Positions 1 through 64,000 of a stretch of DNA of 64,000 bases are shown one piece after another. Each line of letters starts with the position of its first letter. The first letter of the stretch is position 1. The notes under the pieces are model-generated. The model ran no database searches, had not been told where the DNA came from, and was given only the letters and a program-made list of their open reading frames with translations. Source of the stretch: Thermocrinis albus DSM 14484 (GTDB lineage Bacteria > Aquificota > Aquificia > Aquificales > Aquificaceae); assembly GCF_000025605.1 (NCBI RefSeq), contig NC_013894.1, positions 543,529 to 607,528 of the forward strand. Direction: 5' to 3'. Made by a program: the position numbers and the translations under genes.

Positions 1-2
1 AC

Positions 3-380
3 ACATTGGTGAGAAAACTCTCCACACCTCCCTACGATTGGGAGGCCGTTATCATAGGTCTTACAGGTTCGTTGGATCCCCACTTTGGAAGAAACGTGTG
101 GCACTCCTCTGGAACACTTCACATATGGAACCCTATGCAGAAAAAAACAGCCACCCAATGGGAAGCTCGTGTAGATGCCTTATTGGACAGGGCGGCCTCC
201 ACACTAGATCAAAAGGTTCGTATAAGTCTTTACCAAGAGGCCTTTCGCATAATAGCTGAAGAACAACCTATGATATTTCTAGTGGCTCCCCAAAGTATAC
301 TCAGTGTTTCCGACAGGCTCAACAACGTCTTTCCCACCGTATGGGGATTTTACAGAGAGGAAAGTATGTTTTTCAAGTGA
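3..380 (+). CDS. ABC transporter substrate-binding protein, family 5 (C-terminal part)
   Basis: Only the C-terminal ~124 residues lie in the window; the gene begins upstream. The fragment has the features of the end of a peptide/nickel-type (SBP_bac_5) solute-binding protein: an LDPHF stretch, then an amphipathic helix with WEARVDALLDRA, a YQEAFRIIAEEQPMIFL segment and a short tail. Such proteins bind oligopeptides or similar ligands in the periplasm and hand them to an inner-membrane permease. The 3' end overlaps the convergent gene by 8 bases. Ligand cannot be told from this fragment. Confidence 0.75.
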   Translation, partial: TLVRKLSTPPYDWEAVIIGLTGSLDPHFGRNVWHSSGTLHIWNPMQKKTATQWEARVDALLDRAASTLDQKVRISLYQEAFRIIAEEQPMIFLVAPQSILSVSDRLNNVFPTVWGFYREESMFFK

Positions 381-1539
381 TGATCTCTCTGAGTCTCTCC
401 TTGAGAGCCCTGTAGGCTTCTTCCCTTATTAAGGAAGCTATATCCACCGAGGATAAAACATCCTTCACCACATCTTTTACAGCCTCCTTTATCACCTCCT
501 CCGACAGTACAGATCTCAGTGTCTCCTTTATCTGATCCCTTATCATCTCTTGGTCAAGGGCTTGGTGAATATTCTCCTTCAGCAAGGAAGGAAGGGACTG
601 AAGGAGAGCCTCTCTTAAACTACCAGACATTTTCTCTTCCACATGAGAGGCCTGCGGCGTTTCTGTAGGTTCGTAGGTGGTGCCGGAGTACCCACTTAGG
701 AGTTCTTCCAAGATGCTCTCCACTGGCTTTTCCACCGGTTCTTTCTCCAGGTTGGAGATGCTCTCCACCGACTTCTCCACTGGTTCTTCCTCCAGGATTG
801 CTACAGCTCTCCTTTGACCAAGTTCCTGTATCTTTTGGACAGCTTTGCTTAGTTCTGACTCTCTGCCGAAAATGTACTTCTCACCGAGCTCCACATCAGA
901 AACATCCACACCGAAGAGCTCATCCACCAGTATAACGAAAGGTTTTCCTCTCACTTCCTCCTTTCGGGAAAGCTCTGTTAAAACTTTCTGTGCCAAAACA
1001 CCCGATAGAGCATCTATCACCAGTATATCCGCTTGTTCTGCCTGAGGTATAACCTCCCTCACAGACTTAGCTTCCAGGTACAGGAAACCTTCCCCTAAGG
1101 CATCCTTTAACTTCTTTATGAAGTCAGGATCTAGAGAAAAGATCATTATCTTGGAGGAAGGCTTCTCCATCTGTGTCACTCCTCCTGTCATCTCCTCTGG
1201 GATCTCTCCCCCCCTTAACACATCCATTATCCTTTCTTCAGCTTTATCTCTGTCCACTAAAACTTTCCTGTGAGGGAGTAAGTTTTTAGCATCTATTGGA
1301 AAAAGCTGATCCACCAGGATGACGTAAAGAGAGTCTTTGAACTTCTGTTTATACATACTGTTGATATCTTCCTCTGATATAGATCCAGCTATAGCATCGT
1401 AGATGATCACATCTGCGTACTGAATGTTGGAGTTTACAGCCTCCTCCCCGTTCTTAAATTCTGCCACATCGTACTCTTTGAGCAGGTCTTTAAGTCTCCC
1501 CACTAAGCTTTTGTCAAAAGAGATCATAAGTACTTTCAT
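373..1539 (-). CDS. Unknown protein with two tandem receiver-like domains
   Basis: The 388-residue protein holds two copies of a CheY-like alpha/beta fold, at about residues 1-110 and 129-240. Matching elements are KVLMISFD / KIMIFSLD (strand 1), VIIYDAIAG / ILVIDALSG (strand 3, with Asp48 and Asp176 where the phospho-acceptor would be) and YVILVDQLF / FVILVDELF. The paired acidic residues after strand 1 and the Ser/Thr after strand 4 of true receivers are not evident, so phosphorylation is doubtful. A linker with two EPVEK-type repeats (about 252-275) leads to a helical C-terminal region (about 305-388). It is last in the eno operon and overlaps the preceding membrane-protein gene by 4 bases. 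Function unknown. Confidence 0.7.
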   Translation of the reverse strand: MKVLMISFDKSLVGRLKDLLKEYDVAEFKNGEEAVNSNIQYADVIIYDAIAGSISEEDINSMYKQKFKDSLYVILVDQLFPIDAKNLLPHRKVLVDRDKAEERIMDVLRGGEIPEEMTGGVTQMEKPSSKIMIFSLDPDFIKKLKDALGEGFLYLEAKSVREVIPQAEQADILVIDALSGVLAQKVLTELSRKEEVRGKPFVILVDELFGVDVSDVELGEKYIFGRESELSKAVQKIQELGQRRAVAILEEEPVEKSVESISNLEKEPVEKPVESILEELLSGYSGTTYEPTETPQASHVEEKMSGSLREALLQSLPSLLKENIHQALDQEMIRDQIKETLRSVLSEEVIKEAVKDVVKDVLSSVDIASLIREEAYRALKERLREIIT

Positions 1540-2105
1540 CTTTTACCCTCCATCTTTTTAAGTATATCATCTAGCAAACTCTTAGTCTCCGTTGCCGTTT
1601 CTTCAGGGATCACAGAGTTCACGGATAGGGTTGTTCTCAGGGCCTTCAGTTTGGCAACAAGTTCTTCATTGGTGGTAGAACCACCTCTGGACATAAAGTA
1701 GGCCAGGATCATAAGGACAGCACCTGAAAAAGCTATGCCTGCGGATGCCCACTCTTCCAAAAGGGTCTGAAGGTACTCTCCCAAGGTGGTACGTCTCAGA
1801 TAAACGTAAACCTCTGTTCCGTCAGATCCTTTACTGACGGAAGTTACATAAAGGGATGCATCCAGCGGGTTCAGAAGTCCAACAGATGGCACCAGAGACT
1901 TTCCGGCAGGTGTCTTCAGTATCAGGAGGGTTTGGTAACCCTTCGTAGGGTTTTCACCCCTCTGAAGGTGAAGAATAGCCTCACTTAACTCACGAGTAGT
2001 TTGTTGAAGTTTTTGGGAAATATACACCTCAAAGGAAGCGTACAACCCTACGAACAGTAAAAGGACGCCTATCAAAAAAAGCAGAGGAGGCAGGAACTTT
2101 TTCAT
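1536..2105 (-). CDS. Hypothetical membrane protein
   Basis: A 189-residue protein with an N-terminal hydrophobic helix (about residues 5-27), a roughly 95-residue presumably periplasmic domain, a second hydrophobic helix (about 121-138) and a short charged cytoplasmic tail. No family is recognised. It overlaps pmbA upstream and the receiver-like protein downstream by 4 bases each, so all three should be translated from one message. The two-helix topology with an external domain would fit a sensor or anchor partner of the receiver-like protein, but that is inference from gene order only. Confidence 0.65.
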   Translation of the reverse strand: MKKFLPPLLFLIGVLLLFVGLYASFEVYISQKLQQTTRELSEAILHLQRGENPTKGYQTLLILKTPAGKSLVPSVGLLNPLDASLYVTSVSKGSDGTEVYVYLRRTTLGEYLQTLLEEWASAGIAFSGAVLMILAYFMSRGGSTTNEELVAKLKALRTTLSVNSVIPEETATETKSLLDDILKKMEGKR

Positions 2106-3424
2106 GAGTTACCCCCGATTGTTAAAGATCCAACCAACACCCAAGGAGACCCTACTCGACCATAGAACTTAAGGTCGCTACTTACACCTTCTATTTTTCT
2201 GAACACATCAAGGATATTACCTGCTATCACTATCCCCCTCACACTTTTGAGAGGCCTTCCACCCTTATAAATTATACCCGAAGCACCTAGGGAAAAGTCT
2301 CCCGACACAGGGTCTGCGGTATGAAGTCCCATGAGATCCAGAACCAGAAGTACCTCATCATAAGCTCCGAGAAGTTCCTCATATCCGTAAGGGCCTGCCT
2401 CCAGGTATAGGTGGCGTATGCCGCTTGTGGGCACACTTCTAAAGCCATCTCTTACCGAGTTTCCCGTAGGTTCCACCCCCATCTTCCTGGCGGTGTAGTG
2501 GCTGTGGAGAAACCCTCTGAAAACACCTTTGTCCAACAACACGTTAACCTTACTGGTTACACCTTCGGCATCCGTAGGTGCTCCACCTACAGAACCCTTC
2601 ATAGTGCCGTCATCCACCAGGTTAACCACCGAAGATGCTATCCTTTCACCCTCTTTGCCCGCCAAGGGAGTTTTTCCCTTCACGAGAGCTTCTCCCGTAA
2701 ACATGGGAGAGAAAGTTTCAAGGAGCATGGCAAAGGCCTCACTGAAGAAAACCACCGGCATTTCCTTACTCTCCATAGAGACAGCACCCAGCTGGGAGAC
2801 AGCTTTAAAAACCACATCCTGCACCATACTGTCTAGCTTTAAGAAAGCGATATTCTTTCCGGCTCTATATTCGTAGGATATGGCGCTGTCCTTTCCATCT
2901 TCTGCAAAGGCAGACATGAGACACATGTAGCGGGTGGTGGTGTAACGGTACTCTACTCCACAGGAGTTTATGCAGTGAGTTTCCACAAGATCTTCTCTAA
3001 AGCTCACTTTCCTAACACCCTTTACCCTGCTATCCAACGCAAGGGCTTTTCTCTCGAGGGAAAGAACCAGCTCTACCTTTTCCTCTAAGGGCATATGAAG
3101 GCTCTCTGTGTCTATCTCCTCCCACTCTATCTGAAGAGTACTGCAGTAAGGTTCCCCATGCTCTTCTTCTGTTATCTCACATGCTTCCTTTGCTCTAAGT
3201 GCACACTCTTTAACAGCTGAAGAGGACATGTCGGTGGTGTAGGCAAACCCCATCTTTCCCTTCCGAAAAACCCTAATCCCAACTCCCTTCTCCTCCGAAC
3301 GGGAGAGGTTCTCCAGCTGGAGGTTAGATGTTTCTATGAGGGTTTGTCCTATAGATTGGTAGAATATCTCGTAATCGTACTGACCGCCGAGCACTTCCTC
3401 CACTATACTTTTCAGATTCTCCAT
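2102..3424 (-). CDS. pmbA: TldD/PmbA-family metalloprotease-related protein (PmbA/TldE)
   Basis: 440 residues, the usual length of the PmbA/TldE branch. Family hallmarks are the segment GEALVKGKTPLAGKEGE, a LVDDGT turn, a GGAPTDAEG motif followed by VLLDKGVFRGFLHSHYTA, and GNSVRDG. TldE lacks the HExxxH metal site of its partner TldD; together they act as a cytosolic protease that trims modified peptides and antitoxins in other bacteria. No tldD is next to it. It overlaps cdsA by 13 bases and the following membrane-protein gene by 4. Confidence 0.88.
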   Translation of the reverse strand: MENLKSIVEEVLGGQYDYEIFYQSIGQTLIETSNLQLENLSRSEEKGVGIRVFRKGKMGFAYTTDMSSSAVKECALRAKEACEITEEEHGEPYCSTLQIEWEEIDTESLHMPLEEKVELVLSLERKALALDSRVKGVRKVSFREDLVETHCINSCGVEYRYTTTRYMCLMSAFAEDGKDSAISYEYRAGKNIAFLKLDSMVQDVVFKAVSQLGAVSMESKEMPVVFFSEAFAMLLETFSPMFTGEALVKGKTPLAGKEGERIASSVVNLVDDGTMKGSVGGAPTDAEGVTSKVNVLLDKGVFRGFLHSHYTARKMGVEPTGNSVRDGFRSVPTSGIRHLYLEAGPYGYEELLGAYDEVLLVLDLMGLHTADPVSGDFSLGASGIIYKGGRPLKSVRGIVIAGNILDVFRKIEGVSSDLKFYGRVGSPWVLVGSLTIGGNS

Positions 3425-4140
3425 GCTAAAATTTTAAGCCAGTAGTACCAAAGGGGAGCTGCGAAAACAAGGGAGTCAAATCTGTCAGTAAAGCCCCCGT
3501 GCTCTCCCAGCAGTTGGGAAAAATCTTTTATACCCACCTGTCTTTTTATAAAACTTTTAAAAAGATCACCGCTGACTCCGGCCAACACCAGCACAGCAGA
3601 CACATACAGAGGTACCTTTAAAAAGATGAGAGAGAACAAACAGGATAATACGGCACCACCTAAAAACCCCTCCCAGGTTTTTTTAGGTGAGAGGCGTGGA
3701 AAGAAAGGCCTTTTTCCTAACTTTTTCCCTATGTAGTAGGAGGCTACATCCAAAACGAAGACGAAGAGTAAAAGTCTCAAAAGTTCTACAGTTCCCACCA
3801 ACTTCACTTTGTACAAGTAAGAGAGGAGATAACCTGCGTACATGTTGAGAAACAGCGCTTTGTAGAACTCCTCCAAAGACCAGTTCCTGTAACCCGATAC
3901 CAAAGCCAGCAGAAAGGCTGACACTAGACCCACCTCCTGGGACATACAGGAAAGTAACGTTACAGAGGGTGGAAGTAAAGATGCTGTTCTTGTACCTGTA
4001 GCTCTGGCTACCTCATAGGATATTCTCCAACTGAGGAAGGTCAAAGGCAGAAGGAAGAGATACCATGGTAGAAGGGAAAGTAAGATACTCACCAAACCCA
4101 CAGAGAGTCCTATTCCCTCTCTGCTCCTAAACAACGGCAC
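3412..4140 (-). CDS. cdsA: Phosphatidate cytidylyltransferase
   Basis: Makes CDP-diacylglycerol from phosphatidic acid and CTP, the branch point of phospholipid synthesis, in the inner membrane. The protein is 242 residues, mostly hydrophobic helices. The C-terminal signature is clear: SPKKTWEGFLGG (about 151-162), GDLFKSFIKR (191-200) and GGFTDRFDS (215-223), which hold the metal and CTP ligands. It overlaps uppS by 14 bases; the uppS-cdsA order is widespread in bacteria and supports the call. Confidence 0.93.
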   Translation of the reverse strand: MPLFRSREGIGLSVGLVSILLSLLPWYLFLLPLTFLSWRISYEVARATGTRTASLLPPSVTLLSCMSQEVGLVSAFLLALVSGYRNWSLEEFYKALFLNMYAGYLLSYLYKVKLVGTVELLRLLLFVFVLDVASYYIGKKLGKRPFFPRLSPKKTWEGFLGGAVLSCLFSLIFLKVPLYVSAVLVLAGVSGDLFKSFIKRQVGIKDFSQLLGEHGGFTDRFDSLVFAAPLWYYWLKILAWRI

Positions 4141-4819
4141 CGAACCTCCTCTCCCTGTTGGCGTAATCCTCTAAGGCCTTTACAAACTCTTCTCTTCCAA
4201 AGTCTGGCCAGTAAACCTCCGTGAAGTAAAGTTCTGTATAAGCTAAGTTCCACAGCATAAAGTTGGATATTCTCTTCTCACCGCCGGTCCTTATGAGAAG
4301 ATCAGGATCAGGCAGATCTCTCAGATCCAAAGCTTGGCGAAAAGTGGACTCATCCACCTCCTGCACTCTCTGATGTAGTAGGTGGTTTACAGCTCTCACT
4401 ATATCATCTCTTCCTCCGTAATCTACCGCCAAGATGACGGTTATTCTATGCCCACACGCAGTTTCCTTCTCCGTTCTGTGCATTTCTTCCACCAAACTCA
4501 TGGGTATTCTGTCTCTCCTGCCTATGAATATGACCCTTACACTTTTTTCCTTCAGTTCCTGTCTCTTTTCCTTTAGATACCTTTCGAAAAGATCAAAGAG
4601 GGCAGCCACCTCCTCAGCCGGCCTTTTCCAGTTTTCCGTAGAGAAGGTAAAAAGGGACAAGTACCTTATTCCTAGATCTGCACAAAAGTCCACTATCTCC
4701 TCTGCCCTTTTGACTCCCTCATAGTGTCCGGCGATTCTGGGAAGATTCCTCTCCTTTGCCCATCTTCCGTTCCCGTCCATTATTATGGCTACGTGCTCAG
4801 GAAGTTTTTTTATGTTCAT
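4127..4819 (-). CDS. uppS: Isoprenyl transferase (undecaprenyl diphosphate synthase)
   Basis: A cis-prenyltransferase of 230 residues that extends farnesyl diphosphate with isopentenyl diphosphate to give the C55 carrier lipid for peptidoglycan and LPS sugars. The N-terminal MDGNGRWAK motif (Met14 on, catalytic Asp15), the FSTENWKRP segment, and the C-terminal RTGGEKRISNFMLW and ELYFTEVYWPDF motifs are all present. The start ATG overlaps the stop of the preceding cpoB-like gene by 4 bases, indicating translational coupling. Confidence 0.95.
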   Translation of the reverse strand: MNIKKLPEHVAIIMDGNGRWAKERNLPRIAGHYEGVKRAEEIVDFCADLGIRYLSLFTFSTENWKRPAEEVAALFDLFERYLKEKRQELKEKSVRVIFIGRRDRIPMSLVEEMHRTEKETACGHRITVILAVDYGGRDDIVRAVNHLLHQRVQEVDESTFRQALDLRDLPDPDLLIRTGGEKRISNFMLWNLAYTELYFTEVYWPDFGREEFVKALEDYANRERRFGAVV

Positions 4820-5493
4820 CTGCCTAATTTAGCCTTCGCTATGTTAGCTTCCTCAGAAAGAGGAAACTCTTTCAGTATGGCCTCGTAGTATTCTTTAGCC
4901 TTCTGCTGATCGTTCCTCTGTTCATACAGTTTGGCTAACTGAAGGTACACGGCAGGTAGCTTGTTACAGTCCACCATCTCCCCCCTCTTACACCTTTCTA
5001 CCAACGTCAACCACACAGCTTGAGCTTTTTGCCAATCACCGAGATCTCTGTAAACTACACCGAGCCAAAGGTAGGCGTTGTCGGTTAGGGGTGTTTTAGG
5101 GTTCTTCTTTATGAAATCTATGAACTTCTCCTTGGCTTGGTGTAGCTGGCGCAGGTGGTACAAACGCATAGCCTCCTCGTAGTCTTTCTCGTACCCCTGC
5201 GTTTGCCCCTGAGAAGCGGGTGGTGGTTGATCCACCTTGGGTGTTTCCATAACTGTTCTGTTAGCCCTGAGTCTTTCCAGCTCCAGCCTTAGGGACGTTA
5301 TGTTTTGAGATATAAGGTCTATCCTTTCCTCCGTCCTCACCTGCTGTTCTTCCAGCTTCTTCTGTCGCTCTTCCAACTGTGTGAGTCTGGAAGATATACC
5401 GGCCAACCTGGCATCCAGCTCCTGTTGCGTGACGGTACCACACGAACTTACCACTAAGAGAATGAGAAAGGCCCACACCCTCATGCTACCCAT
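4816..5493 (-). CDS. YbgF/CpoB-like TPR lipoprotein
   Basis: 225 residues. An N-terminal signal ends in a lipobox (VVSSC, Cys18), so it is probably a lipoprotein. A coiled coil (about 25-80) is followed by a Pro/Gln-rich linker and three tetratricopeptide-like repeats (about 105-225; motifs YEEAMRLYHL, DNAYLWLGVVYRDLG, QKAKEYYEAILKEFPLSEEA). This is the architecture of YbgF/CpoB, which in E. coli coordinates peptidoglycan synthesis with outer-membrane constriction via TolA. No tol-pal genes are adjacent. A GGAGAGG box lies 7 bases before the chosen ATG. Confidence 0.8.
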   Translation of the reverse strand: MGSMRVWAFLILLVVSSCGTVTQQELDARLAGISSRLTQLEERQKKLEEQQVRTEERIDLISQNITSLRLELERLRANRTVMETPKVDQPPPASQGQTQGYEKDYEEAMRLYHLRQLHQAKEKFIDFIKKNPKTPLTDNAYLWLGVVYRDLGDWQKAQAVWLTLVERCKRGEMVDCNKLPAVYLQLAKLYEQRNDQQKAKEYYEAILKEFPLSEEANIAKAKLGR

Positions 5494-5497
5494 TATA

Positions 5498-7904
<2,407 letters not shown>

Positions 7905-7908
<4 letters not shown>

Positions 7909-8885
7909 CTCTTCCTCTCCCTGAAAAGTTCAGGTAGTTTTGTAATGTAAGCGTACAAACGCTTCCACTTACTCCACTCTATAGCGGGCAGCGCAGCACC
8001 GTACACCTTGCCATCCTCTAAGGAAGAACTCACACCCGACTGAGCCGTAACCGTTACGTTGTTTCCTATACGCACGTGATCAGCAACACCTACCTGTCCG
8101 GCCAGTATCACCCTCTTACCTGTTACCACGCTCCCTGATATACCCACCTGAGCCACTATCACGTTCTCTTCCCCTATGCTACAGTTATGCCCTATCATCA
8201 CAAGGTTGTCTATTTTTGTGGATCTGCCTATACGAGTCTCGTCCAGAAGAGCTCTGTCTACTGTGGTGTTAGCTCCTATCTCCACATCGTCCTCTATAAC
8301 CACACTCCCGATGTGATGGAGCTTGGTTATACCCTCTTTTCCTATATGGTAACCGAAACCGTCGGCTCCTATGACAGCACCCGAATGGATCCTCACCCTC
8401 TTACCTATCACCGTTTTGGGATATATATGGACACCGCTGAAGATGACGCTCTCCTCTCCTATGTAACACCCCTCTCCTATGTAGGAGAAGGGGTATACCT
8501 TTACACCCCTCTCCAAAACACTACCTCTGCCTATGTACACGAAAGGACCTACGTAAACATCTTCCCCTAAAGAAACACCTTCTTCCACCACCGCCTGAGG
8601 AGAGACCCCCACCGGGTGTTTCTCTGGGTAAAAGTGTTGCAAAAAGCGCGCTAGTGCCAGTTTTGTGTCTTCCACCAACACATAATCTGTAGCATACGGG
8701 GGTTCTTCCGATAACACTAAGAGTACTTCCTTCAAGCCCTTTACCTTTTCGGCCTCTTTACTGCTATGACAGAAGATAACAGTTCTCTCCCTGGGCTTAT
8801 CTACAGAAGAAACCCCCAAAAGCTCCTTCAACGGGTTTCCTACCAGTTTCCCACCAGTCACTCTTGCTACATCACTTGCCAACAT
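7905..8885 (-). CDS. lpxD: UDP-3-O-acylglucosamine N-acyltransferase
   Basis: Third step of lipid A synthesis, adding an N-linked hydroxyacyl chain. 326 residues: an N-terminal uridine-binding domain (1-95), then many hexapeptide repeats of the left-handed beta helix (about 100-290; e.g. [31 protein letters not shown]), and a short helical tail. His233 in MIGHNCSIG is at the expected catalytic position. It overlaps ompH by 14 bases, the usual ompH/skp-lpxD neighbourhood, and shows that the organism makes LPS. Confidence 0.95.
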
Positions 8886-9357
8886 CCAGTTTCCGTATGA
8901 CCTCTTCGGTTACATCCATATCAGGAGATCTGTACACAAAAGCTCCACAGTCAAAAACCCCTGCATAACCGTTCTTTTTGGCCATATCCTCAGCAATAAG
9001 CCTCACTTTACTAAGAATGTCCCCCTCTAACTTTTCCTTCAGCTCCGTTATCTCCTTCTGAGCTTTCTGCTGAATTTCTATACCCTTGGCCTGCGTCTGT
9101 TGGTACTCCTTTATCTTCTGTTCCCTCGCCTGCTGACTTATAGCCCGGCTCTCTATCTGCTTTTTAAGCTCCTCCAGTTTCTTCTCTATCTCATCGAGTT
9201 GTCGTTGGTAATCTTGCACTTTGGCCCTTAGCTCCTGCTCTGCCTGTTTTACTGTCTTGGACTCCTGAAGTATCCTGTTGGCATCCACGCACGCAAACTT
9301 TTGCTGTGCGTAAACGGCACCACTTAGAACCACCAGACCTGCTAATATCTTCTTCAT
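8872..9357 (-). CDS. OmpH/Skp-family periplasmic chaperone
   Basis: 161 residues from the ATG at 9357, which follows an AAGGAGG box by 5 bases (a GTG two codons earlier is less likely). A signal peptide ends near VYAQQ. The mature protein has an [14 protein letters not shown] start, a long Lys/Glu/Gln-rich helical hairpin (about 35-115) and a short beta-like tail. Skp is a trimeric 'jellyfish' that carries unfolded outer-membrane proteins across the periplasm. Its place before lpxD supports the call. Confidence 0.88.
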
Positions 9358-9369
9358 GCTCACCTCCTT

Positions 9370-10617
9370 TTATACAGCCTCTTCCATTATATAGGTGGGT
9401 TTTACCCTCTCTCTAACGGTTCTTCCATCTACCACCACCTTCTTAACACCCTTCAAAGAAGGCACCTCAAACATGACGTCCGTCATAATCTCCTCCATGA
9501 TAGCTCTGAGACCCCTCGCACCGGTCTTCCTCCTTATGGCCTCCGCCGCTATCTCTCTTAGAGCCTCTTCGGTGAAGACAAGTTCCACTCCTTCCATGGC
9601 GAGTAGTTTTTGATACTGCTTTACCAAAGCGTTTTTGGGCTCCACCAAAATCCTCACAAGGTCTTCCTCTGTAAGCTCGTCCAGAACCGCTATCACCGGC
9701 AGTCTTCCTATAAACTCAGGGATCATACCGAAGTGTATCAGGTCGTCGGGTTCCACCAAGTGTAGCACGTTGCCTTCGTAATGGGCTTTCTTTATGGAAG
9801 CCTCAAAACCTACCGTAGACTTACCCAAACGCCTTTTTATTATGTCCTCCAAGCCTACAAAGGCTCCCCCACATATGAAGAGGATGTCGGTGGTGTCCAC
9901 CTGTATGAACTCCTGGTGGGGATGTTTCCTTCCTCCCTGGGGAGGTACGTTGGCCACTGTCCCCTCCAGTATTTTCAGAAGAGCCTGTTGAACACCCTCT
10001 CCCGAAACATCCCTCGTTATAGAGGGATTTATACCTGACTTTCTGGCGATCTTATCTATCTCATCTATGTAAACGATACCTTTCTGTGCCGCCTTTACGT
10101 CATATCCACAGTTCTGAAGGAGCCTTGTAAGAACGTTCTCCACGTCCTCACCCACGTACCCTGCCTCTGTCAGGCTTGTGGCATCCGCTATAGCGAAAGG
10201 CACATCCAATATCTTGGCCAGCGTTCTTGCCAGGAGAGTCTTGCCGGATCCCGTAGGCCCTATGAGGAGTATGTTGCTTTTCTCCACCTCCACATCGTTA
10301 AGGTCAAGTCCCATCTCCTTGGCCCTTATCCTCTTGTAGTGGTTGTAAACGGCCACCGAAAGAATCTTCTTGGCCTTCTCTTGACCAATCACATACTGGT
10401 CCAGGATCTCTTTTATCTTCTCCGGTGTTGGCAGATCTTCCAGCTTGAACTCTGTGTTACTTCTTTTGTGTTCTCTTACTATAGCGTAACACTTCTCAGC
10501 ACACTCGTCACATATGTAGGTATTGTCGGCTCCGGCTATGAGAATGGCGGCCTTTTCCTGAGGTTTACCACAGAAGGAACACCTTGCAGAGAATAATCTC
10601 CTGTTCATCTTAGTCAA
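9370..10617 (-). CDS. clpX: ATP-dependent Clp protease ATP-binding subunit ClpX
   Basis: AAA+ unfoldase that feeds substrates into ClpP. 415 residues: N-terminal four-Cys zinc domain (CSFCGK ... CDECAEKC, about 14-43), Walker A GPTGSGKT, Walker [12 protein letters not shown], the pore/RKH region and the conserved EFIGRLPV sensor segment. The IGF-type ClpP loop region reads STVGFEAS. The start is uncertain: a TTG at 10617 has an AGAGG box 7 bases upstream; an ATG three codons later is the alternative. It lies 11 bases after clpP. Confidence 0.97.
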
Positions 10618-10628
10618 ATATAAACCTC

Positions 10629-11228
10629 TTACTCGCGTTTTTCAATAACTTTGTCCACTATACCGTACTCCATAGCCTCGTAAGCAGACATAAAGTAATC
10701 TCGCTCCACATCCTGTTCCACTTTAGACAGAGGTTGTCCCGTGTGTTTCGCTATTATCTCGTTTAGCATATGTTTTATCCTCTTTATCTCCTCTGCGTGG
10801 ATGATGATGTCCGTCGCTTGTCCCGATATGCCTCCCATAGGTTGGTGTATCATGATGCGAGAGTGAGGCAGGGAATACCTTTTGCCTTTGGCCCCTGCTG
10901 CCAGAAGGACCGCTGCCATGGAGGCAGCCTGACCTATACATATGGTCACCACATCAGGTTTTATATACTGCATGGTATCGTATATGGCCATACCGGCGGT
11001 AACGGACCCTCCGGGAGAGTTGATGTACATGTATATATCCTTTTCAGGGTCCTGAGCTTCCAAGAAAAGAAGCTGGGCCACTATTAGGTTGGCTACATGG
11101 TCATCTATGGGATAACCTAACAAAACTATCCTATCCTGTAGCAGGCGAGAGTAAATGTCGTAAGCACGCTCGCCTCTCGGTGTCTGTTCTATAACTATCG
11201 GTACAAGTTGGTTAAGAATTTCCTTCAT
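10629..11228 (-). CDS. clpP: ATP-dependent Clp protease proteolytic subunit ClpP
   Basis: Serine peptidase that forms the double-heptamer chamber used by ClpX. 199 residues with the catalytic triad visible: Ser103 in GQAASMA, His128 in RIMIHQP and Asp173 in EQDVERD. The N-terminal axial-loop region ([21 protein letters not shown]) is complete and no long propeptide is present. The start overlaps the end of tig by 17 bases; tig-clpP-clpX is a very common bacterial order. Confidence 0.98.
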
Positions 11229-12507
11229 CTTCCTTTTCCTCCACTTCCTTTATCACCACTTTTGACATTATATCCTCCAGAGCCTTGTTTCTGATGACAT
11301 CCCTGCGCAAAACTTCCTCAAGACCTCTCTCTTGTAAGAACTTCCTCATCTCATCGGGACTTACACCGGATCTCTTGGCCTGCTCATCTATCTCCTTTTT
11401 CAGTTCCTCCTCTGTCACTTCTATCTGCTTCTCCTGAGCGTATCTGTCCAGTATGTACCTAAGTTTTACGTTGGCAGATGCCTGAGGAAGAAGTTCTTCC
11501 GCCATCTTCCTCACATCCACATAACGGGTATCTATGCCCATAGCCTCCAGCTGACCGAGCCTCTGTCTCAGGAGGTAGGAGACCTCCCTCATGACCTCCG
11601 TCTGAGGAAGATCAAACTGGTGCATCTGGAGAAGTTTTGAAGCTACCGCCTTCATCACCATCTCTCTACGGAGGTCCTCCAGCCGCGCCTTTATTTCTTC
11701 TTCCAACTTCTTGAGGGCCTCCTGCCATGTGTCTCCCAGTTTCAGTTCTCTAGCGAAATCGTCGTTAGGTTCAGGCAGTACCTTTTCCTTTACGCCTTTT
11801 ATCCTTATAGTCATGTCTGCCTTACCCACCATCTTACCTGAGGGATCGTAAACATCTACATCTTCCACACGTACCTCATCACCTTCTTTCTTACCCAGTA
11901 GTGATTTTTCTACTTCCTCCCGGAAGATCTTTTGTCCCAGTACGCCCGATGTCTCTCCCTTCACCTTCTCACCTGTTTCCTTATCGGTTATCTCATACTC
12001 TATCACCACCAGATCACCTTCCCGTGCCTCTCTCTCCACAGGTTCCCACACAGCGTGCTCTTCCCTCAATCTCTCTATCTGTTCTTGGAGCATCTTCTCT
12101 GAGTACTCTACCTTTGGTATCTCTATCTCCATACCTTCTATCTGTGCCAGTTCAAACTGAGGAGGCACCTCAAAGGAGACTCTGTAGGTAAGTCTTCCGG
12201 TAAGTTCTTCTAACTTCACCTCTTCCAGGTATATATCTGCCACAGGTTTCAGCTTGCTTTCCTCTATGGCAGCAGAAAGGGTAGCGTCTGCTACCTTCTT
12301 GCCTACTTCCTCCTCTATGTAATCTCTGTACCTGGCCCTTATGAGCCACAGAGGTGCTTGCCCCTTTCGGAAACCTTCTATCTGAGCGTTTTCCCGAAGA
12401 TGTTGGTATACCTCTTCCAAAGCCCTTTTCACTACATCTCCCTCTACCTCTACGCTGAGCGCTTTAAAGAGTCCTTCCCGTTCTTCCACACTGACCTTTA
12501 TCTGCAT
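11212..12507 (-). CDS. tig: Trigger factor (ribosome-bound folding chaperone)
   Basis: 431 residues from the ATG at 12507, 5 bases after an AGGAGG box. The ribosome-docking loop signature [12 protein letters not shown] (around residues 44-55) replaces the usual GFRxGKxP. A central PPIase-like domain (about 160-245, GDLVVIEYE ... KKEGDEV) and a long helical C-terminal chaperone domain follow. It guards nascent chains at the ribosomal exit. The gene starts 16 bases after the 3' end of tRNA-Leu and is probably on the same transcript. Confidence 0.96.
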
Positions 12508-12523
12508 TCTCACCTCCTACTTT

Positions 12524-12610
12524 TGGTGCGGGTGGAGGGAGTCGAACCCTCACGGGGATAACCCCACGGGATCCTAAGTCCCGCGCGTCTGCCAGTTCCG
12601 CCACACCCGC
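12524..12610 (-). tRNA. tRNA-Leu (anticodon UAG)
   Basis: An 87-base class II tRNA. The 7-bp acceptor stem GCGGGTG/CACCCGC is perfect, the anticodon stem is CGGGA/TCCCG around the loop CTTAGGA (anticodon TAG), there is a long variable arm (GGGGTTATCCCC core), and the T arm is GAGGG-TTCGACT-CCCTC. The 3' ACCA is encoded. A TATAAT box lies 12 bases before the 5' end, and tig follows 16 bases after the 3' end. Confidence 0.97.
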
Positions 12611-12618
12611 TCTGAGTT

Positions 12619-12628
12619 TAAAATTATA
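12619..12628. promoter_or_regulatory. Overlapping divergent -10 boxes (tRNA-Leu/tig and SurA-like gene)
   Basis: On the minus strand, TATAAT at 12623-12628 lies 12 bases before the tRNA-Leu 5' end. On the plus strand, TAAAAT at 12619-12624 lies 6 bases before the ATG of the SurA-like gene, which has no ribosome binding site. The two boxes overlap by two bases, so only one polymerase could use the site at a time. No good -35 hexamer was seen for either. Confidence 0.5.
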
Positions 12629-12630
12629 CC

Positions 12631-13458
12631 ATGCGAATCCTTTACTTTTTTCTTGTCTTCATCCTTCTGGCACAGGCTCAACCTGTGGCCAGAATAAACG
12701 GAGAGCCCATTCAGAGGGAAGACTTTCTGAGAGCCTTCAACGCCTACTGGAGAGAAATAATTCACCTTCCTATAGCACAGGCATCCCGCAAGGACATGGA
12801 GGAGTTTCTCATAGAGCTGGTAAGGGGAAAGATAGTGGAGAGAGAGGCAAAAAAGATGGGGCTATCGGTAACATCCAAAGAACTGGACGAATACATAGAG
12901 AAAAATGTAGGTTCCAAAAATCTTAGTCCTGTGGTTATTGAACTCTTGAAGGTGGAGGTCCTCACTCAGAAGATAACGGACAGGATAGCACGCCACATAA
13001 GAATCACCGACGATCAGATAACCGCTTACTACTATCTTAACTTGAGGGATTTCAAACTTCCTGCACAGGTTCTTCTCAGTAGGTACGTGGCAGAGGATCT
13101 CGACACAGCCAACGAACTTTATTACAGGCTGTCTAAGGGATACCTATCTGTGAGCGATCTGAGGGGCGTGAAGGTAGGCCCTCCCATGTGGTACTCAATA
13201 CAGACCCTGCCGGAGATAGTAAAGAGTCAACTCTACCCTTACGAGGAGGGAAAGGTCACAAAACCTATTCAAACAGAAGCAGGATACTTGATCCTGAGGG
13301 TAGTGCGCAGGAGAGGTGGTGGTATACTTCCTTTGGAGGAGGCAAAACCTTTAGTAAGGGAAAAACTCCTTAAGGAAAGAAGACAGGAGGTTTTCAGGAA
13401 ATGGTTGGAAGAGGTATTGCAAAGTTATCGTGTGGAGTTCTTCTTCTCACGGCTCTGA
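12631..13458 (+). CDS. SurA-like periplasmic folding factor with parvulin-like domain
   Basis: 275 residues. A signal peptide (about 1-16, ending AQAQP) is followed by a SurA-type N-terminal segment (VARINGEPIQREDFLRAF, helices to about 130) and a parvulin-like domain (about 145-240) with the late VTKPIQTEAGYLILRV element. The usual catalytic His of an ARHILV motif is replaced by AQVLLSRY, so prolyl isomerase activity is uncertain. It probably escorts outer-membrane proteins. The 3' end overlaps the next gene, a relative, by 58 bases. Confidence 0.8.
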   Translation: MRILYFFLVFILLAQAQPVARINGEPIQREDFLRAFNAYWREIIHLPIAQASRKDMEEFLIELVRGKIVEREAKKMGLSVTSKELDEYIEKNVGSKNLSPVVIELLKVEVLTQKITDRIARHIRITDDQITAYYYLNLRDFKLPAQVLLSRYVAEDLDTANELYYRLSKGYLSVSDLRGVKVGPPMWYSIQTLPEIVKSQLYPYEEGKVTKPIQTEAGYLILRVVRRRGGGILPLEEAKPLVREKLLKERRQEVFRKWLEEVLQSYRVEFFFSRL

Positions 13459-14252
13459 GCTTCTGGTCCTTTGGCCTCACTCTTTTGGATAGGGTGGTGG
13501 CTTCGGTAAACGGGGAACCTATTCTGGAGAGTGAGGTTCTCCTCGGCAAACTCTTTTTCGGTTCCAACGACAGAAAAAAGGTGCTGGATAAGTTGGTGGA
13601 AGACATGCTCCTCTATCAGTATGCTCAGAGTAAGGGTATGGGCGTCCCAGATCAGATGGTGGACGCTGCCGTAAATCAGATACTACAGGCCAACAACCTC
13701 ACCATGGAGGGTCTTGCCAAGGAACTCTCTAAGGACGGTCTCTCTCTGGAAGATCTTAAGAACTTCCTGCGTCGTGAGATACTGGCAACACAGGGAATAA
13801 CGGCACTTCTTCTCAGGGAGACAAAGGTTCAGGATATTGACGTAGAGTTGGAGAAACTCAAAAGGGGAATGATTAAGGTAAAGAGGGAGATAAGCGTGCT
13901 GACAGTGGACAAAGCCAAAGGTAAGAAGCTTTTGGAACTTACGGAGAAAGGCCTTGATCTGGATAAAGTGGCCAGAGATCTTGGACTTCAACCCGAAAGG
14001 CTACTGGTCTCTAAGGGAGATCTGGTAGAACCCTTAGATAGGGAGGTTTGGGCCGCTCCCGTAGGGAGTACTGTAGTGGCAGAGGACAAAGACCATATCT
14101 ATTTGGCGAAGATTTTGGGAGTCAAAGAGGAAACCTCCTCCGTCAACGAGGAGGAACTAAGAGAACAGATACTGCGGAGGAAACTGGAAGAGAAAAGAGA
14201 AGAACTTTTGAAAAAACTCAGATCAACGGCAGTGATACGTTACGTACAATGA
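13401..14252 (+). CDS. SurA N-terminal-like periplasmic chaperone
   Basis: 283 residues with a hydrophobic signal sequence (about 8-26), then a SurA-like start (LDRVVASVNGEPILESEV) and helical chaperone core with the LVEDMLLYQYAQSKG helix typical of the family. The rest (about 135-283) has no clear parvulin motif. The start inside the preceding gene (58-base overlap) is needed to keep the signal peptide. Two successive SurA-like genes suggest a duplicated or cooperating pair in the periplasm. Confidence 0.75.
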   Translation: MVGRGIAKLSCGVLLLTALSFWSFGLTLLDRVVASVNGEPILESEVLLGKLFFGSNDRKKVLDKLVEDMLLYQYAQSKGMGVPDQMVDAAVNQILQANNLTMEGLAKELSKDGLSLEDLKNFLRREILATQGITALLLRETKVQDIDVELEKLKRGMIKVKREISVLTVDKAKGKKLLELTEKGLDLDKVARDLGLQPERLLVSKGDLVEPLDREVWAAPVGSTVVAEDKDHIYLAKILGVKEETSSVNEEELREQILRRKLEEKREELLKKLRSTAVIRYVQ

Positions 14253-15340
14253 GGATACTGTCAGTGGTGGACGGTGTGGGTTGGAGTGGTACCAAGTCGC
14301 AAGTGTACTTACTGGCTAAGGAACTTCACAGGAGAGGTGTGGACATAACTGTGGCCCTCTCTTACCAGTACACTCTTATGCAGGAAAAACTAAATGCCTG
14401 TGGCGTCAAATGGGTTCCCTTTGAAAACCACACACCCTTTAACAGAGTTAACCCCTTCAACTACGTAAGACTGAGAAGTTTGATAAAAGAGGGAGGATAC
14501 CATGCAGTTATAGCCAACTCACCCCATGCTTTGGACTTTGTGAGGGTATCTTTAGCCCTCTTAAGAAAGAAACCTAAAATGGTGGTGGTAAAGAGATCTT
14601 CCAGAAAACCCAACATTTTTTCTTTAAGGTTCAAGTACTCCGCAGCGGATGCTGTGGTGTGTGTGTCCAACATAGTGAAGGAGGAGATGCTCAAGGCGGG
14701 ATTCCCAGAAGAGAAGCTACACGTTATCTACAGTGCCATAGAAACAGACCGCTTCAGACCCCTGGATGGTGTGAAGAAAACCAAGAGGAAATCGCTGGGA
14801 ATTCCCCCCGATGCCTTTGTGTTTATAAATGTGGCCAACTGGAACCCACCGGTAAAGGGACAGGATGGACTTATCAGAACCTTTTCTCAGCTGTCCTGTG
14901 ATAAGTGTTACCTCGTGTTGGTGGGTTACAAAACAGAGGAAGAAGCCAAGAGAGTGGCATCCCTTTACGGCGTAGAGAAGAAGGTGATAGGGTTAGGTTT
15001 TAGGGAGGACGTAGAAGAACTTCTCAACATGGCGGATGCCTTTGTCCTCTCCTCCCATCTGGAAGGTCTCCCCAACGCCCTCCTCCAGGCTATGGCATGT
15101 GCTCTACCGGTTATATCTTCCTCCACAGGTGGTGCTTTAGAAGTTATACGGGAAGGTGTGAACGGCTTTATATTCCCTGTGGGAGACTGGAATGCATTGC
15201 TGAAGAAAATGCGACACCTTCTTTACATGAAAGAAGAAGAAAGAAGGTCCATAGGTACCAGAGCACGGGAAACAGCCCTTGAGTTTTCTGTGGAGAACAC
15301 CGCTCAAAAATACATAGAATTACTCCAGAAACTAATATGA
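14249..15340 (+). CDS. Glycosyltransferase family 4 (GT-B fold)
   Basis: 363 residues from an ATG that overlaps the preceding stop as ATGA; a longer open frame upstream lies within the SurA-like gene and is rejected. The N-domain begins MRILSVVDGVGWSGTKSQVY with the Gly-rich loop of sugar transferases. The C-domain carries the nucleotide-sugar signature SSHLEGLPNALLQAMACALPVI (Glu-rich EGLPN core, about residues 272-293) and GALEVIREGVNGFIFP. It likely adds a sugar to LPS or another surface glycan on the cytosolic side; donor and acceptor are unknown. Confidence 0.88.
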   Translation: MRILSVVDGVGWSGTKSQVYLLAKELHRRGVDITVALSYQYTLMQEKLNACGVKWVPFENHTPFNRVNPFNYVRLRSLIKEGGYHAVIANSPHALDFVRVSLALLRKKPKMVVVKRSSRKPNIFSLRFKYSAADAVVCVSNIVKEEMLKAGFPEEKLHVIYSAIETDRFRPLDGVKKTKRKSLGIPPDAFVFINVANWNPPVKGQDGLIRTFSQLSCDKCYLVLVGYKTEEEAKRVASLYGVEKKVIGLGFREDVEELLNMADAFVLSSHLEGLPNALLQAMACALPVISSSTGGALEVIREGVNGFIFPVGDWNALLKKMRHLLYMKEEERRSIGTRARETALEFSVENTAQKYIELLQKLI

Positions 15341-17064
15341 AACTCTTTTTGACCTTCATCATCTTCATCCTGGTATTTATAGGCATAAACGTAGCCCTTT
15401 TGGACAATTTACGAAAGGTTTGGACCGTTGGCTACCCCATACTCCTTTTGGTTATAAACTTGGATCTTTTGGTTCTCTTTGTAACGTTCGCTATCTTCTT
15501 TAGAAAGTTTATAAAAACCTACCTTCATACTTCCAGAGGTTTAAGACGCAAGCTTTCTAACCTACTTTTTCTCTACCTTTTCCTTCCCATTCTTTTTCTT
15601 AACGTGGCTAGTATAGTCCTTCTCGTTCAGTCCACGAAGACCTTGGTGAGCTCTCAGCTTAAGGACGTAAGCCAGAGGGCACAGGACCTACAGCAGGAAA
15701 TCCTAAAAAGAGAGAGCTATAAGATAGAACTTTACAGAAGTTTCTTTAAGTATTTGGTGGAGAAAGGTGAAGATCCGCGAAGGTACGTAGGTGGTCTCAG
15801 GGAGGTAATGGGTATACAGATAGACCCAGGTTGTAAGGAGGAGGTACGTGAGGAAGAGATCTTCCTCTGTGTAGGTGGGTACCGTGTGGTTCTGAAGAGG
15901 GACAGAACCCTCTTGAGCACCGCCGAGGGTATAGCGGTTATCTCCCAGCAACTCAGAAACATGGTAAAGTCCCGAGACATAATCAGCGGTGTGTACGTTT
16001 ACTTTATTGTCCTCATCACCTTCATAACCCTCTTGTCTACCGTGTGGTTGGGTCAGCTGTTGGCCAGGCACATAAGTGCCCCCTTAGAGATACTAGCAGA
16101 GAAATCTAGAGAGCTAGCGGAAGGGAACTTTAGCGTGCATCTTCCTCCTGTAAAAACAGGGGACGAGTTGGAAGAGTTATACACAGCTTTTTCCAGAATG
16201 CAGAACCAACTGAAAACCTTTTACGAGAACCTGCAGCGGGAAAAGGAGGTTCTTTCTATCCTCATAGAGAAGTTACCGGTGGGTGTAGTTTTTGTGGACA
16301 GAGAGGGAAGGGTAGTAGAGAATGACGCTTTCAGAAGGTTAAAAGAGGAAGGTCTTGAAAGCCCAGGAATTCTACATAAGATAGTAAAGCTGGACATAGG
16401 AGAGGTACATATCTACGAAGACACAAGGCCGGTTGTTTTGGCAGAACGTTTCAAGACGTGGCAAGACACCGTCAAGAGAATAGCCCACGAGATAAAGAAT
16501 CCTCTTACTCCCATAAGCCTGAACTTGGAAATGCTTTTACGAATGGCGCAGAAAGGTGAAGTGTGCAAAGAAGATATGGAGGGGCTACTTAAGATAATGC
16601 TGGAAGAGGTAGAGAGAATAAAGGGAGTTGTGAGACACTTGAGAGACCTCCATTACGAGAGGGAGCCTCAGATAGAGACGGTGGATCTCAGGAAGTTATT
16701 GGAAGAGCTGGCGCGTCTCTACAGGGATGTTACCGTAGAAGTGAAGGGAGACAAAGTGGTAAAGGCAGATAGATCTATGCTGAAGGACCTTTTCCTTAAT
16801 CTTCTCAACAACAGTCTGGAATGGGGTGCCACCCACGTGAAGATACACCTTCATAAGGACAGGCTTGAGTACACCGACAACGGCAGAGGTGTTCCTAAAG
16901 GAAAAGAAGAGGAGGTATTTCTACCTTACAGATCGGGAAGCGGTGAGGGTATGGGACTAGGTCTGTACATAGTGAGACAGATAGCCCACCTCCACGGGTG
17001 GGATGTCCGTCTTGTTCCCGAGGAGAAAGGATTTCACTTGGTAGTAGAGTTCAGATCCATCTGA
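15337..17064 (+). CDS. NtrY-like membrane sensor histidine kinase
   Basis: 575 residues. Three hydrophobic helices near the N-terminus (about 3-22, 31-54, 72-97), an extracytoplasmic domain, a fourth helix (about 219-243), then HAMP (about 240-293), a short PAS-like region (about 302-345), a HisKA motif RIAHEIKNPLTPI with His384, and a HATPase domain (N box LLNNSLEWGA, G boxes DNGRGVP and GEGMGLGLYIV). This order is that of NtrY. No response regulator such as NtrX is adjacent. It overlaps the glycosyltransferase by 4 bases. Confidence 0.9.
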   Translation: MKLFLTFIIFILVFIGINVALLDNLRKVWTVGYPILLLVINLDLLVLFVTFAIFFRKFIKTYLHTSRGLRRKLSNLLFLYLFLPILFLNVASIVLLVQSTKTLVSSQLKDVSQRAQDLQQEILKRESYKIELYRSFFKYLVEKGEDPRRYVGGLREVMGIQIDPGCKEEVREEEIFLCVGGYRVVLKRDRTLLSTAEGIAVISQQLRNMVKSRDIISGVYVYFIVLITFITLLSTVWLGQLLARHISAPLEILAEKSRELAEGNFSVHLPPVKTGDELEELYTAFSRMQNQLKTFYENLQREKEVLSILIEKLPVGVVFVDREGRVVENDAFRRLKEEGLESPGILHKIVKLDIGEVHIYEDTRPVVLAERFKTWQDTVKRIAHEIKNPLTPISLNLEMLLRMAQKGEVCKEDMEGLLKIMLEEVERIKGVVRHLRDLHYEREPQIETVDLRKLLEELARLYRDVTVEVKGDKVVKADRSMLKDLFLNLLNNSLEWGATHVKIHLHKDRLEYTDNGRGVPKGKEEEVFLPYRSGSGEGMGLGLYIVRQIAHLHGWDVRLVPEEKGFHLVVEFRSI

Positions 17065-17474
17065 GGTAGTATCTGGAGGAGGCGTATTATGTTCTGTTCC
17101 CATATAGTGTCAAGAACATCCTCCACAGCCTTTTCTTGGTCCTGTAATGAAAGAGCTTTGAAGCTTTCCGATTTTACACCCTTCTCGTGAAGGAGAAGTG
17201 GTATAAGGAGTTTCCCCAACACGTAGAAAACAAACATGAGCTCCTTATCGGAAAGATGAGGAAAGCCGTTAAAGTGACGGTAAGTTTTAAGAGCGGCCCA
17301 ATCGGCCCAATGTTTCACCTCAGGGTCCTCCGTCCTCTGTTTTACACCTCCCACGTACATACATTCCAGAGCCCTGAGAAACCTATCTTGAAAGGGTGGT
17401 AACTCCTCACACTCCTTAAGGTAGCGATCCCTCCACTCTATGTATCTAATAAACTCTGCATAGGGATACTTCAA
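17034..17474 (-). CDS. Hypothetical helical protein
   Basis: 146 residues, predicted mostly helical, rich in aromatic residues (WRDRYLKECEELPPFQDRF, HWADWAALKTYRHFNGFPH). No signal peptide or membrane helix and no recognised family. It overlaps the zinc-ribbon gene before it by 4 bases and converges on the kinase gene with a 31-base overlap. Co-translation with the zinc-ribbon protein suggests a joint function, which remains unknown. Confidence 0.6.
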   Translation of the reverse strand: MKYPYAEFIRYIEWRDRYLKECEELPPFQDRFLRALECMYVGGVKQRTEDPEVKHWADWAALKTYRHFNGFPHLSDKELMFVFYVLGKLLIPLLLHEKGVKSESFKALSLQDQEKAVEDVLDTIWEQNIIRLLQILPQMDLNSTTK

Positions 17475-18043
17475 CCCGTCTCCTCCGAGCGTTCGTACTC
17501 AGGGCATTGTAAAGAGGTAAGATCCACATGAGGTATCTCTTCCTGTACGTCGTTGTGGTATCCACACACGAAACACTGGATGACCACAGCGTATCCTTTG
17601 TGCTGGTGTCCTATGTCCCAACCACATAATGGACATTCTCCTTCTCCCGCTTTCAGAAGATCAAGAAGCCGGTTGCCGTTTTTGAGAGAGTCCCTTATGC
17701 TCTTCACCCTCAGGATAGCTCTTTTTATATCATCTGTGTTCCACTCTGCACCGCAGTCAAGACACCGGTACTCAGAGTAGCTTCCCTCTTGTATCAGCTT
17801 GAGTACGTTGGAAGAACCACACCTGTTGTCTAAGCACACTTCCCCTATCAGTTTTCTGCCGAGAAGATCCAGTATGTTCCTGAAATCCTCCTTCCTGAGG
17901 TTCATAGGTACGTCGTAGGCTCTGTAGCCACAACACTGACAATGGGCCTCCACACGTGGGTAAGGATCGTCGTACTCACACACCTTAAGGGCTATCCTTT
18001 TACAGTGGGGACAAAGCTCTAAATGAGTTAAGCACACCACCAT
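17471..18043 (-). CDS. Hypothetical protein with three zinc ribbons
   Basis: 190 residues holding three four-cysteine clusters in series: Cys11/14 with Cys35/38 (plus Cys37), Cys70/75 with Cys94/97, and Cys137/140 with Cys157/160. Each has the CxxC knuckle look of zinc ribbons, separated by helical linkers. No catalytic domain is visible, so a nucleic-acid- or protein-binding role is possible. It is coupled by a 4-base overlap to the helical protein after it and lies 13 bases after the thioredoxin-like gene. Confidence 0.65.
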   Translation of the reverse strand: MVVCLTHLELCPHCKRIALKVCEYDDPYPRVEAHCQCCGYRAYDVPMNLRKEDFRNILDLLGRKLIGEVCLDNRCGSSNVLKLIQEGSYSEYRCLDCGAEWNTDDIKRAILRVKSIRDSLKNGNRLLDLLKAGEGECPLCGWDIGHQHKGYAVVIQCFVCGYHNDVQEEIPHVDLTSLQCPEYERSEETG

Positions 18044-18056
18044 GGCTTATCACCTC

Positions 18057-18446
18057 TCAACAGTTGTTGGTTTTCATCATATCCTTTATCTTCTCCGCCT
18101 TTTGAACACCTACCAACACCTTTATTATCCTTCCCCTCTTTACCAGCAGGGTGGTAGGTGTCGCCATTACACCCAGCGCCTTGGCTCTTTCGTGGCCTTC
18201 CGGTGAAAAAACATCTACCCGAACCACCTTCCAGTTTTTCTCCAGCTCCTCTATCTCCTTCTCCATCCTTTTGCAGGCACCACATCTTTCTGAAAAGAAA
18301 TACACGATACCCTCCTCCAGCTCTTTCACTCGCTCTCCCACCATCTTCTTACCCCTCCACACTACGTACACTTTGAAAGCCAACGCCAAAAAGGTAACTA
18401 TCAGCAGAATGAAAAACACACCCTTTAAGATGCCTTCCCATACCAT
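18057..18446 (-). CDS. Membrane-anchored thioredoxin-like protein
   Basis: 129 residues. An N-terminal membrane helix (about 8-30) anchors a thioredoxin fold with the redox motif Cys55-Gly-Ala-Cys58 (ERCGACKRM) and a cis-proline at Pro97 (MATPTTLLV). The lack of charged residues before the helix and a positive RGKK after it suggest the thioredoxin domain may face the cytosol, but this is weak. Such proteins move electrons to thiols in membrane or assembly pathways. It lies 4 bases after the pseudouridine synthase gene. Confidence 0.8.
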   Translation of the reverse strand: MVWEGILKGVFFILLIVTFLALAFKVYVVWRGKKMVGERVKELEEGIVYFFSERCGACKRMEKEIEELEKNWKVVRVDVFSPEGHERAKALGVMATPTTLLVKRGRIIKVLVGVQKAEKIKDMMKTNNC

Positions 18447-18450
18447 GACT

Positions 18451-19173
18451 CTAATTTAACATACCAACCGCTTTTTTAAGCTCCGTTACTTCCTGTAATG
18501 TCAGATCTCTCCACTTACCCGGGGACAGTTTCCCCAACCTTATGGGACCTATGGCAATCCTTATAAGTCTAAGTACCTTATGACCAAAGTGGGCACAGTA
18601 ACGCTTTACTATGTGCTTCCTACCTATGGTGAAGGTTATCTGTAACCAAGTGTTCTCGCCTTCGTATCTTAAGAACTTAACGTCCTGTGGTTTGGCAAAA
18701 CCGTCTAATAGCTGGGCACCTTCCAACATCCTCTTTAAGGTGGCCTGTTCAACCTTTCCCCTTACGAGGACCTTATATACTTTTGGTAATTTGTAACGGG
18801 GATGGAGTATCCTGTTGGCCAGCTCACCGTCGTTGGTGAGGATCAATAGACCCTCAGCGTTGTAATCCAACCTCCCCGCAGGGAACACCCTTTCCGGTAT
18901 ACCCTTGAGAAGTTCATCGAGAGGCTTTTTGTCACCCACACCTCTCCCTATGGCGGTTAAATAGCAGCACGGTTTGTAGAGGGCTATGTAACGCTTCCGG
19001 GGAGGCTTCAGCACTTTTCCATCCACCTCCACGGTATCCCTATGAGGGTCTATCTTGTATCCCAACTCCCTAACTACGAGGCCGTTCACCTTGACTCTAC
19101 CCTCTTTGATGAGCTGGTCCGCTTTCCTACGGGATGTTACCCCGCACATGGAGAGATACTTGTTTAATCTCAC
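18451..19173 (-). CDS. rRNA large-subunit pseudouridine synthase, RluB/RsuA family
   Basis: 240 residues from a GTG that overlaps the preceding stop as GTGA and follows a GGAGGAA box. N-terminal S4 domain (RLNKYLSMCGVTSRRKADQLIKEG in two parts, about 1-55), then the catalytic domain with GRLDYNAEGLLILTNDGELANRILHP, which contains the catalytic Asp of the GRLD motif. RluB converts U2605 of 23S rRNA; RluE/RluF and RsuA are relatives, so the exact target is inferred. A longer in-frame upstream extension lies inside the neighbour and is rejected. Confidence 0.9.
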   Translation of the reverse strand: MRLNKYLSMCGVTSRRKADQLIKEGRVKVNGLVVRELGYKIDPHRDTVEVDGKVLKPPRKRYIALYKPCCYLTAIGRGVGDKKPLDELLKGIPERVFPAGRLDYNAEGLLILTNDGELANRILHPRYKLPKVYKVLVRGKVEQATLKRMLEGAQLLDGFAKPQDVKFLRYEGENTWLQITFTIGRKHIVKRYCAHFGHKVLRLIRIAIGPIRLGKLSPGKWRDLTLQEVTELKKAVGMLN

Positions 19174-19763
19174 CAGTAACGTTCCTCCTTCCATGGATCT
19201 CCCCTCATGTGGTACCCTCTCTGTTCCCAAAAACCGGGTGTGTCTTCTTGGAGTATCTCTATACCCCACACATACTTGGCGCTCTTCCAGGCATAGAGAG
19301 ACGGGATAACCAGGCGCAGCGGAAAACCATGTCTCTTAGGGAGTGGCTTACCTCCCAATTTGTAAGCTAAGATGCTGTCCTCCATAAGCAGATATTCTAC
19401 CGGTACGTTGGTGGTGTATCCCTCAAGACAGTGTATAAGGGCGTATCTACCCTCAGGTTTAAGCTTTGCCATGCTAAGGATGAGGGCTGTCGGAACACCT
19501 TCCCACAGAAGATCTTTCACACTCCACCTTGTGACACAGTGAAAATCAGCCAAAAGCTCTACAGATGGTAGCCGGAGGATATCTTCATAGCTTAGTTCTA
19601 TTGGTTCCTCCACAAGACCCCAGACTTTCAAACGGTAGGAGGACATATCCCAGTCTGGAACTTCATCCACTATGTCGTAGGGAATAAGAGAAGAAATCCA
19701 CCTTTGACCGGGTGGTAGTCGGTCCTCTCTTTCCCTACAAGGACTTACGATCCTCCTCTTCAT
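19170..19763 (-). CDS. Sulfite oxidase-like molybdopterin-binding protein
   Basis: 197 residues of the oxidoreductase molybdopterin-binding fold (COG2041, related to MsrP/YedY and sulfite oxidase). Cys76 in DFHCVTRWS is the expected molybdenum ligand; the family pattern LIHCLEGYTTNVPVEYL and GFPLRLVIPSLYAWKSAKYVWGIE (in two parts) follows. There is no Tat or Sec signal and no haem or dimerisation domain, so it is probably cytosolic and small. Substrate unknown. It is divergent from rsmA with 21 bases between the start codons. Confidence 0.83.
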   Translation of the reverse strand: MKRRIVSPCREREDRLPPGQRWISSLIPYDIVDEVPDWDMSSYRLKVWGLVEEPIELSYEDILRLPSVELLADFHCVTRWSVKDLLWEGVPTALILSMAKLKPEGRYALIHCLEGYTTNVPVEYLLMEDSILAYKLGGKPLPKRHGFPLRLVIPSLYAWKSAKYVWGIEILQEDTPGFWEQRGYHMRGDPWKEERYW

Positions 19764-19784
19764 GGTTCTATTAAATTTAAGGGA

Positions 19785-20528
19785 ATGCGCCTAAAAAAGC
19801 AGTATGGTCAGCATTTACTGGTCTCTACAGGTGTATTGAAAAAGATAGTGGAGGAGCTTGGGGTGGAGGAGGGAGATAAAGTGGTGGAGATAGGTCCCGG
19901 GACAGGAAACCTCACCCTCTTACTGCTTCAGACACCTCTGGCAGAGCTTCACGCCATAGAGCTAGACCCTGATATGCTTAAAATTCTGCAACGTGTAGAG
20001 GACAAGAGACTACAGCTTCACCATGCCGATGCCTCACGTTTTCCTCTCTGTTCTCTAGGTGAGAATCTTAAAGTGGTGGGTAACCTTCCTTACAACGTAG
20101 CCAGTCTAATCGTGGAAAACACCGTACTTCACCATAGGTGTATCCCTTTGGCTCTCTACATGGTACAGAAAGAGGTGGGAGAGAAGCTTCAGGAAGGTGC
20201 CTCTTGGCTTTCCTTCTTCGTACGTACCTTCTATGACGTGTTTTACATCATGAGTGTTCCTCCCCAGTTCTTTAGGCCACCGCCTAAGGTGAACTCAGCC
20301 CTCGTAAAATTGGTACGCAAGGATACACTTCCCCAGCTTGATCTTTTTGAGTACAAGAAGTTCCTCGACATCCTCTTCTCTCACCGTAGAAAGGCTCTTA
20401 AGAACAAGCTGGAAAGCTCTATCTTAGAGAAGGTGGGCGTTGACCCTATGCTGCGCGTAGAACAGCTTGATCTTAACACTGTCCTCAGGTTGTTTGCTGT
20501 TTGGCTTGACAGTAAAAAGGCGCTGTAA
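19785..20528 (+). CDS. rsmA: 16S rRNA dimethyladenosine transferase
   Basis: Dimethylates two adjacent adenosines in the 3' hairpin of 16S rRNA (KsgA). 247 residues: N-terminal KKQYGQHLL, SAM-binding VVEIGPGTGNLT (about 33-45), acidic AIELDPDML, and the catalytic NLPYN motif (about 101-105). The C-terminal domain has FFRPPPKVNSALVKL and FSHRRKALKNKL typical of KsgA. It precedes leuB by 12 bases. Confidence 0.96.
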   Translation: MRLKKQYGQHLLVSTGVLKKIVEELGVEEGDKVVEIGPGTGNLTLLLLQTPLAELHAIELDPDMLKILQRVEDKRLQLHHADASRFPLCSLGENLKVVGNLPYNVASLIVENTVLHHRCIPLALYMVQKEVGEKLQEGASWLSFFVRTFYDVFYIMSVPPQFFRPPPKVNSALVKLVRKDTLPQLDLFEYKKFLDILFSHRRKALKNKLESSILEKVGVDPMLRVEQLDLNTVLRLFAVWLDSKKAL

Positions 20529-20534
20529 GATAAT
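20529..20534 (+). promoter_or_regulatory. Putative -10 box of leuB
   Basis: GATAAT begins just after the rsmA stop codon and ends 6 bases before the leuB ATG. leuB has no ribosome binding site in the 12-base spacer. The spacing matches other apparently leaderless starts in this window. Confidence 0.4.
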
Positions 20535-20540
20535 GTAAAC

Positions 20541-21626
20541 ATGGCGTTGTTTAAGATAGCGGTACTGGAGGGAGATGGTATAGGTCCTGAGGTGGTTTCA
20601 GCAGCCCTAAAGGTGCTTTACCGTATAGGAGAACTGGCGGGACACCATTTTGAAACAGAGAAAGGCCTCATCGGTGGCTCCGCCATAGATGAGAAGGGAA
20701 CACCCCTTCCTGAGGAAACCATAAAGCTCTGTCTTGAAGCCGATGCGGTTCTACTGGGTGCTGTAGGTGGCCCTAAGTGGGACCATCTTCCCACCGAGGA
20801 ACGTCCTGAGAGGGGTCTTTTGGGTATAAGGAAGGCTCTGGACCTCTACGCCAACCTGAGGCCTGCCAAGGTTTATGAACCTCTCATAGAGGCCTCTCCC
20901 CTCAAAAGGGAGGTGGTGAGAGGCACAGACATGGTAGTGGTGAGGGAGCTTACGGGAGATGTGTATTACGGAGAGCCGAGAGGTATATTCACTCAAGATG
21001 GTAAGAGAGTAGGTATAAACACCATGCGCTACACAGAAGATGAGATAAGGAGGGTTGTGAGAAAAGCCTTTCAGATAGCCAACCTAAGGCGTAAAAAGCT
21101 TACCAGTGTAGACAAATCCAACGTTCTGGAGGTGAGCGCTCTTTGGAGACAGATAGTGGAAGAAGAGAGCAAGAACTTCCCGGAAGTAGAACTGGAGCAC
21201 CTCTACGTAGATAACTGTGCTATGCAGATAGTGCGCAGACCCAGTTCCTTTGACGTGATAGTAACGGGTAACATATTTGGCGATATACTCTCCGATGAAG
21301 CGGCCGTTATAACGGGTAGTCTCGGTATGTTGCCTTCCGCCAGTTTGGGAGATAGGTACGCCCTTTACGAGCCTGTTCACGGCTCCGCACCGGACATAGC
21401 CGGTAAAGGAGTGGCAAATCCTATCGCCACCATTTTATCGGTGGCTCTCATGCTAAGATACTCTTTTGGACTCATCAGGGAAGCTGACCTGTTGGAGAGA
21501 GCTGTAGAAGTCACCTTAGAGAAGGGGTACCGTACACCCGATATATACACGGAAGGCACCATCAAGGTAGGTACAGAGGGAATGACGCAGGCTGTGATAC
21601 AAACTTTGGAGGAGCTTTGGTCATGA
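20541..21626 (+). CDS. leuB: 3-isopropylmalate dehydrogenase
   Basis: Oxidative decarboxylation in leucine synthesis, NAD-dependent. 361 residues with [13 protein letters not shown] at the start, [25 protein letters not shown] (the LeuB-specific loop that recognises the isopropyl side chain), [13 protein letters not shown], and the signature [27 protein letters not shown] preference fits [18 protein letters not shown]. It ends in an ATGA overlap with the next gene. Confidence 0.96.
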
Positions 21627-23125
21627 TACTTTTGGTGGCCACTTTTTTAGTGTTGAGTCTCACCGCCTTTGCTGACTGGAAGGACGATCTTAGGGCTTTC
21701 TTTCAGAGAAGTGGTTATGTGGTAGGTGTGAGAAACAACGAGGTTCTTTTGGACATGGGTAAACAGTCGGTGAGAGAAGGGGAGGAGCTTAAGGTTTTGA
21801 GGGAAGGAGGAGAGATAAAGCACCCGGTAACAGGTCAGGTTTTGGGAAGGGAGGAGACGGTTGTAGCCGTAGTGAGGGTGGTGTCCGTCAAGGAAAACTA
21901 CTCGGTGGCCAAAGTGGAAAAGGGTAGAGACATAAAGGTGGGAGACAGGGTAAAGGTAGACGCACAAGCCGTGTGTTACGAAGGATCGGAGGAAGGTTTC
22001 TTTAAGGTGAGCGGTGTACTGGAAAATGTAAAAAGAGGGAAAGACTGTCGCTACGTCATCAAAGAGTTTCCAAATGGTTTCGGTGTCGAACTGGAGGGTA
22101 GACCTATAGCCTTCTTCCAGTCCCAAGGTACCCAGATCCTCCAACCTCGGGCCACTATTCAAGATATAAACATCCTTGTTAGAAGTAAGTACGTGAAACA
22201 GCTACCGGGTATACCTATCTCTGCCGATACTGGAGATCTATACGGTAACGGCAAAGACAACTTGGTGGTTTTGTATCAGGGGCGTCTAGAGGTTTACGAA
22301 ATGGCAAAGAACGACCTTATTAGGAGATCTTCCTTCTCTCTTCCTGCAGGTACAGCGGTGAGTATTTATGTGGCTCCTCTCGGAAAGGAAAAGACAGCTT
22401 ATGTAATAGTGAACATGATATCGGGAGGGAAAGCCAGTTCCCTCATCCTTAAGGCGGTGGGAGACAGTCTCATACCTGTGGTGAAGGACATCCCTTACCT
22501 GATGGCTGTCTTAGACAAAAACAGACCGACGGAGACTTTTGTAGGACAGAGCTTTAGCTCTGATGAGATGTGGGGTAAGGTGGTGAAACTATCCTTGGAA
22601 GGTGGCGTTCTGAAGGAAGCGGGGAACTTTCCTGCTCCTAGAGGTTTTAGGATAGATGGCGCCTTTTATTACGGACATTACCTTTTGTTCACCGACAGCT
22701 CCGGTAGGGTAAGGGTCTTTGACGGTGACAACGAGGTTTTCTCTACAGAGGACATAGCGGGGGGTTCTTACAGCTATGTGGAGCTCAACATAGGTGAGTC
22801 TAAACTCAACTTCCTCTTCTATCCTAGGGGTGTTGTTGCTAAGGTGTTAGACTTCAATGTAGCCCTTGTGCCTCGCAACGTGAGGAGTGAGGTGTTCAAG
22901 TTCTTAGATGTGGTTAAGTTCTCGCGAGGTGAGCTCTTCCTCCTGGGAGAAAAGGGTAAGGACCTGATAGTGATGAAGAGTCTAAGGGGCGGAAACTGGG
23001 AGGAGGCCATACAGGCGGTGGTTACCACAAGGGACGGAAGAGTTTTTGTGCTCACCGGACGTACGGGAACCATACCTGTCCAGAACAGAGGAGATGTGTA
23101 CGAACTGGAGTTTAGACTCCTTTAG
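21623..23125 (+). CDS. Secreted protein of unknown function, FlgT-C-like domain
   Basis: 500 residues from the ATG that overlaps leuB by 4 bases. A signal peptide ends near AFA-DW. Residues about 35-110 ([11 protein letters not shown]..., [25 protein letters not shown]) resemble the small beta domain at the C-terminus of FlgT, which surrounds the flagellar basal body. The remaining ~350 residues are beta-rich, including [18 protein letters not shown], which looks like an FG-GAP/propeller blade. It is likely periplasmic or outer-membrane associated. The FlgT link is inference; no flagellar genes are nearby. Confidence 0.65.
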
Positions 23126-24065
23126 CCTGTAGTAGAACCCAGAAGCGATCACCCATACTGATAAGCATAGTCTTAAGGCGTGAGAGTCTCTCTATATCTT
23201 CCGGCTTCTCTGACATACTCAATCCGGTAAGCTCATCTACAAAGCTCTGTGACTCTAAAAGAAAGTGGCGCTGTTTCTTTAAAAAGACTGTCCTCAACCC
23301 GTACTCCTCTCCCCACTCCACAAGAGCGGAGAAGTTCACCATGGCGGACAGATCCATAAGATCTTCACTGAAGATGTCGTAATACACCCTTCCCTCTTTG
23401 TAACCCACCACAGTGCCTTCCGGGTACCTGTGTAGGTCTTGGGAAGTGTAGCCGTAATCTATCGTGAGGATGTAACCCCTCTTCATAGAGTCCGCTATCC
23501 TCTTAAGGAGATCAATGCATTCAAGACACACCTCCACCACCGTTTTGATGTTCTCATAACCCATACGTCTCAGAAACTGCTTTACTCTCTCATCACAGGG
23601 AAGCCACACTTTCTCCTTATCCTTCAGGTAGAGTTCTTTTCCTTCCTTCACCACATGTACGGGAAGGCAGTCAAAGAACTCGTTGGATATCACAACAGCC
23701 TCTTCGGGTATCTCAAGCCTGTCTAACCACATCACCTTATCCCTGTACTCTTGGAGAACCTTACCCTGAAACTCCCTCAGGAGAGGACTTGTCTCGTATA
23801 TCCTGTAGGATAATCTCTCGTAAAGGGTCGGTTTCCTCTCCGCCACAAACTGAAGAATGTCCTTGGCCATCAGACCCCTTCCCGCGCCCAGCTCCACCAC
23901 GTTAGGAGTGGAGATACTTTCCAGAAGAGGTATTATTTTCTCCGCCAGAGCAAAACCAAAGATTCTATCCAGTTCAGGCGCTGTGAAAAAATCCCTCCCG
24001 ATACCTGCGCGTTCTCTGTAGTAGAGCTCCACCTTCTCCTTCATAAACTGATAGAAACTTTTCAT
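23112..24065 (-). CDS. MidA/NDUFAF7-family SAM-dependent methyltransferase
   Basis: 317 residues. The N-terminus (FYQFMKEKVELYY and RDFFTAPELDRIFGFALAE) is typical of the COG1565 family that includes mitochondrial NDUFAF7, which methylates an arginine of complex I. SAM site ELGAGRGLMAKDIL at about 58-71, then VISNEFFDCLPVHVV and ILTIDYGY. Bacterial members are unassigned; a role in respiratory complex I maturation is inferred by homology. It overlaps the HIT gene by 4 bases. Confidence 0.87.
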   Translation of the reverse strand: MKSFYQFMKEKVELYYRERAGIGRDFFTAPELDRIFGFALAEKIIPLLESISTPNVVELGAGRGLMAKDILQFVAERKPTLYERLSYRIYETSPLLREFQGKVLQEYRDKVMWLDRLEIPEEAVVISNEFFDCLPVHVVKEGKELYLKDKEKVWLPCDERVKQFLRRMGYENIKTVVEVCLECIDLLKRIADSMKRGYILTIDYGYTSQDLHRYPEGTVVGYKEGRVYYDIFSEDLMDLSAMVNFSALVEWGEEYGLRTVFLKKQRHFLLESQSFVDELTGLSMSEKPEDIERLSRLKTMLISMGDRFWVLLQAKGV

Positions 24066-24409
24066 CCTGGGGGCCAGTTCATAGATCTCCCCCCTATGAG
24101 ATGCAGGTGTAGATGGAAAACGGTTTGTCCCGCATCCTTACCTACGTTGAACACCAACCGGTACCCTCCCGACAGCCCCTCTTGTTCTGCTATCTTCTTA
24201 GCCACGTAAAACATATGTCCCACCAAACACTCGTCCTCCTGCTGGAGCTCTTGTACACCCAGTATGTGCTTCTTGGGAATTATGAGAATATGGGTGGGGG
24301 CCACGGGGTTTATGTCCCTGAAGGCGTATACAAGCTCGTCCTCGTATACTCCCGTAGAGGGCAGCTCTCTCCTCAAAATTTTACAGAAGATACAATCTTT
24401 CACCTGCAT
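24062..24409 (-). CDS. HIT family nucleotide-binding hydrolase
   Basis: 115 residues from an ATG at the position where similarity begins (MQVKDCIFCKILRRELP); the open frame upstream of it overlaps the divergent gene and is rejected. HIT motif HLHLHLIGG with His99, His101 and His103, plus Cys6 and Cys9 for a zinc site. The HINT/Hit branch cleaves nucleoside phosphoramidates and related AMP-linked substrates. TATAAT lies 6 bases before the start and no ribosome binding site is present. Confidence 0.92.
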   Translation of the reverse strand: MQVKDCIFCKILRRELPSTGVYEDELVYAFRDINPVAPTHILIIPKKHILGVQELQQEDECLVGHMFYVAKKIAEQEGLSGGYRLVFNVGKDAGQTVFHLHLHLIGGRSMNWPPG

Positions 24410-24414
24410 AACAT

Positions 24415-24421
24415 TATTATA
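24415..24421. promoter_or_regulatory. Overlapping divergent -10 boxes (HIT / phosphatase-like gene)
   Basis: Only 18 bases separate the two start codons. Minus strand: TATAAT at 24416-24421, 6 bases before the HIT ATG. Plus strand: TATTAT at 24415-24420, 7 bases before the ATG of the phosphatase-like gene. Both transcripts would start at or within a base or two of the initiation codon. Confidence 0.5.
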
Positions 24422-24427
24422 TTCTGC

Positions 24428-24829
24428 ATGAAGTTGGCCTTCGTTTCCACAAAAGGTGTTGTCAGAGGTGCTATGGCTAAAGCTATAACCAGTAAAATGG
24501 CACGTCTTGCTCTTCTTTCTATGGACATATACCTGGCCGGAACAGAACCTGCGGAAGAAGTTCCTCCCAAGGTTCTGCAAGTACTCAAAGAGAAGGAGTA
24601 TCCGACGGAGAACCTTGTCCCCATACCTATCTCTCAACTTCCCTACGATGATCTGGATATACTCATCACCCTATCACCGGAAGCCAGGGATAGGTGTCCT
24701 TACAGCCCTGCCCACAAGAGGAGGGAACATTGGGTGATAGAGGAGGCCAGCCCGGAAGATGTTACAGAACTGAGAAAACTGAGAGATAAGTTAGAAACCG
24801 CCGTGAAGGAGTTGTTGAAGATAAAATAA
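24428..24829 (+). CDS. Low-molecular-weight phosphatase/ArsC-like protein lacking the catalytic Cys
   Basis: 133 residues. The N-terminal FVSTKGVVRGAMAKAI aligns with the P-loop of low-molecular-weight tyrosine phosphatases and thioredoxin-type arsenate reductases (normally C-x5-R-S-x-M-A). Ser7 stands where the nucleophilic Cys should be; Arg13 and the MA pair are kept. Later ILITLSPEARDRCP and HWVIEEASPED resemble the family's VITVCD and W-x-x-x-DP segments, but the catalytic Asp-Pro is also missing. It may bind a phosphate or oxyanion ligand without catalysis. The frame upstream of this ATG is antisense to HIT and is rejected. Confidence 0.75.
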   Translation: MKLAFVSTKGVVRGAMAKAITSKMARLALLSMDIYLAGTEPAEEVPPKVLQVLKEKEYPTENLVPIPISQLPYDDLDILITLSPEARDRCPYSPAHKRREHWVIEEASPEDVTELRKLRDKLETAVKELLKIK

Positions 24830-24877
24830 GATAAACTTAAATCCCCATAAGAGGGTGTTATATTTATATAAGAGGCT

Positions 24878-25807
24878 ATGATAGATATCACCAAGCTAAA
24901 GACCTTTGTAGCTGTAGCGGATTTGGGTAGTTTCTCCAAGGCATCCGAGATACTCTACATAACCCAGCCGGCAGTGACCCAGCAGATAAAGGCGTTGGAA
25001 AAAATGGTAGGTGCCAAGCTCTTCCAGAGACAGGGTGGAAGGATAGTGTTGACAGAAGAAGGAAAAAGGATATACGAACTGGCAAAAGCGCTACTGAGCG
25101 ATTACGAAAACCTCATGGAGGAAATGGCCAACATAAAGAAGGAGTTTAAAGAATCCCTTTTCATCGGAATAAGCACCACCCTAAGCGAGTATAAAGTTCC
25201 CGAACTTATAGCAGAGTTTCACTCCCAGATGCCCAGTATAACCATAAGAGTTTTTGTGGAAAACTCTCAGCAGATAGAGGAGGGACTGTCCTCCGGTGTG
25301 CTGAACTTAGGAATAATAGAGAGGGAACCCTCCGAGAAGTTTAACTCCATAAGGTGGTTTGTGGACGAAGTGGTTTTCTTCACTCACCCACAACATCCCT
25401 TCGCCCGTATGGGAAGCATAGAACCTGAGATGCTCTACGAAGCTGACATCATATTCCGTGAGTCCAGTTCAGGAACGCGCCGGGTGGTAAAACAAGCTCT
25501 GGAGAGGTTGGGGATAGTTTTTGAACGCCTTAACATAAAGATAGAGGTGAACTGTGGCAGATCAATACTGAGTATGGTGAAGAGTGGTTACGGCTGTAGT
25601 TTCTTATCGAGGGGTCTTCTGGAGAAAGATCTGGAAGAGGGTAGCATAGTGGAGGTGCCCATAAAGGGGTTCAAGGCAGAGCGCTGGTACTACATAATAT
25701 ACCCTCAAGGTGGAAAACTATCCTTTTTAGCTAACCGTTTTATGAGATTTCTCCTTTCCAAGGAAAAACAGGAGTTGGTGAAAGATGAGGAAAGGATTGA
25801 TCTTTGA
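24878..25807 (+). CDS. LysR-family transcriptional regulator
   Basis: 309 residues. Winged helix-turn-helix at the N-terminus (LKTFVAVADLGSFSKASEIL, then TQPAVTQQIKALEKMVGAKLFQR) and a two-lobed effector domain (about 90-295; SLFIGISTTLSEYKVP, FRESSSGTRRVV, GYGCSFLSRG). The SSSGTR motif resembles CysB/CysL/CbbR-type regulators. TATATA lies 7 bases before the ATG. The end overlaps the HAD gene by 23 bases. Target genes are unknown; self-regulation is likely but not shown. Confidence 0.93.
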   Translation: MIDITKLKTFVAVADLGSFSKASEILYITQPAVTQQIKALEKMVGAKLFQRQGGRIVLTEEGKRIYELAKALLSDYENLMEEMANIKKEFKESLFIGISTTLSEYKVPELIAEFHSQMPSITIRVFVENSQQIEEGLSSGVLNLGIIEREPSEKFNSIRWFVDEVVFFTHPQHPFARMGSIEPEMLYEADIIFRESSSGTRRVVKQALERLGIVFERLNIKIEVNCGRSILSMVKSGYGCSFLSRGLLEKDLEEGSIVEVPIKGFKAERWYYIIYPQGGKLSFLANRFMRFLLSKEKQELVKDEERIDL

Positions 25808-26453
25808 CGTAGACGGTGTGCTGGTGGATGTATCAGAGTCTTATCACCACGCCATAAAGATGACAGCGGAGTATTTTCTGGGAAAAGAGGTAGATCTGGA
25901 GGTAGTACGTAAAATAAAGTTTGAGAAGGGGATCAACAACGATTGGCTGGCCACCAAGGAAGTTCTCCTGCACTTTGGCATGGACGTAGATCTTGAAAGG
26001 ATAATAGATAAGTTCAACGAAATATACAGGCTGTTGAGGGACAGGGAGAGACCTATCTTGCCCAGGGATACTCTGGAACGTTTTAAGGCAGAGGGTTTTC
26101 CTCTGGCCATTCTGACTGGCAGACCAAGGGAGGATCTGCGTTACTTTATGGAACGTTTCGGTATGGAGGATCTCTTTGATGTGGTGATTGACGATGATGA
26201 ACTCCATCCGGATCTTAAAAAGCCACACCCTTACGCCCTCCATTACTGTCTGGAGCTCATGGATGTAGATGGAGCTGTCTACGTGGGTGACAGTTTGGCA
26301 GATTACACCATGGTGAGGGACTACAGGAGGTTGTATGAAAAACCCGTTCTGTACATCCACTTTGGGGACAGAGTAGTTCCTGCCAACCAGCGTGTGGTCA
26401 AAACTCCTGCTGAGCTGGAGGAAGCTCTGAGAGAGGCTTTGCTTCTTCTATGA
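25785..26453 (+). CDS. HAD-superfamily hydrolase
   Basis: 222 residues. All HAD motifs are visible: DVDGVLVD with the catalytic Asp8 and Asp10, ILTGRPRED (motif II), Lys in LKKPHPYAL (motif III) and VGDSLADYTMV (motif IV). The cap is inserted between motifs I and II, as in subfamily IA. It is likely a small-molecule phosphatase; substrate unknown. The sequence EKGINNDWLATKEVL is like the HAD-SF-IA proteins sometimes found with histidine biosynthesis, but I cannot confirm that. It overlaps convergently with the Trm112-like gene by 56 bases. Confidence 0.85.
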   Translation: MRKGLIFDVDGVLVDVSESYHHAIKMTAEYFLGKEVDLEVVRKIKFEKGINNDWLATKEVLLHFGMDVDLERIIDKFNEIYRLLRDRERPILPRDTLERFKAEGFPLAILTGRPREDLRYFMERFGMEDLFDVVIDDDELHPDLKKPHPYALHYCLELMDVDGAVYVGDSLADYTMVRDYRRLYEKPVLYIHFGDRVVPANQRVVKTPAELEEALREALLLL

Positions 26454-26595
26454 GGAGAACCGGTATGTCATCCTCCACGGGATAGTAAACACCACACCTT
26501 TCACACACAAGTATGCTCTTGTCCCTGATGTATATGAGGTCTCCCTTGCATCTTGGACACGCCAATATGTTTAACAGTTCTTCCGGCAGAGCCAT
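26398..26595 (-). CDS. Trm112/YcaR-like zinc-ribbon protein
   Basis: 65 residues with the Trm112 pattern: LLNILACPRCKGDLIY, then LVCERCGVYYPVEDDIPVLL. Cys13/16 and Cys31/34 form the zinc ribbon. In eukaryotes and archaea Trm112 activates methyltransferases; bacterial forms have less certain roles. A TATAAT lies 7 bases before the ATG and no ribosome binding site is visible. The 3' end overlaps the convergent HAD gene. Confidence 0.87.
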   Translation of the reverse strand: MALPEELLNILACPRCKGDLIYIRDKSILVCERCGVYYPVEDDIPVLLIEEAKPLSELPPAQQEF

Positions 26596-26602
26596 CTCTG
26601 TT

Positions 26603-26608
26603 ATTATA
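26603..26608 (-). promoter_or_regulatory. -10 box of the Trm112-like gene
   Basis: TATAAT on the minus strand, 7 bases before the ATG; no ribosome binding site. It shares a 37-base intergenic region with the rhodanese promoter. Confidence 0.5.
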
Positions 26609-26619
26609 AAAAATTGCTA

Positions 26620-26625
26620 TATAAT
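26620..26625 (+). promoter_or_regulatory. -10 box of the rhodanese gene
   Basis: TATAAT on the plus strand, 7 bases before the rhodanese ATG. No ribosome binding site is seen, so the transcript is probably leaderless. Confidence 0.5.
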
Positions 26626-26632
26626 TAATAGT

Positions 26633-26953
26633 ATGTTCCAGGTGCCGGAAGTTACGCCAGAAGAAGCTAAAAGGATGTTGGAAGAGGACCCTAACGTTGT
26701 CCTCCTAGATGTGAGGACGCCACCCGAACACGTACAGGTGAGGATACCCAACTCTCTTCTCATACCTCTCGACGAGCTTAGATACGCCTATGCCAACCTG
26801 CCTAAGGATAAGAAGTACATAGTTTACTGTAGAAGTGGGGAAAGAAGTGCCTTCGCCACCTACTTTCTCAGACACATGGGATACGAGGCTTACAACTTGG
26901 CAGGTGGTATTTTGGTGTGGCCTTACGAAAGGGAGTCAGGTATTCCTTCGTAA
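26633..26953 (+). CDS. Rhodanese-like sulfurtransferase
   Basis: 106 residues from the ATG at which the domain begins ([16 protein letters not shown]). Single rhodanese domain with [10 protein letters not shown] (CH2A-like) and the active-site loop YCRSGERS with catalytic Cys66. No signal peptide, so cytosolic. It moves sulfane sulfur, relevant in organisms that oxidise sulfur compounds, though the acceptor is unknown. It overlaps convergently with the DUF255 gene by 31 bases. Confidence 0.92.
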
Positions 26954-28866
26954 ACCCTACAGGAGCTTCCCTCACACACCACTACACCCTTCACCGGAGA
27001 TCTCAACACCACTTTGAAGGGTCTGAAAGAGCTCAGCATATCTTCAAAGAAAGTCTCCGTCTCCACCTTGTAGATACCTTTTAGGTAAGCGTACAGACTG
27101 ATCAGATAGGAGGGTGAAATGAGGGGGATCTCCCTCACCATGCGGGCAAAAGCCTGCAGGTTCTTCTCTGCATACTCCAGAAACTCGGTATAGGGTGTTA
27201 CGCTCCCCAATACCAGATAAAGGTAGGGTGCTGCTCCATTAACCGATTGAGTAGGAGTGTCCTGAAGGGTCTTGAGTCTTATGCGCAGGAGTCCTTCGTC
27301 CTTCTCTTCAGTGTCAAAGAATCCCCAACCCTGTGGATCCCAAAACTTCTTAATGGCCTCATGGGCCAACATTACCGACGCTTCCAGATACTCCCTCTTC
27401 TGAGTGACCTCAAATAGACTTAGAAGACCTCGCGCCAGAAAGATGTAATCTTCAGCCATTCCTTTCACACCATATGTATGCATAAGCTGGCCATCCTTCC
27501 ACATCTCCTTCATGAGTCTGTCGGCAGTTTTTTCCGCACTAGATAAAACCCACGGGATTCTGAAAACTTTGTAACAGGTAGATAAAGCTTCCAACATCAG
27601 ACCGTTCCAGTTGGTGTATATGGTCTTATCGATAAAAGGTTGCTGTCTGGTGGACTCTCTGTAAGACAACATTTTGCGACGGGCGCTTTCCAGCAGTTGT
27701 CTCACCCTCTCCAGAGGGATACCCGTAGCTGTAGCCACTTCCTCCTCACTCATGGCTATGAAGAGAACATTCTTGGAAGGATCATGGTGCATCTCACCTT
27801 TTGGATGTATGTCAAAGTAAAGGCTGGTCACCTTAAGCTCTTCTTCCGTAAGTATCCCTCTTAACTCCTCCAGTGAGAAGGTGTAGTATCCACCCTCATC
27901 CAGATCACCTATGTCTGCATCCTGCGACGCGTAAAAGCCACCCCCCTCGTCAAACCCAAAGCGTTGGTAATAGTTCAGTATTCCCTCCACCACGTACCTG
28001 TAAAGATCTTTTTTGGTAACCTGAAAAGCCAACGAGTAAACTAGAAGAAGTTCAGCATTGTCGGATAGCATTTTCTCAAAGTGGGGTACTATCCATCTAT
28101 CGTCTGTGGAATATCTGAAGAAACCACCTCCCAGATGATCGTATATTCCCCCTCTTGCCATACTGTCAAGGGTTATCTCCACAGCCTCCACAGGTAGGGT
28201 CTGTCCTGTAAAGAAGTGATGATACAGTAAGAGTTCGAAGGCCCTCGCGTGATGGAACTTAGGTGCAGTTCCTATGCCACCGTACTGGTAATCTACCGAA
28301 GCCAAAAGGTTGGCTATACCTCTGTTAAGAAGCTCTTCTCCTACATTGTCTTTGTGGGAACTGCTGGAATAGTTCCTCAGAAGTTCAAAGATGTGTTCTG
28401 CAGATCTTATAACTCTATCTCTGTCCTCTTTCCACAGCTGTGCTATTCTCAGAAGGAGGCTTTTGAATCCTGGTCTTCCCCATCTGTCCTCGGGTGGAAA
28501 GTAGGTACCCCCGAAGAAGGCCTTACCGTCGGGTGTAAGAAAAACGGTGAGGGGCCAACCACCGCTCCCCGTAAGGGACACCACTACTTCCTGATACCTT
28601 CTGTCTATGTCAGGTCTCTCGTCTCTATCCACCTTTATGGCAACAAAGTTCTCGTTGATGATCTGGGCTATTTCGGGATTCTCAAAACATTCCTTGGCCA
28701 TCACGTGACACCAGTGACACCACACAGCACCTACTGAGAGAAGTATGGGCTTGTCCTCTTCCTTAGCTTTTCTAAAGGCTTCTTCACACCACGGATACCA
28801 GTCCACCGGTTGATGGGCAGATTTCTTAAGGTAGGGGCTCCTCTCCTTTATCAATCTGTTAGCCAT
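26923..28866 (-). CDS. DUF255 thioredoxin-domain protein (YyaL family)
   Basis: 647 residues from the chosen ATG, where family similarity begins ([17 protein letters not shown], then QPVDWYPW). An ATG eight codons earlier overlaps the preceding stop as TAATG and is an alternative. The N-terminal thioredoxin-like domain has Cys50-His-Trp-Cys53 (VWCHWCHVM) and [10 protein letters not shown]; the rest is an (alpha/alpha) barrel like sugar epimerases and cellobiose 2-epimerase ([20 protein letters not shown] in two parts, ASQDADIG). Human SPATA20 is a relative. The activity is not known. Confidence 0.88.
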
Positions 28867-28889
28867 AGTGAAGTATAAAGATAGGCACA

Positions 28890-29357
28890 TTACTGAAGGA
28901 GGTAATCAAAGCTCACCCTTCTTGTCCTCCCCTTGTCGTCAGTTATGTACACGTTGATGGAGTAAAGACCACGATCCGACATCTCAAACCAACCACCGTA
29001 GTTATCACCGTACTGATGGGGGTACTTGCTGAGATGCTTCCTCTGAGCTCTTAGAAGGGGTGACCTTACCTCTGCGTCTACCCTGTAGTTGGACAGGTAC
29101 ACTATCTTCTGACCTTCCTGTTTCCAAATAGCTACCGCCAAGTGGTGTGTCTCGTTTCTCTTGGGTTCACCGTGGTACTGCACTAAAAGGTTGTACGCTC
29201 TCGGAAAGCTTGTTTTGAGCTCGTCAATACTTACCACACCTATACTGACGTTCATGTCATGTAGCCGTGCCGTCAGAGGTGTTGTAAGTACCTTCTCTTC
29301 CTGAGCCCTCAGAAAGGTTATCATCAGGAGAAGTAATAGTAAATAGTACCTTCTCAT
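28890..29357 (-). CDS. Hypothetical secreted protein
   Basis: 155 residues with a signal peptide (about 1-19, ending LRAQE) and a mature region predicted rich in beta strands ([47 protein letters not shown] in parts). A GGGAGGT box precedes the ATG by 5 bases. No family recognised. It is followed with one base of coupling by the DUF255 gene, and is divergent from ftsY. Confidence 0.65.
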
Positions 29358-29393
29358 GGCCCACCTCCCTATTAATACTAAAATTTATGCTAC

Positions 29394-29399
29394 TATAAT
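29394..29399 (+). promoter_or_regulatory. -10 box of ftsY-lon
   Basis: TATAAT on the plus strand, 10 bases before the ftsY ATG. No ribosome binding site is seen in between. The leader would be about four bases or fewer. Confidence 0.5.
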
Positions 29400-29409
29400 T
29401 TTTTAACGC

Positions 29410-30780
29410 ATGTTGAGGTTCTGGAAGAAATCTCAGGAAGAGAAGCTGGCAGAACAGGGTGATAAGTCTTCCATACTGAAGCTTATAGAACAGGGCAAGA
29501 AGGACAAGGCTATAAGGATCCTGGAAAACTTCAAAGAGAATCCGGAGCTGAGACCCATACTGTTCAGACTCTATATGGAAGAAGGGAAGTACTATTACGC
29601 CTATCAGCTTGTGGAACACTACGACAGGAACTTGGCCACGGCAAAGGAGAGAGCCTTCCTATACGAGAAGGTGGGCGAGAAGGAGAAAGCTGTGGAGGAG
29701 TATGCGCGGATAGGTGACTGGGAGAGTTTGTGGAAAGCAGGACTCCTTCTGAAAGATATGGGGATGTATGAAAGGTCTCTGGAATTCTTGGAGAGAGCTT
29801 ACAAGATAACACCCATCGCCAAGAGGGAGGACTTACAGAAAGACATACAGGAGGTAAAAACCGCCCTCGGCCTTGAGGAGAAACCTAAGGAGAGCCTCCT
29901 GGATAAGATAAGGAGAAGCCTCAGGAAAACAAAGGAGGTGCTGGAGCTAAAGGTTCTCTTCGCGGGAAGGAAGGTAGATGACCAGCTTTTAGAAGAACTG
30001 GAAGAGAGGTTAGTGAAGGCAGACATAGGCGTTAAAACAGTGGCAAAACTGGTGGAGGATCTGAGAAAGGATGCCATAAGACTCAACATAAAAACATGGG
30101 AGGAGTTGGAGCCTTTACTAAAAGAGAAGGTTTACACCCTCATAAAGGACTGCAGAGGTGATTTAAAAGAAGGTAGAGTCTATCTCTTCCTGGGTGTGAA
30201 CGGTTCCGGTAAGACCACCACCATAGGAAAGTTGGCCTTCTTACTGCGTCAGAGAGGTAAAAAGGTACTTCTGTGTGCCGCGGACACCTTCAGAAGTGCG
30301 GCCATAGAGCAGTTGGAGGTTTGGGCGGAGAGAAGCGGTGCCCACATAGTAAAGCACAGGGAAGGTGCTGACCCCGCTGCTGTGGTCTTTGATGCCATGA
30401 AGGTAGCTCAGGAACAAGGTTACGACGTGGTTCTGGTGGATACCGCAGGAAGGCTCCACACCAAAGAACCCCTCATCAGAGAACTTAGGAAGATAAAGCA
30501 GACGATCCAGAGATTTTTCCCAGAGGAACCCTCGGAGACACTGCTGGTACTGGACGCTACAGTGGGACAAAACTCTATATCTCAGGCCAAGGTTTTTAAA
30601 GAAGCTTTGGATATAACGGGGATAGTTTTGACAAAACTGGACAGTAGTTCTAAAGGAGGGGCCGTTGTAGCCATATGCCAAGATTTAAAGATACCGGTAA
30701 AGCTGGTGGGATTAGGAGAAGGTATAGACGATCTTCAACCCTTTGACCCTAAGGTCTTTGTGGAGGAACTGCTGTCATGA
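29410..30780 (+). CDS. ftsY: Signal recognition particle receptor FtsY with N-terminal TPR-like region
   Basis: GTPase that docks SRP-ribosome complexes at the inner membrane. The NG core starts near residue 163: N domain ([18 protein letters not shown]), P-loop GVNGSGKTT (about 262-270), [30 protein letters not shown] and [13 protein letters not shown]. Instead of the usual acidic A domain, the first ~150 residues form helical repeats of TPR type ([54 protein letters not shown]). 456 residues in all. ATGA overlap with lon. Confidence 0.94.
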
Positions 30781-33137
30781 TGGAGACTTATCCCTTTGGA
30801 GTATCCCAGATACCTACCGGAACTGTGGAGCTACCCCTCATGCCCTTGAGGGAGGTGGTAGTCTTCCCCACCATGGTGATACCCCTCTTTGTGGGTAGAG
30901 CTTTCTCGGTGAGGGCGGTGGAAGAAGCTCTGAAAGGAGACAGACTCATCTTTCTGGTGGCACAGAAGGACAAGGATATAGAGGAGCCACAGGAAGAGCA
31001 TCTCTACAAAGTAGGCACTGTAGCCCATGTGGTAAGGTCAACACCCCTTGAGGAAGGAAGGCTCAAGATCCTCATACAGGGCATAAAGAGGGGTGTGCTA
31101 AAGGAGATAAGGTGGGAGAAGGACCATTACAGAGGGGTTGTGGAAGTGGTGGAGGAACTGGAGATACCCCAAGAAGAGCTCACCAAAGAGGACAGAGCCT
31201 ACATGGCTTCGGTAAAGGAGCTTTTGGACAGAGCTGTCTCCTTAGGTAAGCAGATAATACCCGACTTTCTGATGCTGGTGAAGGATATAGAAGATCCCGG
31301 TAAGCTTTCGGACCTGGTGGCCTCTATAACAGATATGAAGCTCCAGGATGCCCAGAAGGTTCTTGAAACTTTTGATCCGAGGGAGAGGCTCAGGCTGGTG
31401 CATCAACATCTGTCGGTGGAAGTAGAACTTCTGGAAGTTCAGAGTAGGATAAGGACAGCTGCAAGAGAGAGGATGGAAAAAGAACAGAGGGAATACTTTC
31501 TACGTCAACAGCTCAAAGCTATACAGGAGGAACTGGGAGAACTGGACGAAAGAAAAGCAGAGGTGGAGGAATACACCCGTAAGTTACAGAAGCTCAAGTT
31601 AGAAAAGTCGGTGAGGGAGGAGATAGAAAAGCAGATAAAACGCCTGGAGCGACTTCATCCCGATTCTGCAGAAGCAGGTGTTCTACGTACGTGGTTGGAC
31701 TGGGTACTGGATCTTCCTTGGAACAAGAAGACAAGAGACCGGTACAATCTAGACAAGGTGATGGAAGTTCTAAATAGGGACCACTACAATCTGGAGAAGA
31801 TAAAGGAGAGGATTGTAGAGTATCTGGCGGTGAGAAAACTCACAAAAGGGAAATCTTCAGCGGTACAGATCCTCTGTTTCGTAGGGCCACCCGGTGTGGG
31901 AAAAACCTCCTTAGGAAGATCTATAGCGGAAGCTCTCGGTAGAAAGTTCGTCCGTATATCTCTCGGTGGAATAAGAGATGAAGCAGAGATAAGGGGGCAC
32001 AGGAGAACTTATGTGGGTGCCATGCCTGGCAGAATAATGCAGGCCCTCAAACAGGCAGGCACCAAAAACCCCCTCATTGTGTTGGACGAAGTGGACAAGA
32101 TCTCTGTATCCTTCCAAGGTGACCCTGCAGCAGCCTTGCTGGAGGTACTGGACCCTGAACAGAACAAACAGTTCGTGGACCTCTACATAGGTTTACCCTT
32201 TGATCTCTCTGAAGTTTTCTTCATATGTACCGCCAACAGGGCAGACACTATACCTAGGCCACTGCTGGATAGAATGGAGGTGATAAACCTTTCAGGTTAC
32301 TCGGAGGAGGAGAAGGTGTTCATAGCAAAGAACCACCTCATCCCTCGTCTACTACCCATGCATGGTTTTGGAAAGGATGAGGTGGTCTTCAAAGACGATG
32401 CCCTCATGGAGATCATAAGAGGGTACACACGTGAATCGGGTGTGAGAAACCTTCAGCGCCAGATAAGTACAGTACTACGCAAACTGGCACTCAGACGCCT
32501 AAAAGGTGAGAATCCACCTTTTGAGGTCACCCTACAGGATGTTAAGAACTTCTTAGGTGTTCCCCGCAGGTATACTGAGAAGGAAGAAAACCCAATGGTA
32601 GGTATCGCAGTAGGACTTGCGTGGACAGAGGTGGGTGGGGAGATAATGCTTATAGAGGCAACACGCTTCAAAGGAAAAGGTCAACTCCTCCTTACGGGAT
32701 CTTTGGGAGACATAATGAAAGAATCCGCTCAGGCAGCTCTGTCTTACATAAAGTCAAGAGCAGAGGAGTACGGTATAGACCCAGACATATTCTCCCAGGT
32801 GGATGTGCACGTTCACGTACCGGAAGGAGCTGTTCCTAAAGATGGACCTTCGGCAGGTATAACAATAGCCACCGCCCTTCTCTCTTTATTCACCGACAGA
32901 CCGGTTAGAATGAACGTGGCCATGACGGGAGAGGTTACTCTGAGGGGAAGGGTTTTACCTGTGGGTGGTCTGAAGGAAAAGATACTGGCCGCCAAAAGGG
33001 CAGGTATATACGAAGTGATTCTGCCGGAAAAGAACAGGGAGGAAGTTCTGGAGGACCTACCTTCCTATGTGAAGGACCAGATGACCTTCCACTTCGTGAG
33101 TCACTTAGAGGAGGTTTTTAAGATAGCTATCCTTTAG
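30777..33137 (+). CDS. lon: ATP-dependent Lon protease
   Basis: 786 residues. N-terminal substrate domain ([19 protein letters not shown]), coiled coil ([13 protein letters not shown]), AAA+ module (Walker [10 protein letters not shown] near residue 370, Walker [11 protein letters not shown]) and a C-terminal Ser-Lys protease domain with the catalytic Ser in [10 protein letters not shown] (about 692) and the Lys in [16 protein letters not shown]. Cytosolic quality-control protease. No membrane segment, so this is the bacterial A type. Translation is coupled to ftsY by ATGA. tRNA-Arg follows on the other strand. Confidence 0.98.
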
Positions 33138-33147
33138 AGATAGAGAG

Positions 33148-33224
33148 TGGCCAGCCCGGCGGGATTCGAACCCGCAACCTTGGGATCCGTAGTCCCACGC
33201 TCTGTCCAGTTGAGCTACGGGCCG
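33148..33224 (-). tRNA. tRNA-Arg (anticodon ACG)
   Basis: 77 bases. Acceptor stem CGGCCCG pairs with CGGGCTG (one G-T wobble). The anticodon stem TGGGA/TCCCA encloses loop CTACGGA, anticodon ACG, which is normally edited to ICG. T arm GCGGG-TTCGAAT-CCCGC. The 3' CCA is encoded. It lies between the lon stop and the convergent CsbD-like gene. Confidence 0.96.
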
Positions 33225-33244
33225 TCTATTTATTATTATAACCC

Positions 33245-34657
33245 TCAGGGTCCTATCTGCCGTAAGAAGGCAGGTATCTCCTCTGTGGGAGTCCACCCAC
33301 AATCCGATAAAGCTCTATCGATGGTCTCCTTACTCTTACCCGTCTTTTGGGATAGGTACTCCACAAACCTACCTCTTTGTCCCTTAAAGCCCTCTATCTC
33401 TTCTTCTGTTACTTCCGGAAAACGAGATGTTATCCTCCGTTTCACTATCTTCCAAGCGGTACTGTTACTATAAAGGCTGTATTCCTTATCCCTTACTGTT
33501 ATTTTTGCTGCAAGCCCCTGCAGAAAACTTAACCTTTCGGGATTTATGGTGAGTATGGCTTCTGCCATAAGAGGATCCACCGTGTAATAAATACCGAACA
33601 GCTTACCCAGTATACGTCTCTGAGTTCTTATAATCTGGTCCAGAATATATCTCACAGGATCTTCCACCTTCTCGTAGATAAGGTCATAGTAGTTGAGAAT
33701 TTCCAGCTCCATACCCCCCAGCTTTCTTACCACGTTGGCTAGAGTATGATAGCTCACCTGATCCTCCTTCTGTGCAACCTTTTCCTTCTCCTTAGGTAGT
33801 TCTCCGTAATCTACCACCACATCTGTATGGATGGGGGGTATTATGTGGTAGGTTTCCGATTCCCAGCCCGCCTTCCTCAGTATCTGCTCTGCACCCGACT
33901 CGTCTATACGGTACCTCTCCATAAGCAGTCTCTTAAGACCCTCCCTGTCTTTTCTGTATTGGTCTAGTTCTTCGTCAGAGAGATCCACCTCTACGTACAC
34001 CAGCTTTTCCTTCCCATCCTCTCCCCTTATGAAAATGTTCTTTCTACCTCGTATATGCCTTTTGATGAAGGCCCAATCTTCGTCCGTCATAATAGGTTCA
34101 GGATGCCACTGAGGATTCATCTCCTCTTCCAGCTCTAGGTAAGGGACAGTCTCGTACCAAGTAGCCTTGTTGAGCTTGGATTCTATCACCTCTTCCGACT
34201 CTCCCAGTTTACTTTTCACATACTCTATAAACTCCCTCCTTTTGAACTTGAAGCGATCTATCTCCTCTATGCTCAATTCTGGAAAGAGTATACGTAGTTT
34301 GTACTTGATGAAGTCCCAGTTCCCGAAAAGGTTCTGTGGTTCTAAAGCCTCATATCCGTAAGGGTTTGTCTTAAGAAACTCAAAGTAGTATCCCAGAAAG
34401 GTCCTTACCCTCGGATCCGTTACAGCCAGCACCTTTATAAAATCGGGATCGTACTGTTCTATAACCTCCAGCAGGCGAGCGATGTTTACCTTCTTTATGT
34501 TGTGCAAGTGGCACAGCTCCACACGGAACTTTCTGGGAAGTTCTCCTTGAGCACAGTACTGGTTCAACACCTCCATCTCGTGCTTCAACAGACCCCTGAA
34601 AAAGGCCAGCTTCTCCTTAGGTGTGAGCTTCTCTTTCAGTAAAAGTTCCTCCCACAT
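33245..34657 (-). CDS. Unknown protein with three CsbD-like helical modules
   Basis: 470 residues, no signal or membrane segment. Three modules share a pattern: Trp-x-x-Ile/Val-Lys start, an acidic helix (EEID / DEEL / EEIEG), a basic helix with a small tyrosine/arginine block, and a closing Trp. They span about residues 114-167 (WDFIK ... ATW), 195-265 (WAFIK ... AGW, with an extra ~17 residues) and 402-455 (WKIVK ... CGW). The pattern, including EGFKGQRGRFVEYLSQKTGKSKE in the last module (split here), resembles CsbD stress proteins. A ribosome binding site GGAGGG precedes the start. Function unknown; divergent from hom. Confidence 0.7.
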   Translation of the reverse strand: MWEELLLKEKLTPKEKLAFFRGLLKHEMEVLNQYCAQGELPRKFRVELCHLHNIKKVNIARLLEVIEQYDPDFIKVLAVTDPRVRTFLGYYFEFLKTNPYGYEALEPQNLFGNWDFIKYKLRILFPELSIEEIDRFKFKRREFIEYVKSKLGESEEVIESKLNKATWYETVPYLELEEEMNPQWHPEPIMTDEDWAFIKRHIRGRKNIFIRGEDGKEKLVYVEVDLSDEELDQYRKDREGLKRLLMERYRIDESGAEQILRKAGWESETYHIIPPIHTDVVVDYGELPKEKEKVAQKEDQVSYHTLANVVRKLGGMELEILNYYDLIYEKVEDPVRYILDQIIRTQRRILGKLFGIYYTVDPLMAEAILTINPERLSFLQGLAAKITVRDKEYSLYSNSTAWKIVKRRITSRFPEVTEEEIEGFKGQRGRFVEYLSQKTGKSKETIDRALSDCGWTPTEEIPAFLRQIGP

Positions 34658-34730
34658 GGTTCTACCCTCCTTACAGGTTAAGTTATGTCTTTCCTCTTCC
34701 GGTACTATGAGAAATACACACTTATGATGC

Positions 34731-34736
34731 TATAAT
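34731..34736 (+). promoter_or_regulatory. -10 box of hom-rpe
   Basis: TATAAT on the plus strand, 6 bases before the GTG start of hom; no ribosome binding site between them. Confidence 0.5.
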
Positions 34737-34742
34737 TAAAGC

Positions 34743-36047
34743 GTGAGAGTAAGGGTTGGTATAGTAGGCTGTGGTACGGTAGGTACGGGGACCGCTGAAC
34801 TCCTTCTCAAAAATGGCCATCTTATAAGGAAGAAGACGGGACTAGATATCGTTCTCACCAAGGTAGCGGATGTTGACTGGGAACGTCCAAGAAGCTTTGA
34901 GGTACCCCATCATCTGAGGACTACCCACTACACGGAGGTGATAGAGGAGTCTGACATAGTGGTGGAACTGGTAGGAGGAAAGGGTTTTGCCAAACAGGTT
35001 ATACTGGAAGCCTTAGAAAAAGGTAAGCATGTGGTGACAGCCAACAAACACCTTCTGGCTGAAGACGGAAAAGAGATATTCCTCAAAGCTCAGGAAAAGG
35101 GTCTGTGGATAGGTTTTGAGGCTTCAGTGGGAGGAGGTATCCCCATAGTGAAGGCTCTTAGAGAAGGTCTATCTGCCAACAGGATACTGAACATATACGG
35201 TATACTCAACGGTACTACCAACTACATCCTCACCCGTATGTTGGAAGAGGACATGACCTTCGATGAGGCTCTGGCAGAGGCCAAAAGGATGGGATACGCC
35301 GAGGCGGACCCTTCCTTGGACATAGACGGATGGGACTCAGCCCACAAGATAACCATTCTGGCAACGGTAGCTTTCGGTAAGTTCTTTCCTTTTGGAAGCG
35401 TACACGTGGAGGGTATAAGGCAGGTGGACCTTCTGGACGTGGAACTGGGTAAAGAGCTGGGATACACCCTCAAGCTTCTGGCCATATGCAAGAGGGTGGA
35501 TTCGGAGGTAGAACTACGTGTACATCCCACCTTCATACCTTCCGAAGAACAGTTGGCCAAAGTGTCGGATGTATTCAACGCGGTGATGGTGGAGGGGGAC
35601 TTTGTAGGTAAAACCATGTTCTACGGAAGAGGTGCAGGTTCACACCCTACCGCCTCCGCTGTGGTGGCTGATATTATAGACATAGCCCGTAACATAGCGG
35701 GGGGAATAAGAGCCCTACATCCCTTCTATTGGGAGGAAGAGGAGCTTCACATAAGCTCCAACTTTTACAGCAGGTATTACCTGAGACTGGATGTTCCGGA
35801 CAGACCCGGTGTGTTGGCAAAAGTGGCACAGGTACTAGGCGATAACGGCATAAGTATAGCGTCAGTACTGCAGAAGGAAAAGGTGTGCCGGATGGCAGGA
35901 AGAGAAGGACAGAGTGTTATCCCCCTAGTTTTATTGACTCACAAGGCTTACGAGAAACAGATGCGCAAAGCTATAGAGGAGATAAAGAACCTCCCTATGG
36001 TGGAGGGACATCCCGTCCTTATAAGAGTAGAGGAAGAGAAGCTATGA
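34743..36047 (+). CDS. hom: Homoserine dehydrogenase
   Basis: Reduces aspartate semialdehyde to homoserine for threonine and methionine. 434 residues, GTG start. NAD(P)-binding GIVGCGTVGTGT at residues 5-16, TANKHLLAEDG, the signature GILNGTTNYILTRM, and ADPSLDIDGWDSAHKI with catalytic-region Lys. A C-terminal ACT domain (about 345-430, YYLRLDVPDRPGVLAKVAQVL start) allows feedback by an amino acid, usually threonine. ATGA overlap with rpe. Confidence 0.97.
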   Translation: MRVRVGIVGCGTVGTGTAELLLKNGHLIRKKTGLDIVLTKVADVDWERPRSFEVPHHLRTTHYTEVIEESDIVVELVGGKGFAKQVILEALEKGKHVVTANKHLLAEDGKEIFLKAQEKGLWIGFEASVGGGIPIVKALREGLSANRILNIYGILNGTTNYILTRMLEEDMTFDEALAEAKRMGYAEADPSLDIDGWDSAHKITILATVAFGKFFPFGSVHVEGIRQVDLLDVELGKELGYTLKLLAICKRVDSEVELRVHPTFIPSEEQLAKVSDVFNAVMVEGDFVGKTMFYGRGAGSHPTASAVVADIIDIARNIAGGIRALHPFYWEEEELHISSNFYSRYYLRLDVPDRPGVLAKVAQVLGDNGISIASVLQKEKVCRMAGREGQSVIPLVLLTHKAYEKQMRKAIEEIKNLPMVEGHPVLIRVEEEKL

Positions 36048-36712
36048 AACTATTAGCACCCTCCATTCTTTCAGCAGACTTTTACCGCCTCGGAGAGCAG
36101 ATAGAAGCCTGTGTAAGAGGTGGTGCAGACATCCTTCACTTTGATGTGATGGATGGACTCTTCGTACCCAACATATCCTTTGGTCCGGTGGTGCTAGAGA
36201 GCATAAAGAAGCACTGTCCTCTACCTTTAGATGCTCACCTCATGATAGTAGAACCTGACAGATACATAAGGGACTTTGTGATGGCAGGTGCCAGCATGGT
36301 GAGCGTTCATATAGAAGGTAACCACCACATACACAGAACTGTGGAACTTATAAAATCTTTGGGGGCCAAAGCCGGTGTTGTTATAAACCCCGGAACACCT
36401 CTCCATCTTTTGGAAGAGGTGCTCTACTATGTAGATTTTGTTCTTCTTATGTCGGTGAACCCCGGTTTTGGCGGACAGACCTTCATACCGCGATCCTTAG
36501 AGAGGATACGCCAGCTCAAGGAGATGATTGGGAGAATAAACCCCTCAGTACTCATAGAGGTGGATGGAGGAATAAAAGAAGATAATATAAGGCTTGTGGC
36601 CGAGGCCGGTGCTGATATTCTGGTGGTAGGTTCGGGTATATTCTCTCATCCTGACGTAGAAGCTCAGACAAGAAAACTCAAGTCCCTCCTCAACGTTTCA
36701 GAGGCAGTGTGA
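36044..36712 (+). CDS. rpe: Ribulose-phosphate 3-epimerase
   Basis: 222 residues from the ATG overlapping the hom stop; an in-frame extension inside hom is rejected because the family begins at KLLAPSILSADF. TIM barrel with metal and acid residues in HFDVMDGLFVPNISFGP, DAHLMI, LMSVNPGFGGQTF and VDGGI; phosphate site GADILVVGSGIF. Interconverts ribulose-5-phosphate and xylulose-5-phosphate in the pentose phosphate pathway. It overlaps convergently with lptD by 23 bases. Confidence 0.97.
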   Translation: MKLLAPSILSADFYRLGEQIEACVRGGADILHFDVMDGLFVPNISFGPVVLESIKKHCPLPLDAHLMIVEPDRYIRDFVMAGASMVSVHIEGNHHIHRTVELIKSLGAKAGVVINPGTPLHLLEEVLYYVDFVLLMSVNPGFGGQTFIPRSLERIRQLKEMIGRINPSVLIEVDGGIKEDNIRLVAEAGADILVVGSGIFSHPDVEAQTRKLKSLLNVSEAV

Positions 36713-38654
36713 ACCTCTGGAGGTCAAAGATGTTAAAGACAAGAAAGAACTCCTTTATGTACTTGGCCCTGTTACCATCGTAAAAGTCCCTCACCATGAA
36801 TCCTATCCCCCAACAAGCTCCTCTATAATCCACGTTTAACTGTCTCAGCAAGTCCTTATTGAGCCTCATGTCGTGCAAAGTGTATAACCTTACAGTAGTA
36901 TCTCGGAAGGTGGTGGTGAAAGTGTAGTTTATCTGTTCCCCCAGTCTTTTACCCAACACATCACGGGTGGTCAAGTATCCCACACTCAGAGAGGAGGATC
37001 CTTTTACCCATTGAAGGTTTGAAGAGGAAGTGAGTATGTTTCCTCCCTCCACATCGTAGAGGGTGTCTGTGTAAAAGGTAAGAGAAGGGAGGGGTTTCAA
37101 AGAGACCACCCCTCTGACAGGAAGTAGGTTCCTCTTGACCTTTTGACCCAAATACGTGTACTCACCCAAGAAGTTGTAAGCGGTCTGCAGTTGAAGACTC
37201 AAAAACTCTCTCCCTCCAAAAGAGTTACTACTCCTCCAAAGAAAGCCTGCCTGATTCTCCTTGTTTACCTCGTCTATGGGGTCCATACGAGGATTGTTGT
37301 AAGATCGTGGTCTGTACAGATAAGATACTTCCAATAGGTTGTAGGAGCGCCAAGATCCTACCACAAAGTCCCGCACAAAGGGAACTCTACCATGAAATCT
37401 TAGGGTGCTAACATCCTCTCCTTTGGTGTAGAAAATGTTCTCCCATGTTAAGCTCCAGTAGGTGGGTACAGAAAGAACAGACGTAGATAGAGAAAGCTGA
37501 GGGAAGAACACAAACCTTCCCGTTTTGGGACCTTCTTTTCTGTAAAAGTTGGTGTACATAAAAAGAGCGTTGTAGGAAAGCTTTCCTACAAGGGGAGAGT
37601 CCTTTAGGTAAAAACTTACTTCCGGCAACCTTTGAAGAGTCTTAGAATTGTTGGGAGAGGTTGTATCGTAAAAATGCCTTACGTCAAAGGAGAAAAACCA
37701 CCTATCGGTATCCTTCATATAGTTGACGTAGGAGGATAGGTAAGGTACAGTTCTCTCCTTCGTATGAAGGTATACGTCCTGAAGGAAGTAGGGGTCAGAT
37801 ACAGTGTCTATACCTCCTTTGATATCATCCCAAAGAAAGGAAAAACGAAGTCTGTATCTGTTCTCTCTGAAGGTGGATAAGGGCCTCCCTTCCCACCACT
37901 TTTGTGGTGGTGTGGGCTCCTTATAAAAGGACAAAGACAGTTCCAGTTTTCGGGAGGCTTCCACTGCCTGCCTGTACTCCAGAGATAATCCTTTGGCCTG
38001 TTTGTCCCTCAGGTCCAACGTGAGTGTGGCATCTTTATCCCGTGAGATAGCCCAGTAAATAGGTTGTTGGTAAATAAAGGTGTTGTAAGTGTTGGATCCT
38101 ACGACAGGAGGTAGAAGGCCGGAACGCCTATCTCCTACAGGAAAGAAAGCCAACGGAAGATAGGCAACGGGTATCCTAAAGAGCCTCAGGGTGTTGTTGG
38201 TGGAGAAAACATACCTGTCATCTATCCTAGCTTTTGAAAAACAAAGAGACATCTCCTTCTTCTGAGGAGGACAAGTGGTAACACTGCCATCCTTAGCACG
38301 ATACACATCCTTTTCCTTTGTTACCTCTTTCGCACTGATATAAAACCTCTCAAAACGTCCGTTGGTATCTTGGAAGTAACCTGTATCTTCCTTAAGGTTC
38401 AGAAAGGCAGATCTGCCTTTAGCCTCCAACCTCCCATCTGTGGATCTTACGTACACATTCCCCTCGGCAAATACCTCTTTGGTCTCCGGATTATACCGCA
38501 GGTAATCGGCTCTTATGTAATACTGCCTGTAGTAAGCTTCTACGTTTCCCCTAGCTTCTAGGGTACCATCTGGTAATCTCTCCAGGGTGTCGGATAAAAT
38601 CTCCACACCCCAGCCTATCTGAATAAAAACAAGAAGCAGGAAGAGCCACAGCAC
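36690..38654 (-). CDS. lptD: LPS-assembly outer membrane protein LptD
   Basis: 654 residues with a signal peptide (about 1-17) and GTG start. The N-terminal OstA/LptA-like domain (about 20-115; ILSDTLERLPDGTLEARGNVEAYYR in parts, FAEGNVYVRS) is followed by the C-terminal beta barrel (DUF3769-type; DRRSGLLPPVVGSNTYNTFIYQQPIYW in parts) and a final strand ending in Phe-type outer-membrane residues. LptD inserts LPS into the outer leaflet. A -10 box overlaps the rpsQ stop, so it likely has its own promoter rather than reading through from the ribosomal operon. Confidence 0.9.
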   Translation of the reverse strand: MLWLFLLLVFIQIGWGVEILSDTLERLPDGTLEARGNVEAYYRQYYIRADYLRYNPETKEVFAEGNVYVRSTDGRLEAKGRSAFLNLKEDTGYFQDTNGRFERFYISAKEVTKEKDVYRAKDGSVTTCPPQKKEMSLCFSKARIDDRYVFSTNNTLRLFRIPVAYLPLAFFPVGDRRSGLLPPVVGSNTYNTFIYQQPIYWAISRDKDATLTLDLRDKQAKGLSLEYRQAVEASRKLELSLSFYKEPTPPQKWWEGRPLSTFRENRYRLRFSFLWDDIKGGIDTVSDPYFLQDVYLHTKERTVPYLSSYVNYMKDTDRWFFSFDVRHFYDTTSPNNSKTLQRLPEVSFYLKDSPLVGKLSYNALFMYTNFYRKEGPKTGRFVFFPQLSLSTSVLSVPTYWSLTWENIFYTKGEDVSTLRFHGRVPFVRDFVVGSWRSYNLLEVSYLYRPRSYNNPRMDPIDEVNKENQAGFLWRSSNSFGGREFLSLQLQTAYNFLGEYTYLGQKVKRNLLPVRGVVSLKPLPSLTFYTDTLYDVEGGNILTSSSNLQWVKGSSSLSVGYLTTRDVLGKRLGEQINYTFTTTFRDTTVRLYTLHDMRLNKDLLRQLNVDYRGACWGIGFMVRDFYDGNRAKYIKEFFLVFNIFDLQRFTLPLKR

Positions 38655-38661
38655 TCACAGT

Positions 38662-38667
38662 ATTATA
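38662..38667 (-). promoter_or_regulatory. -10 box of lptD inside the end of rpsQ
   Basis: TATAAT on the minus strand overlaps the TAA stop of rpsQ. It is 7 bases before the GTG start of lptD, which has no ribosome binding site. A CTGAAA -35-like hexamer lies 18 bases upstream. Confidence 0.5.
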
Positions 38668-38962
38668 CGTTCTCTTGCTCTACCGTTTCAGGGGTTTTTG
38701 CTCTCTGAAGGATCTTGACCACCACCCATCTTTTGGTCTTAGATATGGGCCTTGTCTCTCTTATAACCACTATGTCACCCACTTTGCACTCGTTGTTGGG
38801 GTCATGAGCGTGATACTTCTTACTTTTTATAATGTGCTTCTTGTAAATGGGGTGTTGGACCTTACGGTCCACCTTCACCACTACTGTTTTGTCCATCTTG
38901 TCACTTACCACAACACCTACCATCTCCTTTCTTTTTTCGTGCCATTTCTTTTCCTGACTCAT
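38663..38962 (-). CDS. rpsQ: Ribosomal protein S17
   Basis: 99 residues, longer than the ~84 of E. coli owing to a basic N-terminal stretch ([14 protein letters not shown]) and an acidic C-terminal tail. Core [36 protein letters not shown] and [18 protein letters not shown] are diagnostic. Binds 16S rRNA in the body of the small subunit. Last ribosomal gene of the S10 cluster here; rplN, which normally follows, is absent from this place. Confidence 0.97.
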
Positions 38963-39159
38963 GTTTCACCCCTCAACTGTTTTTCCCTTATAACGGTGAG
39001 AACCCTGGCGAGATCCTTACGCACTTTTCTTATCTCATTTATGTCCTTAAGACCTTCTACCTTCTTCTTTATCCTCAGGCGTAGTATCTGGCGCCTGAGC
39101 TCTTCTTCCTTTTTGAGGAGATCCGCTAAGGACAAGGACCTTAGCTCAGAGGCCTTCAT
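38959..39159 (-). CDS. rpmC: Ribosomal protein L29
   Basis: 66 residues, a helical hairpin at the polypeptide exit. Start [20 protein letters not shown] and the [23 protein letters not shown] second helix (split here) match the family. Overlaps both neighbours by 4 bases, so translation of rplP-rpmC-rpsQ is coupled. Confidence 0.96.
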
Positions 39160-39578
39160 AGTTGCCCTCCTTTCTTGACGAGTCTTACCTTTATGGGTAA
39201 CTTGGCCGCCACCAATCTAAAAGCTTCCTCCGCTACTTCGTCGTTCACACCGGAGAACTCAAAGAGGATCCTTCCTGGCCTTACCACAGCCACAAAACCC
39301 TCAGGATCTCCTTTACCTCCACCCATACGCACTTCGTTGGGCTTCCTGGTGTAGGGCTTGTCAGGGAAGACGGTTATCCATACCTTTGCACCTTTCCTGA
39401 GAGCTCTTACCAAGGCCACCCTACCAGCCTCTATCTGCCTTTGGGTGAGCCAGCAAGCCTCAAGAGCCTGTATACCGTAGTCACCGAAAGAAACTTTGTT
39501 TCCTCGGAAAGCCTTACCCTTTAAGGTTCCTCTCTGTTGTTTCCTAAACTTGGTTTTCTTAGGTGCCAAAAAAGACAT
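39156..39578 (-). CDS. rplP: Ribosomal protein L16
   Basis: 140 residues. Family motifs: [63 protein letters not shown] (split) and the late [21 protein letters not shown]. Contacts the A-site region and 5S rRNA of the large subunit. An AGGAGG-like box precedes the start, 17 bases after rpsC. Confidence 0.98.
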
Positions 39579-39595
39579 AGCTCACCTCCTTAGGT

Positions 39596-40300
39596 TCAGC
39601 TGGCGAGGGCTTCCTTCTCAGCCCTCTTAAGATCTTCTTCTATCTTCTTAACGATCTCTTCTTTACCGCCTTTGAGGATATCACCCTTGTATATCCATAC
39701 CTTAACACCGAGAACACCGTACTTGGTCTGTGCCACGGCAAAACCGTAGTCTATATCGGCTCTCAGCGTCTGCAGAGGCATCCTTCCCACGAGAAACCAC
39801 TCAGCTCTTGCCAGCTCAGCACCACCTATCCTTCCCTTCACCTGTACCTTCACACCTTTTGCACCCGCCTTTATGGCGTTGTCTATGGCTCTCTTCATAG
39901 CTCTTCTGTGAGACACCCTCCTCTCTATCTGAAGGGCTATCTCCTCGGCCACCAGTTGAGCATCCAGTTCAGGTGTCCTTACCTCATCCACCGTGATGGT
40001 GATGATCTTCCCAGGTGCCATCTTTTCAAGATCCTTCTTGAGTTGCTCTACTTCTGCACCTTTCCGACCTATTATGATACCTGGTCTTGCAGCCAGTATT
40101 CTCACCTTCACTTTCTCAGCCATTCTCTCCACTACTACACGGGATATACCTGCAGAAGCATACCTTTCCTTTATGTACCTCTTTATCTTCAGATCCTCGT
40201 GAAGTAGCTGGGTGTAGTCCTTACCTTCAGCATACCACTTAGAGGTCCAGTCCTTTATTATGCCCAATCTGAAACCTATAGGGTGAGTTTTCTGACCCAT
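39596..40300 (-). CDS. rpsC: Ribosomal protein S3
   Basis: 234 residues: start [20 protein letters not shown] domain with the [20 protein letters not shown] loop, and the C-terminal [13 protein letters not shown] and [11 protein letters not shown] motifs. It forms part of the mRNA entry channel with its helicase activity. The start overlaps the rplV stop by one base. Confidence 0.98.
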
Positions 40301-40641
40301 TACTTCTCCTCCTCTCTCTCTTCAAGAATTATGGTGATATGGCTCGTCCTCTTGCGTATCATGGTGGCTCTTCCGTGAGCTCTCGGCATCCACTTTTTGT
40401 ACATAGGTCCCTGATCAGCCACCGCCTTCTTTATGTACAGTTTTTCCAAATCCATCTTCTTTTGGTCCGCGTTGGCTATAGCGCTACGCAAAACATTTGC
40501 CACTATCTTGGCGGCCTTTTTAGGCATAAACTCCAACTGGTAGAGGGCATCAGCGGCTCTCTTACCCTGAATGAGTCTCAAAACCTGTCTGGCCTTCAGG
40601 GGAGATATACGTGCGTACCTTAGTATCGCTCTTGCCTCCAT
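40300..40641 (-). CDS. rplV: Ribosomal protein L22
   Basis: 113 residues from the ATG at which family similarity begins ([21 protein letters not shown]); an open extension overlapping rpsS is rejected. [20 protein letters not shown], then the beta hairpin [27 protein letters not shown] (in parts) that lines the exit tunnel, are clear. Ten bases after rpsS. Confidence 0.98.
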
Positions 40642-40651
40642 CTTTGACACC

Positions 40652-41107
40652 TCACTTCTTCTTAGCGGCTTTTGCAGATTTATCAGGATGCCCCCTGAAG
40701 GTACGTGTGGGGGCAAACTCACCCAGCTTATGCCCTACCATATCGGACGTTATGTAGACAGGGACGAAGGTCTTTCCGTTATGGACCGCTATAGTATGCC
40801 CCACAAACTCCGGTATTATGGTAGTATCCCTACTGTAGGTTTTCACCACCTTCCTCTCACCGGTTTCGTTCATCTTTCTGATCCTCATCCACAGCTTTGG
40901 ATCAACCCACGCCTTTTTATCTACCAGCTTCTTAAACTCTTCCAAGAGAAGTCGATATTTTTCTACAGCCTTATTGAACAGTTCTTGAGTGTGCTGAACC
41001 TTCCGTACCCTCTTGTGCATCCTGTGGATCTTTTTGTACAACTTGAGGAGTTTTTCAGGATCCTCTATAAGTTTGTTACGTTTGTTCCACGCTCCTTTAA
41101 AACCCAT
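40652..41107 (-). CDS. rpsS: Ribosomal protein S19 with long N-terminal extension
   Basis: 151 residues against the usual 90-95. The S19 core begins near residue 64 ([18 protein letters not shown]) and contains [48 protein letters not shown] (each in parts). About 62 residues precede it, predicted as two charged helices ([37 protein letters not shown]), instead of the short PRSLKKG start. The core binds the head of the small subunit near the A site. The next neighbours are standard for the S10 operon. Confidence 0.95.
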
Positions 41108-41109
41108 CT

Positions 41110-41979
41110 TTACCCTCCTTTCTTGAGAGGTCTGCCTTTTCTGGTCACCAGTATGAACTTATCGGAATACTTCTTGCCCCTTCTGGTCTTATACCCCTTA
41201 GTCTTCCATCCCCAAGGTGATTCAGGATGCTTACCTTTGGTTTTACCTTCACCACCACCGTGAGGGTGATCCACAGGGTTCATGGCTGTTCCTCTCGTGT
41301 GAGGCCTCCAACCTAGCCACCTAGCTCTTCCCGCTTTGCCCAACTTCACCAATTCGTGCTCTGCCAAACCTACAGCTCCTACCGTAGCCATACACCTCTG
41401 GTGGACCAACCTTATCTCTCCTGAGGGTAACCTGAGCTGAACATAGTCATCTACCTTACCTAGTACTTGAGCGTAGGTTCCGGCAGCTCTGGCTAGCTGA
41501 CCTCCTTTACCGGGATGTAGCTCCACGTTGTGTACTATGGTACCTACGGGTATGTACTTGAGAGGTAAGGCATTACCCACCTTTATCTCAGGCAGTTCCT
41601 TACCCGCTTCAGCATCCTCATAAGATATGGACATTACGGTATCACCCACTTTCAGACCGTCAGGCCAGATAATGTAGCGCTTCTCTCCGTCTGCGTAGTG
41701 CAATAGGGCTATACGTGCAGATCTAAAAGGATCGTATTCTATAGCAGCTACTTTTGCAGGAACCAAACTCTTATCCCTCTTAAAGTCTATAAGTCTGTAG
41801 CGTTTCTTGTGTCCTCCACCTCTGGATCTTACCGTTATCTTACCGTGGGACCTTCCCTTAGCCCTCTTATAGAAGAAGGTTAGGGACTTTTCGGGTTCCC
41901 TTTTGGTGATTTCACTAAAGTCGTATAGAACCGCGTGTCTCTGACCGTTGGTTACAGGTTTCAACTTCCTCACGCCCAT
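41110..41979 (-). CDS. rplB: Ribosomal protein L2
   Basis: 289 residues, slightly longer than the usual 273-276. [39 protein letters not shown], and the peptidyl-transferase signature [24 protein letters not shown] (with the key His) are present. Essential for subunit joining and peptide bond formation. Two bases separate it from rpsS. Confidence 0.98.
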
Positions 41980-41989
41980 AGCTCACACC

Positions 41990-42286
41990 TCACACACTAA
42001 GAAGGTCTATCTCCTGAGAGGGATCTATGGTCACTATGGCCTTCTTATAGGCTCTCGTGTAACCATATTTCCTAAACTTACCGTACACCCTCTTCTTCCT
42101 CGGTTTCACTATCATGGTGTTAACCTTGAGAACCTTAACACCAAAGAGCTTTTCTATCGCGTACTTAATTTCGTGTTTGGTGGCATCCAAAGCCACCTCA
42201 AAGGTGTACTTTTTGTAGTCTTCCATCAGTCTGTTACTTTTCTCCGTTATGATGGGTCTTATGATAATCTCCTCAGGTCTCCTCAT
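41990..42286 (-). CDS. rplW: Ribosomal protein L23
   Basis: 98 residues: [48 protein letters not shown] (in parts) and [23 protein letters not shown]. It sits at the exit tunnel and docks trigger factor and SRP. Overlaps rplD by 4 bases. Confidence 0.97.
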
Positions 42287-42876
42287 GGTGCAAGCCTCTC
42301 GTAGATCTTTCCAAGAGCCATCTTATCTATTATAAGCCAATCTGCCCACAGTATATCGTAAACGTTGAGGCCATCCACGGGAAGCACTTTAGCGGTGGGT
42401 ATGTTCCTAAAGGACTTTATAACCACTTCATCTTTTTGCGGTACTATCAACAGTACTTTCTGGTCAGCTACATTATGAGTTTTCAAAAACTCCACCGCCT
42501 TCTTGGTTTTGGGTACTTCACCTATTTCCACCTTATCCACTAAGAGTACCTTGCCTTCCTTAGCTTTCGAGGACAAAGCCATTCTCAAAGCCAGTTTCCT
42601 AACCTTTTTGGGAAGGGTGTAATAATAGTCTCTTGGTTTTGGACCGTGAGCCACACCTCCACCTACAAAGATGGGAGCTCCGCGCTCACCGTGTCTTGCG
42701 TTTCCCGTTCCCTTCTGAGGTAGAATCTTCCTACCACTGTAGTTCACTTCGGCACGCGTCTTGGTACTGTGGGTACCCTGCCGCCTTGCCGCCAGCTGCC
42801 ACTTGACAGCCTCCCACAGAACGTGTTTTTTCACTTCCACACCGAAAATATCCTCTCTCAGCTGTAGATCACTCAT
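42283..42876 (-). CDS. rplD: Ribosomal protein L4
   Basis: 197 residues. Central loop with the diagnostic [36 protein letters not shown] region (split here) that extends into the exit tunnel, then [23 protein letters not shown]. In E. coli L4 also represses the S10 operon; no such leader can be checked here because the cluster starts far upstream. Overlaps rplC by 4 bases. Confidence 0.97.
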
Positions 42877-43577
42877 GCTTCACCCCTCAGGAGAGTTTCG
42901 GCTATATGCTTTATTCTCTGAAGTTTTAGTCTCTGGGACTTTCTGTAAGCTATAGTGCTCTTCTCCACAAAGACTATACCCCTGTTATGACCTGGAACGG
43001 AGCCTTTAACGAGCAAAAGGTTCTCTTCCGGCACCACATCCACCACCAAGAGGGCTTGTACCCTTATCGTTTCAGCTCCCCAGTGACCGGCCATTCTCTT
43101 ACCTTTCCAAACTCTACCCGGATCTGTCCTCTGGCCTATGGAACCTACAGCCCTGTGATACCTGTGTCCGTGAGATTTAGGAAAACCTCCAAAGTCCCAT
43201 CTTTTCATAGCTCCGGCAAAGCCTCTTCCCTTGCTTATACCTACCACATCCACCAGTTCCCCTGGTTGGAAGATCTGTTCCACCCTCAGCTCCTGTCCTA
43301 CCTGATATTGATCCGGATCATCTACGCGAAACTCCTTCAGCCTCCTAAGAGGTGGTAAACCCGCCTTCTTAAGATGTCCCAGTTCAGGTTTCGTCAGGTT
43401 TTTCTCCTTAGCAGGAAAGGCACCTACCTGAACTGCGTTGTAACCGTCTTTCTCCTGCCTCCTTACGGCCACCACGTAGTTGGGCTCTATCTTTATAACG
43501 GTAACAGGCACAGCGGTTCCATCTTTGAGAAATACCCTCGTCATACCCACTTTAGTACCAATGAGTCCTATAGGCAT
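42873..43577 (-). CDS. rplC: Ribosomal protein L3
   Basis: 234 residues: [16 protein letters not shown] start, [34 protein letters not shown] signature (positions about 148-181, with the usual RxxGSIG and MxGHxG blocks). It initiates large-subunit assembly and reaches the peptidyl transferase centre. One base after rpsJ. Confidence 0.98.
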
Positions 43578-43578
43578 A

Positions 43579-43896
43579 TCAACCCTCCTCCATCTTGAGC
43601 TCTACGTCTACTCCTGCAGGTAAGGTTAGGTTCATGAGGGATTCCACCGTTTGAGGGGTAACTCTCACTATGTCTATGATCCTCTTATGCTCTCTTATCT
43701 CAAAGTGTTCTCTGGATTGGTCAAACTTGTGGGGAGAACGAAGTACCACCCATCTTCTCCTTCTTGTGGGAAGGGGGATGGGACCTCTGACCGCACCCCC
43801 CGTTCTTTTCACTACATCTATTATCTGTTTTACAGACTGATCCAAGAGCCTGTGGTCGTAGGATCTTAGCTTTATACGTATTATCTCCTGCTCCAT
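43579..43896 (-). CDS. rpsJ: Ribosomal protein S10
   Basis: 105 residues: [60 protein letters not shown] (diagnostic, split here), and [15 protein letters not shown]. Component of the head of the small subunit and NusE in antitermination. It starts 10 bases after tuf1; this spacer with its GAGGG box is identical to that after tuf2. Confidence 0.98.
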
Positions 43897-45138
43897 CTTT
43901 CAACCCTCACTCTAAGATCTTGGTAACGACACCAGCTCCCACAGTCCTTCCACCTTCCCTTATGGCAAACCTAAGTCCTTCCTCCATGGCCACAGGCTTT
44001 ATCAACTCCACTTCCAACTCTACATTATCCCCAGGCATCACCATCTCCTGCCCCTCAGGCAACTTCACCACCACACCAGTCACGTCCGCTGTCCTAAAGT
44101 AAAACTGTGGCCTGTAACCAGCAAAAAACGGACTGTGCCTTCCACCTTCCTCCTTGCTCAACACATATACCTGTGCCCTAAACTTCCTGTGGGCCTTCAC
44201 ACTGCCAGGCTTCGCCAACACCTGACCACGTTCCACATCGTCCTTACCTACTCCCCTCAACAACACCCCTATGTTGTCTCCTGGTAACGCCTCGTCCAAC
44301 ACCTTCCTGAACATCTCTATAGACGTCGCTACCGTCTTCAACGGCTCCTCCCTTAAACCTACTACCTCCACTTCCTCTCCAGGTCTCAGTGTCCCCCTCT
44401 CCACTCTCCCTGTCACCACTGTACCACGTCCAGATATGCTAAACACGTCCTCTATTGGCATCAAGAACGGTTTGTCCGCTTCTCTCACTGGTGTCGGTAT
44501 GTATTCGTCCATGGCTTCCAACAGCTGTAGTATGCTCTGACACCACTTGTCAGGCTTGCCCCCTTCCAGCTCCTGTAATGCACCCAACGCTGATCCCCTT
44601 ATAACGGGTACTTCATCTCCAGGATACTCATACTTGCTGAGTAGTTCCCTCACTTCTAGTTCCACTAAGTCCAACAGCTCCGCATCGTCTACCATGTCAC
44701 ATTTGTTCATAAACACCACTATGTACGGTACGTTCACCTGTCTCGCTAAAAGTACGTGCTCCCTCGTCTGGGGCATGGGTCCATCTGCCGCTGAAACCAC
44801 CAGTATGGCCCCGTCCATCTGCGCTGCTCCCGTTATCATGTTCTTGATGTAGTCCGCATGCCCAGGACAGTCTACGTGAGCATAGTGCCTCTTGGCTGTC
44901 TCATACTCCACGTGGGTTATGTTTATGGTGATTCCTCTTTCCCTCTCCTCAGGTGCCTTGTCTATCTCCTCGTACTTGGTACACTTGGCTTTACCGCCAG
45001 GCATAAGTCCGGCACCCAACACACACGTTATGGCTGATGTTAAGGTGGACTTCCCGTGGTCTACGTGCCCTATAGTCCCTACGTTAACGTGCTCCTTCTC
45101 CCTTACAAACTTCTCCTTAGCCATGCTTTACCTCCTTA
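43893..45138 (-). repeat. tuf repeat block, copy 1
   Basis: Near-identical to the block at 60691-61936 (offset 16798 bases, same orientation). The match covers the whole tuf gene, 14 bases upstream including the ribosome binding site, and the spacer and start codon of the following gene (rpsJ here, rpmG there). It ends sharply on both sides. Confidence 0.9.
43907..45124 (-). CDS. tuf: Elongation factor Tu, copy 1
   Basis: 405 residues. GTPase delivering aminoacyl-tRNA. P-loop GHVDHGKST (19-27), switch region [36 protein letters not shown] (about 140-147), then the two beta domains ending GVVTKILE. It differs from copy 2 by one residue (Arg247 here, Lys there) and by roughly 30 mostly silent bases counted by eye. 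It lies in the classical str operon between fusA and rpsJ; a TAAGGAGG box precedes the start. Confidence 0.99.
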
Positions 45139-45141
45139 GGG

Positions 45142-47229
45142 TTATTGCTTGGCTCCTGCCATGCGTTCGCCTATTATCTGTTCCGCAATACTTTGCGGAA
45201 CTTCTTCGTAATGGGAAAACTTCATTATAAAGGTTCCTCTTCCTTGTGTCAAGCTTCTTAGAGTGGTGGCATAACCAAACATCTCCGCCAGAGGTACGTA
45301 AGCCTTTATGACAGTAATGACCCCTTTGTTCTCCATGCCTACTATCTTACCCCTACGGGAGTTGAGGTCACCTATCACATCTCCTACGTAATCCTCGGGT
45401 GTTTCCACTTCCACCTCCATTATTGGCTCCAGAAGTACGGGATCCGCTTTTTTAGCAGCATCCTTAAAGGCCAGGGATCCTGCTATCTTGAAGGCCATCT
45501 CCGAAGAGTCCACCTCGTGGTAAGAACCATCAAAGAGTCTCACTTTTACATCCACCACAGGGTATCCTGCCAGTATGCCGTTCTGCATAGCTTCCTTTAT
45601 ACCTTCCTCCACAGCCGGAATGAACTCCTTAGGTATAACACCTCCCACTATGGCGTTCTCAAAAACAAAACCCTGGCCTCTTTCTAAAGGTTCAATCTCT
45701 ATAACAGCGTGACCGTACTGACCTCTTCCACCTGTCTGTCTTATAAACTTACCTTCACCTACAGCTTTCTTACGTATCGTCTCTTTGTAAGCTACTTGAG
45801 GCTTACCTACGTTCACCTCTATACCGTACTCTCTCTTCATTCTGTCCACTATTATCTCCAAGTGCAGCTCGCCCATACCGTGTATGAGAGTCTGCCCTGT
45901 TTCGGGATCTACAGTGGCCCTAAAGGTGGGATCTTCCTTCATGAACTTGTTGAGGACTTGAGAGAGCTTCTCTTGGTCTTTCTTGGTTTTGGGTTCTATA
46001 GCCATGGAGATAACAGGTTCCGGAAACTCCAGTTTTTCAAGTAATATAGGATAGCGTTCGTCGGTAAGGGTATCTCCTGTGGTGGCATCCAGACCTACCG
46101 CAGCTACTATCTCACCGGCTGCAGCTTCTTGAACATCTTCCCTTGAGTTGGCATGCATCAAAAGAAGTCTTCCAACCCTCTCTTTTTTATCCTTTGTGGC
46201 GTTGTATACGTAAGAACCGGCAGTTACCTTACCGGAGAATACTCTGAAGTAAGTGAGCTGTCCGGCATAAGGGTCACTCATCACCTTAAACACGTAAGCA
46301 CAGAAAGGTTCATCGTCCAGAGGCTTTCTTATTTCTTCTTGCCCAGTCTTGGGGTTTATACCCTTCACGGGAGGCACATCCAGAGGTGAGGGGAGATAAT
46401 CTATGACGGCATCCAGGAGGGGTTGTATGCCTTTGTTCTTGAAGGCAGAACCGCACAACACCGGCACCAACTTTCTCTCTATGGTAGCTTTCCTCAGAAC
46501 TCTTTTAAGATCGGACACAGGTATCTCTTCACCTTCCAGATACTTCATCATGAGCTCATCATCATGTTCCACTATAGCCTCCACCATCCTGTTTCTCCAC
46601 TCGGTGGCTTTGTCCATGTACTCAGCCGGTATGTCCACTATCTCGTACTTGGCGCCTAATGTTTCCTCCAGCCATATGATAGCTCTCATCTCCATAAGAT
46701 CTATAACACCTTTAAACTGGTCTTCGGCTCCCACTGGTATCTGAATGGCCACAGGTTTTATACTGAGCTTTTGCTCTATCTCCTTGAAGACTCTGTAGAA
46801 ATCAGCTCCTAACCTGTCCAGTTTGTTGATGAAGGCGATACGGGGAACACCGAAACGGTCAGCCCAACGCCAGTTGGCTTCCGACTGGGGTTGAACACCT
46901 TCCACTGCGGAGAAGATGAAGATGATCCCGTCCAAAACCTTCATAGATCTAACTACTTCTACTGAGAAGTCCACGTGTCCGGGTGTGTCTATTATGTTTA
47001 TCTGGTGATCTTTCCAGTAACAAGCTGTGGTAGCAGCCGTTATGGTGATACCCCTTTCCCTCTCTTGAGGCATCCAGTCCATGGTGGCCGTTCCCTCGTG
47101 AACTTCCCCTATTTTGTAGGTCTTACCGGTGTAATAGAGGATCCTCTCCGTGGTGGTAGTTTTACCTGCATCTATATGAGCCACTATACCTATGTTCCTC
47201 AATCTTTCTATAGGTACAAGCCTTGGCAT
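45142..47229 (-). CDS. fusA: Elongation factor G
   Basis: 695 residues. Translocase GTPase: G1 [15 protein letters not shown], switch [24 protein letters not shown], then domains II-V with [15 protein letters not shown] and [28 protein letters not shown] (in parts). Length and order fit canonical EF-G1. Between rpsG and tuf1, with a GGAGG-type site before the start. Confidence 0.99.
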
Positions 47230-47242
47230 CTTTACTTACCTC

Positions 47243-47725
47243 CTACCATCTGAAATGGGCAAAAACCTTGTTGGCTTCCGCCATGCGGTGAGTGTCTTCC
47301 TTCTTCTTTATGGCGCCACCCTTACCCTCCAGAGCATCGAGGAGTTCTGCTTTCAAACGCTCCACCATGGTGTAGCTACCTCTGTGTCTGGGGCGCTCTC
47401 TAGCAGCTTCCACAAGCCACTTTATGGCCAAACTTATCTGCCTACGGGGAGGGACCTCTATGGGAACCTGGTAGGTGGCACCACCCACCCTCCTGGGTCT
47501 CACCTCGTACTCAGGTTTGAGATTTTCAATTACCTTATGTAATAGTTCCACCGGGTGAAGTTTGGCCACCTTGGCTGCTTCTTCAAGAGCCGTGTAGACT
47601 ATCCACTCAGCCACACTCTTCTTGCCGTCCTTCATCACCTTATTGATGAGTTTATGAACGAGAACATCACCGTATTTAGGATCAGGGGGTATCTCTCTAG
47701 GTGGTACAGGTCCCTTTCTAGGCAT
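47243..47725 (-). CDS. rpsG: Ribosomal protein S7
   Basis: 160 residues: [49 protein letters not shown] (in parts) and [21 protein letters not shown]. Binds the 3' domain of 16S rRNA and sits at the E site. In E. coli it represses the str operon. The stop of rpsL and the start of rpsG share a base. Confidence 0.98.
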
Positions 47726-48123
47726 TACTTACTACCTCCCTTTTGAGCTTGTTGCTTAGGTCTCTTGGTACCGTACTTAGATCTGGACTGCCGCCTGTTG
47801 GCCACACCGGCGGCGTCGAGAGCACCCCTTATGATCTTGTACCTCACACCGGGAAGGTCCTTCACCCTTCCACCACGTACCAACACTATGGAGTGCTCCT
47901 GCAGGTTGTGTCCCTCACCGGGTATGTAAGCGGTTACCTCTATACCGTTGGAAAGCCTCACTCTCGCCACTTTCCTGAGAGCAGAGTTAGGCTTTTTGGG
48001 GGTTACCGTATACACCCTGACACAAACCCCCCTTTTCTGAGGGTTACCTTGCAAAGCAGGTGCCTTACTCTTCTTCTTCTTCTTCTCTCTACCCTGTTTT
48101 ACCAACTGATTAAAGGTAGGCAT
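47725..48123 (-). CDS. rpsL: Ribosomal protein S12
   Basis: 132 residues: [12 protein letters not shown] start with an enlarged basic stretch ([12 protein letters not shown]), then [25 protein letters not shown] and [17 protein letters not shown] (in parts). Lys in PKKPNSA and in RVKDLPG, the sites where streptomycin resistance arises, are the sensitive form. A GGAGGATAGCC precedes the ATG; a possible promoter lies between it and rpoC. Confidence 0.98.
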
Positions 48124-48149
48124 GGCTATCCTCCAAAAGGCAAGCTATT

Positions 48150-48155
48150 ATTATA
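48150..48155 (-). promoter_or_regulatory. Possible internal -10 box before rpsL
   Basis: TATAAT on the minus strand overlapping the last codons of rpoC, 26 bases before the rpsL ATG, with a normal ribosome binding site in between. No -35 was seen. It could give the str-S10 genes extra transcription apart from rpoBC. Confidence 0.35.
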
Positions 48156-51100
48156 CAACATCTTTACCAGTCCTCACTTTCTGTTCTTGAACGTCCACGT
48201 GGCTGTACTCCATAACACCTGTACCGGCGGGGATGATGTTACCTATTATCACGTTCTCCTTTATACCTCTAAGATCGTCTACCTTACCCTCGCAAGCAGC
48301 ATCGGTAAGGACCTTGGTGGTCTCTTGGAAAGAGGCTGCAGAGATCCAACTTCTGGAACTGAGGGCCGCTTTGGATATACCTACCAGTATGGGTTCTACC
48401 TTAGGTATCTTACCTCCTTCTTCCTGAATCCTCTTGATTTCTTCGTCCAGCTCCTCTATGTCCACCTCTTCGTTTACCAGGAACCTGCTGTCTCCAGGAT
48501 CAACCACCCTCCTCTTGCGCAACATCTGTCTTATTATCACCTCGAAGTGTTTGTCGTTTATATCAACACCCTGTAGTCTATAAACCATCTGTACCTCTTT
48601 GAGTAGGAACTTCTGAAGTTCCTCCACGCCCTTTATGCGCAGGATCTCTTCTGGAACCGGTGTACCATCGGTGAGAGGATCTCCCGCCTGTACCACGTCA
48701 CCGTTCTTGACCAGTAGATGTTTGCCTTTGGGTACAAAGTACTCTCTCTGCAGACCTGTTTCTTTGTTGTACACCACCACCTTATAACCTCTTCCCTTTA
48801 TCCTCACCTGGCCATCTATGTCCGCCACCAAGCTATCGGTTATACGTGCTCCCTTCTGTATGAACTGGCCGTGTGTAACCAGTATGTACTCATCCTTCTT
48901 TATGCTGTACTTTCTAGTTTCTCCAGTCTTAGGGTTGAAGAGTATCACCTCGTCGGCATCTTCGTAAATCCTCACTATACCGTCTATCTCGGACAGAACA
49001 GCTGGGTTCTTGGGTCTTCTTGCCTCAAAGAGCTCCTCTACTCGTGGCAGACCTCCCACTATGTCCCGTACTTTGGCTATCTCCTTGGGTATTCTTGCCA
49101 ATACATCACCGGGTTCCACGTAGTAGTCCTTCACCACATAGTATCTGTGTTGTATCTCAGCACCCTCAGACTCGGTACATGTGGGACAGACATACCATTC
49201 GGTTTGTAGCTTCTCAGCAGGTATGCTGATGATGGAGTTGACGGGAAGGTCGTAAACAACTTCCCTGCCGTCAGGTGTTGTAACTACGATACGAGGAGTG
49301 TGAAGCATAGCATCTTTGGGTCTCGTAAAGGAAACTACAGTGGAGGTTTTACCGGTGAATGGATCCCTCTCCTCCTTGACGGTGATGTCCAGGGCTATGT
49401 CTTTGAACTCTACCTTACCGCCTTCCTCTGCTATTATGTAGGTGTTGAAGGGATCCCACTCTGCCAAAGTGGTACCGGCAGGCACTTTCTTGCCTTCCTC
49501 CACCAGTATATGAGCAGCGTAAGGAACAGCGTGTCTTTCCAACATCCTACCTTCGGCATCCACTATGCCTATGGCACCATCTTTCGATATGTTGACCCAC
49601 TTACCTTCTCTGTTCTTTATGAGCTTGATGTTGTAGTACTTGACGTACCCTTCGCTTTCGTTAACCAGTTCACCTTTCGCACGCTCCGCTATGGCAGCAC
49701 CACCGATGTGGAAGGTCCTCATGGTGAGCTGTGTACCTGGCTCACCTATGGATTGAGCAGCTATTATACCCACCGCCTCACCTATATCCACCAGCTTCCT
49801 TTGGGAAAGATCCCATCCGTAGCACATGGAGCATATGCCAAACTTAGCTTCGCAGGTGAGAGGAGAACGCACCTTAACTTTCTCTATACCTGCGTGCACT
49901 ATCCTGTCGGCCAGTTCTTCATCCACTACAGTGTTGCGTGTCGCTATCACCTCACCTGTGTAGGGATCTATAACATCCTCCGCTAAGGTCCTTCCCACTA
50001 TCCTGTCTTTTAGGGGTACCTTCTCTTCACCTCCCTCCACTATGGCCGTCATCTCTATTCCCTTGGTGGTGTTGCAGTCCCTTTCGGTGATCATTATGTC
50101 TTGGGCTACGTCCACCAACCTCCTGGTGAGATAACCTGCAAAAGCGGTCTTGAGAGCTGTGTCCGCGAGACCCTTCCTGGCGCCGTAGGTGGAGATGAAA
50201 TACTCTAGGACCGTAAGACCCTCTCTAAAGTTGGCCACTATAGGTGTTTCTATGAACTCACCGGTGTGTTTTGCCATGAGACCTCTCATGGCCGCCAGCT
50301 GGCGTATCTGATCTCTGTTACCACGAGCACCCGAGTTGGCCATCATGTAGATGGGGTTAAAGATACCCGGATAGGTCTTATCCCCTTCTTTTCTCGTGCT
50401 CTTTTCTATTTCTTCAAACATGGCGCGGGAGACTCTGTCGGTTATCTCGGACCACAGGTCTATTATCCGGTTGTATCTTTCCTTCGCTGTGAGTACACCT
50501 TTCTTGTACAGATCCGCTATCTCATCTGTTTGACGGAAGGCCTCTTGGATTATCTCCTTCTTCACGGCCGGTACCTGAAGATCATCTATGCCTATGGAAA
50601 CAGCGGCTTTGGTGGCCATTCTGAACCCTAGGTCCTTAAGGTCATCCAGGAACTTGGCTGTTCTTTCTACACCATAACGTTTGTACACATCGCTCACCAG
50701 TTTTGAAACCTTCTTCTTGTCCAGAGGGTCGTTGACGAAAGGATACCCTTCCGGGAGTATGGTGTTGAAAAGCACCCTTCCCGGTGTGGTTTCTATCACT
50801 TTACCGTTTTCTAACCTAAGCTTTATCTTGGCATGTATATCCACCTTTTGGTTTTCAAGGGCCAGAAGCACATCCTCTTTACTGAGGAAAAGTTTCCCTT
50901 CTCCCTGTACTCCCGGTACTTCCTGCGTTATGTAATAAAGACCCAGTATTATGTCCTGGGAGGGCATAGTGATAGGTTTACCGTGAGCAGGGGAGAGGAT
51001 GTTTTGGGTAGAGAGCATGAGAATGTAGGCTTCCAACTGGGCCATTATGCCCAGAGGTACGTGAACCGCCATCTGGTCACCGTCAAAGTCAGCGTTGAAA

Positions 51101-52851
51101 GGTGGACATACGAGAGGGTGAAGCTGTATAGCCTTCCCATCTATGAGGACAGGTTCGAAGGCTTGTATAGAAGGTCTGTGAAGGGTTGGCGCTCTGTTGA
51201 GGAGCACAGGGTGCTGTTTTACCACCTCCTCTAGACATTCCCAGACTTCAGGTGTTTTCTGTTCTATCAACTTCTTAGCGTGCTTTATGGAAGTGGCGTA
51301 ACCCTTTTCCTCCAACCTCCTTATTACGAAAGGTTTGAAGAGTTCAAGAGCCATTATACGAGGCAGACCACACTGGTGCATCTGGAGTTCAGGTCCCACC
51401 ACTATAACAGATCTTCCCGAGTAGTCCACTCTTTTACCCAGCAGGTTCTGTCTGAAGCGTCCCTGTTTTCCTTTCAGGTAATCAGCTAGAGACTTGAGAG
51501 GTCTTCCGTTTTGGGTGACTACTCGGCCACCTTTACCGTTGTCTATGAGGGCGTTTACCACCTCCTGTAACATACGCTTCTCGTTCCTTATGATGATGTC
51601 GGGTGCGTCGAGCTCTATAAGCCTCTTTAGTCTGTTGTTTCTGTTTATGATACGCCTATAAAGATCGTTGAGATCAGAAGTGGCAAACCTTCCACCTTCC
51701 AGAGGCACGAGGGGTCTCAGCTCAGGGGGAAGAACCGGCAATACTTCCAGAACCATCCACTCAGGTCTGTTTCCGCTCTTTATGAAGCTCTCCACCAGTT
51801 TTAGAACTCTCAGTTGTTTCTTTATGCGAGCTTCTGAAACCTCTTTCAGAACAGCCTGTCTTATATCTTCTTTGATCCTCTCAAAGATAGGGAGGTCTTT
51901 CTTGGTTTGCCTGAGGTTCTCATAATAGACCTGAATAGCCTCTTTACCCGTCATACAGTCTTCTCCGCAGTCCTCCTCTACTACCTTGCCCGTCTTTACG
52001 TTCAGATAAAGTTCCTCGTTCAAAATGCCCAAGAGAGCCTGCTCTAAGGTAAGTTCCTCCGGATATTCCAGAGGTACACCGTAAAGGCGTAGATCATCGG
52101 CCAGTACCTTCACCATACGGTGGTAGATCTTTTTGTATCTACCCTCCAGTTGTTTACCCATATCTTCGTAACTGAAGCTGTAGGGTTTTACCTCCTCCCT
52201 AAGTTTCTGAGCGTAGGCCTCCAGATCCAAAGAGGCCAGAACTTTCTTTATCATCTCTGCCCCCATCCCACCTTCAAACTTGTGTTCCAAGTTGGGGGCA
52301 TATACCTCCATGTAGGTATCTTCGTCCACCACGTGAAGCTTCACAAACTTAGTGTTGCCCATATCGTCCTTGAGGGGTATGGTGTCCTCAGCTTCTCTGA
52401 AGTCTCTCTCCTCTTCCTCCGTAGTGGGATACTCTATGACCAAATAGTTCTCGAAGTATATGACTCTCTCCACATCCCTAACACTGAGGCCCAGCAGAGT
52501 ACCTATCTTGGAGGGGGAACTTTTGAGAAACCATATATGCACCACCGGTGCAGCCAGTTCTATATGTCCGAACCTTTCCCTCCTTACATAGCTCCTTGTT
52601 ACTTCTACACCGCACTTCTCGCATATTGTTCCTTCGTACCTTTTACCCCTGTACTTTCCACACAGACACTCGTAATCCTTGATGGGACCAAAGATCTTGG
52701 CACAGAAGAGCCCCTCTTTCTCAGGTTTGTGGGTTCTGTAGTTGATAGTCTCAGGTTTTTTTACTTCTCCGTAACTCCAGCTTCTTATCTCTTCTGGAGA
52801 AGCTAACATCAGTTTGATTCTCTCAAAGGGTAAAAGCCCCTTCCTTTTCAT
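48151..52851 (-). CDS. rpoC: RNA polymerase subunit beta'
   Basis: 1566 residues, at the long end of the family. N-terminal zinc site [20 protein letters not shown] (about residues 69-88), catalytic [12 protein letters not shown] with three Asp ligands for Mg, trigger-loop region [11 protein letters not shown], second zinc site CNTT ... [11 protein letters not shown]. Late in the protein is a long beta-rich insertion in which an EIDGIVRI / DIDGQVRI pattern occurs twice (DNA about 48668-49003). Overlaps rpoB by 4 bases (ATGA). Confidence 0.99.
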
Positions 52852-55800
52852 GTTTCATCCTCCTCCTGCTTTTGAACCTTGTCACAGGGAGCAGACCCTC
52901 CGTTCTCACACTTTACATCAAGCCCGAGGGCCTTCAGCTCCCTGACCAAGACCCTGAAGGATTCAGGTATACCGGGCGTGTAGGTATAACGCCCTTTCAC
53001 TATGGCTTCGTAAACGTTGCTTCTTCCCTCTATGTCGTCGGACTTGACGGTGAGCATTTCCTGAAGGGTGTAGGCTGCTCCGTGAGCTTCCAGTGCCCAA
53101 ACTTCCATCTCTCCAAGCCTTTGTCCACCAAACTGAGCCCTACCACCGAGTGGTTGTTGTGTGACGAGGGAGTAAGGTCCTGTACTACGTGCGTGGATCT
53201 TGTCATCCACCATATGTATGAGTTTCAACATATGCATGTAGCCTACGGTGACACGCATGTCAAAGGGCTCACCCGTTCTGCCGTCGTAGAGAACCGTCTT
53301 ACCATCCTCAGGAAGCCCTGCCATCCTGAGCAGTTCCTTTATATGCTCCTCCGAGGCACCTTCAAAAACAGGTGTGGCCATAGGTATACCCTGCTCTTCG
53401 TATTGGGACACTACAGCTTCCAGTTCTTCATCCGACAGAGAGTTTATGAAATCTTCCAGAGCTCTGACGTTCTGACCATCTTCCGTATCACCCACCGCAT
53501 AGATCTTTTTCAGGAACTCCAGCACCGCAACCCTGTCCCTCGTTCTTCTGAAGAGTTCTCCTACCTTCTTACCCAACTCCCTGGCAGCCCAACCTAAGTG
53601 GGTTTCCAGTATCTGTCCTACGTTCATACGGGAAGGAACACCGAGAGGGTTCAGCACTATATCTACAGGTGTGCCGTCTGGGAGGAAGGGCATGTCCTCT
53701 ACAGGAAGCACCACCGATATAACACCCTTGTTACCGTGCCTTCCCGCCATTTTGTCACCAACCTTTATCTTCCTCTTCTGAGCTATGTACACCTTTACGA
53801 GAGCTATCACACCTTGAGGTAGATCCGTTCTACTACCTATGCTCTTTATCTTCTCTTCGTAGATCCTCGTTATGGCCTCTGTCTGAGCCTTTGCCCTGTC
53901 CCTTATCTCCCTTATTTTGTTACACAGATCCTCGTCGTCAAAGAAGTTATCAGGCTTGGTCAACACGTAGTTGATGATCTGGGAGAAGATCCTCTCATCC
54001 ACCACTGTTCCGGCAGGATATGTCTTCTTCTTCACAGTTACATCCTTATCCAGCTTCCTACCCACTACCAAACCTTGTATGACCCTGTCCCTACCTTCTA
54101 TTATCAACCTCTTCTTTTTCTCCAGCTCCTTCTCCAACTCCTCTCTTTCGGCCCGCTCCACAGCCTCCGCCAGATAATTTCTCCTTTCTCCCACCTTTCT
54201 GGCAAACACTCGCACATCCACCACTATACCTTCCACACCGGGAGGACAACGTAAGGAAGTATCCTTCACATCCCTTGACTTTTCTCCGAATATGGCCTGA
54301 AGGAGCTTCTCCTCAGGAGTGAGTTGAGACTCACCCTTAGGTGATACCTTACCCACAAGGATATCACCAGGCTTCACGTAAGTTCCTATCTTCACTATCC
54401 CAAACTCGTCCAGATGGGCAAGAGCCTTTTCCGGTACCCCGGGTATGGACCTGGTGATTTCTTCGTAACCCAGCTTTGTCTCCCTAGCTTCCACCTCAAG
54501 TTCTTCTATGTGTATGGAGGTGTAAACATCGTCTCTCACGAGACGCTCTGATATGACGATGGCGTCTTCAAAGTTGTATCCTCTCCACGGCATAAAGGCC
54601 ACCAGCACGTCCCTACCTAAAGCCAACTCTCCCTTGTAGGTAGATTGTCCATCTGCTATAACGTCACCCTTCTTCACTTTCTGACCTTTGGTTACCAAAG
54701 GCCTTTGGTTTATACAGGTGTTCTGGTTAGTTCTGGCAAACTTCTCCAAGAGGTATATGTCTATGCCTATATCGGTAGGATCGTTCATATCTATTTCATC
54801 GGGATTGACCCTTATCACTATCCTTCTGGCATCTACCTCCTCCACTACACCACCTCTTTTGGCCAACACGAGAGCTCCACTGTCATAGGCCACCTTTCTC
54901 TCCATACCCGTACCCACCAAGGGAGCACGGGGGAATATGAGAGGTACCGCTTGTCTCTGCATGTTGGATCCCATGAGGGCCCTGTTGGCGTCGTCGTGCT
55001 CCAAGAAAGGTATCAGAGAAGAGGATACGGAAACCACCTGTCTTGGGGAAACGTCCATGTAATCCACCTGCTGCGGTCTTACCACCTGTATGTCGTTCTT
55101 ATAACGTGCGTACACTCTATCGGCCAGTATACTACCGTCCTTGCTGTAAGGCGTGTACTGGGCTATCACATAGTTTTCTTCTTCGTAGGCAGCCAGATAC
55201 TCTACCTGATCGGTAACCTTACCTTCCACCACTTTTCTGTAAGGAGTGATGATAAAACCGTACTCGTTGACCTGAGCGTACACGGTAAGGGATGTTACAA
55301 GACCTATGTTCTGACCTTCCGGTGTCTCTATAGGACATATACGCCCGTAGTGAGAAGGATGAACGTCCCTTATCTCAAACTTAGCACTTTCCCTGGTCAG
55401 ACCTCCCGGACCTAGAGCAGAGAGCCTTCTCTTGTGAGTGGTAGCAGAGAGGGGATTGGTGTTGTCCAGATACTGAGAGAGAGCACCTCCCTTCAGGAAC
55501 TCGTAGATGGTAGAAGTAAGATACCTAGGTTGAAGTAGGTCCTGGGGTTTCAGGTTAGGATCATCGGGGTTTACCACGGTGCATCTGTCCCTGAAGTATT
55601 TTTCCATACGGGCTATTCCCACACGAGCTTGCCCTTCTAGCAGTTCACCTACAGATCTTACCCTTCTGTTGCCAAGGTAGGCTATGTCGTCCTTCTTTTC
55701 CCTTCCGTACCTAAGGTTTATAAGATACTTGACGGTGTTCACAAGGTCCTGTGCTGTTAAAAAGCGTGCTTTATCCTCTGTGTAGTCCTTTACTTTTACC

Positions 55801-57257
55801 TCCGCCTTCTCCTTGAAGACCTCTTTAAGGATCTCCTCCGTGACCAGCTGACCCTCTTTGTAGGGACCTACGCTCTCCGCCAGAGCGAGGGGCGGCAACT
55901 CCCCTAGTCTTCCTATATCATCCGCCTTAAGCACTTTGGGAACTTTATACACCTTAGCGTTTATCTTGACTCTACCTACACGGGAAAGGTCGTACCTGGT
56001 TAGATCTCCGAAATACACACTGAAGTGCGTACGAGCTCTGCTCACCAGATGTTCCAGTTCCATCACCATGGGTTCCACTGCCCTCAGTTTCTTGTAGATG
56101 TCCACGAGGGCTATGTCCCGCAGGGAGAACTTGGAGGGAATCCTCATAGGACTTCTGCCTTGATCTCTGGGAGAGCATTCCGCTATGAGGGTTTCTAAGA
56201 TTACCTTACCGTAAGGACTCTTCAGGGCACTCTCCCTAGGTACAGCCACCACCAGATCCAGCTTTATCCTGTCATCTTTGAGGAGGCGCTCCAGCTGAGA
56301 AAGCTCCTCCAGATAACGCTCTTCTATAAACTCCTCCTCCGTCCCTTTACCCTCCAGAACACCCCTGTATCTCATTATGGCAAACAGATGGTGTCCTTCC
56401 AGATCCTCTATGCTAAACTCCTCTCCTGTCTCTTGATGGAACAAGAGGCCATCCCTCACTATAAAACCTTTCGTTTCGGGATAGAAGGCCTTCAGGATCT
56501 GATATGAGTTCTCTAACCCGAATGCCCTCAAAACGAAGGTACTTCCCACTTTCTTTTTATCTACTCTCGTAACTAAAACATCAGAGGTGGTGGAAAGTTC
56601 AAACTCTATCCGTGAGCCCTTATCGGGGATTATACTGGCTCTGTAGATAACCCTTACAACGGTGCTCTCCTTAGGTCTTTCCTCTTTCTCCTCAAAGAAC
56701 ACACCGGGAGATCTGATGAGCTGGTTCACCACCACCCTTTCACTTCCGTTTATGATGAAGGATCCCCACTCTGTCATCATGGGGATCTCACCAAAGTACA
56801 CCTTACGGGGCTCACCTACACGTTCCCCTTTCTTGGTCTTAGTCCTTAGGCGTACCATGACCCTGAGAGGAACCGCGTAAGTGAAACCCTTAACCTTACA
56901 CTCCTCCACACTGAACTTTTCCTTATGAACCAGAGGTGTACCACACTTGGGGCAGGCCACACCGTAACCACCAAGAAAACTGTGATCTTTGCTGGCGCTG
57001 TAACCACACTTGTTACACTCCCACTCTCCCACCTCGTACCCAAGATACTCTATGGTGATCTTTTCGTCCGGATCCTTAAAGGGGAAAGAGGTTCTAAAGA
57101 GATACTCAAGACCCTTAAGCTCCCTCTCGTGGGGAGCCTTCCTAAACTGCAGGAAGCTCTCAAAGGATTCCTTAGGCAAAAAGAGGAGGTAAGGCGGTTC
57201 TACAAGTTCGTTACGTCTGCCAAAGAACTTCCTCAAAGGTGCCAGACTCATCCTCAT
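52848..57257 (-). CDS. rpoB: RNA polymerase subunit beta with N-terminal zinc-ribbon insertion
   Basis: 1469 residues. Canonical landmarks include the rifampicin region ([31 protein letters not shown], split; His in THKRR intact), [30 protein letters not shown] and [12 protein letters not shown]. Unusually, between EVGEWE and [12 protein letters not shown] lie four Cys (81, 84, 102, 105: ECNKCGYS ... ACPKCGTP) that look like a zinc ribbon inside the beta1 lobe. Start ATG after GAGGGG; ATG two codons later is also possible. Preceded by a consensus promoter. Confidence 0.99.
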
Positions 57258-57295
57258 AACTTAACCCCTCACGTGGAGTATATTGGAAACTCTTT

Positions 57296-57324
57296 ATTAT
57301 AAAGGAAAGGTAACCGTCTGTCAA
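57296..57324 (-). promoter_or_regulatory. Consensus sigma-70 promoter of rpoBC
   Basis: TTGACA (57319-57324), spacer of exactly 17 bases, TATAAT (57296-57301) on the minus strand. Start of transcription expected near 57289, giving a leader of about 32 bases to the rpoB ATG. This is a perfect match to the housekeeping consensus and the strongest promoter seen in the window. Confidence 0.88.
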
Positions 57325-57331
57325 CATGTAT

Positions 57332-57361
57332 AAAAACAGAAAACCCCGCCTGTGGGCGGGG
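57332..57361 (-). terminator. Rho-independent terminator after rplL
   Basis: 7-bp perfect stem (CCCCGCC/GGCGGGG) with a 4-base loop, followed on the minus strand by TTTTCTGTTTTT. It begins 32 bases after the rplL stop and ends only seven bases before the -35 box of rpoBC. Confidence 0.92.
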
Positions 57362-57393
57362 CTCTCCTTCACCCCTTACGGAAGATGGTGTGA

Positions 57394-57786
57394 TCACTTT
57401 ATCTCCACTTCTGCTCCAGCTTCCCTCAGTTTCTGAGCTATCTTCTCCGCCTCTTCCTTAGAAACCCCCTCTTTCACAGGTTTAGGAGCTCCCTCTACGA
57501 GGTCCTTAGCCTCTTTTAGACCAAGACCGGTGATCTCTCTCACCACCTTTATGACATTTATCTTGTTGGCTCCCGCACTCTTGAGGATGACATCAAACTC
57601 CGTCTTTTCCTCAGCTGCAGGAGCACCTGCTGCAGGAGCACCGGCAGCTACTGCTGGAGCAGCCGCCACCATAGCGCTGGCAGACACACCGAACTTCTCT
57701 TCTAACTTTTTGACCAGTTCGGCTACTTCCAGCAGTGTCATGTTGCCTATGGCTTCCACAATTTCGTCAATGGTAAGGGTCGCCAT
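57394..57786 (-). CDS. rplL: Ribosomal protein L7/L12
   Basis: 130 residues: N-terminal dimerisation helices ([29 protein letters not shown] in parts), Ala/Pro/Gly hinge (about 38-58) and C-terminal domain [42 protein letters not shown] (in parts). Flexible stalk protein that recruits translation factors. Terminator directly downstream. Confidence 0.99.
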
Positions 57787-57798
57787 GTTTATACCTCC

Positions 57799-58335
57799 TT
57801 ACTGAGATTTTTTCTCCTCTATAGCTTTCAAAACAAGTACCAACTTCTGTGGTGCGCTCTTAAGGGCCAGTATAAGCTGCAGTAATGGTGCCTGCAGTGC
57901 ACCCATGAGCTGAGATATGAGTACTTCCTTGGGTGGTAGCTCTGCCAGAACCTTAACTTCCTGAGGAGTAAGGAATCTTCCCTGCATATAGCCACCCTTT
58001 ATGTGGCTGAGGGGATCTGTAGAGTCCAGTTCCTTGGACACCTCGTATATCCTCTTGGCTACTACCACAGGATCACGGTAAGCGAACACAAGGGCTGTAG
58101 GGCCAACAAGAACATCCCGGTGGTCTGCCATGACAGTATCCATAAAGGCTCTGTAAAAGAGCGTGTTTTTACCAACCAGGATCTCGCCACCCATATCCTT
58201 TATCTCAGCCCTCAGTTGAGACATGGGATAAGCGTCCAATCCGGTGAAGTTAAAAAATATCACCAGGTTAGACTTGGATATCTTCTCTTTGTAGGTTTCC
58301 ACCAGTTTAGCTTTCTCCATTATACTCTTTCTCAT
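57799..58335 (-). CDS. rplJ: Ribosomal protein L10
   Basis: 178 residues from the ATG 6 bases after a GGAGG box (an overlapping GTG one codon earlier and an ATG five codons later are alternatives). FNFTGLDAYPMSQLRAEIKDMGGEILVGKNTLF (in parts) is typical; the C-terminal helix binds L7/L12 dimers. Base of the stalk. 12 bases before rplL; with rplL it forms a pair usually autoregulated by L10. Confidence 0.97.
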   Translation of the reverse strand: MRKSIMEKAKLVETYKEKISKSNLVIFFNFTGLDAYPMSQLRAEIKDMGGEILVGKNTLFYRAFMDTVMADHRDVLVGPTALVFAYRDPVVVAKRIYEVSKELDSTDPLSHIKGGYMQGRFLTPQEVKVLAELPPKEVLISQLMGALQAPLLQLILALKSAPQKLVLVLKAIEEKKSQ

Positions 58336-58347
58336 CACTCACCTCCT

Positions 58348-59073
58348 CTACGCAGCCATCTCTTGGAGTTTCTTGAGAACCTGCGCTATATCCACCTTTA
58401 CACCTGGCGTCATTGTACCTGACAAGGTGATACTCCTCACATACTGCCCCTTCGCTCCGCTCGGTCTTGCTTTCACCACCGCGTCTATAGCTGTGTAGAT
58501 GTTCTCTATGAGCTTACTTTCGTCAAAGGATATCTTACCTACAGGCATGTGAATGTTACCTGTTTTATCCACCTTAAACTCCACACGTCCTTTTTTGGCC
58601 TCTTCTACCGCTTGTTGGATATTGTTGGTAACGGTACCCGTCTTAGGATTGGGCATCAACCCTCTTGGACCGAGGATCTTACCTAGTCTGGCTACTTTGG
58701 GCATTATCTCAGGTGTGGCTATAACCACATCAAAGTCCGTCCACTCTTCTTTCAGGATCTTGTTGATGAGCTCCTCACCACCTACGTAATCGGCACCTGC
58801 CTCTTTGGCCACCTTCTGAGCCTCACCTTCCGCCAGCACCAACACCTTTATCTCCCTTCCCAAACCGTGAGGCAGTATAACGGAGCCTCTCACCATCTGG
58901 TCAGCGTATCTGGGGTCTACGCCCAGACGCATTGCCAGTTCCACAGTTTGATCAAACTTAGGCCCACATTCCTGATGCATTTTCTTAAGAAGAGCAACAG
59001 CCTCTTCCACTGTATAAGTTTTTTCTCTGTCGTACAACTCCAAACATTTTCTGTAACGCTTTCCTCTCTTCAT
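58348..59073 (-). CDS. rplA: Ribosomal protein L1
   Basis: 241 residues: [59 protein letters not shown] and the signature [22 protein letters not shown]-like block [21 protein letters not shown]1 stalk of the E site. Follows rplK by 4 bases. Confidence 0.98.
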
Positions 59074-59077
59074 GGCA

Positions 59078-59515
59078 TTACTCCTTCCAGCCTTCTATCT
59101 CTATACCCATACTGCGGGCTGTACCCGCTATGGTTCTCATAGCGGCCTCCAGGTCCTTCGTGTTCATATCCTTAAGCTTTATCTTAGCTATCTCCCTCAG
59201 TTGGTCTACCGTTATCTTACCCACCTTCTGACGCTTGGGATCTCCTGATCCGCTCTCCACACCTGCCGCTTTCTTGAGAAGATAGGAGGCAGGAGGTGTT
59301 TTCATAATAAAGGTAAAACTTCTGTCCTGATATATGGTGATCACCACAGGCACTATTGTGCCAGGTTCAAACTCCTTACTGGCAGCGTTGAACTGTTTGA
59401 CAAACTCCATTATGTTAACACCGTGCTGTCCAAGAGCAGGTCCCACAGGAGGTGCAGGTGTAGCTTGCTGAGCAGGGAGCATAAGCTCCACCTTTGCCAT
59501 AACCTTTTTAGCCAT
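59078..59515 (-). CDS. rplK: Ribosomal protein L11
   Basis: 145 residues from the ATG 6 bases after GAGGAGG (an upstream TTG is rejected). [34 protein letters not shown] (in parts), the thiostrepton-binding region and the C-terminal rRNA-binding signature [24 protein letters not shown] are present. GTPase-associated centre. Confidence 0.98.
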
Positions 59516-59526
59516 AAAAAACCTCC

Positions 59527-60255
59527 TCAAAGTTTTTCTATTTGAGAAAAGTCCAACTCTACCGGTGTGAGTCTTCCGAATATGCTTATGAGAACCACCA
59601 CCTTCTCCCTTTCAGGATGAACCTCGTCCACAGTTCCAGTAAAGTTCATGAAGGGACCTTCTATCACTCTCACCTGATCTCCCTTCTCAAAGAGGACTTT
59701 GCTGGGTCTTACACCTTTTTTCACGAAAGCTATGATCCTCTCTACCTCTCTCTCGTCTAAAGGTGCCACCCTTCCACCTGTTAAAACAGGTCTGTATATG
59801 TGAGGTGTTTTCTCAATGGCCCTCAAGAGAGAGTCATCCATGTCCGCCTTTATGAGAAGGTAACCAGGAAACATTTTGGACTCTAGAATTATCTTAGCCT
59901 CCGTCTTGTTCTCCTTACACGTTATCTTCTGACCCGGTTTGGAGATAGGGGGAGCCTCCACGCACAGATCTCCCTCCACACTCTCTATCACCCTAACCTC
60001 TCCGTTCTCTATCCTAAAGGTGGTAACGCCCTTTTTACCCAGAACACTTATGTCCCTGTTGTTACCCCTTAGAGAGAGCCTGTACTTCTCCTTACCCATA
60101 GTTTTTATGACCACCTTCTCCTCTGCCGGGACCACCACCTCCTGCACTTTATCCTGAAGACCCTCTATCTCCAGCACTTTAAGCAAATTCTCCCTGGCGG
60201 TGGCCTCTTTTCCAGCCTCTACTTGTAGAGCATACCACCTGTACTCACCCATCAT
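59527..60255 (-). CDS. nusG: Transcription elongation factor NusG with an inserted domain
   Basis: 242 residues against ~180 in E. coli. NGN domain split: [20 protein letters not shown], then about 85 extra residues (roughly 45-130), then [13 protein letters not shown] and [20 protein letters not shown] domain with [21 protein letters not shown]. An insertion at this place is known from Aquifex aeolicus NusG. Couples RNAP to ribosome, S10 and Rho. The start overlaps the secE stop as ATGA; the open frame further upstream overlaps secE and is rejected. Confidence 0.96.
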
Positions 60256-60446
60256 CCACCCCTCAGCGCCAGAAGAAAACTTATGAGCCTCGTAAAAGCC
60301 AAATCCACCACCCATAGGTACAGTCCTGTAAGTAAAGAAAATATTATAACACCAACTGTGGCCCTCACCACAAGATCCTTGGTAGGCCAGGAAACCTTAC
60401 CTAGCTCCTGCTTTACTCCCTTTAGGAAAGCTCTGACCTTCTCCAT
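60252..60446 (-). CDS. secE: Preprotein translocase subunit SecE
   Basis: 64 residues: amphipathic [25 protein letters not shown], then one membrane helix (about 34-58). The VSWPT motif is diagnostic. Short one-helix form, which clamps SecY. The reading frame stays open into tRNA-Trp upstream, but the ATG at 60446 has a GAGAGG box and is where similarity begins. Confidence 0.95.
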
Positions 60447-60461
60447 ACACCTCTCCACATA

Positions 60462-60534
60462 CGGGGCAGGGAGGACTCGAACCCCCAACCGCGGGATTTG
60501 GAGTCCCGCGCTCTGCCAATTGAGCTACTGCCCC
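60462..60534 (-). tRNA. tRNA-Trp (anticodon CCA)
   Basis: 73 bases. Acceptor stem GGGGCAG/CTGCCCC, discriminator G, anticodon stem CGGGA/TCCCG around CTCCAAA (anticodon CCA), T arm with GTTCGAGT. The 3' CCA is not encoded. One base separates it from the rpmG stop and 15 bases from the secE start. Confidence 0.96.
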
Positions 60535-60535
60535 T

Positions 60536-60694
60536 TTACTTCACCTCTCTATGTAATGTATGCTTCTTACACCACTTGCAGTACTTTCTTAGCTCAAGCC
60601 TCTGAGGCTTCTTCTGCTTGTTTTTGGTGGTTGAGTAGTTCCTTCTCTTACACTCAGTACAAGCCAGTACAACTACTTCTCTCACCGCCGCCAT
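60536..60694 (-). CDS. rpmG: Ribosomal protein L33
   Basis: A 52-residue gene read directly from the sequence between tuf2 and tRNA-Trp. It starts [20 protein letters not shown] and ends [16 protein letters not shown]. Cys12, Cys15, Cys39 and Cys42 give the zinc-binding (C+) form. The ATG is 10 bases after the tuf2 stop with a GAGGG box. rpmG-secE-nusG is a common bacterial order. Confidence 0.96.
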
Positions 60695-61936
60695 CTTTCA
60701 ACCCTCACTCTAAGATCTTGGTAACGACACCAGCTCCCACAGTCCTTCCACCTTCCCTTATGGCAAACCTCAACCCTTCCTCCATGGCCACAGGCTTTAT
60801 CAACTCCACTTCCAACTCTACATTATCCCCAGGCATCACCATCTCCTGCCCCTCAGGCAACTTCACCACCACACCAGTCACGTCCGCTGTCCTAAAGTAA
60901 AACTGTGGCCTGTAACCAGCAAAAAACGGACTGTGCCTTCCTCCTTCCTCCTTGCTCAACACATATACCTGTGCCCTAAACTTCCTGTGTGCCTTCACAC
61001 TGCCAGGCTTCGCCAACACCTGACCACGTTCCACATCGTCCTTCCCTACTCCCCTCAACAACACTCCTATGTTGTCTCCAGGTAACGCCTCGTCCAACAC
61101 CTTCCTAAACATCTCTATAGACGTCGCTACCGTCTTCAACGGCTCCTCCCTTAAACCTACTACCTCCACTTCCTCTCCAGGCTTCAGTGTCCCCCTCTCC
61201 ACTCTTCCCGTCACCACTGTACCACGTCCAGATATGCTAAACACGTCCTCTATAGGCATCAAGAACGGCTTGTCTGCTTCTCTGACTGGTGTGGGGATGT
61301 ATTCGTCCATCGCTTCCAACAGCTGTAGTATGCTCTGACACCACTTGTCAGGCTTGCCCCCTTCCAGCTCCTGTAATGCACCCAACGCTGATCCCCTTAT
61401 AACGGGCACTTCATCACCAGGATACTCATACTTGCTGAGTAGTTCCCTCACTTCTAGTTCCACTAGATCCAACAGCTCCGCATCGTCTACCATGTCACAT
61501 TTGTTCATAAACACCACTATGTACGGTACGTTCACCTGTCTCGCTAAAAGTACGTGCTCCCTCGTCTGGGGCATGGGTCCATCTGCCGCTGAAACCACCA
61601 GTATGGCTCCGTCCATCTGCGCTGCTCCCGTTATCATGTTCTTGATGTAGTCCGCATGCCCAGGACAGTCTACGTGAGCATAGTGCCTCTTGGCTGTCTC
61701 ATACTCCACGTGGGTTATGTTTATGGTGATTCCTCTTTCCCTTTCTTCGGGTGCCTTGTCTATCTCCTCGTACTTGGTGCACTTGGCTTTACCGCCAGGC
61801 ATAAGTCCGGCACCCAACACGCACGTTATGGCTGATGTTAAGGTGGACTTCCCGTGGTCTACGTGCCCTATAGTCCCTACGTTAACGTGCTCCTTCTCCC
61901 TTACAAACTTCTCCTTAGCCATGCTTTACCTCCTTA
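60691..61936 (-). repeat. tuf repeat block, copy 2
   Basis: Partner of the block at 43893-45138, in the same orientation. See copy 1 for its extent; boundaries lie in the tuf2 ribosome binding site region and at the rpmG start codon. Confidence 0.9.
60705..61922 (-). CDS. tuf: Elongation factor Tu, copy 2
   Basis: 405 residues, identical to copy 1 except Lys247. Preceded by four tRNA genes, as in the tufB operon of E. coli, and followed by rpmG. The near-identity with copy 1 while flanks differ indicates gene conversion or strong concerted evolution. TAAGGAGG precedes the ATG. Confidence 0.99.
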
Positions 61937-61940
61937 TTTA

Positions 61941-62013
61941 AGCCCAGGACCGGACTTGAACCGGCGACCTCACCCTTACCAAGGGTGTGCTCTGCCCGCT
62001 GAGCTACCTGGGC
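61941..62013 (-). tRNA. tRNA-Thr (anticodon GGU)
   Basis: 73 bases. Acceptor GCCCAGG/CCTGGGC, anticodon stem CACCC/GGGTG with loop TTGGTAA (anticodon GGT), T arm GCCGG-TTCAAGT-CCGGT. The discriminator base is T and CCA is not encoded. Fourth tRNA of the operon; 18 bases before tuf2 (start codon at 61922). Confidence 0.95.
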
Positions 62014-62031
62014 TCTTTTTCAAAGTTTAAG

Positions 62032-62103
62032 AGCGGGCGACGGGACTCGAACCCGCGACCTGCTGCTTGGAAGGCAGCTGCTCTACCACTGAGCTACGCC
62101 CGC
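62032..62103 (-). tRNA. tRNA-Gly (anticodon UCC)
   Basis: 72 bases. Acceptor GCGGGCG/CGCCCGC, anticodon stem GCTGC/GCAGC with loop CTTCCAA (anticodon TCC), T arm GCGGG-TTCGAGT-CCCGT. No encoded CCA. Confidence 0.96.
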
Positions 62104-62110
62104 TTCTGTA

Positions 62111-62195
62111 TGGAGGGGGCAGGATTCGAACCTGCGCAGGGCGGAAGCCCGGGGGATTTACAGTCCCCTGCCTTTGGCCGCTCGGCCACCCCTCC
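62111..62195 (-). tRNA. tRNA-Tyr (anticodon GUA)
   Basis: 85 bases, class II with a long variable arm. Acceptor GGAGGGG/CCCCTCC, anticodon stem GGGGA/TCCCC with loop CTGTAAA (anticodon GTA), T arm GCAGG-TTCGAAT-CCTGC, discriminator A. No encoded CCA. Confidence 0.96.
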
Positions 62196-62206
62196 TACCT
62201 CTGCCA

Positions 62207-62279
62207 AGCTGGCGGTGGGACTTGAACCCACGACCGCGGGATTACAAATCCCGCGCTCTGCCCACTGAGCTACGCCAGC
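62207..62279 (-). tRNA. tRNA-Thr (anticodon UGU)
   Basis: 73 bases. Acceptor GCTGGCG/CGCCAGC, anticodon stem CGGGA/TCCCG with loop TTTGTAA (anticodon TGT), T arm GTGGG-TTCAAGT-CCCAC. No encoded CCA. First gene of the tRNA-tuf2 operon, 20 bases after the -10 box. Confidence 0.95.
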
Positions 62280-62299
62280 TTATGGCAGAGCAATATAAT

Positions 62300-62328
62300 A
62301 TCATAAACCAAAAACTTCAGCTTTTCAA
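62300..62328 (-). promoter_or_regulatory. Promoter of the tRNA-tuf2-rpmG-secE-nusG-rpl operon
   Basis: Minus strand: TTGAAA (62323-62328), 17-base spacer, TATGAT (62300-62305). Only one base separates the -35 hexamer from the -10 box of the divergent apgM gene, so the two promoters compete. Confidence 0.72.
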
Positions 62329-62329
62329 G

Positions 62330-62335
62330 TATAAT
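62330..62335 (+). promoter_or_regulatory. -10 box of apgM
   Basis: TATAAT on the plus strand. An in-frame ATG overlaps this box (62334), so it cannot be the start if the box is used; the next ATG is 10 bases after the box. Confidence 0.5.
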
Positions 62336-62345
62336 GGATAGAGCC

Positions 62346-63563
62346 ATGGTGGAGAGTCTTACCATCAGTAACTCTACGAAACTACTACTGATAGTTTTGG
62401 ATGGCCTCGGTGGTCTGCCTGTAGTAGAGGGTAAGACAGAGCTGGAGCTGGCAAAAAAGCCCAACTTGGACCAACTGGCCAAACGTTCCGCATTAGGTAT
62501 GCATATACCTGTCGATTACGGTATAACACCCGGAAGTGGCCCCGGCCATCTGGGTATATTTGGCTACGATCCTATAAAGTACCAGATAGGTAGGGGTATT
62601 CTGGAAGCTTTGGGTCTTGGGATGGAGGTGAAAGACACTGATATAGCGGTTAGAGGGAACTACGCTACTGTTGAGAGGAAGGATGGAAGAATACTGGTTA
62701 AGGACAGGAGAGCTGGTAGAATACCTACCGAAGAAAACAGGCGTATAACAAGAAAACTGGCGGAGAACATAGGGGAGATAGACGGAGTAAAGGTCTTTAT
62801 AGAGGCTGGCATGGAGCACAGAACAGCGATAGTGTTCCGCTTTCCCCACCCTCTACCTCCTGACAGTCATCTCATCAACGACACCGACCCCCAGAAGGAA
62901 GGGAAAGAACCTCTTGAGCCGAGGGGTCTCAATGCCTCTTCTGAGGAAGTGGCTCGTGTGGTGAGACTCTTTCTTAAAAAGGTGGAAGAAATTCTTGCAG
63001 ATGAACCGGTGGCCAACTACATGCTACTGAGGGGTTTTGCTCAGAAACCTAAGATGGAGGACTTTTACCAGAGATTTAAGCTAAGGGCATGCGCGGTAGC
63101 TGTGTATCCTATGTACAGGGGACTTGCCAGTTTGGTGGGAATGGATACCTTACCTGTGGCAGGATCTACCCTTCAGGATCAGATAGAAACCTTGAGGAGT
63201 GTATGGGACAGGTATGACTTTTTCTTCCTTCACATTAAGAAGACGGACTCCTACGGAGAAGATGGTAACCATTGGGGAAAAGTCAAAGTGATAGAGGAGT
63301 TTGACGCTCACCTTCCTCAGATACTGGAGCTTAAGCCGGACGTTTTGGTAATAACAGGAGATCATTCTACACCCTCCCTTCTGAGAGGCCACTCCTGGCA
63401 TCCTGTACCTGTGTTGCTTCACTCTCCTTACGTTTTAGGAAACACGGCAGAGTCTTTCACCGAGAGAGAATGTCTTAGAGGTGAACTGGGAATATTTCCG
63501 GCGGTAAAGCTTATAAACCTTATGCTAGCTCACAGCTTGAGATTGGCCAAGTACGGAGCATGA
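62346..63563 (+). CDS. apgM: 2,3-bisphosphoglycerate-independent phosphoglycerate mutase, archaeal type
   Basis: 405 residues from the ATG after the -10 box. ApgM/aPGAM family: LLLIVLDGLGGLPV with a metal-ligand Asp, TPGSGPGHLGIFGYDP with the presumed phospho-Ser, the RGNYATVE and DRRAGRIPTEE blocks, FFLHIKKTDSYGEDGN and VITGDHSTPSLLRGHSWHPVPVLLHSP (in parts). Interconverts 3- and 2-phosphoglycerate. It is related to alkaline phosphatases and unlike the GpmI of most bacteria. One base from the convergent hemerythrin gene. Confidence 0.94.
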   Translation: MVESLTISNSTKLLLIVLDGLGGLPVVEGKTELELAKKPNLDQLAKRSALGMHIPVDYGITPGSGPGHLGIFGYDPIKYQIGRGILEALGLGMEVKDTDIAVRGNYATVERKDGRILVKDRRAGRIPTEENRRITRKLAENIGEIDGVKVFIEAGMEHRTAIVFRFPHPLPPDSHLINDTDPQKEGKEPLEPRGLNASSEEVARVVRLFLKKVEEILADEPVANYMLLRGFAQKPKMEDFYQRFKLRACAVAVYPMYRGLASLVGMDTLPVAGSTLQDQIETLRSVWDRYDFFFLHIKKTDSYGEDGNHWGKVKVIEEFDAHLPQILELKPDVLVITGDHSTPSLLRGHSWHPVPVLLHSPYVLGNTAESFTERECLRGELGIFPAVKLINLMLAHSLRLAKYGA

Positions 63564-63564
63564 T

Positions 63565-63970
63565 TCATACAATCCCCTTCTGTTTGGCATATAGCCCGTA
63601 TTTTTTATCGGTTCTCGCTATGTGATTGTAGAGCCATCCCCAGCTTAAAGCAAGAGCCTCTCTGAAAGCTTTGACGTCTCCTGTCTCCACGTGGGGCAGA
63701 AGATCATAGATGACTTTTCTGAAGGTATCGTGAACCTTTTCTGTGATTATCTAAGTCAGGATAACCGATTTTTTCCATGAACTCTTCCTCATCCTTCAGA
63801 TGAGTCTCCACATACTCCACCAACTTATCCCTAAAAACTTTAATAGCCTTTTCCCTCTCACCCCTCTCCAGCAAAGAAGTTACCTCATTAAGGAGCTCCA
63901 CAAGAACCATATGCTGCCGATCCATCTCCTCAACCCCCGTAAGTAACTCGTTCACAAACTGGAGCTTCAT
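63565..63970 (-). pseudogene. Bacteriohemerythrin, interrupted by a +1 frameshift
   Basis: The first frame starts at an ATG 7 bases after AAGGAGG and reads ELLTGVEEMDRQHMVLVELLNE, then HLKDEEEFMEKIGYPDLDNHRK, before running out of frame to an early stop. Dropping one base in the run AGAAAAGG (63735-63741) restores VHDTFRKVIYDLLPHVE and NHIARTDKKYGLYAKQ, giving a normal ~134-residue hemerythrin with His, Glu and Asp iron ligands. Bacteriohemerythrins bind O2 at a di-iron site. A sequencing error cannot be excluded. Confidence 0.85.
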
Positions 63971-64000
63971 GTTCAAACCTCCTTATTTTTTGATATAAAT

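Follow-up and report, generated by a model that had tools for sequence, protein, structure and literature searches.

The 18 bases between the divergent HIT and phosphatase-like genes of Thermocrinis albus appear to form a bidirectional core promoter of the sigma-A type with a single shared -10 element, from which both mRNAs would start leaderless or nearly so (probability about 0.8). This reading draws on the anatomy of the spacer, the start codons, the lack of -35 and Shine-Dalgarno (SD) motifs and the recurrence of the arrangement in the family, which together point to how polymerase would use the site, where the transcripts would start, mutual exclusion between the two directions and leaderless translation. 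It is proposed that RNA polymerase would bind the TATTATA core (24415-24421) in either orientation, one at a time, and would initiate in each orientation on, or 1-2 bases from, the A of the adjacent ATG, with neither a 5′ leader nor an SD site being required. Most likely, two known phenomena are combined here in a lineage-typical way, giving an Aquificaceae-type bidirectional promoter with two leaderless transcripts. The features of the locus are as follows (positions are those of the window, i.e., the whole 64-kb stretch analysed).

23112..24065, minus strand: SAM-dependent methyltransferase (PF02636); its ATG overlaps the HIT stop codon.
24062..24409, minus strand: HIT (histidine triad, HinT-like) protein, 115 aa, start MQVKDCIFCKI; Pfam PF01230, 7e-30; start backed by homologues.
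24410..24427, no strand: spacer AACATTATTATATTCTGC, filling the whole intergenic region; candidate bidirectional core promoter; from the sequence and whole-genome pattern searches.
24421-24416, minus strand: putative HIT -10 box TATAAT, 6/6; first T at -12; 6 bases from box end to ATG.
24415-24420, plus strand: putative -10 box of the phosphatase-like gene, TATTAT, 5/6; first T at -13; 7 bases from box end to ATG.
24415-24421, no strand: putative shared pseudo-symmetrical -10 core TATTATA (TANNNTA); from the sequence, the register of PMC10268837 and register enrichment.
24428..24829, plus strand: low-molecular-weight phosphatase/ArsC-like protein, 133 aa, Ser replacing the catalytic Cys; Pfam PF01451, 3e-15; ortholog alignment and ArsC structures.
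24878..25807, plus strand: LysR-family regulator; conserved, next to the phosphatase-like gene on its downstream side.

Two opposed -10 boxes share five bases

The original prediction described a divergent pair with an 18-base gap and two opposed -10 boxes sharing five bases, and both coordinates and sequence proved exact. The spacer AACATTATTATATTCTGC is flanked by CAT (24407-24409) and ATG (24428-24430); it reads GCAGAA-TATAAT-AATGTT-ATG on the minus strand and AACAT-TATTAT-ATTCTGC-ATG on the plus strand. The five common bases are 24416-24420, and the -11A and -7T of the plus box (24416 and 24420) pair exactly with the -7T and -11A of the minus box. In Escherichia coli and Salmonella, the transcription start sites (TSSs) of bidirectional promoters are most often 18 bp apart, the spacing at which -7T and -11A of the two strands fall on the same base pairs (PMC10268837, PMC12825309). 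The five-base overlap, being this reciprocal -7/-11 register with a -10 hexamer on each strand, is thus what is expected of a bidirectional, shared -10 promoter; that it is the signature of a pseudo-symmetrical bidirectional element had gone unrecognized in the original prediction.

With only 6-7 bases between the end of each box and the ATG it serves, leaderless or nearly leaderless mRNAs are expected in both directions. From the box positions, the HIT mRNA is predicted to start at A24409 (minus strand), and the phosphatase-like mRNA at A24428 (plus strand) or 1-2 bases upstream. The predicted TSS distance is therefore 18-19, and 19 if both starts fall exactly on the A of the ATG, against the reported optimum of 18. 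The ATG-to-ATG distance is 19 because the plus box lies one base further from its start than the minus box, and the distance from -10 to TSS may vary slightly (PMC12825309). At -18 from the predicted starts there is a G on the minus strand (24427) and an A on the plus strand (24410). A T at this position is a frequent feature of bidirectional promoters, although not an obligatory one.

The spacer is AT-rich, and in a compact genome such a gap could yield -10-like hexamers by chance, so that two independent promoters would overlap by coincidence. A plus-strand box of at least 5/6 indeed arose in 8% of shuffles of the spacer's own bases. However, both boxes jointly at -15 to -12, with a perfect match for one and at least 5/6 for the other, were obtained in only 0.5% of these shuffles, and in 0.05% of random 18-mers of about genome composition. 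With the recurrence described below, this makes a coincidental overlap very improbable.

Start codons of the two genes

The plus frame is open upstream to 24113, and a simple gene caller once picked an internal start for HIT; if one start codon were wrong, the real gap would be longer. The N-termini of homologues, however, match both annotated starts. HIT orthologues in the Aquificaceae have the same conserved N-terminus (...DCIFCKI or ...ECIFCKI), most of them without an alternative in-frame start, and all 30 phosphatase-like orthologues open at the same M(K/R)(L/I/V). A wrong start, which was named beforehand as grounds for rejecting the divergent pair, is extremely unlikely, and the shared-core promoter is considered below with both starts as annotated.

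The stop codon of HIT and the ATG of the methyltransferase gene overlap on the minus strand (ATGA at 24062-24065). This suggests translational coupling in a HIT/methyltransferase operon, and because of the overlap the methyltransferase gene is presumed to be cotranscribed with HIT from the same promoter. On the plus side, the catalytic P-loop cysteine (CX5R) is absent from all 30 aligned Aquificaceae phosphatase/ArsC-like proteins, being replaced by Ser in 26 and by Gly in four (L021, L023, L025 and L028), whereas the arginine of the motif is retained. The alignment suggests that this neighbour of a LysR regulator is a conserved pseudo-enzyme.

A leaderless -10 signal in the Aquificaceae

The T. 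albus genome consists of one contig of 1,500,577 bases, of which 424 kb were sampled as spaced stretches. In this sample, TANNWT hexamers occurred 55 times at -15 to -12 before leading genes, where 13 were expected from upstream positions, and an SD was present in only 26% of the genes that carried them. A similar excess, 12-15 bases before start codons, was found in seven Aquificaceae relatives, and the family-wide peak lies at -15 to -13. No -10 peak before starts was seen in six sister-family genomes from the same order, where 40-53% of genes have an SD. The Aquificaceae peak agrees with the leaderless signals of the TAtaaT type published for Aquifex, which lie around -12 and were assigned to 20.7-32.4% of genes in Aquificae (PMC3160421). 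Both the HIT and the phosphatase-like genes carry this signal: with the first T of a leaderless -10 about 12 bases before the start codon, the minus box (-12) lies at the edge of the family peak and the plus box (-13) within it.

If each ATG lies 12-15 bases from its -10, simple arithmetic places two leaderless genes on one core 17-23 bases apart. The 18-base gap is near the floor of this range. The view that it is one of the smallest divergent promoters imaginable was overstated, since gaps of 17 and 19 occur in the 424 kb of the same genome and gaps of 15-18 in relatives.

No -35 hexamer and no Shine-Dalgarno site

The -35 contacts of each promoter had been placed inside the coding region of the partner gene. 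The position does fall there geometrically, but no hexamer matches: with spacers of 14-20 from each -10, the best TTGACA-like match was 3/6 on the plus strand and 2/6 on the minus strand, and at the canonical spacers of 16-18 it was at most 2/6 on both. Nor did 69 other promoters of the leaderless type in Aquificaceae show a TTGACA peak at 16-18 bases, and 38 promoters from compact divergent pairs gave at most a trace of a -35 (two matches at 16 bases and two at 17). A -35 encoded in the partner gene was dropped on account of the poor matches at the locus and the lack of a peak among the 69 family promoters. Since neither this promoter nor similar ones in the sampled relatives have a match, there is no need to postulate one within the coding sequence of the partner; sigma region 4 may contact partner-gene DNA there without sequence preference. 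A regional sigma-70 scan found no promoter, because it demands a -35.

Likewise, no GGAGG-like stretch is present within the 18-base spacer, as expected of leaderless genes. That the spacer leaves no room for a ribosome binding site is wrong: there is space at about -12 to -5, yet none is present. The more economical reading, which the original prediction missed, is that the transcripts are probably leaderless and so need no room for a leader or a ribosome binding site.

These data also bear on whether the spacer drives one direction only, the other gene being served by a promoter with a normal leader inside the coding sequence of its partner. The minus box is a perfect TATAAT and the plus box only 5/6, and a TTTACA lies upstream on the plus strand (24380-24385), which speaks for such an arrangement. 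This hexamer is 29 bases from the plus -10, however, which is too far, and the plus box at -13 occupies the position that the family prefers for leaderless genes. Moreover, an SD is absent on both sides, whereas leadered genes in this lineage usually have one; the HIT genes of other Thermocrinis-type genomes of the same genus, for example, are preceded by an AGGAGG-type site instead. The empty regional scan also speaks against a second promoter, to the extent that its requirement for a -35 allows. We consider use in a single direction unlikely, and prefer a shared core that would be read both ways.

Recurrence of the shared core

In ten Aquificaceae, the TANNNTA core was found in register in 8 of the 21 divergent pairs with gaps of 15-24, where shuffling predicted 0.6. 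Without the HIT/phosphatase pair the count is 7/20, so that the symmetrical core is enriched in the divergent pairs of relatives, in a test that could have gone against the shared core.

Whole-genome searches were then made with a pattern that needs no gene caller, CAT-N5-8-TATWATA-N5-8-ATG, with controls. It gave 10 sites in the T. albus genome (control 0), 40 against 0 in the ten Aquificaceae and, in eight genomes of the sister family, 19 against 31. All ten T. albus sites are flanked by divergent ORFs, none shorter than 86 codons, which argues against a coincidental overlap; several of the proteins, judged by eye from their N-termini, resemble familiar ones, e.g., CoaE-, EngB-, FabZ- and acylphosphatase-like. 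Frames of at least 80 codons both ways were present at 24 of the 29 Aquificaceae pattern sites inspected, against 1 of 14 sister-family sites. The spacer is in some cases conserved between species and genera, e.g., GGGTATATAATATAAACCAT and AAGTATATAATATAAACCAC (G016 and G029). Five genomes of other phyla had 0-1 sites, and an AT-rich Thermoanaerobacterium genome had 16 against 4, part of them being one site in several near-identical copies.

Divergent gaps of 16-31 made up 30/147 in the Aquificaceae and 3/43 in the sister family with a home-made gene caller, which prefers upstream ATGs and hence somewhat shortens gaps. This difference in gap length is suggestive; the pattern test, being independent of gene calling, is the stronger.

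Relation to known systems

The spacer resembles the shared -10 bidirectional promoters of Warman, Grainger and colleagues (PMC10268837, PMC12825309) in the five-base overlap, the reciprocal -7T/-11A, the TSSs ∼18 bp apart and the dispensability of a -35. Unlike the E. coli and Salmonella cases, the starts predicted in T. albus lie on or beside the start codons, and the promoter would fill the whole intergenic region. With the leaderless TANNNT genes of PMC3160421, a set of genomes that includes Aquifex aeolicus, it shares the hexamer and its position ∼12 bases before the start codon, but divergent or bidirectional arrangements are not mentioned in that study. In Mycobacterium tuberculosis, prpD and Rv1129c are likewise divergent neighbours, both mapped as leaderless, and closely juxtaposed divergent promoters are described as common (PMC3898074). 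The EcoRV restriction-modification system also has divergent promoters with overlapping polymerase binding sites, but there the overlap serves C-protein regulation, and the C transcript is not leaderless (PMC5333194). Head-to-head transcripts were reported without explanation in the dRNA-seq of A. aeolicus (PMC4227106). In the literature searched, whose coverage is incomplete, we found no description of a doubly leaderless shared-core promoter.

The union of a bidirectional promoter with leaderless genes may be the most compact way to set two genes back to back. A wider generalization, that in the Aquificaceae the shared -10 core is a standard unit joining two leaderless genes, with gaps of 17-23 set by promoter geometry, any gene being placeable opposite a leaderless promoter and polymerase competition coupling the expression of the two, is plausible but somewhat less than an even bet. 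As promoter, transcript start and start codon would nearly coincide, any mutation displacing the -10 box would be expected to alter translation as well. The conserved sites collected here, about ten in the T. albus genome with the strictest core, offer a way to test how competition for polymerase and the translation of leaderless mRNAs affect gene order in small genomes of thermophiles.

Changing partners and other compact pairs

The HIT/phosphatase pairing was found only in T. albus and in none of the relatives examined. In closer relatives the LysR gene usually stays next to the phosphatase-like gene, whereas the divergent neighbour of the latter, 16-24 bases away, changes: in the same genus it is an Ffh-like gene (gap 24), in six genomes of another genus an LpxB-like gene (gap exactly 16), both named by eye from the N-terminus, and in a third genus a 102-codon frame (gap 17-18). 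Because the divergent partner differs between relatives, the compact arrangement arises repeatedly and with varying partners.

The 16-base LpxB-like/phosphatase-like gaps (L019, L020, L021, L024, L027 and L028) have a conserved ATTATT/AATATT core. Such a gap falls one base below the minimum of 17 for the standard register, and its two -10 boxes must therefore overlap in another way. In a 17-base divergent gap of the T. albus genome (L041:11949-11966, GTTTAATATCTTACCAC), the TANNNT boxes share only two bases, in a different register. The home-made gene caller gave further compact divergent pairs in the window at 19763-19784 (gap 21) and 26595-26632 (gap 37); the first and last of them were dropped by a stricter gene caller.
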